From: a virus
Virus record (IMG/VR): IMGVR_UViG_3300048588_000287
Location: 1-27,034 of that record
Length of the DNA: 27,034 bases
Strand: one strand, 5' to 3'
In this document: positions 1 through 27,034 of the stretch, in pieces
Layout of the letters: every line of letters begins with the position of its first letter
Numbering within the stretch: the first letter of the stretch is position 1
Translations under genes and position numbers: made by a program
Notes under the pieces: generated by a model
The model's database searches: none
Seen by the model: the letters and a program-made list of their open reading frames with translations, nothing else
Told to the model about the DNA's origin: nothing

Positions 1-17
1 TTTTCCTGCAGCGACAT
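1..17 (-). CDS. possible start of the next lysis gene (cut by window edge)
   Basis: An ATG at 17 on the minus strand lies 6 bases beyond the endolysin stop and opens a frame that runs out of the window after five codons. The spacing fits the tight packing of this operon, and a purine-poor GGTGAT stretch precedes it. Holin or spanin genes often sit here in lambda-like phages, but five codons cannot identify anything. Confidence 0.25.
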
Positions 18-22
18 GCCGA

Positions 23-493
23 TCACCAGCCGACCGGGATTTCGAAGTGCGGGCCATCCAGGAAGGCCTTGCGCTTGTTCGCCTTTTGCGTGGCGACATA
101 GGCTTCCGTGGCGCGCTTGATGGCGCCGGCACTGTTCAGCGCGTCCAGGCGGAACCAGCCGGCACCGTAGCGGATCGGCAAGCCCTGTTCGCGCGACGCC
201 TGGCGCATGGCCTCGGCGATCGGCAGGTATAGCGCCCACTCCCAACGCGGGCCGCCGATCCACGCGACAAGATCCACGGCCTTGCCGTAGCCGTCGGATT
301 GCTTCAGGTGGCGGCTGGCCATGGTCTGGCTGGCACCGCGGCGCACGTATTCGCGCTGCGTCTCGATGCTGCGCACGCCTTCGAGGACCGTGAAGTCCTG
401 GGTGGTCAACTGGATGGCGCGCTGTACGCACCGCACAAGCCGGGGATCTACGCCGCGCAGCTTGTCGATCGAGGTTTTGCCCAGCTGGTACAT
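23..493 (-). CDS. endolysin, M15-family (L-alanyl-D-glutamate/D,D-) peptidase
   Basis: This is a 156-residue peptidoglycan peptidase expected to cut cross-bridge or stem peptides during host lysis. The zinc-site signature of the M15/VanY-like fold is visible: S60-R-H62 followed by D74 (the SxHxxG...D region) and the C-terminal G-P-H149-F-E151 motif. Length matches single-domain phage M15 endolysins such as that of T5; no cell-wall-binding domain or signal peptide is seen, so a holin would be needed for export. The start is ATG, with a weak GAGG about 11 bases upstream. It is the last complete gene of the leftward operon, just after a Mor-type activator, the place lysis genes occupy after Q in lambda. 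The exact bond cleaved is not determinable here. Confidence 0.85.
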   Translation of the reverse strand: MYQLGKTSIDKLRGVDPRLVRCVQRAIQLTTQDFTVLEGVRSIETQREYVRRGASQTMASRHLKQSDGYGKAVDLVAWIGGPRWEWALYLPIAEAMRQASREQGLPIRYGAGWFRLDALNSAGAIKRATEAYVATQKANKRKAFLDGPHFEIPVGW

Positions 494-526
494 GCGCGCG
501 CTGCCTCGAATGAAGTAGGGCGCAGG

Positions 527-943
527 CTATTCGTCGTCGTCGGGGGGTGCGAGGTGGGACTGATTCCGAACCGCTTCGCGCGCGGCCAGCGCTTCCTCGC
601 GGCCACTGCGCACCAGGATATTGCGGACCCACTTCCGGCTTAGGCCGTGGTCGAAGCTGATGCCGCGGATGCTGCCGCCCTGGTCGAAGGCCAGCACGAC
701 GGATTCGTTCCGCAGTTCCAGCAGTGAATTGAGCTCGCTGGGGATCTCGAGGCGCTCGCCGCCTTTCGCGGTGGCCAGCTTCCTGGCGGCGGTGATGCCG
801 ATCACCAGGGCTATCGGGTGGGTTTCCGTCATGCGCTCGGCGCTGGGGACGCTCAGTTGCCGGCCGCCATACGTGCGGGTCAGGGTGATAGCGGCCTGAT
901 GCCCGCAGGCCTCGACGATCTCGGTCAATGTCCTGCTGCGCAT
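527..943 (-). CDS. Mor-family transcription activator (late-gene regulator candidate)
   Basis: This 138-residue protein matches the Mor/C activator pattern: a central dimerisation half with the repeated GG-x-x-L-x-I/V-P element (about residues 27-33 and 62-68), then a C-terminal helix-turn-helix with the F-D-H-G-L-S-R-K-W-V recognition region (about residues 97-106). Mor proteins of Mu-like phages activate middle or late promoters that lack a good -35 box. I chose the ATG at 943, which has GGGG seven bases upstream, over the GTG at 985, which lacks a ribosome site. The gene occupies the place of lambda Q, at the end of the early operon and immediately before the endolysin, which suggests late control. 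A 16-bp repeat that could be its target lies in its own 3' end. Confidence 0.78.
   Translation of the reverse strand: MRSRTLTEIVEACGHQAAITLTRTYGGRQLSVPSAERMTETHPIALVIGITAARKLATAKGGERLEIPSELNSLLELRNESVVLAFDQGGSIRGISFDHGLSRKWVRNILVRSGREEALAAREAVRNQSHLAPPDDDE
552..567 (-). repeat. 16-bp repeat, copy 1 (candidate late activator site)
   Basis: GGAATCAGTCCCACCT (minus strand) lies near the 3' end of the Mor-like gene, 58 bases before the endolysin start codon. The identical 16 bases recur at 24775-24790, 37 bases before the start of the virion operon. The core GGAATCAGTCC is an imperfect palindrome (four of five base pairs symmetrical). A regulatory role is inference. Confidence 0.45.
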
Positions 944-988
944 GCGATCCCCGCCCGTATTGGCTACGGGGATGCAAGTTACCACGGC

Positions 989-1306
989 CTAGTGGCTGTT
1001 GCCTTCGCTGCGGGTAGTGAGGCCGAAGGTGTAGCGGTCAATCTCGACGCCGATCGCCGGCAGCACCTTGCCGACTTCCTCGGGCGGCAGCCCTTCCTGA
1101 AACGCCCGGTCGATGGTGTGCAGCACGCCTTGCGCGCCGGCGTAGAACGCGCGCTGCAGCTGTTCGACGTTGACGGCCGCCTCGCCGATCGGGATCACTT
1201 CATCCTTGAACGCGCGCCATTCGAAGTTGAGCAGGGTGATCGGCGTGCCGGGATCGCCCAGGTCGATCGGCTGGCTGCTGCCGGGGCTTTTGAGTCGCTT
1301 GCTCAT
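989..1306 (-). CDS. phage protein of unknown function (105 aa)
   Basis: I do not recognise this family. The protein is mixed alpha/beta in character, with a proline-glycine-rich N terminus (about residues 1-24) and a probable helical middle (about residues 36-75); no cysteines, membrane segment or catalytic motif stand out. The start at 1306 is chosen because its ATG overlaps the upstream stop as ATGA and AGGAA lies about 10 bases before it; the longer frame starting at 1423 is only the antiparallel shadow of the upstream gene. It sits between a small phage protein and the Mor-like activator, in the part of the operon comparable to the lambda nin region. Confidence 0.65.
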   Translation of the reverse strand: MSKRLKSPGSSQPIDLGDPGTPITLLNFEWRAFKDEVIPIGEAAVNVEQLQRAFYAGAQGVLHTIDRAFQEGLPPEEVGKVLPAIGVEIDRYTFGLTTRSEGNSH

Positions 1307-1602
1307 GGGGTGCGGTTCCTCTCGGCGATCATGGCGTCGGCCTCGACATAGCGAAGCTTCGACCGCACGGCAGCGGCCCAAAGCATCCAGCCGGCGGGCT
1401 TGTCCTCGGTCGGGAACGGGCAACCGATCGCGGCGGCTTGCTCGGCGGTCAGCAGTTCGAGGCTATCGTTCGACGGGATGGCCACATTCGTGGCGATGTA
1501 GTCGCGCAGGCTCATCCCCTCGATGGTTTCCTGCCACTGGTGATCTCGATCGCTGCGGTGCTGGGTGTGCGGGAACGCCTGCCCGCCGTCGTCGCGGCTC
1601 AC
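1303..1602 (-). CDS. small phage protein with MSLRDYIA element (99 aa)
   Basis: The 99-residue product carries the segment G-M-S-L-R-D-Y-I-A near residue 29, which I recognise from many uncharacterised early-region phage proteins, followed by a tryptophan-containing helix near the C terminus. No enzyme motif or membrane span is visible. The start is GTG and overlaps the preceding stop as GTGA; the stop overlaps the next start as ATGA, so translation is probably coupled. Function unknown. Confidence 0.68.
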   Translation of the reverse strand: MSRDDGGQAFPHTQHRSDRDHQWQETIEGMSLRDYIATNVAIPSNDSLELLTAEQAAAIGCPFPTEDKPAGWMLWAAAVRSKLRYVEADAMIAERNRTP

Positions 1603-1796
1603 GGTCGCGCCTTGAACAGCTTGCGCTCGGCGGCCTTCATGGCGCGGCGTTCGTGGCGGTTGACCGGGCCGTCGGTGTAGCGCTCGCGCGGATAGTTGCG
1701 TGCGTCCTCCGCTACGGTTTCCAGTTTCTTGCCGTCGATCTTGTCGACGATGGATTTCAGCGATCCGTCGACGATCGCCTTGCTGATCTGTTGCAT
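1599..1796 (-). CDS. small basic hypothetical protein (65 aa)
   Basis: A 65-residue, strongly basic protein with a charged C-terminal helix (R-H-E-R-R-A-M-K-A-A-E-R-K). The N-terminal half is predicted helical and amphipathic. It could bind nucleic acid, but no named fold is evident. A clear AGGA lies seven bases before the ATG, and the stop overlaps the next gene's GTG start. It is part of the string of small genes between the replication genes and the Mor-like activator. Confidence 0.6.
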   Translation of the reverse strand: MQQISKAIVDGSLKSIVDKIDGKKLETVAEDARNYPRERYTDGPVNRHERRAMKAAERKLFKARP

Positions 1797-1816
1797 GGTG
1801 GTTTCCTCGGTGGTGA

Positions 1817-2143
1817 TCAGTTTACGAACAGGGCGCCGGCGGTGCCGGCCTCGGGCAGTTCAACGTGGCCGCACTCGCTGCACTGGCTTGTGCCCCAGGC
1901 GTCACCCTCGAGGCGGGCCATCTTGTGCGGGTTGCACGGCGCGATGCGGTAGCGCGCGACGCGGGCCGTCTCGCCCGGCGTGCGGGTGGCGACCTCCACC
2001 ATTTCGCTGGTGATCTCGGCGCCTTCCTTTTTCAGGTCCAGGATGCGCGCGCCCAGCCGCATGATGCCCAGCTCGGCCAGCGCTTCCAGTTGCGTGATCG
2101 GCCCGCGGCGAAGCCGGGCCAGTAGTCTTTCGTTCTGCGTCAT
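1817..2143 (-). CDS. HTH_39-type winged-helix protein with cysteine-bearing C terminus (108 aa)
   Basis: Residues 1-45 read as the short helix-turn-helix domain common in phage early regions: L-R-R-G-P-I-T, then A-L-A-E-L-G, then R-I-x-D-L-K-K-E-G. This supports DNA binding. The C-terminal part adds C-N-P-H and C-S-E-C-G-H around residues 70-95, enough ligands for a small zinc site, though the spacing is not a standard finger. The ATG overlaps the upstream stop as ATGA at 2140-2143. Its role, possibly a local regulator or replication accessory factor, is not shown by the sequence. Confidence 0.65.
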   Translation of the reverse strand: MTQNERLLARLRRGPITQLEALAELGIMRLGARILDLKKEGAEITSEMVEVATRTPGETARVARYRIAPCNPHKMARLEGDAWGTSQCSECGHVELPEAGTAGALFVN

Positions 2144-2391
2144 GGTGTCCTCGCTCTGGGTGGCCCGGCCTGACCGCCGGGGATCTGATCGTGCATTGCC
2201 TGCACCGCGACGGCGCGTTCCTTCAATCGATCGGCGCGGTGGTCGAGCAGTTCGCGGGTTTCGCCTGGGTGCGGCGCACGCTCGCGGGTCTGGATCTCAT
2301 GCACCTGCACGTTCACGCCGTAGCTGGCCAGCGCTGCCTTGACCAGCTGCGCCGCTTCCGGGTGTTCGCTTGTCAGCGTGATGGTGATCAT
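2140..2391 (-). CDS. hypothetical protein downstream of RusA (83 aa)
   Basis: The start at 2391 overlaps the RusA stop as ATGA, and the stop overlaps the next start as ATGA, so this short frame is well anchored although a longer overlapping frame runs through it from 2718. The N-terminal 35 residues look like a beta-alpha-beta element (an M-I-T-I-T-L strand, the helix A-A-Q-L-V-K-A-A-L, then the V-N-V-Q-V-H-E-I strand). The rest is a charged helix rich in arginine and glutamate. No family is recognised. Confidence 0.6.
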   Translation of the reverse strand: MITITLTSEHPEAAQLVKAALASYGVNVQVHEIQTRERAPHPGETRELLDHRADRLKERAVAVQAMHDQIPGGQAGPPRARTP

Positions 2392-2903
2392 CGCAGCAGG
2401 ATGAAATCGGCCAGGCGGGTGATCCAGCTGCCGCTGCGCCAGTTCTCGCGCAACTGCACTTCGACGCGGGGCACGCCGTTGGTGGCGTACAGCTTCACCA
2501 TGTCGACGGCCACCACCTGGGAATCGTCGGCGTAGACGGTCCCGTTCATCGCGTCGCCGATCGACTTGGCGAAGTTGTCGAGGTCGGGCACGCCAGTGGG
2601 GGCAATCTCGCCGTGCATGGCCGCTTCCTGTTTCCACTTTGGCCAGCCTGGCGGGATCTGCACATGCACGGTGATCTGCATTTCGATCGGCCGCTTGCTC
2701 GGCGCGTTGGCGCCCCATGCGCGCCAGGCGATCGCCTTCACCTTTTCCTCATACTCCCGCGTTTCCTTGGGGGTGTAGTGGCTGATGAATGGCTTTTTCC
2801 CAGGCACCTGGACGATCCGCGCCCGCGCCCGTTCCTTGGGCGCCGCGTCCCCGGGCACGACGAAACTGATCGTCCTGCCCGGGTTTTCGCTGGTCGACGT
2901 CAC
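2388..2903 (-). CDS. rusA: RusA-family Holliday junction resolvase
   Basis: A 171-residue homologue of the RusA/YqgF-independent resolvases that cut four-way DNA junctions, helping resolve recombination or replication intermediates before packaging. The diagnostic stretch is present: P-D-L-D-N at residues 106-110, then A-x-N-G at about 118-121 and A-D-D-S-Q-V-V at 125-131, giving the acidic metal-binding residues D107, D109 and D126/D127. The N-terminal A-P-K-E-R-A-R-A-R element is also typical. The start is GTG at 2903, because it makes a GTGA overlap with the upstream stop; a longer frame reading back to 3764 is an antiparallel shadow. It pairs functionally with the ERF recombinase and SSB encoded on the opposite side of the control region. 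Confidence 0.88.
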   Translation of the reverse strand: MTSTSENPGRTISFVVPGDAAPKERARARIVQVPGKKPFISHYTPKETREYEEKVKAIAWRAWGANAPSKRPIEMQITVHVQIPPGWPKWKQEAAMHGEIAPTGVPDLDNFAKSIGDAMNGTVYADDSQVVAVDMVKLYATNGVPRVEVQLRENWRSGSWITRLADFILLR

Positions 2904-3211
2904 TCCGCAGCCGCTGCCGGTGCCGGCAGGTTCGGGATGCGGGTGTAAGGGTAGCGGTCGGGGAATTTCTTCACGTTCTGATTGAAGTAGGTTCCCTTCG
3001 ACTTGGCGTCGCGCGCGGCCGCCCATTCCGTGGCGGTGAAATGCCGGTAGTGGTACAGCCCGCCGGGCTTGCCGTTGTAGCCGTGGAACTCGATCGCCAG
3101 CGTTTCCGTGCTGGGGTCGTAGCCCCATTTCTTGAACTGGCTGCTCTCGACGTCCTCGAGCTGGATGGCCGGGTGCGCGGCCTGGTCGGTGGTCTGCTGT
3201 TCGTTGCCCAT
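2900..3211 (-). CDS. KTSC-domain protein (103 aa)
   Basis: Most of this protein is a KTSC domain (about residues 24-95): an S-S-Q start, the G-Y-D-P-S-T-E-T-L strand, an aromatic L-Y-H-Y-R-H-F element, then A-x-S-K-G-T-Y-F-N and a final Y-P-Y-T-R-I. KTSC is a small domain found alone in phages or fused to lysyl-tRNA synthetase; its biochemical role is not established. The ATG lies directly after the stop of the P-like gene (3212), and the stop forms a GTGA overlap with rusA. A role in replication or recombination is suggested only by position. Confidence 0.78.
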   Translation of the reverse strand: MGNEQQTTDQAAHPAIQLEDVESSQFKKWGYDPSTETLAIEFHGYNGKPGGLYHYRHFTATEWAAARDAKSKGTYFNQNVKKFPDRYPYTRIPNLPAPAAAAE

Positions 3212-4039
3212 CTAGATTCTCTCCCTGGTGATGCCGTCGGCGTCGACGGCGCGGTTGTATGCGGCTTCGAGGCCGCTGCCAAAGCACGCGAGGCACTCGC
3301 CCTGCGTGCGTTGTTTCGGGTGATCCGTGAACACCGGATCGAGTCTGGTTCCGTTGCAGCGCGCGCACGGGTCGGGTTCGACCAGCGACGTCGGCGGCCG
3401 CGGTGGTGGCGCGGTCATGCGGAAGTTGGCGCGGATCTGTTCGATGCACTGCGCCGCGGTCAGCATGATGGGAGGCGGCGCCGGCTGTTCGTCCTGCACG
3501 GTCAGCTGCTGCGCTGCAGGCGTGTAGGTGGGCAGCTTGCCGCCGCCCATCACATGCTCCCGCGCCAGCGCGTAGGCCTTGGCCAGCATGCGTTCCTGCC
3601 GCACCGGGTCGGCCATGCGCCACTCGTTCGCGCTCAGGTGGCGACCCACCAGCACGGTGAACGGGTGCTGCCCCTCGGGCGGCCCTGCGCGCTGCAGTTC
3701 GACGGCGGTCAAGCTGATCACGCCCAGGCACGCGGCGCGGAACTCGACCAGCGTCGGCGGCCACTCCATGTTGCGGGTGTAGCGGATGCCGCGCTCGATG
3801 TGCCGGTGATCCATGCCGGCGAGCTCGGTTGCCCAGTAGAGGCCGCTTGTCTCGGCGAAGTTGTCGCCGTGCGTGCTAGTCCACTTCGCCCCGTAACTCG
3901 AAGTCATGGCCGCCGCGATCAGATCCAGCGCCGTCTCCGGCAGTGGCCGCAGCTGCGCGGGCACCTGCATTTCGCAGGACGCGGTCGATTGCGCCAGTTC
4001 CTTGCCGGCCGCCTTGGCTGCCGTTCCGATTTCCTGCAT
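3212..4039 (-). CDS. lambda P-like helicase loader with C-terminal zinc module
   Basis: A 275-residue protein whose N-terminal half follows the phage P replication pattern: L-R-P-L-P-E then Y-G-A-K-W, a W-A-T-E-L helix, I-E-R-G-I and the W-P-P-T-L-V-E-F motif (about residues 93-100). P proteins bring the host replicative helicase to O bound at ori. The C-terminal part holds two CxxCxG knuckles (Cys225/228 and Cys249/252), the second reading C-L-A-C-F-G-S-G as in the DnaJ zinc domain. The start is ATG at 4039 because GAGGGAG (4048-4054) lies eight bases upstream; the nearby GTG at 4048 overlaps that ribosome site. Its first 164 bases lie inside the 3' end of the O-like gene in another frame. 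Confidence 0.72.
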   Translation of the reverse strand: MQEIGTAAKAAGKELAQSTASCEMQVPAQLRPLPETALDLIAAAMTSSYGAKWTSTHGDNFAETSGLYWATELAGMDHRHIERGIRYTRNMEWPPTLVEFRAACLGVISLTAVELQRAGPPEGQHPFTVLVGRHLSANEWRMADPVRQERMLAKAYALAREHVMGGGKLPTYTPAAQQLTVQDEQPAPPPIMLTAAQCIEQIRANFRMTAPPPRPPTSLVEPDPCARCNGTRLDPVFTDHPKQRTQGECLACFGSGLEAAYNRAVDADGITRERI

Positions 4040-4700
4040 GATTGCCACTCCCTCGCGGTGGTTGTCCCTCTGCCCCAGCCCTGACCGGCTGGGGTTTTTC
4101 GTTTAGCCATTCGGCTTTCAGCGCGGTCCAGTTGCGGAATATCTGTTCCTCGATCGCCTCGTCGACGGTCCATCCGATCGCAACGGCCCGGTGCAGTTCC
4201 TTGCCCATCCTCGACATGGCCAGTTCCGAATTGTCCGCATGCTTGCGCTTGCGCTGGGCAAGCCACGCGATCAGCACCGGCTCGCTGGGTTTGCATGGCC
4301 AGCTGTCGAAGTTAAGCCCCTCGCCTGTAATAACAGTCTTAGAGTTGCTCCCTGCTTTTGCGGTCACGACGTGGCCCCTATCGCCGGTCACGTCGTGGCC
4401 CCTACCTGGGGTCACGTCGTGGCCCCTATGCGCCAAGTTCAGGCGATACAGGTTCGGCTGATTCTTGCCACCGGCTACCGGCCTGATCACCACTTCGACG
4501 AGGCCACCGTCGGCCAGTTTCTGCATAGCCAGTTTCACGCCTGATCGGCTCATTCCGCACTCGCGTGCCAGGTTGTCGATCGACGCGTCGGCCGTCTCTG
4601 TGTCCGGGTTCGTGCGGTAGGCCAGCAGCAGCAGCAGGAACTTGGCAGGGGTTTTCAGCCCCTGCTGGGCGAGTGCCCATGTCATTGCTGGCCAACTCAT
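3876..4700 (-). CDS. lambda O-like replication initiator containing iterons
   Basis: The 274-residue product begins with a winged-helix domain (about residues 15-75; a recognition segment near L-A-R-E-C-G-M-S-R-S-G-V), the type found in phage O/HTH replication proteins that bind origin iterons. Residues 92-113 show a repeated G-H-D-V-T peptide, the translation of three DNA iterons. Residues 140-200 are helical and charged, and the C terminus is glycine/alanine-rich, then acidic. The start is ATG at 4700, overlapping the repressor stop as ATGA. The stop at 3876 lies 164 bases inside the P-like gene. A plus-strand intrinsic terminator lies inside the coding region (4073-4104). Origin binding is inferred from the iterons and the lambda-like order. 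Confidence 0.78.
   Translation of the reverse strand: MSWPAMTWALAQQGLKTPAKFLLLLLAYRTNPDTETADASIDNLARECGMSRSGVKLAMQKLADGGLVEVVIRPVAGGKNQPNLYRLNLAHRGHDVTPGRGHDVTGDRGHVVTAKAGSNSKTVITGEGLNFDSWPCKPSEPVLIAWLAQRKRKHADNSELAMSRMGKELHRAVAIGWTVDEAIEEQIFRNWTALKAEWLNEKPQPVRAGAEGQPPRGSGNHAGNRNGSQGGRQGTGAIDRVLRNAGARAAAATAGDGAGSDRGGHDFELRGEVD
4073..4104 (+). terminator. antisense intrinsic terminator inside the O-like gene
   Basis: A perfect 8-bp stem CCCCAGCC / GGCTGGGG with a 6-base loop (4073-4094) is followed by TTTTTCGTTT on the plus strand. It would stop rightward transcription, antisense to the O- and P-like genes; in the leftward direction no U-run follows the stem. It is located 34 bases upstream of the P-like start codon. 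Confidence 0.65.
4316..4428. other. putative lambda-type replication origin (iterons plus AT-richer flank)
   Basis: Three iterons (4362-4428) are followed, in the sense of O transcription, by a stretch at 4316-4360 that is clearly AT-richer than its surroundings. Lambda ori has the same layout inside its O gene: iterons first, then an AT-rich unwinding region downstream. Origin function is inference. Confidence 0.62.
4362..4428 (+). repeat. three iterons, 24-bp period
   Basis: Copies at 4362-4380, 4386-4404 and 4410-4428 share GGTCACGWCGTGGCCCCTA; copies two and three are identical over these 19 bases and copy one differs by one base. The period is exactly 24 bp, so the repeat is also in frame. 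Each copy contains CACGWCGTG, a 9-bp palindrome suited to a dimeric initiator. Confidence 0.85.
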
Positions 4701-5017
4701 GCCGGCACGTATCCCAGTTCCTTGGCGGTCAGTCCTGCGAACGCTTCCGGCAGGATCTGGGCAAGCGAAACCATGTTGCCGCTCAACTCGACCAGCTTGC
4801 GGGCCTGCGCCGCGGTGGGGTGGCGGTCGACGTACCACAGCCGCACGGCCTCGCCTTTCGTGAAGCCCAGCGCCTTGCCGACGTGGGTGGCGCCGCCTGC
4901 GGCCTTGATGGCCTGCCAGCGCGCGCGCATCACCGGATCGTCGGGCATGTTCGGCGCCATCGCCGGCGACTTGGCTCGCTTCGCCGGCTTTCGCGCGGCG
5001 GGGGTTTTCGTGGTCAT
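4697..5017 (-). CDS. Cro/YdaS-like HTH repressor
   Basis: A 106-residue protein with a lysine/arginine/alanine-rich N-terminal tail (1-28) and a helix-turn-helix core (about 33-95): the A-I-K-A-A-G-G-A element, the V-G-K-A-L-G-F turn, then V-R-L-W-Y-V-D-R-H-P-T and a V-x-L-A-Q-I-L-P-E-A-F ending. This is the layout of YdaS/Cro-type phage repressors. It is the first gene of the leftward operon and faces the ERF operon across 130 bases, so it probably autoregulates and may control both divergent promoters. The ATG at 5017 lacks a strong ribosome site (ACTGGAA upstream). No CI-type repressor is seen in the window. It could instead be an activator of early genes. Confidence 0.75.
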   Translation of the reverse strand: MTTKTPAARKPAKRAKSPAMAPNMPDDPVMRARWQAIKAAGGATHVGKALGFTKGEAVRLWYVDRHPTAAQARKLVELSGNMVSLAQILPEAFAGLTAKELGYVPA

Positions 5018-5048
5018 GGGTTCCAGTCTCGGTTGGTGGGACGGGCGC

Positions 5049-5100
5049 AGCATACATTTTGCCACGGTGAGTTGCAACGCGCCGATATTGACGGCATATT
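5049..5100. promoter_or_regulatory. putative back-to-back promoters sharing a palindromic -35
   Basis: TTGCAA at 5072-5077 is its own reverse complement, inside GTTGCAAC. Rightward, a 17-base spacer leads to CATATT (5095-5100), a 4/6 match to the -10 box, facing the ERF operon. Leftward, a 17-base spacer leads to TATGCT (complement of 5049-5054), also 4/6, facing the repressor operon. Boxes are modest; the assignment is tentative. Confidence 0.42.
5060..5077 (+). promoter_or_regulatory. composite operator-like motif, copy 1
   Basis: TGCCACG-N4-GTTGCAA occurs here, and TGCCACG-N4-GTTGTAA at 24812-24829 in the other divergent control region, same strand and spacing. It overlaps the shared -35 hexamer, so a bound protein would affect both directions. 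Role inferred. Confidence 0.4.
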
Positions 5101-5147
5101 GCGCCCGCCTTCGGCAATTCCGCCGAACCCACAGCGAGGAACCCAAC

Positions 5148-6176
5148 GTGCGCCACTCCGAAACCTTTGCAGCAATTTCCGCCGCGCTCGCCGCGGCCAA
5201 TGCGGAATTTCCGCCCATCGAGAAAAACAAAAACGTCGAAGTCAAGATGCGCAACGGCGGCACGTATTGGTTTTCATACGCCACGCTCGACGCGATCCTG
5301 CACGCGGTGCGGCTGCCCCTGGCAAAAAACGGGCTGGCGCTGATGCAGGCGGAAGTGCAGCACGAGGTCAACGTGTACGACGACGGCGGCAGGATCGTGG
5401 CCGTGGATCGTGAATTGATGATGGAAACCCGGCTGCTGCACTCCTCGGGCGAATGGTTCGCCAACACGACGCCGATCCTGATCGCGGAAGGCGACAACGC
5501 TGCGCAGGCCCACGGCTCGGGCGCTTCCTACGCGCGCCGCTATGGCGTGTCGGCGCTGCTCTGCCTGGCGTCCGATGAAGACGACGACGGGAACGAGGCC
5601 GACGGCAATTCGGTGAAACCAGCACGCGCACCTGGTGGCCGCCGCGATGGCGCGGTGATCTCCGATGCTCAGTTGCGCCTGCTGCGCGTGAAGCTCGATC
5701 AGGCCGGCGGCAATGAAGCGGCGGCGGCCAAGCACTTCGGCGTGGAATCGCTGGGCCTGCTGCCGCGCGGGCGCATGGACGAGGCGATGAAGGCGATCGC
5801 CGAAAAGCATCCGGCGCTGCTCGAAGCCGGCGGCGCTCCCTCGCACGCGGCCATGCAGCAAGATGGCGAAGCGATGGCGGCGAACGGGCAATACAACGCG
5901 CTGCTGGCCAAGCACATGGAATCCTTCCTGTTCATCCGCTACCACCTGGGGGTGGTGCGCGATGAAGCCGTGCAGAAGTTCTACGACGAAACCGAACTGA
6001 CCGAACGCGATCCGATGCAGGCCGCCCAGGAATGGAACCAGTTCACCGACGATGAAAAGCGAATTTTGTGGCGCGCCCCGTCGAACGGCGGCTGGCTCAC
6101 GACGAAAGAACGCACCGACCTGCGCGCCGCCGGCGTCGCCTACTCCGCCCACCTTGCCTCCCAGAAAAAGGATTGA
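5148..6176 (+). CDS. ERF-family single-strand annealing recombinase
   Basis: The 342-residue protein matches the ERF superfamily in its N-terminal 150 residues: a helical start, the N-V-E-V-K-M-R-N-G-G-T-Y-W-F-S-Y-A-T-L-D element, L-A-K-N-G-L-A-L-M-Q, and the conserved A-Q-A-H-G-S-G-A-S-Y-A-R-R-Y region near 122-137. ERF proteins anneal complementary single strands and promote phage recombination or circularisation. The C-terminal half holds helical segments unlike the core. The start is GTG at 5148, with AGGA seven or eight bases upstream; a longer frame back to 4722 only reads through the repressor gene. It heads a three-gene recombination operon with a coiled-coil protein and SSB. Confidence 0.88.
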   Translation: MRHSETFAAISAALAAANAEFPPIEKNKNVEVKMRNGGTYWFSYATLDAILHAVRLPLAKNGLALMQAEVQHEVNVYDDGGRIVAVDRELMMETRLLHSSGEWFANTTPILIAEGDNAAQAHGSGASYARRYGVSALLCLASDEDDDGNEADGNSVKPARAPGGRRDGAVISDAQLRLLRVKLDQAGGNEAAAAKHFGVESLGLLPRGRMDEAMKAIAEKHPALLEAGGAPSHAAMQQDGEAMAANGQYNALLAKHMESFLFIRYHLGVVRDEAVQKFYDETELTERDPMQAAQEWNQFTDDEKRILWRAPSNGGWLTTKERTDLRAAGVAYSAHLASQKKD

Positions 6177-6182
6177 CCGATC

Positions 6183-7307
6183 ATGGCCAAGAAAGCCACC
6201 GCTGCACCTGCTGAAACCATCCCGGCCGCCGAAGCGCCCGGCACCGACGTGGCGCTCGCGTCGCCTGAAGTCCGCGCGGAACAGGCGCTGCGCTTCAATC
6301 AAACCCGCGCGCACCTGGATCTACTCGCCGGGAAGTTCGTCACCCTGAAGTCGGTCGATACCGACGACAACTTCGCCGCGGCCAAGGCGGCCCACGGGGA
6401 ACTGCGCGGCGCTCGCGTGAAGCTGGAAAAGACGGGCAAGGAAGCCCGTGCCGATGCCACCGCCTACGGCAAGGCCGTGATCTCGGTCGAGCGGAAGCTG
6501 ATCGATATCATCGCGCCCGAGGAAACCCGCCTCGCTGGCCTGATCACCGCGGAACAGCGCCGCCGCGACGATATCGAACGCGCTGCCCGCGAAGCCGCCG
6601 AGGCCCGCGTGCGCGCCATGAATGCCGCGTTCGATCGCATCCGATCGCTTCCGGATCTGGCCCAGCGCGCCACCACCGACGAGGCCATCACCGCGCTGCA
6701 GGCCGAAGCGGAAAAGCTGCTCGGCGATCACGCGCACCTGCCTGCCGAATTCCACTCGGCGGCGGTGTACGAGTGCCGCATCGCGATCAATGGGTGCAAG
6801 GCCGCGCAGGATGCGCTGATCAAGCGCCGGCAGGATGAAAAGGAGCTCGAGGAACTCCGCGCGTGGCGTGCCCAGCAGGAAGCCACGGCAGCGGCCAATG
6901 CCGCCGAGGTCGCGCGCGCTGCTGCCGTGGTCGCCGAACAGTCGAAGGCCGGCACCGGGTATCAGGCCCAGGTCGAAGCGGGCGAAGCCAACTCGGCGGC
7001 CGAACTCGACGACGATGATCTCCCGCCCGGCCTCGATGCACCTGCGCCTGCGGTCGGGCATCGCCCTGGCGTTGCGTTCGTGGAGGCGGTCCGCGCGCCG
7101 GCCGAAGCGGTGCGCACGCCGGTTTCGCAGGTGGCGGTGTCCGTGTCGTCGGCCTCGCTGGTCCCGGTCGCCTACGTCATCCCGCTGCTGCAGGCGTCCA
7201 AGGCTGCGCTGCGGCTGCTGGCTCAGGGCGGCTATGCGACGAACCCGGTGTATCTGGATCTCGCCGCGGCCATCGATGAAGCGGAAGCGCCGCCGGTGTC
7301 GCGATGA
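6183..7307 (+). CDS. coiled-coil protein between ERF and SSB (374 aa)
   Basis: The first 25 residues are alanine/proline-rich; residues 30-260 are almost all helical, charged and coiled-coil-like, including A-R-V-K-L-E-K-T-G-K-E-A-R near 75-87 and long E/A/R-rich segments at 120-160 and 210-255. A proline/valine-rich linker follows, and a short helical C-terminal domain ends at 374. The heptad pattern resembles DUF1351-type phage proteins found beside annealing recombinases, but I am not sure of that family. The ATG follows the ERF stop by six bases and the stop overlaps the SSB start by four (ATGA). It could be a recombinase partner or exonuclease-modulating factor; no catalytic motif is visible. 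Confidence 0.68.
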   Translation: MAKKATAAPAETIPAAEAPGTDVALASPEVRAEQALRFNQTRAHLDLLAGKFVTLKSVDTDDNFAAAKAAHGELRGARVKLEKTGKEARADATAYGKAVISVERKLIDIIAPEETRLAGLITAEQRRRDDIERAAREAAEARVRAMNAAFDRIRSLPDLAQRATTDEAITALQAEAEKLLGDHAHLPAEFHSAAVYECRIAINGCKAAQDALIKRRQDEKELEELRAWRAQQEATAAANAAEVARAAAVVAEQSKAGTGYQAQVEAGEANSAAELDDDDLPPGLDAPAPAVGHRPGVAFVEAVRAPAEAVRTPVSQVAVSVSSASLVPVAYVIPLLQASKAALRLLAQGGYATNPVYLDLAAAIDEAEAPPVSR

Positions 7308-7801
7308 GCGGGTTTAACCAGGTCATCCTGCTGGGCCGGGTCGGAAACGACCCGGAATCGAAGTTCACGCAAGGCGGGACGGCGGTGGTGTCGATCAGCT
7401 TGGCCACGTCGCGCCGGCGCAAGGATAACGACGATCAGTGGCAGGAAATCACCAGCTGGCACCGGGTGAAATTCTTCGGCAAGCAAGCCGAGATCATCCA
7501 GGAACACGTGCGCAAGGGTGATCTGCTGTTCGTCGAGGGCCGGCTCGATTACTGGGAAGCGAAAAGCGATCGCGGCGCCAAGCTGATGGTGGCCGAGATC
7601 ATCGGCGAACACTTCGAGTTTGGTGGCGGTCGTCGCAGCGATGCCGAACGCCAGCAGGCGCCCGCTGCAGGCTCCACAGCGCGCCAGCGCGCGCGGGAGG
7701 CTGTCCACGGTAGCGGGGAAGGCGGCGCGGCTGCTGCAGGGGCTGGCACGGGCCAGCAGAAGCCATTCGACGAACCCTTCGACGACGATATCCCGTTCTA
7801 G
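7304..7801 (+). CDS. ssb: single-stranded DNA-binding protein
   Basis: Residues 1-110 are a standard SSB OB-fold: the F-N-Q-V-I-L-L-G-R-V-G start, A-V-V-S-I-S-L-A-T-S, the W-H-R-V-K-F-F-G-K-Q-A-E core and G-D-L-L-F-V-E-G-R-L-D-Y. A glycine/alanine/glutamine-rich linker follows, and the protein ends in the acidic tip D-D-D-I-P-F, which recruits partner proteins in bacterial SSBs. The length, 165 residues, is normal. The start overlaps the upstream gene by four bases. It coats single strands made by replication and works with the ERF protein of the same operon. A strong hairpin follows the stop. Confidence 0.95.
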   Translation: MSGFNQVILLGRVGNDPESKFTQGGTAVVSISLATSRRRKDNDDQWQEITSWHRVKFFGKQAEIIQEHVRKGDLLFVEGRLDYWEAKSDRGAKLMVAEIIGEHFEFGGGRRSDAERQQAPAAGSTARQRAREAVHGSGEGGAAAAGAGTGQQKPFDEPFDDDIPF

Positions 7802-7821
7802 CCGCTGTTCCACGTGGAGCC

Positions 7822-7853
7822 AACGCCAGGCCAGTGCATCGGCCTGGCGTTTT
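7822..7853 (+). terminator. intrinsic terminator after ssb, between convergent operons
   Basis: An 11-bp perfect stem AACGCCAGGCC / GGCCTGGCGTT around an 8-base loop, then TTTT in the plus direction. It lies 20 bases after the ssb stop and 5 before the stop of the convergent tail operon. Leftward the U-run is missing, so it may act weakly that way. Confidence 0.8.
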
Positions 7854-7857
7854 GCTG

Positions 7858-8670
7858 TCAGCTGTCGGGGAAAGCCGTCGCGCGCGGGGTGTAGTCTGCG
7901 GTGACGTCGCGGCACTCGCCCACCACGTAGCGCAATTCGTCGATGTGTTTGGTGCGAGCCAGGCCGGCGAAGGTATAGAAGCGGCCCAGGTTCAGCAGCC
8001 TGCCCGCCGATGAACCAAAGTCGGTCGCATCGGTCAGGATCGCGCCGTTCACTCGCGCGTTCATGGACATGCCCACCGAAAAATTCCCGCTCTGATAATC
8101 GAGGCAGCGATGGCCATCGATCCATGCGCCCCAACGGCCGGAAGCGTCGCGCCCGATCGAAAGCGGAACCCACGCGCCGCCGTAGCTGTTGAAGTCATAC
8201 CCGGGCGGCAGAAACCAGCGCGTGGTGCGGTTGTTCGTGCCGCGGATGCCGCAGTAAAACCGCATGTAGGTGCGGTGCAGGATGACCGCCCACTCGTAGG
8301 CCCAGCCCGATGAACCGTCAACCATGGCTAGAACGACGTCGAGATCTGAATCGGCGTCGCTGGCGATGCCGGAAGCCAGGCGATGCCGCCAATCGATCTG
8401 GAAAGCACCGGCGCGCATGTCCAGGTTGGTGGCGCCCGGGGTGGTCCAGCCGTTCGTGCTGGACGGGATATACAGCGACGATGCGCCGAACACCTTTTCG
8501 GCGGTGTCCACCTCGGCGGTTCCGACCCGCGTCATGGTGCGGGCATAACTGCTGCTGTCGGTGATGGTGGTCGCGCCGTCCGCGCCTTCGCCGTGCAGCA
8601 AAAGCACCACGTTTGCGAACGCCGGTTCGCCCGAGGCAACTTGCCCGGCCATCATCACGCGCCGAAGCAT
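7858..8670 (-). CDS. tail protein with LamG/concanavalin-A-like lectin domain
   Basis: This 270-residue protein looks like a LamG-type jelly roll: an N-terminal V-V-L-L-L-H-G-E-G-A-D-G strand, T-I-T-D-S-S-S-Y-A-R, F-G-A-S-S-L-Y-I-P, F-Q-I-D-W-R-H-R and the H-I-D-E-L-R-Y-V-V-G near residue 246, all typical of phage tail lectin modules. It probably binds surface glycans of the host or decorates the tail tip. It is the last gene of the virion operon, where receptor-binding proteins usually sit. The ATG overlaps the upstream stop by one base (TAATG) and AGGAG lies about ten bases upstream; a second in-frame ATG follows at codon 6. Receptor binding itself is inference. Confidence 0.72.
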   Translation of the reverse strand: MLRRVMMAGQVASGEPAFANVVLLLHGEGADGATTITDSSSYARTMTRVGTAEVDTAEKVFGASSLYIPSSTNGWTTPGATNLDMRAGAFQIDWRHRLASGIASDADSDLDVVLAMVDGSSGWAYEWAVILHRTYMRFYCGIRGTNNRTTRWFLPPGYDFNSYGGAWVPLSIGRDASGRWGAWIDGHRCLDYQSGNFSVGMSMNARVNGAILTDATDFGSSAGRLLNLGRFYTFAGLARTKHIDELRYVVGECRDVTADYTPRATAFPDS

Positions 8671-9245
8671 TAGGCGCTCTCCTGCATCGCATAGCGCCAG
8701 GTGGTGCCGTTGTCGGTGGTCGACGCGGTGATGATGGTCACGGCGTTGGCGGCGGAAGCGATGGCCAGGTCGGACCCGCCTAGCGCCTTGTGCGATGCCG
8801 GGATGGCGAACGTGCGCCCGCCGGTGGCGTCTTGCTTGATGTGCAGTTCGTATTCGGCGTATTTCCCGGCGCCCGGCAGGTTCGAAAATGCCAGGGTGGT
8901 GACGTTGGCGGCCAGCGTGATGGCGCCGATGTATTTCGAAGCGCTGGCGAAATTCAGAGTCACGGTGCCCGAGGAATTCGCCGGCGTGTTGACCGCGTGC
9001 GCCAGCACGGAAAGCGCCGCCGCGATCGCGTTCGTCACGAAATTTTTCACCGCGTGCTGCGTCGCTGCCAGCGTGGCGCTGTCGGCGGCGAGGGCGGTGT
9101 CATTGTCCAGCGCCAGCGCGATGACCTCGGCCAGCGTTGCCTTGCGGCTGCGGCTGCCGGCGGCCTGCGCGGGCGCTTCGACCTCGATCAGGTCGGCAGT
9201 GGTCAGGGCGACGGTGGGCAAGTCGCTGATCTTGTTGTCGGCCAT
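8670..9245 (-). CDS. tail fibre-type structural protein (191 aa)
   Basis: The N terminus carries K-I-S-D-L-P-T-V-A-L-T-T-A-D-L-I-E-V-E, a short adaptor repeat seen at the start of many phage tail-fibre and neck-appendage proteins. After an alanine-rich helical region (about 45-85), residues 95-185 are beta-rich with A-N-V-T-T-L-A-F-S-N-L and a final W-R-Y-A-M strand, as in small fibre tip domains. The start ATG has GGAGTAGGA upstream. It lies between two other small tip proteins at the end of the virion operon. It may trimerise as a fibre or carry the lectin protein encoded next. Confidence 0.65.
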   Translation of the reverse strand: MADNKISDLPTVALTTADLIEVEAPAQAAGSRSRKATLAEVIALALDNDTALAADSATLAATQHAVKNFVTNAIAAALSVLAHAVNTPANSSGTVTLNFASASKYIGAITLAANVTTLAFSNLPGAGKYAEYELHIKQDATGGRTFAIPASHKALGGSDLAIASAANAVTIITASTTDNGTTWRYAMQESA

Positions 9246-9248
9246 GTC

Positions 9249-9632
9249 CTACTCCGTTATGCGGGTGTCGCCCGCGTCGGTAATTCGATCGTTGCCCGCA
9301 TCGGTGATGCGGTTGCCTGGGGTGTAAAGCCCGGTGCCAATGTAGAACCCTTCCCACTCGTATGGCTGCCAGCAGCCTAGCCCGTTCAACTGGGTATAGC
9401 TTTCCAGCCGCACCCATCCATCGCCGGGCGGGTCGAAGGTGTCGGACATGATGGGGTCGTCGACGATGTGGATCTCAGGCTCGCCCAGGGGATCGCCCGG
9501 GTTCGCGCGCCAGTACCATTTGCACACGGTCTGCAGGCCCGCCGGCGCCGTCACGCTGGCCGCGAAGTGATCGACCGGCATGTCGGCCTGCAGCAGCTTG
9601 TTGCGGGTGGTCCATGTCAGTTCGAGGCTCAC
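9249..9632 (-). CDS. tail-tip associated protein with C-terminal RITDAG repeats (127 aa)
   Basis: The main body (1-105) is tryptophan- and glycine-rich, including W-Y-W-R-A-N-P-G-D-P and W-V-R-L-E-S-Y. The last 20 residues are two and a half copies of an eight-residue repeat starting R-I-T-D-A-G (9252-9311). Short R-I-T-(E/D)-x-G repeats are familiar from phage virion proteins; their job is unknown to me. The start is GTG in a GTGA overlap with the 1157-residue tail-tip gene. A structural role beside the tail tip is inferred from position. Confidence 0.62.
   Translation of the reverse strand: MSLELTWTTRNKLLQADMPVDHFAASVTAPAGLQTVCKWYWRANPGDPLGEPEIHIVDDPIMSDTFDPPGDGWVRLESYTQLNGLGCWQPYEWEGFYIGTGLYTPGNRITDAGNDRITDAGDTRITE
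9252..9311 (-). repeat. in-frame 24-bp tandem repeat encoding RITDAGxx
   Basis: Two full units of R-I-T-D-A-G plus two variable residues, and a partial R-I-T-E unit, end the 127-residue tail protein. The DNA copies have diverged at third positions, which points to selection on the peptide. Confidence 0.6.
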
Positions 9633-12600
9633 GGCGGCGCATCCGGGTAGGGGTCGATGGTGGTCGCGATTTCCAGATCCTTGAACTTCGCTTGCGTGCC
9701 CACCTTACCGACCAGCAGCACGGCGGCGTGCTTGGTGTAGCCGCTCGAGGAATTGATGCGGCCTTCGTGCCAATACTCGCGCGGGGTGAAGTCGCCGCGG
9801 CCAGGAATGCCTGCCGCGGAAACTGTATTGATCTCGCCGCCCGCATCTTTGTAGGCGATGCCCGCCGAGATCCCGCCCGTGGTGTACGACTTGCCGGCGT
9901 TCGTCGCCTGGGTGTTCGCGTCATTGCTCCACGCCTTCAAGCGCATGCGAATGAACTGGTCGGCGTCGTCGGCATGCTCTAGCGGCTCATCGAAAATGAT
10001 CCAGCGGTAGAAGCCGTAAATGGAGTGGAACGTGGCAGTCAGCACGCCGTCGGCGACGGAAATGTCGGGCACAAATTCGTTCGTATCCGACGGGTCAGGC
10101 CACAGGGTGATGCCGGTCAATCCCGCGCTCAGGTCGTAGTTCGTCGGCGTCTCCGCGATCATCGGCGGATCGATCAGGGTGATCACCATTTCGAAGTTGT
10201 CGACGGTCGCCGTGCCGGTGTCGAATCCATATTCCACGGTGTGCCGAACCGCCTGCATGAAGTTGCGGACGGGGTATTCGCCAGGGAACTGCGGGCCAGA
10301 ACCGGAACGTCGGATCTGATTCAGCCAGGTGTGGGTGACCGGCGATTCGGTGGGGTAATGCTCTGGCGCCGAGGCCTCGAGGTAGGACGGGAAATGCCCC
10401 ACCGTGTAAAGCCCCCACGCGACGCCGATCTCCGTTTTCGTGCCCGGTGAATTCTGCACGTCGGCATTGGATTCGATGCTCAGGCGCGGGAACGGCATGT
10501 AGGGCATGCCATAGCGGCGGCTGAAGTTAAACGCGGTGTGGACGCCGAAGCCGCCTTGAAACTTCAGCTTGCCATCGACGAGGGACCACTCCGGGCCAAG
10601 CGCGGTGCCGTCCTGTTTCCGCCAGCGCGCCAGGGTGTCGGGGTCGTCGAATGCCGGGTCGTCGACGACGTCCACGTCGAACACGGTCGGCAGCGGGAAC
10701 AGCGGCGGCCCGTTGTCAGGATATCCGCCCAGCGGGCCAAGTTCCTGCGATGCCGGCGAACCGTTCGTCGACGTCGCCGGCGGCGTGGTCGGGCCACCGC
10801 CACCAGGGCCACCGGTGCCGCCACCGCCCGGCGTGCTGGTGCCCACGACGAAAATGGATTCGCCGTTAATTTCCATCTTGCCGTTCGGGTAGGGCCGATC
10901 CTTGCGGTCGGCCATGACCACGGTGTCGGTGGGCGCCTCGGCCAGTTCCATGCGCTCCGACCAGCTGTTCGTGAGGAGCTTCACGTCGATAGATTCGCCG
11001 GCGATGTATTGCGTCGGATCGAAAGCCGCCGCGCGCTGGAAAAAGTAAAGCCGGTCCCCTTCGAAATGCTTTTTCGGAATGGTGTCGGCGCAGCCTCGGC
11101 CAAGGTCAAAGGTCTGCAGATCGGTGTCGTGGGCATCGACGCGGCACAACTCGTTCCCGATCAGCACCAGGTCGCCCACTTCGACGGCCGAAAGGCGATC
11201 GCCGTCGGTGTAGCCAATGGCCAGTTCTAGGCCCGGCTCAATGTCGCCGGTGAGAACTGCCGTCGGGCAGAATTGCCCCTCGTCGACCACTTCGAAATCG
11301 CCACCGGTGGCCGAGGTGGCCAGCGTGAAATCGCGCATGCGGCCGGGGTCAGGCGCGGCCGCGACCACGTATCCCGCATCGCCGTCCATGTCGGCCAGTT
11401 CGTCGGCAGGCACCTGCGCGGCGAGGGTGATGTAGGGCGCTTCGAACACCGCGCGCCCGGGGAGCTCGGCCGGCTCGGTCGGCGGGGTGGTGTCCTCGCC
11501 TAGTTCGACGTCGGTGTAAACCGTCGACGGCAGGCTGTAGACGTCCTGGTTCAACTTCAGGCTGATGGCGCCGCTCGAAAGAATGCCGCCGCTGATCTCG
11601 CCAACAATGCAAACCATGTCGGCAATGCCGCGCTTCGGCAGCTGCAGGCGCACGTACTGGCTGCGGCGCAGGCCGTACACCGCAGGCCGGCATGCAAGTT
11701 CGAATAGGCGCGTCGGCGTTGCCCTCGCCAGCAGTTCGCGGGTTGCCACCTGCACGGCCATGTACTCGATCGGGATTTCCAGGTAATCCAGGGTCAGATT
11801 GATCTCGCCGTACTGCGCAGCCAAGGCCATCGCGCGCGTGGGCGGGGTGATGACGTCCTCGTTCCGCTCTGGGTCGCGGTAGCGCACGGACACGCTGTTC
11901 ACCGCGTCCTGCAGCACCGTCGGCATTTCCTTGAAGCTCAGCACGTCGCGATCGGTGATGATCGGCAGCGATTCGAGATCGTATTCCCCGTTCGCAATGT
12001 CCAGGTGGTAGAGGCCATCGACCAGGCTTCGGCTAAAGCTGCAGCCGGCGACCCGCTCAATACGCTGGATGAATTCGTCTGGGCTTTCTTCCTGCGGCTT
12101 GCGCTCGGTGCAGAGGCCGAAGCCGCGGGCATAGAACCAATCCGCGGCCGCGGTGAACGAGTCGAGGTCAACACTGGCACGCGGCTGGCCGCCGGTGTCC
12201 TCCTGGGAATGCGCATACAGGATCATGTGCGCGGGGTTCATGCCGAACCTCGTCCCGGAGGTCTTAAAGCTCAGTTTGTAGGAACCGGTGCCGCGGTTGT
12301 CGTCGACCAGCGCGTCGTAAAGGAACAGACGATAGGTGCCGGCCTGGGTGATGGTGTGTTCGATCTTTGCCGTCGCGTGGGCGGCGCGCGCCTCGGCCGC
12401 GGTTGCATATCGGTCCAGCCAATAAACGCCGCCGTCGACGCCGGGGTTCGTCAGGTTCGCGATGCCGAAGCGGTTCGACCAGGTGAGATAGGAATAATTC
12501 TCGGGCTGGTAATCGTCGGAAGGGGTGAAGCTCCATGCATCGGAACCGGTCCCGAGCTCGATCACTAGGATGCAGTTCGCCGGCAGCTCGAAATCGAACC

Positions 12601-13102
12601 CGCCGTCGCTGCCGTCTAGGGACGAGGTCATCGAATCGAGATCCACGTTCGGCGTGATCAGCGTGGTCAGCAGGTAGTCATCCAGCGGCACCGGCGCGGT
12701 TTCCGGATACCAGCAATCATCATCGTCCCAGCCCTTTTTGATGCGCTCGACGCGATAGGCGCGCTTTTGCTGGTATGGGTTGTTCGCGCCCCACAGCCCG
12801 CCCTCATACGCGGCGGTCAGGATGCCGCGGCGCGCCGGCTGATCTGGCCCGAACAGGCCGGTCAGGTAGTAGTTCGGCATCTGGCCAGCTTCGCCAAACA
12901 TCCAACGCAGTGGCCCGACGGCGCCGCCCTGGTCCTTGTCTCCGCCCCACAGCTGCGGCTTGTTGATGAAGTCCATGCCGCTGGCAGTGCGGCGGCCCTT
13001 CCACGCGGTTTTCTGGGCGCCGTTGAACTGCAGCACCGCGTCGACCGGTCCCTTGCATATGTCGTCGTGCCACGCGAGACGATAGTTCCATCCCGTGGTC
13101 AT
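9629..13102 (-). CDS. large tail-tip / host-specificity (J-like) protein, 1157 aa
   Basis: By size, position and composition this is the central tip protein of a non-contractile tail. The first 600 residues contain the hub-like part: a W-N-Y-R-L-A-W-H-D-D start, a middle that reads like the gpJ/baseplate-hub fold (R-I-E-R-V-A-G-C-S-F, V-N-S-V-S-V-R-Y-R-D-P, the L-R-R-S-Q-Y-V-R-L strand), then beta-rich domains. A glycine/proline/threonine linker at about 756-775 separates a C-terminal region (780-1157) of aromatic- and aspartate-rich beta domains likely to contact the host. The true start is ATG at 13102; the frame continues back to 13240 only as a shadow of the upstream gene. Specific host receptor unknown. 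Confidence 0.8.
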   Translation of the reverse strand: MTTGWNYRLAWHDDICKGPVDAVLQFNGAQKTAWKGRRTASGMDFINKPQLWGGDKDQGGAVGPLRWMFGEAGQMPNYYLTGLFGPDQPARRGILTAAYEGGLWGANNPYQQKRAYRVERIKKGWDDDDCWYPETAPVPLDDYLLTTLITPNVDLDSMTSSLDGSDGGFDFELPANCILVIELGTGSDAWSFTPSDDYQPENYSYLTWSNRFGIANLTNPGVDGGVYWLDRYATAAEARAAHATAKIEHTITQAGTYRLFLYDALVDDNRGTGSYKLSFKTSGTRFGMNPAHMILYAHSQEDTGGQPRASVDLDSFTAAADWFYARGFGLCTERKPQEESPDEFIQRIERVAGCSFSRSLVDGLYHLDIANGEYDLESLPIITDRDVLSFKEMPTVLQDAVNSVSVRYRDPERNEDVITPPTRAMALAAQYGEINLTLDYLEIPIEYMAVQVATRELLARATPTRLFELACRPAVYGLRRSQYVRLQLPKRGIADMVCIVGEISGGILSSGAISLKLNQDVYSLPSTVYTDVELGEDTTPPTEPAELPGRAVFEAPYITLAAQVPADELADMDGDAGYVVAAAPDPGRMRDFTLATSATGGDFEVVDEGQFCPTAVLTGDIEPGLELAIGYTDGDRLSAVEVGDLVLIGNELCRVDAHDTDLQTFDLGRGCADTIPKKHFEGDRLYFFQRAAAFDPTQYIAGESIDVKLLTNSWSERMELAEAPTDTVVMADRKDRPYPNGKMEINGESIFVVGTSTPGGGGTGGPGGGGPTTPPATSTNGSPASQELGPLGGYPDNGPPLFPLPTVFDVDVVDDPAFDDPDTLARWRKQDGTALGPEWSLVDGKLKFQGGFGVHTAFNFSRRYGMPYMPFPRLSIESNADVQNSPGTKTEIGVAWGLYTVGHFPSYLEASAPEHYPTESPVTHTWLNQIRRSGSGPQFPGEYPVRNFMQAVRHTVEYGFDTGTATVDNFEMVITLIDPPMIAETPTNYDLSAGLTGITLWPDPSDTNEFVPDISVADGVLTATFHSIYGFYRWIIFDEPLEHADDADQFIRMRLKAWSNDANTQATNAGKSYTTGGISAGIAYKDAGGEINTVSAAGIPGRGDFTPREYWHEGRINSSSGYTKHAAVLLVGKVGTQAKFKDLEIATTIDPYPDAPP

Positions 13103-13106
13103 TGAA

Positions 13107-13328
13107 CTACCGCCCACCGGTGCCCCCTTCGCTGCGCGCGATCTCGAGTAGTGCCAGCGTGAACGGGTCGCCGATGCGTAGCGCTTCCTCGCCCGCCACG
13201 CCTTCCTGGACGAACTTGCGGAGGTCGAAGCTATGGGCATCGCACCATTCGCGAATGCCAGGCGTGCAGGTGGTCCCGCGGCGGCGTAGGCGGCGAACGT
13301 GGGCCATCGTGATGCGCGGCTCGGTCAT
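13107..13328 (-). CDS. small conserved tail-module protein (73 aa)
   Basis: A 73-residue protein with a basic N terminus (H-V-R-R-L-R-R-R-G), a C-x-x-G-I-R-E-W-C-D-A-H-S-F-D segment and a helical end. The pattern (a cysteine after a basic stretch, R-x-W/F at the turn, D-x-x-x-F-V-x-x-G-V) recalls small uncharacterised proteins encoded next to tail-tip genes in many siphophages. The ATG overlaps the upstream stop as ATGA, and the tail-tip gene starts four bases after its stop. It may be a tail-tip assembly factor; no direct evidence. Confidence 0.62.
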   Translation of the reverse strand: MTEPRITMAHVRRLRRRGTTCTPGIREWCDAHSFDLRKFVQEGVAGEEALRIGDPFTLALLEIARSEGGTGGR

Positions 13329-13771
13329 TTCTTCGACTTGCTCTTGATCGGCTCTTTTCCGACGACGCGCTGCGCGCCGATGAATTCCTCTTTCACCCAC
13401 ACGTCGCCGTACAACTCGAGGACGCTGTGTCCATCCTCAACCGTCGGCGCGTCGAACTGGTCGGGCTTCGGCGCCTGCGGTTTCGGGCGCAGCGCGTAGG
13501 AGATCACCGCCGAAATGATCAGGATGATCAGCTGCACGACCCACCAGTAAATGGCGCGCACCGGCTCCGGCTCCGGTTTCGGCATGGTAGCCGCCACGGT
13601 GACGTGGATCAGCTGCAGAACCACCACCAGGCAAGCCATGCACAGCAGGGCGACGCGGGTTTGCTTGCCGGCTTCGGTGTCCATCCACCAGTGGCGCACG
13701 CGCCAGTAGGCGGCGTCCGCGCGATCGGCCACCACTTCGCCTAGCCGTGCTTTCTGAACTACGCGCCCCAT
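13325..13771 (-). CDS. membrane-anchored tail assembly protein with two transmembrane segments (148 aa)
   Basis: Two hydrophobic helices are visible, at about residues 40-62 (A-L-L-C-M-A-C-L-V-V-V-L) and 73-95 (W-W-V-V-Q-L-I-I-L-I-I-S-A-V-I), separated by a proline/glutamate loop. After a K-P-Q-A-P-K-P linker, residues 105-148 read A-P-T-V-E-D-G-x-S-V then a Y-G-D-V-W-V-K strand, like the P-T-A-E-E-G-x-x-x-x-V-x-F-G-T element of tail-assembly proteins. The start ATG at 13771 overlaps the upstream gene by 13 bases; the longer frame is its shadow. A two-span protein in the tail operon could hold assembling tips at the membrane or enter the host membrane during DNA injection. Both are guesses. 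Confidence 0.62.
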   Translation of the reverse strand: MGRVVQKARLGEVVADRADAAYWRVRHWWMDTEAGKQTRVALLCMACLVVVLQLIHVTVAATMPKPEPEPVRAIYWWVVQLIILIISAVISYALRPKPQAPKPDQFDAPTVEDGHSVLELYGDVWVKEEFIGAQRVVGKEPIKSKSKK

Positions 13772-14646
13772 GACATGGCCTGCCCTTCCGGGTTCACGAT
13801 TGGCTTGAACGGCAGCCCGCCGAAATTGATGTAGTTGTCGCGCTCGACGCAGGCCGGCCGGGTGCCAGGGCAACCGGGAAGCCCGCGCACGTCGGTCACG
13901 TCTGCCAGCCCGACCGCCCCGTACAGCAGGCGCACCTGGCTGCCGGAATGCTCGACGATCGTGCGGCGTTCGGTGATCTCGATCGTGCCATTGTGCGCCT
14001 CGATCTCGCGCGTCCATTCGCAGCTGCCCTGCAGCAGGGAAAACGGCGCGACGCCGAATCCGGAAGTTGTCAGGGTCAGGCCTTCCACGTCTGTCACCAC
14101 GGCGTCGACGTAGAAATCTTCGGGGTCCAGGTTGCAGCCGCGCAAGCCCGTGCTGTACGGCCGTTTCCAGCACGCGCGCTGTGACTTGGCGCCCTGCCGC
14201 TTGGCCTGGGCCAGCGCGCGCCCTGGCGTGCATGTCAGCTGCAGCTGGGTGTCGGTGTATTCCGGCTGTCCTACCTCGCCGGCCCACTGCAGCTTAGGCG
14301 GGTCGGTGGCGCCGTAGTGGGTGGCCAGCACCATGACGCTGATCGTGTCGCTTGGCACGTAGGGGTGCCAGAGGTCGCCGAAATCCTGCGTCGACGGGAT
14401 CTCGATCGGGTTTTCGATCTGGCGGCGCAGGTACGGCAGCCGGATGGCGAAATTGTCTTTTGCCCTCGAGGCGGTCTGCCGCAGGTTGTCGCACGTGATT
14501 TTCGAGGCGCGCCAGGTGGTGGCGTCGGCGGTGATCACGTCATCGTCGGCCTGGGCGAACCACCACACGGCGCCCTGCAGCGCGAACCGGAACAGCAGCA
14601 CCGGCTTGCCACCAAAGAATGCGCGCTGCAGCTGGTCAAACAGCAT
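13759..14646 (-). CDS. phage BR0599/DUF2163-like tail-tip protein
   Basis: The 295-residue protein shows the BR0599 family signature in its C-terminal third: a C-P-G-T-R-P-A-C cluster, then N-Y-I-N-F-G-G-L-P-F near residue 275, preceded by an alternating beta pattern (G-T-I-E-I-T-E-R-R-T-I). The N-terminal part resembles DUF2163 distal tail or hub proteins of siphophages and gene-transfer agents. Several cysteines (C157-, C166- and C254-region) could bind a metal such as the iron-sulfur site reported in some tail-tip proteins, but that is speculation. The ATG lies 11 bases inside the end of the preceding tail gene. Confidence 0.7.
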   Translation of the reverse strand: MLFDQLQRAFFGGKPVLLFRFALQGAVWWFAQADDDVITADATTWRASKITCDNLRQTASRAKDNFAIRLPYLRRQIENPIEIPSTQDFGDLWHPYVPSDTISVMVLATHYGATDPPKLQWAGEVGQPEYTDTQLQLTCTPGRALAQAKRQGAKSQRACWKRPYSTGLRGCNLDPEDFYVDAVVTDVEGLTLTTSGFGVAPFSLLQGSCEWTREIEAHNGTIEITERRTIVEHSGSQVRLLYGAVGLADVTDVRGLPGCPGTRPACVERDNYINFGGLPFKPIVNPEGQAMSWGA

Positions 14647-15817
14647 CGTCGACGATCCCCACGAATAGAAATTCGGTTTCCAGTGTGTCGCCGTTCCACC
14701 AGTTGAGGCGATTCACGTCGGCATTCTGCCGGGCGAAGGTCATAAACGACACCTGGGCGATCCCCTCGGCGGCCACGCTGGCCGGCCATGGGGCATCGAC
14801 GAACAGCCGTTCGCGCGCGCTGTCGACGAACGTCACGGCGGTAACGCGGCGGTACAGGATCGTGCCGTCGGTGAGCTCGACGCGAATGTCGCGGCGGCTG
14901 GTGCGCAATCCGGCATCCACCAGGCCGGCCCAGCCGACATTGATCGTGGATGCGCCGCTGGTGATCCCGTTCGGCGCGGTCAGGTCGTGGCCAAGCGATG
15001 GCACCCACAGCGGCTGTGCGCGGCCCGCCAGCAGGTACATGAAGCGGATCAGGTCGAAGGCCGCGGCGCTGCCGTAGGCGGTCGCCGTGCGCGCCAGCAG
15101 CGTGGCAGGGTGGCCCACCAGGTCGGCGAGGAACGGCATCGCGGCGGATGCGTCTTTCGAAACGATATCGCGCGCGTGGGTCAGCTCGGGATCTCGCGCC
15201 CAGTCGCTGCCCAGCTCATACACCGGGAACCCGCGATAGGTCGGCACGTCGTCGGCCGGCGCCACGGTCAGCGATTCCGCCAGGCGCATGCCCACCGAAT
15301 AGAACGATTCGTCGCCGGTGAAGCGCTGCAGCTGCGGCACGTTGTCGAGCGTCGCGCGGTAGGCGGGCACGATGCGCGCACCTGCAGGCCATGCCAGTTC
15401 CGTGCCTACCGCCAGCGTCACGCCGCCGCTGTTGAAGCTGTCGACGGTGACCAGCTCGCGAATGCGCGGGTTGTCGCCCAGCAGCAGCGCCTTGCCGCCC
15501 ACCTTGAACCGAAGCCGGGACGCGTCGCCGGCGATCGCGGTCGCGCCGATGCTGATCGGGCTGGTCAGCTGTAGCGCGTCACTCTCGACCGGCACAATCC
15601 ACGGGCCGATGCCCTGCAGCTGCAGTTGCGTTTCCAGCAGCTGCCGCGCCTGCCCCTTGGCCTTGCCGGCGGCGCCCAGCACGATGCGCGGGGTCTGCCG
15701 CACGCGCTGCAGCTGTTCCGGCCCGGTGGCGGCGCCGTCGACCATGGTCAGCCACTGGAACTGTTCGGTTCGCTCGCCGCCAGTCGGGAACGCCCACAGG
15801 AGCGGATCAGGTGCCAC
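14636..15817 (-). CDS. tail protein downstream of the tape measure (393 aa)
   Basis: The position directly after the tape measure, and a beta-rich sequence with distal-tail characteristics, make this a distal tail or tail-tip component. Notable elements are L-W-A-F-P-T-G-G at the N terminus, a mid-region P-I-S-I-G-A-T-A-I, and W-W-N-G-D-T-L-E-T-E-F-L-F-V near the C terminus, a motif seen in tail proteins paired with BR0599 genes. The start is GTG at 15817, overlapping the tape-measure stop by 11 bases. No enzyme motif is present. Its sub-location (Dit-like versus hub) is not certain. Confidence 0.66.
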   Translation of the reverse strand: MAPDPLLWAFPTGGERTEQFQWLTMVDGAATGPEQLQRVRQTPRIVLGAAGKAKGQARQLLETQLQLQGIGPWIVPVESDALQLTSPISIGATAIAGDASRLRFKVGGKALLLGDNPRIRELVTVDSFNSGGVTLAVGTELAWPAGARIVPAYRATLDNVPQLQRFTGDESFYSVGMRLAESLTVAPADDVPTYRGFPVYELGSDWARDPELTHARDIVSKDASAAMPFLADLVGHPATLLARTATAYGSAAAFDLIRFMYLLAGRAQPLWVPSLGHDLTAPNGITSGASTINVGWAGLVDAGLRTSRRDIRVELTDGTILYRRVTAVTFVDSARERLFVDAPWPASVAAEGIAQVSFMTFARQNADVNRLNWWNGDTLETEFLFVGIVDDAV

Positions 15818-18719
15818 TGGTCAGGCCTTCCCAGTTGGCTTTGACGTGGGTCAGCACGATGCGTTCGCCGGCGGCACCTGCCAGCGCGTTGGCGATCGCG
15901 TCGTCGCCGATTGCCACGACCGGCGTGGTCACGATGCCAGCGCCGCCGCTGTCGCCGCCCGACAAGCCGCCATTGTCGCGGTGGCGCGAGTCGCGTTTCG
16001 TCAGCACTTCCTCGCCCTTTTCCAGGATGACCGGCAGCTCGTTCGGGCCAAGGCCCGCGACGCCGCCCGTGTGCATGCGTGGCGCGCCTGCGAACAGCAG
16101 CGCCGGCACCTGGCGGCGGGTGCCGCTGCCGCCCGCCATGCCGCCGCTGTGATTGCTGCCGGCGCTCATCATCGCGGCCGTCGACTTCCCGAGGCCCGGG
16201 TAGATGGCGTCCAGCAGCTGCAGCACCAGGTAGGTGGCCAGCGCGTTGGCGGCGATCTGGGCCATCCCGCGGGCGAAGTTCAGCACGAAATCGCGGAGCG
16301 CTTCGCCGGCGGTCTTGCTGCCCTCGGCCAGGTCGGTGAACAGCGTGGTCAGCGCGCCTTTCAGCACCTGCGTGGCCTTGTAGCCAAGGCTCTGGGTATT
16401 GATCGAAAGCTGCGCGATCTGGCCATCGAGGACCGTGATCGATTCCGATGCCTTCTTGAAGGTCAGCGCATCGTCGGCCGCGAACGCCGCGTCGCGGATC
16501 TCCACCAGCGCGGTGCGCTGCTGCTGCAGGATGCCCAGCGAAACCATGCGCTGTTCGTTGACGCGCGTCTCTGCGTCATCCTGGCCAAGCATGCCGGCTT
16601 CGACCTGGGAACCGGTGGCGGTTTCCGTGTCGGTGAAAGCGCCCATCGCCTCCGAAACCTTGCGCTGCACGTCCTGCAGCTGCGAGGCGAACGTCTCGGA
16701 ATTGATCACCTTGCGGGCCAGGTTGTACCCGGCGGTGTCGCCCTCGGCCAGCATGCGCGCCAGCGTGAGGCGGAATTCCTCCTCTAGCTCGGCGCGGGTT
16801 GCGCGCCCGGTTTCGCCCTGCGCGCGCAGTAGGCGGATATGCAGCGAACCGAGGGTGCGGGTCAATTCCTCCTCGGCGTCCTTTTGCCCCTTGATGGCAT
16901 CGATCGCGACCTGTTTCCGGTCACGCATGAGGATGATGATTTTCGCGTTCGCCGCGGCCACTTCCACGGTGCCCTTGGCCGAGCCGCGCTCGGCTTCGGC
17001 GGCCTCGATCGACGCGTCGATGCTTTCCAGCTCGAGGCGCTGTTTCTCGGCGAAGTAATCCGCAATGCTGATCTTGCCGGCGTCGTACAGCTGCTGCAGC
17101 TGATCCAGCGAACGCTTGACGGCATCCGCCACCAGCTGGGCATTGGTCGCCGCCAGGGCGGCCGCTTCCTTCGACGCCTTGCCAGCATCGCCCGCTGCCG
17201 GCGGGGTGCCCACCTTGCCGGGCTTGTCCGGGTCGGCCACCGCGTAGGCCTTGTCGATCTCGCTCTGCGCCAGCGCGTCGGTGGTGCGGTCGATCTCGGC
17301 GAGCGCGTCGGTGGTTTTCTTCGCCGCCTTGGCGAACGCCTCGCCGACGCTGTCGGCCTGGATCTGGGCGCCGCGCAGCTTCGCGCCGGCGGCACCGTAG
17401 GCCGCGGCGATCTTGTCGCCGATGATCGGGATATTCGAAGCGCCGGCGGCCAGCTTGTCGTATAGGCCCGCGCCCGCGCGCAGCACGGCGTTGAACGCGG
17501 TGATGAAAGCCGCCTGCAGCACGGCCGCGGCGGTGGTCCAGTAGCCTTTGACCAGCGTGGCGTATTTCAGCAGCCCGTTGACCAGCGCAATGCCGGCCAG
17601 GCGTACCTCGAGGAACTCCTCGCTCAGCAGCTTGCCCAGCTGCCAGCCGGCGAATGCCGCGATCAGCAGGCCCAGCCCGCCCTTGATCGCGCCCAGCGCG
17701 CCGGTGCCTTTCTGGCCCAGCAGCGTGAAGCTGGTCGACGTCGCGGTGACCAGCGCCGGCATGGCGGTGAAAAACGCGATGATCGCCGGCATCGCCCCGG
17801 CGCCCTTCATGGCAATCCACGCCAGCGCGGCCACCGGTGCCAGCTTGATGAATGCATTGATGATCGACGGAATGTTGTCGGCGATCGATTTCAGCGCGTC
17901 GGCCAAGTCGCGCGCGGCGGTGCCGGCCTCGGCGCTGGTGGTCAGGTACTGCACGAACGAGTTGCGGATCTGGGTAAAGCCGTCGGCAATGGTCGGCGGG
18001 AACTCCGCAAACTCTCGCTGGATCTCCGCGCTCTGGCTCAGCAGCGCGCGCAACACAGCTTCGCTGGTCAGCTTGCCGGCCTCGGCCACCTTGCGCAGCT
18101 TGCCGACGGGAATGTCCATACCGTCGGCGATCGCCTGGGCAAGGCGCGGGGTCTGCTCGAGGACGCTGTTCAACTCCTCGCCGCGCAGCGTGCCGGATGC
18201 CAAGCCCTGGGAAAGCTGGAACAGCGCGGCCTCGGCACCAGCGCCGCCGCCACTGATCTTGGCGGCCTGATTGATCGTCTCGGTCAGCTTCAGCTGGGTG
18301 GCTTGATTGAGCCCGATCCCGCGGGTACTGCGCTCGATGCGCGCGTATAGGTCGACGGTCGCCAGCAGGCTAGTGCGGGTGCGCTGGGCGATCTCGAATA
18401 CCGCGCGCTGCGCGACGGCGAAGTTCTGGGCGCTGGTGGTGGCCAGCTTCAGCTTGGCCGCGATGTTCGACGCTTCATCGCTGGCGCGGATCAGGCCGGC
18501 AATGGACAGGCCGGCGCCGAGGGAAGCCGCCAGCCCCGCCACAATGCGCGCGCTGTTGCTCAGCCGCTGGTTGAGCGTGGTGATGCCCGCGGCCGATGCG
18601 CCGCCGATCTTTTCTCCCGACCGGCGCGTCTGTTCCAGCTGCCCCTGAATCGATTGCAGGGCCGCCCGGAATTGGGCCAGCTCTGCGGTAATGCGGATCT
18701 TCAGGTTTTCAGTGGACAC
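15807..18719 (-). CDS. tape measure protein
   Basis: A 970-residue protein that sets tail length and leaves the tail at infection. The first 240 residues carry the tape-measure N-terminal domain: a coiled-coil start, then Q-A-A-K-I-S-G-G-G, L-A-S-G-T-L-R-G-E-E-L-N-S-V-L-E-Q-T-P-R-L-A near 170-195, and A-G-K-L-T-S-E-A-V-L. Hydrophobic segments lie at about 290-325 and 340-360, possible membrane-penetrating parts. Residues 520-780 are coiled-coil. The C terminus has the common H-T-G-G-V-A-G-L-G-P-N-E-L-P-V-I-L-E-K-G-E-E-V-L box. The start is GTG with AAGGA nine bases upstream, just after the frameshifted chaperone stop. If spacing follows about 1.5 angstrom per residue, the tail would be near 145 nm. 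Confidence 0.92.
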   Translation of the reverse strand: MSTENLKIRITAELAQFRAALQSIQGQLEQTRRSGEKIGGASAAGITTLNQRLSNSARIVAGLAASLGAGLSIAGLIRASDEASNIAAKLKLATTSAQNFAVAQRAVFEIAQRTRTSLLATVDLYARIERSTRGIGLNQATQLKLTETINQAAKISGGGAGAEAALFQLSQGLASGTLRGEELNSVLEQTPRLAQAIADGMDIPVGKLRKVAEAGKLTSEAVLRALLSQSAEIQREFAEFPPTIADGFTQIRNSFVQYLTTSAEAGTAARDLADALKSIADNIPSIINAFIKLAPVAALAWIAMKGAGAMPAIIAFFTAMPALVTATSTSFTLLGQKGTGALGAIKGGLGLLIAAFAGWQLGKLLSEEFLEVRLAGIALVNGLLKYATLVKGYWTTAAAVLQAAFITAFNAVLRAGAGLYDKLAAGASNIPIIGDKIAAAYGAAGAKLRGAQIQADSVGEAFAKAAKKTTDALAEIDRTTDALAQSEIDKAYAVADPDKPGKVGTPPAAGDAGKASKEAAALAATNAQLVADAVKRSLDQLQQLYDAGKISIADYFAEKQRLELESIDASIEAAEAERGSAKGTVEVAAANAKIIILMRDRKQVAIDAIKGQKDAEEELTRTLGSLHIRLLRAQGETGRATRAELEEEFRLTLARMLAEGDTAGYNLARKVINSETFASQLQDVQRKVSEAMGAFTDTETATGSQVEAGMLGQDDAETRVNEQRMVSLGILQQQRTALVEIRDAAFAADDALTFKKASESITVLDGQIAQLSINTQSLGYKATQVLKGALTTLFTDLAEGSKTAGEALRDFVLNFARGMAQIAANALATYLVLQLLDAIYPGLGKSTAAMMSAGSNHSGGMAGGSGTRRQVPALLFAGAPRMHTGGVAGLGPNELPVILEKGEEVLTKRDSRHRDNGGLSGGDSGGAGIVTTPVVAIGDDAIANALAGAAGERIVLTHVKANWEGLTSGT

Positions 18720-18723
18720 GGGT

Positions 18724-19023
18724 TCAATCCTTCAGGAATTCCTCAAACTGCTCTTTGTCGTATTTCGACGCGGCCCGAACCACGATGGCCAGTTCGCGTT
18801 CCCTGCGCCGGCGGTCCCTGTCGATCGCTGCCCCCCAGAATTCCACCTCCGCCAGTGTGTATTCGTTGACGTCGCTTCGGCTGTGCCCCGCGGATATCAG
18901 TTGCTGGCAGGTGTCTCCCCAGCCCCAAGATTCCTCAATGCGGACCCCACCGCGCCCTCTGCGCCGGCGAGGCTGGTCAGAATGCCCGGGTCCAGGCCGA
19001 GCATCGGGGCCACCCGGTCGGTA
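18724..19023 (-). CDS. T-like extension of the tail assembly chaperone (expressed by -1 frameshift)
   Basis: A frame without a suitable start codon encodes a cysteine/tryptophan then helix-rich segment: W-G-W-G-D-T-C-Q-Q-L, G-H-S-R-S-D-V-N-E-Y-T-L-A-E-V-E-F-W, then a basic helix and an acidic F-E-E-F-L-K-D end. It sits between the G-like gene and the tape measure, where lambda makes gpGT by -1 slippage, and it is in the -1 frame relative to G. It is open from the T7 run at 19023-19029 to the TGA at 18724-18726. A fusion from there would be 255 residues. The part before about 18944 is arginine/glycine-rich and looks like a non-selected reading, so the real slip may be nearer that point. Confidence 0.66.
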   Translation of the reverse strand, partial: YRPGGPDARPGPGHSDQPRRRRGRGGVRIEESWGWGDTCQQLISAGHSRSDVNEYTLAEVEFWGAAIDRDRRRRERELAIVVRAASKYDKEQFEEFLKD

Positions 19024-19490
19024 AAAAAATCGGTGTTCGTCCCGACGATCGCTTTCAACGCCAGGTAGATCTCCTGCGGTTCGAACTCGCCCACCTTGCG
19101 GGTGGTTTCGTCCAGCGCGATCGCCACCACTTCGGTGATCTTTTCGCCATGCTCTGCCATGAGGCGCAGGAACTTGGCGATCTCGGCGCCCAGCAGCGCA
19201 TCCATGGGGTTCGTGGGTGCCGCAGGTACATCGGAGGGCTGGCCGGTGGCCGGCTCGCTGGCTGCGCTTACGTCGGCCAGGGGGGGTCCGGGTTCGGCGC
19301 CAGGCTTCAGCGGCCCGACCAGGCCGACCAGCCCTTCGATGATGGGGAGGCCAGCGCGAAGGATCGGCCAGATCTGGCGCGTCACCAATCGCTTGACCAC
19401 GTACTTTTTGCCGTTGCCGATGATCTCGCGCGTAGCCGCGGGCGCGAGGGCGGAGGCCGCCTCGGCGGCCTGTTGGTTCGGATTGCTCAT
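18897..19490 (-). CDS. tail assembly chaperone (G-like)
   Basis: The 197-residue product lies between tail tube and tape measure, the constant place for the G-type chaperone that coats the tape measure during tube assembly. It has K-K-Y-V-V-K-R-L-V-T-R-Q-I-W-P-I-L near the N terminus (a tail-chaperone-like core), a proline/alanine linker at about 63-93, and helices at 95-160 with E-I-A-K-F-L-R-L-M-A-E-H-G-E-K-I. The ATG follows an AGGGGGG ribosome site. It contains the codon pair TTT TTT after GAT, an in-frame slippery heptamer. Family membership is inferred from position and architecture more than from sequence. Confidence 0.72.
   Translation of the reverse strand: MSNPNQQAAEAASALAPAATREIIGNGKKYVVKRLVTRQIWPILRAGLPIIEGLVGLVGPLKPGAEPGPPLADVSAASEPATGQPSDVPAAPTNPMDALLGAEIAKFLRLMAEHGEKITEVVAIALDETTRKVGEFEPQEIYLALKAIVGTNTDFFTDRVAPMLGLDPGILTSLAGAEGAVGSALRNLGAGETPASN
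19023..19029 (-). promoter_or_regulatory. candidate -1 slippery site UUUUUUU
   Basis: On the minus strand seven T form X XXY YYZ exactly in the G reading frame (the last base of GAT, then TTT TTT). Phe-Phe written as TTT TTT is unusual in this GC-rich gene set. The -1 frame entered there is the one encoding the T-like segment. Confidence 0.5.
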
Positions 19491-19518
19491 GGAAATGCCC
19501 CCCTGGGCAGTGGTGGAA

Positions 19519-20271
19519 TTACTCGACGATCACGGCCTTGTAATACTGGCTCAGGCCCGGCGTGACGATGTTGGCGTCGGCCAGCACGGTGCCCACCAGT
19601 TCCAGGACCGCGAAGTCGTCGCCGATCCAGTTGATGGCCTGCGCCGGCGCGAACTTCACGCGGTAGGCATGGACGATCACCGGCTTGTCGCTCTCGGCCT
19701 CGTTCAGGCCTTCGAACAGCAGTTCGTATTCGAGGCCGCTGTTCACCATCGCCTGCACCACCTGCTGTTTGGTGTTGGCGTAGGTGACTTCGATGTTCGG
19801 CGCGCCCGCAACGGGGTCGGGGATCGATCCAGTGGCCAGCACTTCGATGCCGCCCGGGGTCAGGTTGTAGTCGGTGCCCGCGACGTAGGTGGTCACGCCG
19901 CCCGGCCCGGTGACGGTGGTGATCGCGCTCGGCGCGCGGGCCAGTGGGGTGGTGCCGCCCTTGTATGCGACCACGTCCTCGCTGGTCACGGTGCCCGCGG
20001 CCTGGCTGGTCCAGGTGCCGCCGGATGCGCGCGCGATGTTGGCGCCGTCCAGGTCATGCACGCTCACGTTGCAGGTGACCGAGGAAACGCGGTCGGCCTT
20101 GGCGTAGGTGCCGCCGCCGCCCTTCGTGAAATTCTTCAGTTCCTTCGTGTCCAGCTGCGCACCGAACACCAGCTGCGAGCAGTTGCCGATCAGGATCAGC
20201 GGTGCGAGGGCACCGACGACGCGCATTTTCACCTTGCCGGCGCCGAGGTATGCATAGGTTTGGCGGGCCAT
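19519..20271 (-). CDS. major tail tube protein
   Basis: A 250-residue beta-rich protein of tail-tube character: a short basic N terminus, L-A-P-L-I-L-I-G-N-C-S-Q-L (about 22-34), F-T-K-G-G-G-G-T-Y, a V-S-V-H-D-L-D strand, and a second half with Y-E-L-L-F-E-G-L-N-E and P-V-I-V-H-A-Y-R-V-K-F. N-E-A-E-S-D-K-P and the following strands are frequent in tube proteins of siphophages. It polymerises into the tube around the tape measure. The ATG has GGAGA eight bases upstream. The gene lies between the terminator-type gene (gp37-like) and the chaperone, and no sheath gene is present, which argues for a siphovirus. Confidence 0.8.
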   Translation of the reverse strand: MARQTYAYLGAGKVKMRVVGALAPLILIGNCSQLVFGAQLDTKELKNFTKGGGGTYAKADRVSSVTCNVSVHDLDGANIARASGGTWTSQAAGTVTSEDVVAYKGGTTPLARAPSAITTVTGPGGVTTYVAGTDYNLTPGGIEVLATGSIPDPVAGAPNIEVTYANTKQQVVQAMVNSGLEYELLFEGLNEAESDKPVIVHAYRVKFAPAQAINWIGDDFAVLELVGTVLADANIVTPGLSQYYKAVIVE

Positions 20272-20286
20272 CTTGTTCTCTCCGAA

Positions 20287-20748
20287 TCAGGGTTGTTGGG
20301 TGTAAACGACGGTGGTTTTGAAAGCCATCGGGACATAAGTGAAGCCTGCATCGCTGTAGCCCGCGCCGGGTGCTGGCGCCAGCTTCAGGCGGCTAAGGCC
20401 CGGTGCTGGCTTCCATCCCACCAGCGCCACCATTGCCGCGCTGAAAATCGGGCTTGCCGCTTCCTTCGCGCCCGATGCGCGCAGGGTGCCTTTGCTCGAT
20501 CGCGCTACCGCCACCACCAGGAATTCGAGATCCACCGCTTGCACCGCGCCCTGGCCTACTTGCTCGCCGGGTTGGTAGCCGTTGTAGATCACGGCCACGG
20601 ACGGGACTAGCTGGGACTCCTCCTCTACGGCGCCGTATTCCTTCGTGTCGTAAACGAACTTCACCACCTGGGCGGCCTGCAGCGTGGCGCGCAGGCGTTC
20701 CACGATGGCCGTTTCGATCTCGATCGGGGTCGGCGCGGGGGTGGTCAC
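20287..20748 (-). CDS. Mu gp37-like tail terminator protein
   Basis: The 153-residue protein has the gp37/DUF1834-like pattern: an N-terminal I-E-T-A-I-V-E-R-L-R helix, a strand with V-P-S-V-A-V-I-Y-N-G-Y, an L-E-F-L-V-V-V-A-V-A-R-S strand and a C-terminal Y-V-P-M-A-F-K-T-T-V-V-Y. Related proteins cap the tail tube or sit at the head-tail junction. The start is GTG at 20748 in a GTGA overlap with the preceding gene. It sits between the gpG-like gene and the tail tube, as expected for a tail terminator. The exact role in this phage is inferred. Confidence 0.72.
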   Translation of the reverse strand: MTTPAPTPIEIETAIVERLRATLQAAQVVKFVYDTKEYGAVEEESQLVPSVAVIYNGYQPGEQVGQGAVQAVDLEFLVVAVARSSKGTLRASGAKEAASPIFSAAMVALVGWKPAPGLSRLKLAPAPGAGYSDAGFTYVPMAFKTTVVYTQQP

Positions 20749-21236
20749 AGGCCCATGCTCTTGGCCATCGCGCCCAGCGCGCTACGCGCCCACGACGGTG
20801 GCAGTTGAACGCTCCCGGCCACCAGGGGCAGGAACGGGCGCGACGGGATCGTCGCCATTTTCAGGAAGTGCAGGCCGCCACCGACGGGCACGGCCAGGTG
20901 CTTGGCATTCTTCGGCAGGATCGTGGCGCCGAACTGATGCACGCCGGCGTATTGCACGTTCGTGCCCACCACCACCGCATCGCCCTGCACCTGCGACGTG
21001 AAGCTGCGCGCCAGCCGGCCGGTGTCCTGCAGCGGCTTGCCGGTGCGGTATTTCGGGTTCAGGGGCTTCCATGGAACGCCCCACGGACTCACGCCCAGGC
21101 GGAAACACAGGCGCACGCGGTTGGCGATGGCGTTGCCCAGTGCGCCCAGCGCGCGGGTTTGCTCGGCGCCACCGAGGGCCATCTTTGCCAGCTTGGCCTC
21201 CACCTGGCTGGCCAGCAGTTGCCACTTGACGTTCAC
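20745..21236 (-). CDS. phage virion morphogenesis protein (Mu gpG-like)
   Basis: This 163-residue protein shows the virion-morphogenesis (tail S/gpG) signature: R-V-R-L-C-F-R-L-G-V-S-P-W-G near 40-53, P-L-N-P-K-Y-R-T-G-K-P-L-Q-D-T-G-R-L-A-R-S-F and G-T-N-V-Q-Y-A-G-V-H-Q-F-G-A, then R-P-F-L-P. In Mu, gpG is needed for completing tails and joining head and tail. The start is GTG at 21236, forming a GTGA overlap with the DUF1320 gene; the frame back to 21263 is a shadow. Its place between gp36 and gp37 equivalents differs from Mu, where G lies before the protease gene. Confidence 0.82.
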   Translation of the reverse strand: MNVKWQLLASQVEAKLAKMALGGAEQTRALGALGNAIANRVRLCFRLGVSPWGVPWKPLNPKYRTGKPLQDTGRLARSFTSQVQGDAVVVGTNVQYAGVHQFGATILPKNAKHLAVPVGGGLHFLKMATIPSRPFLPLVAGSVQLPPSWARSALGAMAKSMGL

Positions 21237-21655
21237 CGGCCCACGTACCCGCGCAGCGTGCAACTGGTGAAAACGCGCGGCTCCGCGGTCACGTCCATGC
21301 CGCCCTCTACCGGCAGCACGGGCGCCAGCTCTGGGATGGCCTGCAGCCCCTTGACCAGGTTTTCGAGGAAGGCGATCGCCTGATTGCGGCGGCGCTTGAT
21401 CTCATAGGTCACTTTCTTGGCGTGGATCTCATACCGCGCCAGGTCCGCGGTGATCTCGACGATCCGCGGCGGGGTGGCACCCTGCAGCGGAACGGCGAAT
21501 GTGCGATTCGGGATCGCCACCAGGTAGCTATCGACGATGCTCTCGGCATCGGCGATAGCCATGGCCAGGGTTGCCCCTTCCGCGCTTTCGATCACCTGCG
21601 CGACTTCGACGGTGCCGAAGCGGGCTTCATACCCTTCCTGATCGAGGTACGCCAC
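21233..21655 (-). CDS. DUF1320 (Mu gp36-like) head-tail joining protein
   Basis: A 140-residue helical protein with the DUF1320 elements: an acidic, aromatic N terminus (Y-L-D-Q-E-G-Y-E-A-R-F-G), I-A-D-A-E-S-I-V-D-S-Y-L, A-D-L-A-R-Y-E-I and the Y-E-I-K-R-R-R-N-Q-A-I-A-F-L-E-N basic helix. gp36-type proteins act as head-completion or adaptor subunits between portal and tail. The start is GTG at 21655, three bases after the previous stop. It is followed by the gpG- and gp37-like genes, forming a compact neck set. Confidence 0.82.
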   Translation of the reverse strand: MAYLDQEGYEARFGTVEVAQVIESAEGATLAMAIADAESIVDSYLVAIPNRTFAVPLQGATPPRIVEITADLARYEIHAKKVTYEIKRRRNQAIAFLENLVKGLQAIPELAPVLPVEGGMDVTAEPRVFTSCTLRGYVGR

Positions 21656-21657
21656 GG

Positions 21658-22116
21658 TCAGGCCTTGGGCGCTTCCGGGCCGCCAGCGTTGGCGGCGACG
21701 ACGTCGGCCTCGGTGCCGGTCAGGGCCGCGTCGACCACGGCAGCAGCGGCAGGATCGTTGCCGTTGTCGGCCGCGATGATCTGGGCCGCGCTCGGGCCTG
21801 CGCCGTTGCCGGTGGTCTGGCTGGTTTCGGGCACGTCGCCGGCGTCGTCATCCTTCGCGGTCGCCTTGTATTTCTCGACTTCCTTGCCGTCGATCAGGCG
21901 CTGCAGGCCTTTCTTGCCGTCGGCGTCCTCGCTGTTGGCAAGGTCCGAAGCGCTCAGGCGATCGCCTTCGACCAGCATGCGGTTGCCGATGCCGATGCGG
22001 TTGCCCGCGGTCACGACGTGCGTGCCCTTGTTGCTGATCGCGCCCTTGTCGGCGCTGTCCTGCGGCGATGCGGCGGCGCCACCCTTCGACGCGGCGGCGG
22101 TCTTTTCCTTGGTCAT
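21658..22116 (-). CDS. gp35-position head protein, low complexity (152 aa)
   Basis: The protein occupies the slot of Mu gp35, between the major capsid and gp36 genes. It is hydrophilic and low in complexity, with an N-terminal K/A/S-rich tail, a middle with R-L-S-A-S-D-L-A-N-S and a C-terminal alanine/aspartate-rich region; aromatic residues are nearly absent. The short helical middle (about 45-85) resembles the folded core of gp35-like proteins, but the similarity is weak. The ATG has GGAG eight bases upstream. A terminator-like hairpin separates it from the major capsid gene, so its expression may be lower. Precise role unknown. Confidence 0.62.
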   Translation of the reverse strand: MTKEKTAAASKGGAAASPQDSADKGAISNKGTHVVTAGNRIGIGNRMLVEGDRLSASDLANSEDADGKKGLQRLIDGKEVEKYKATAKDDDAGDVPETSQTTGNGAGPSAAQIIAADNGNDPAAAAVVDAALTGTEADVVAANAGGPEAPKA

Positions 22117-22140
22117 GGTCCTAGCTCCGTTGGTGGGTGT

Positions 22141-22180
22141 GAAACGAAACGGGCCGGCCTGGTCGCCCTGGCCGGCCCGT
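22141..22180 (-). terminator. attenuator/terminator after the major capsid gene
   Basis: The stem ACGGGCCGGCC / GGCCGGCCCGT (22149-22180, 11 bp, 10-base loop) is followed in the leftward direction by TTTCGTTTC. It lies 24 bases after the major capsid stop and 25 before the next gene's start. In the plus direction no U-run follows. Confidence 0.68.
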
Positions 22181-22203
22181 GTTACGCGCTGAATGCCTGC
22201 CGG

Positions 22204-23133
22204 TTAAGCGAGGCAATCCTGGAACAGCATCGCAAGATCCGAGCAGATGATCATTTCATTGATCGATTCACCCACGCGGAACCGCATCGAGCCACGGAGG
22301 CCCATCTTCGGCTCCGGGATCTGGCCGGAAACGCGGCCGCCGAACTGCGGGCTGAAACCGAAGGTGACGCCACGGCGCGGGGTCGCGTTCGGGTTGCGGT
22401 AGAACGCCAGCATGGAATCGCCGCCCCACACGCGGACGATGGTTGCGGCCTGGCCCGGCTTCGCGCTGTTCTTCCAGCCCTGGCCGACGATGATCTCGTC
22501 GAGCTCGAGCAGTTGCGCCAGCTGCTGGCGGGTGATGAAACCCGACGTGGTGCCGCTCACGCTCACGGCCGAAACCACCTTCGGGTGGCTGCGCAGCACA
22601 TTCCAGATCGGCATGGGCATGAGCAGCACGTTCGGGCGCAGGAACAGCGTGTCCAGCTGCGCGCTGATGTATTTCAGCGGCTCGCTGTCGGCGTGGGTGA
22701 ACTGGTTCGATCCGGCCAGCGTGACCTTGTTCGCTGCCGGGTAGTTGGCGGCGTTCATCACCTTGGCGGCGACGCGGATCTCGCGATCGAGCAGGATCAG
22801 TTCGGTCAGGCCTTCGACGGCCTCGCCCCGCGGGTCCATGCCTTCCGGCGCCTCGCTCAGGTCATCGTTCGGCACGACGTCGTCGAGGCCGCGGTCGTAC
22901 ACCAGGCCCGCCTCCTCGCTCGCCGTGAAGTCGACTTCATTCGGCAGGGACTTCCGGCCGACCAGCGTTTCCGGCACGGTCATGCGCTCGGCGCGGTCGA
23001 ACTTCAGGTAGCGGAATTCCTTTTTCGCCACCTGCACGCGCGGCAGAACCTTGTCCGCGACCAGCTCGGCGTTTTGATAGGCGATCGCGATGCCGGTCAG
23101 GCGCGGATCGGTCGGAAAGGGACGGAGCTGCAT
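22204..23133 (-). CDS. major capsid protein
   Basis: A 309-residue protein following protease/scaffold and cement genes. The sequence reads as a HK97-fold capsid subunit: an N-terminal helical arm (A-E-L-V-A-D-K-V-L-P-R-V), the F-R-Y-L-K-F-D-R-A-E-R-M extended loop region, and a central V-L-L-M-P-M-P-I-W-N-V-L-R-S-H-P-K-V-V-S-A-V (about 168-188) and Q-Q-L-A-Q-L-L-E-L-D-E-I-I-V-G near 204-220, typical of GpE-like or Mu-type major heads. The C terminus has M-G-L-R-G-S-M-R-F-R-V-G-E-S. The ATG has GAGG about seven bases upstream. It is followed by an attenuator hairpin consistent with the highest expression in the operon. Confidence 0.84.
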   Translation of the reverse strand: MQLRPFPTDPRLTGIAIAYQNAELVADKVLPRVQVAKKEFRYLKFDRAERMTVPETLVGRKSLPNEVDFTASEEAGLVYDRGLDDVVPNDDLSEAPEGMDPRGEAVEGLTELILLDREIRVAAKVMNAANYPAANKVTLAGSNQFTHADSEPLKYISAQLDTLFLRPNVLLMPMPIWNVLRSHPKVVSAVSVSGTTSGFITRQQLAQLLELDEIIVGQGWKNSAKPGQAATIVRVWGGDSMLAFYRNPNATPRRGVTFGFSPQFGGRVSGQIPEPKMGLRGSMRFRVGESINEMIICSDLAMLFQDCLA

Positions 23134-23185
23134 GGCGGGCCTCGTTCGGTATCAGGGGAATAGCGGTGGGGGTTGTCGCGCCGGA

Positions 23186-23560
23186 TTACGGCGCGAGAGC
23201 GAGGGTGCCCGGGGCAATGAACACCGAACCGCGATCACCGACGACGCCGGAAACCTCGGCGTAGCCAATGAGGCGCGAACCGGCAACGGTCGCCACGATG
23301 GCGCGGCCGGTGCTGTCGGAGGTCAGCGGATTGCCGCGGGTCACGGTGCCGCCGTAGATCACTTCAGCGATGCCGCCGCGGATCACGTCAAGCGGCTCAT
23401 TCGCCGCCGTCTGGCCCAGGCCGTCGGAGACACCGAAGCTCAGATCGGTGGCCGCAGCCGCTTGGATGGCGAAGGCGTCGGCCGCACCGTGCGCGACGAT
23501 GCGGTAGGGCAGGACCGCCGCGCCGGCATAGCAGGCCTTGATGAACAGTTCGTTGCGCAT
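23186..23560 (-). CDS. capsid cement/decoration protein (DUF2190-like)
   Basis: A 124-residue, glycine/alanine-rich beta protein. Elements such as D-L-S-F-G-V-S-D-G-L-G, G-G-I-A-E-V-I-Y-G-G-T-V-T-R-G-N-P-L-T-S-D and G-R-A-I-V-A-T match the DUF2190/cement pattern of proteins that clamp the mature capsid lattice. The start is ATG at 23560 with AGGAAA nine bases upstream; the longer frame to 23635 is a shadow of the protease gene. It lies between protease/scaffold and major capsid genes, the usual site for decoration proteins. Confidence 0.8.
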   Translation of the reverse strand: MRNELFIKACYAGAAVLPYRIVAHGAADAFAIQAAAATDLSFGVSDGLGQTAANEPLDVIRGGIAEVIYGGTVTRGNPLTSDSTGRAIVATVAGSRLIGYAEVSGVVGDRGSVFIAPGTLALAP

Positions 23561-23603
23561 GGCGAGGTTTCCTGTCGGGATGGGGTGGTGTGGCGGGTGG
23601 GGA

Positions 23604-24125
23604 TCAGCCGGAGGTCTTGCCGGCCAGCACTGCATCGACGGCGATGGTCGTCGAAATGGTGCGGCCCTTCGCGGCTTCGCCTTCCTGGTATTCGCGCGCC
23701 TTCTGGGCGAGCTCGGCCGGCTTCATGCTGCCCGGCAGTTGCAGGTCGCCGGTGTGTTCGGCGTAGCTGATCGTGGACGGCCGGCTTTCCAGCGTCTGCA
23801 GGAACATGGCGCGCGCGGTCAGCTTGTTCTCGCCCGTGTGTTCGCCGAACTCGATCACCTTGTCGGCGTCGTCGAGGTTCGCGGCGAACTCGGCCAGCGC
23901 GGTCACCTGCTCCGGCGTCACCTTGCCAGCGGTGACCAGCGGGGTGATGGCGGCGGTGCAGGTGGCCAGCGTCACGGCGCGGTTGCGGGTGGCCTGCTGC
24001 TCGGTGAAGCTGGCGACGGCGGTTTCCGCGGCAGTGCGCGCGGCGTTCGCGGCGGCGAGGTCGGTTTCCAGCTGGGTGGCGCGATTCGCCTGGGCCTGCA
24101 GGGCCGCGATTTCTTCGGGGGTCAT
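23604..24125 (-). CDS. possible nested scaffold protein (internal in-frame start)
   Basis: An in-frame ATG at 24125 (codon 205 of the protease gene) is preceded by GAGAG and would yield a 173-residue coiled-coil protein equal to the scaffold half, as in Mu gpZ or lambda Nu3. The coiled-coil begins right at this methionine. Use of the start is not proven. Confidence 0.4.
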   Translation of the reverse strand: MTPEEIAALQAQANRATQLETDLAAANAARTAAETAVASFTEQQATRNRAVTLATCTAAITPLVTAGKVTPEQVTALAEFAANLDDADKVIEFGEHTGENKLTARAMFLQTLESRPSTISYAEHTGDLQLPGSMKPAELAQKAREYQEGEAAKGRTISTTIAVDAVLAGKTSG

Positions 24126-24737
24126 GTCGCTCTCGCTGTAGTTGGGGACGGATGCTTCGATGGCCTGGCGGCCGGCGGCTTCGATATCTTCGACCAGGAA
24201 CGCCGGCAGCAGCTTGTCGGTTTCCTCGATGCCCCACTTTGCCAGCAGGCCATCGCGCAGGCGGCGGAAAATGCTGCCGATCGTGCTGGTGGTGTAGTCG
24301 CCGAACTCGATCACGAGGCCGTCGTCTGCGAACTCCACGTCGCCCAGGCCTTTCAGCGCCGGCGGCTGCGCGCCCAGCATGCCCAGGTGGCGAAGCTGCC
24401 AGACGCCCGGCGTCGGGTTGCTCGGGTGGTCCGGGGCATACCAGCTGGCGGAACGGTTGCGGTAGGCGCCCGACTTCATAAGCTCGGCGAAATCGGGATT
24501 CAGCTTGTCCAGGTCGTCGCAGATCACATCACCGGCGGCGCTCAGGCTCAGCTGGCCGACCCAGCCGTATGCCGGCGCGTGGCCCTTCGGATGCCCCACC
24601 ACCACCGGCGCGCGCCACTCGCCTTCGTTGTAGGCCTTCACAGTGGCCTGCAGCTGTTCGGCGGTGAACGTCGTGGTGCCGCCCGCGCTGTCGGTGTGCG
24701 TGCCGGTGCGGAAAATGCGGAAGGGCTTCGGCTTCAT
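23604..24737 (-). CDS. Mu gpI-like prohead protease/scaffold fusion
   Basis: The 377-residue protein begins with the Mu-like I protease domain: F-R-I-F-R-T-G-T-H near the start, V-V-V-G-H-P-K-G-H-A-P-A-Y-G-W-V near 45-60 (the GHP-x-x-x-x-PA-x-GWV signature), and a probable nucleophile serine in Y-R-N-R-S-A-S-W (92-99). The region from 200 to 290 is coiled-coil scaffold, rich in E/A/Q. Such proteins cut the scaffold and the capsid N terminus during prohead maturation. The true start is ATG at 24737; the frame continuing to 24878 is a shadow of the plus-strand control region. An internal ATG at 24125 may express the scaffold alone. It is the first gene of the virion operon. Confidence 0.82.
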   Translation of the reverse strand: MKPKPFRIFRTGTHTDSAGGTTTFTAEQLQATVKAYNEGEWRAPVVVGHPKGHAPAYGWVGQLSLSAAGDVICDDLDKLNPDFAELMKSGAYRNRSASWYAPDHPSNPTPGVWQLRHLGMLGAQPPALKGLGDVEFADDGLVIEFGDYTTSTIGSIFRRLRDGLLAKWGIEETDKLLPAFLVEDIEAAGRQAIEASVPNYSESDMTPEEIAALQAQANRATQLETDLAAANAARTAAETAVASFTEQQATRNRAVTLATCTAAITPLVTAGKVTPEQVTALAEFAANLDDADKVIEFGEHTGENKLTARAMFLQTLESRPSTISYAEHTGDLQLPGSMKPAELAQKAREYQEGEAAKGRTISTTIAVDAVLAGKTSG

Positions 24738-24774
24738 GGGTCGGAATGCTGCGGCCAGCGGTGCCACGCGGGAA

Positions 24775-24790
24775 AGGTGGGACTGATTCC
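24775..24790 (-). repeat. 16-bp repeat, copy 2 (candidate late activator site)
   Basis: Identical to 552-567: GGAATCAGTCCCACCT on the minus strand, here 37 bases before the start codon of the virion operon and only 11 bases from the -35 box of the divergent plus-strand promoter. No standard -35/-10 pair for the leftward operon was found, as would fit an activator-dependent promoter. Confidence 0.45.
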
Positions 24791-24801
24791 TGCCGGGGGA
24801 C

Positions 24802-24830
24802 TTGACAACGCTGCCACGTTTCGTTGTAAT
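24802..24830 (+). promoter_or_regulatory. strong sigma70-type promoter of the rightward accessory operon
   Basis: TTGACA (24802-24807, perfect -35) is followed by 17 bases and TGTAAT (24825-24830, 5/6 match to the -10). It is the best consensus promoter in the window. It lies 61 bases before the first start codon of the operon. A heptamer GTTGTAA overlaps the -10 and recurs at 24843-24849, 20 bases later. Confidence 0.75.
24812..24829 (+). promoter_or_regulatory. composite operator-like motif, copy 2
   Basis: TGCCACG-N4-GTTGTAA lies between the -35 and -10 boxes and overlaps the -10; the same composite occurs at 5060-5077. A protein bound here would block RNA polymerase. Inference only. Confidence 0.4.
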
Positions 24831-24890
24831 TCGTCCGCGCCGGTTGTAAGGCGCATCACGCGGCAGCAAGCCGCCCACCGAGGAACGTCA

Positions 24891-25208
24891 ATGCCAGCTT
24901 CGCCGAAGCCCCGCCTAAACCCGATTTTCGCCCACCTGTTCCACCACCTTGGCGAGTCGGGCCTCATCCCCCAGCACGATGCGCCCGCCGTGGATCTCGA
25001 TGACCGCATGGCCTGCGCCGTGGCCGAGATCAATGCCGCGCTGGCTACCAGCCAGCGGCCCGCGCTCGATGTTCGCCACCTTGCCGTGCTGCGCGATCGC
25101 CGCCAGTTCCGCGGCCTCGTCGGCACGATGGAACGAGCCTACAAAATCGATCTTTCCAGCCCGCTGGCGCTGCTCACGCAGTGGCATGCCTGGCACAACG
25201 GAGGCTGA
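24891..25208 (+). CDS. hypothetical protein, first gene of accessory operon (105 aa)
   Basis: This protein is not recognised. It has a histidine-rich N terminus (I-F-A-H-L-F-H-H-L near 12-20), a D-L-D-D-R-M-A-C-A-V-A-E-I helix and a C-terminal Q-W-H-A-W-H-N-G-G; seven or more histidines could bind metal. The ATG at 24891 has AGGAA about five bases upstream and lies in the expected place behind a strong promoter; the long frame running back to 23538 is an antiparallel shadow of the protease/scaffold gene. It heads a rightward unit of small genes ending in a DNA methyltransferase. Early host-takeover function is a guess. Confidence 0.62.
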   Translation: MPASPKPRLNPIFAHLFHHLGESGLIPQHDAPAVDLDDRMACAVAEINAALATSQRPALDVRHLAVLRDRRQFRGLVGTMERAYKIDLSSPLALLTQWHAWHNGG

Positions 25209-25209
25209 T

Positions 25210-25314
25210 ATGCGTATTCGCGACCGTGGTCCCGTGTTCGCCGTGCTGCTCGCTTTCAATCTGTCCATGTGGCTGGTGGTGATCCCGCTGCAGTTGGTGA
25301 AGGTGCTGCATTGA
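25210..25314 (+). CDS. single-span small membrane protein (34 aa)
   Basis: A 34-residue protein with a basic start (M-R-I-R-D-R) and one hydrophobic helix (V-F-A-V-L-L-A-F-N-L-S-M-W-L-V-V-I-P-L). A very good ribosome site (GGAGG, six to seven bases before the ATG) supports real translation of this frame. The positive N terminus suggests an N-in orientation. It overlaps the next gene by four bases (TTGA). Functions of such phage miniproteins range from superinfection exclusion to holin-like activity; none is shown here. Confidence 0.62.
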   Translation: MRIRDRGPVFAVLLAFNLSMWLVVIPLQLVKVLH

Positions 25315-25475
25315 ACGCCGTTCGCCGCCCGCTCTGGCGCGTGCGCCTGCGCCACTGGATGGCCAGCGATGCTGCCGCCGACTTCGCCCGCTTCACCTTG
25401 CAATTCACGCTCTGCGCCGCGCTGATCCTCGCGCTCGGCGCGTCCCTTTTCCTGCTGCTCGCCCTTGGAGTCTGA
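25311..25475 (+). CDS. single-span small membrane protein (54 aa)
   Basis: The probable start is TTG at 25311, overlapping the preceding stop; a GTG at 25269 is possible but has no better support. The 54-residue product has a basic N-terminal half (R-R-P-L-W-R-V-R-L-R-H-W) and a hydrophobic C-terminal helix (L-C-A-A-L-I-L-A-L-G-A-S-L-F-L-L-L-A-L) ending at the C terminus. Orientation is likely N-in. Paired with the preceding single-span protein, it may form a two-component membrane device, but nothing defines its action. Confidence 0.55.
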   Translation: MNAVRRPLWRVRLRHWMASDAAADFARFTLQFTLCAALILALGASLFLLLALGV

Positions 25476-25477
25476 TC

Positions 25478-25921
25478 ATGTGGCTATTCCTGCCCACCGC
25501 GATGGTTTCGATCGTCGCCCACCGAACCAAACCGCAACACCTGCTGGTGCGCGCGCGCCTGCGCGGCGATCTCGAACGCCTGTTCCCGGGCTGCACGGTC
25601 CAGCGCACGCCCGGCGCCGATTACCGGTTCCGCGCATGCATCCACCGGAACGACGTCGCGCGCGTGGTGTCGCAGCACTTGCTGGGCATGCAGTACGACA
25701 ACGTGAAAAACGCGATCCCGCACGGCGCGCCGGTGCATGAGCTCCGGCACCGCTTCATGTCCGAAGTGTGGCGGGCTGGCATGCGCGCCCAGATCGAAAA
25801 CGCCGGCGGCAAGGTGGCAACGCTGCAGGATCGGATCGACGCCGACGATGATCGCCTGCCGTGGGATGACGGCTACCAGGGCCACGATGGCCCGCGCACC
25901 GGCTACATGGGGAGCCCGTGA
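25478..25921 (+). CDS. conserved phage early protein of unknown function (147 aa)
   Basis: The family is familiar from phage and plasmid early regions, though unnamed: it starts M-W-L-F-L-P-x-x-x-x-S-I-V-A-H, then L-L-V-R-A-R-L-R-G-D-L-E-R-L-F-P, D-Y-R-F-R-A, and I/M-x-Y-D-N-V-K near residue 69-73, with a helical V-W-R-A-G-M after. The last 30 residues are acidic (D-A-D-D-D-R-L-P-W-D-D). The ATG has GGAG eight bases upstream and follows the preceding stop by two bases. The role is unknown; the pattern of conserved charged and aromatic residues suggests a nucleic-acid- or nucleotide-related function, unproven. Confidence 0.68.
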   Translation: MWLFLPTAMVSIVAHRTKPQHLLVRARLRGDLERLFPGCTVQRTPGADYRFRACIHRNDVARVVSQHLLGMQYDNVKNAIPHGAPVHELRHRFMSEVWRAGMRAQIENAGGKVATLQDRIDADDDRLPWDDGYQGHDGPRTGYMGSP

Positions 25922-26154
25922 TGCCCGGCCCTGATTCGGTGTTCACTCCCGAAATGCGCGTGCTGGCCCGCGAAGTGTTCGGCGAGGCCGCCGCCGAAGC
26001 CGCCGCGCGCGTCGCCGTGCTGCAAATGATCCGCGCCCACGGAGTGACCAAGCCGCTGCTGGCAGCGCGCGCCATGCCTCGCCCGCTCTGCCGGGTTCAG
26101 GCGCTGGTGCTGGAAAAGCTCGAAGGCGTCGCGCTCTACCTGGGGTCGCCGTGA
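25921..26154 (+). CDS. small helical hypothetical protein (77 aa)
   Basis: A 77-residue, alanine/arginine-rich helical protein: E-M-R-V-L-A-R-E-V-F-G-E-A-A-A-E-A-A-A-R-V-A then M-I-R-A-H-G-V-T-K and R-V-Q-A-L-V-L-E-K-L. The start ATG and the previous stop share one base (TGATG), and GGGGAG lies upstream; the stop shares one base with the methyltransferase start. It could be a DNA-binding or coiled-coil partner, but no motif is definite. Confidence 0.58.
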   Translation: MPGPDSVFTPEMRVLAREVFGEAAAEAAARVAVLQMIRAHGVTKPLLAARAMPRPLCRVQALVLEKLEGVALYLGSP

Positions 26155-27034
26155 TGGGCCGGGATTCCTCGCCGCTCGCGGCTATCGATCTGTTCGCCGG
26201 CTCCGGCGGTTTCTCCGAAGGCGCCACTATGGCCGGCTGCAACGTCGTCTGGGCGGCGAACCACTGGCAGGCGGCCGTCGAGATCCACGCGGCGAACCAT
26301 CCGGCCACGGCGCACGCTTGCCAGGATCTACACCAGGCCGATTGGACGCAGGTGCCGCGGCATGACTTGCTGCTCGCCTCGCCTGCCTGCCAAGGCCACA
26401 GCCGCGCGCGCGGCGCTGATCGCCCGCACCACGACGCAACGCGGTCCACTGCCTGGGCGGTCGTGTCCGCGCTGGAATGCCACAGCACGCCTCTGGCGGT
26501 CGTCGAGAATGTGCCCGATTTCTGCCGCTGGGCGCTGTTCCCGGCGTGGTGTTCGGCGCTCAGCGCGCTGGGCTACGCGATATCGCCGCACGTGGTCGAC
26601 TGCGCGGATCTCGGCGTGCCTCAGAACCGGGAACGGGTGTTCATCATCCTCTCGCGCTCGCGCTACCCGATCGAACTGCAGTTGCCGAAACTGGATCACG
26701 TGCCCGCGTCCTCGTTCGTCGATTTCGACGCTGGCCGCTGGTCCCCGATCGAACGCCTCGGCCGCGCGCCGGCGACGCTTGCCCGCATTGCCAACGGCCG
26801 CCGCGCGCATGGCGACCGCTTCCTCGCCCCGTTCTACGGTGCCACCAAAGGCGGCCGCAGCCTGGCGCGCCCCATCGGCACGATTACAACGGTCGATCGC
26901 TGGGCCATCGTCGACGGCGATCGCATGCGCATGCTGTCGGTTCGCGAAGCCATGCGCGCAATGTCTTTCCGGGAGTCGTACCAGCTCCCTGATCGCAGCC
27001 GCGACGCCATGAAAATGCTGGGCAACGCGGTTCC
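26154..27034 (+). CDS. C5-cytosine DNA methyltransferase (C-terminus cut by window edge)
   Basis: The window holds 293 codons of a 5-methylcytosine methyltransferase. Motif I is I-D-L-F-A-G-S-G-G-F (11-20, AdoMet binding); motif IV is S-P-A-C79-Q-G-H-S, holding the catalytic cysteine but with alanine in place of the proline that usually precedes it; motif VI is E-N-V (118-120); motif VIII is Q-N-R-E-R (157-161); motif IX-like R-P-I-G-T-I-T-T and motif X G-N-A-V near the end are present. The gap between VIII and IX is short (about 75 residues), so the target-recognition domain is small. No restriction endonuclease lies beside it, which suggests a solitary enzyme that protects phage DNA or changes expression. 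The start overlaps the previous stop as TGATG. Confidence 0.9.
   Translation, partial: MGRDSSPLAAIDLFAGSGGFSEGATMAGCNVVWAANHWQAAVEIHAANHPATAHACQDLHQADWTQVPRHDLLLASPACQGHSRARGADRPHHDATRSTAWAVVSALECHSTPLAVVENVPDFCRWALFPAWCSALSALGYAISPHVVDCADLGVPQNRERVFIILSRSRYPIELQLPKLDHVPASSFVDFDAGRWSPIERLGRAPATLARIANGRRAHGDRFLAPFYGATKGGRSLARPIGTITTVDRWAIVDGDRMRMLSVREAMRAMSFRESYQLPDRSRDAMKMLGNAV

Follow-up and report, generated by a model that had tools for sequence, protein, structure and literature searches.

A predicted programmed −1 ribosomal frameshift in the tail chaperone genes of an uncultivated phage, at a slippery heptamer conserved among its relatives

The G/T locus

The window analysed here is a GC-rich, 27,034-base stretch taken from an IMG/VR virus record, whose tail genes lie on the minus strand. 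A G-like gene and an overlapping T segment are found between the genes of the major tail protein and the tape measure protein, with the following features:

19519..20271, minus strand: major tail protein, upstream neighbour of G (phrog_807, E=7.8e-62)
18897..19490, minus strand: G-like gene of a tail assembly chaperone, whose zero-frame product has 197 aa (phrog_1442, E=2.2e-6)
19023..19029, minus strand: slippery heptamer T TTT TTT, predicted −1 shift site (kept in 52/52 distinct loci)
18928..19023, minus strand: predicted post-slip linker of 32 residues in the −1 frame, rich in Arg, Gly and Pro and overlapping the end of G
18945..18948, minus strand: GGGG (GTG GGG TCC), second candidate site, rejected (same place in 2/52 loci)
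18724..18927, minus strand: conserved T segment WGWGDTCQQLISAGH..., 67 aa and TGA stop (phrog_14432, E=3.4e-9)
15807..18719, minus strand: tape measure protein, downstream neighbour (phrog_2335, E=4.4e-90; Pfam TMP_3)

The T stop (TGA, 18726-18724) is offset by 2 from G, which places T in the −1 frame. The initial annotation had described T as lacking a usable start, and this was borne out: the T frame of the window carries no ATG, GTG or TTG upstream of the GTG at 18846, which itself already lies within the conserved T part. Reading of the frames likewise confirmed that codons 154-156 of G are GAT TTT TTT, followed by ACC, so that T TTT TTT stands in register at 19029-19023.

The tape measure gene starts with a GTG four bases past the T stop (18726-18719). 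Ribosomes that had shifted would thus finish beside the tape measure start, and translation of the tape measure protein could be coupled to the frameshift. Elsewhere in the window, a minus-strand gene at 23604-24878 lies upstream of the capsid gene; the protease gene of phage B3, near the equivalent place, has an annotated nested frame.

The G and T proteins

The tail assembly chaperone family phrog_1442 was matched by all 36 G proteins scanned, that of the window included; Pfam DUF6631 was also matched by 13 of these 36, the G of the window giving no match. Judged from its sequence, T is a real, conserved protein; in an alignment of T (EESWGWGDTCQQLISAGHSRSDVNEYTLAEVEFWGAA...) with 38 relatives, one Thr is invariant and a Leu, a Gly-His pair, a Tyr and a Gln are nearly so. 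In AlphaFold models, T is predicted to consist of four helices (mean pLDDT 91). The model of G has an alpha-beta fold (pLDDT 79), with a conserved Phe-Phe pair (155-156) near the beginning of a predicted helix (153-163). The heptamer sits at one N-x-x-F-F motif, which is conserved and falls between two of the helices predicted for G, and the two Phe could be partly retained for the sake of G itself.

Searches for more distant counterparts returned nothing: neither model had a Foldseek match in the PDB at E<=0.001, profile comparison matched neither G nor T to solved tail chaperone structures, tblastn with G against the phage collection gave no match at 1e-3, and a scan of genome contigs with G found nothing.

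Strength of the site in the window alone

The initial annotation had stressed that the gene set otherwise avoids TTT TTT, and the counts agree: in the 16 minus-strand ORFs, Phe is encoded by TTT 24 times versus 151 times by TTC, and the one TTT TTT among four Phe-Phe pairs is the heptamer itself. The coding strand of the window has a single run of seven T's, the next longest being the minus-strand TTTTTT at 5329-5324. However, in-frame X XXY YYZ heptamers of any kind occur 14 times in the 5411 codons of these ORFs, and the heptamer alone is therefore weak evidence. The frame is open from the heptamer to the T stop, as had been pointed out, but the argument drawn from this carries little weight, since the open stretch of the −1 frame already begins at 19518, ahead of the G start, and openness tells little in GC-rich DNA. 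Judged by the window alone, the evidence for the site is weak to moderate.

Seven consecutive C's (GGA CCC CCC CTG, 19286-19280, minus strand) also occur where G is variable and rich in proline. The −1 frame is likewise open at this point, but the stretch is absent from many relatives.

Collection of relatives

Relatives were collected with the major tail protein or with T segments as queries, both of which lack the site; one further query was G, with search patterns likewise free of the site. The 65 resulting entries gave 52 distinct T-bearing loci (the window and 51 others), 13 being identical in the compared region, and these were grouped into 31 clusters at 70% T identity. The scan across loci listed any X XXY YYZ heptamer, whether made of T's or not.

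The major tail protein retrieved 23 loci, of which 10 were counted. Eight were left out as having no room for G and T between the major tail and tape measure genes (L012, L013, L018, L020, L021, L023, L024 and L025), together with L014, which ends within the major tail gene, L026, which encodes another protein, and L017, L019 and L022, which have a G-like gene but a T that is not detectable by sequence. The reference phages D3112, B3, P2 and lambda also stand outside the 52-locus count.

Two copies of the region, about 44.8 kb apart (L064 and L065), come from JAHXDM010000022.1, labelled as a Rickettsia endosymbiont of Bradysia coprophila. Over the stretch compared, the region matches Stenotrophomonas phage StM171 (44.5 kb) without a difference, and the record is probably a misbinned phage contig.

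Conservation of the heptamer

T TTT TTN is present in the same register and at the same place of the protein in all 52 distinct loci, as TTTTTTC in 30, TTTTTTT in 21 and TTTTTTG in one. This last locus (L027) has exchanged the second Phe for Leu (TTG) while retaining the six T's and the heptamer. The seven-T run, which had been taken for unusual, is thus an ordinary variant within the group. The preceding codon ends in T in every locus (31 GAT, 15 GGT, 5 AGT and 1 TAT); given the codon usage of each locus, the combination of a T-ending codon with TTT has a combined log10 p of -47.6 with the 31 clusters taken as independent, a value to be read as a guide rather than a strict p-value because the clusters share ancestry.

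Stop codons in the T frame number 20 in the 735 codons just upstream of the heptamer. The 735 codons that separate it from T contain 0, this stretch being free of stops in 31/31 clusters. In four loci (L016, L041, L046 and L047) a T-frame stop directly abuts the heptamer on its upstream side, so that T is unreachable there by a shift further upstream. Conservation turns the heptamer, on these comparisons, into what we regard as strong evidence. The case by which the initial annotation would have abandoned its proposal, namely relatives that keep T and lose the runs, did not occur among the sequence-detectable T homologues.

The three uncounted loci with a G-like gene are more varied. L019 carries T TTT TTG and fits the pattern. 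The G of L022 belongs to another, distant chaperone family (phrog_5260); here an in-register A AAA AAG (L022:2472-2478) precedes a WLWGVRRQVSLLISEGH segment read in the −1 frame. In its relative L017, a distant locus with a G of phrog_5260, the scan for in-frame X XXY YYZ heptamers found neither T TTT TTN nor A AAA AAG, the only hit being CCCGGGC near its G start; as L017 does have a T-like −1 frame, it counts against the proposed reading.

Alternative explanations

The initial annotation had hesitated between the T run and a GGGG closer to the conserved T part, which it placed one base off, at 18949-18946; the actual position is 18948-18945 (GTG GGG TCC). This GGGG is an in-frame N NNN run, and a shift there would skip the Arg/Gly-rich stretch that had been regarded as a "junk" sequence following the slip at the T run. 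Such a stretch is no obstacle, as the relatives have equally variable linkers of 11-35 residues, rich in Arg, Gly, Pro, Ala and Ser (69% on average). The alignment that had been suggested as a means to see which slippery run is kept is decisive here: GGGG occurs at the same place only in the window and L006, versus 52/52 loci for the T run, and in the whole stretch from heptamer to T an in-frame GGGG exists in 9/52 loci, at scattered offsets. We consider that a shift at GGGG has next to no chance of being correct.

The T run itself might also act on the RNA polymerase, which would add a U so that normal translation of the longer mRNA reaches the same frame. The T7 of the window is a homopolymer, and insertions in E. 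coli transcripts, according to PMC5574713, fall in A/T runs and become commoner as the run lengthens; one locus (L067) even has nine consecutive T's, so that individual members may combine both mechanisms. However, the run is limited to six T's (TTTTTTC or TTTTTTG) in 31/52 loci, whereas the slippage runs given in an excerpt of PMC3711429 are longer (An with n>7, Tn with n>8), and the codon register is strictly kept, which polymerase slippage has no need of. The window, with seven T's in a fixed register, has neither a run of more than eight T's nor a free register. The equivalent gene can moreover do without a T run, as seen with C CCT TTC in B3 and A AAA AAG in L022. The strict register, the run broken after the sixth T in 31/52 loci, the longer runs needed and the B3 heptamer favour the ribosome, and slippage of the polymerase is improbable as the main explanation. 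A separate synthesis of T with no fusion could begin at ATT 18939, a rare start that would give a 71-aa product with all conserved T residues, or rely on coupled reinitiation close to the end of G; L010 has an ATG 12 nt upstream of its T part, and the T-like −1 frame of L017 carries an in-frame ATG. Start codons near the T part are nevertheless sporadic across loci, none being conserved, and the T frame of the window has none of the three usual ones before 18846. As a separate start would also leave both the in-register heptamer and the open frame between heptamer and T unexplained, we hold it to be very improbable.

Proposed mechanism

The G-like gene and T very probably form a tail chaperone pair expressed by programmed −1 ribosomal frameshifting, as do G/GT of lambda and E/E+E' of P2. 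This reading, already put forward in the initial annotation, is supported by the heptamer kept in every locus, the stop pattern, the missing T start and the gene order. Most ribosomes would read G through to its own stop, giving the 197-aa product. In a minority, the two tRNA-Phe at GAT TTT TTT would slip back by one base and pair again, after which a flexible linker and then T would be read in the −1 frame. The predicted product is a 255-aa G-T fusion, made of 156 residues of G followed by 99, with AIVGTNTDFFYR as its predicted tryptic junction peptide; the calculated masses are about 20.3 kDa for G and 27.8 kDa for the fusion. By analogy with lambda, G would coat the tape measure protein while the T part would recruit the major tail protein, and the slip would set the G:GT ratio and thereby control tail assembly. 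That slippage takes place in vivo, how efficient it is and what GT does are what we infer here.

No stimulatory element accompanying the heptamer was found; such elements are optional in tail chaperone pairs of this kind and do not define them. The RNA downstream of the heptamer shows no structure conserved across the relatives (mean z of -0.28 over 50 nt and -0.65 over 80 nt; -0.53 and +0.62, respectively, for the window), and no upstream Shine-Dalgarno-like stimulator is selected when compared with synonymous resampling (mean z -0.42, s.e. 0.24; window -0.22). The efficiency of the shift may hence be modest. The signal looks like the bare heptamer of P2-like phages as portrayed in passages of PMC3091744, according to which phages seldom have downstream stimulatory structures and P2 has none. 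Outside phages, in E. coli constructs, U_UUU_UUU is described in a portion of PMC5009743 as far less shift-prone than A_AAA_AAG. A broader scenario, which we put forward tentatively and think somewhat unlikely, is that the place of the shift is selected more than its letters, that the bare heptamer and the Phe-Phe of G are jointly selected, and that the T7 of the window could allow ribosomal slippage together with some polymerase slippage.

Comparison with known systems

The Pseudomonas Mu-like siphophages D3112, MP38 and PaMx73 (Casadabanvirus) have a homologous G (phrog_1442) and T in their gpG/gpGT pair, with T TTT TTC at the equivalent N-x-G-F-F, T in the −1 frame and the same position between major tail and tape measure genes. 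They differ from the window by the last base of the heptamer, C instead of T, and by distant sequences, the G of L032 being 17% identical to that of the window. T TTT TTC was already predicted for the D3112-like phage PaMx73 in PMC4378225, and we found TTTTTTC in D3112 itself. The tape measure chaperones of Stenotrophomonas phages Suso and StM171 are closer relatives, with GGT TTT TTC where the window has GAT TTT TTT. The joined product is annotated in the deposited records of MP38 and Suso, the latter also marking the slippery sequence.

In B3, the heptamer C CCT TTC stands in register at the equivalent N-x-x-F-F (L081:5447-5453) instead of a T run, and the T-like −1 frame runs on to a WADVYACLIAGGYG segment. 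P2, likened to the window by gene context, has a contractile tail and shifts by −1 at GGT TTT TTG in a tail gene ahead of the tape measure gene, its record marking the shift site; its E protein is only 91 aa, with no downstream hairpin expected, according to PMC3091744. Lambda shares the gene order and the logic of a short G and a longer GT obtained through a −1 shift, a logic reviewed in a section of PMC5009743, but its heptamer, G GGA AAG, is located close to where G ends, and its T differs in sequence by eye. SPP1, a phage of Gram-positive hosts likened by heptamer and gene role, has a putative −1 shift at UUUUUUC in its tail chaperone gene (17.5/17.5*), as mentioned in an extract of PMC6316719. 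In the literature searched, the main survey of Xu 2004 aside, T TTT TTT was not found by name for a phage tail gene.

Conclusions

The locus of the window clearly belongs to the phage tail-chaperone frameshift class, of which it is an ordinary representative. Both the mechanism, described for many tailed phages, and the T TTT TTC heptamer of the D3112 group are already published, so that the understanding of frameshifting itself is unchanged. In several public records of the group (L027, L028, L031, L033, L036 and L037), T is unannotated or only a fragment of it is called a hypothetical protein. The comparison of relatives settles the choice between the two candidate sites for the T run rather than GGGG, and provides a correct G-T product model for this uncultivated phage.
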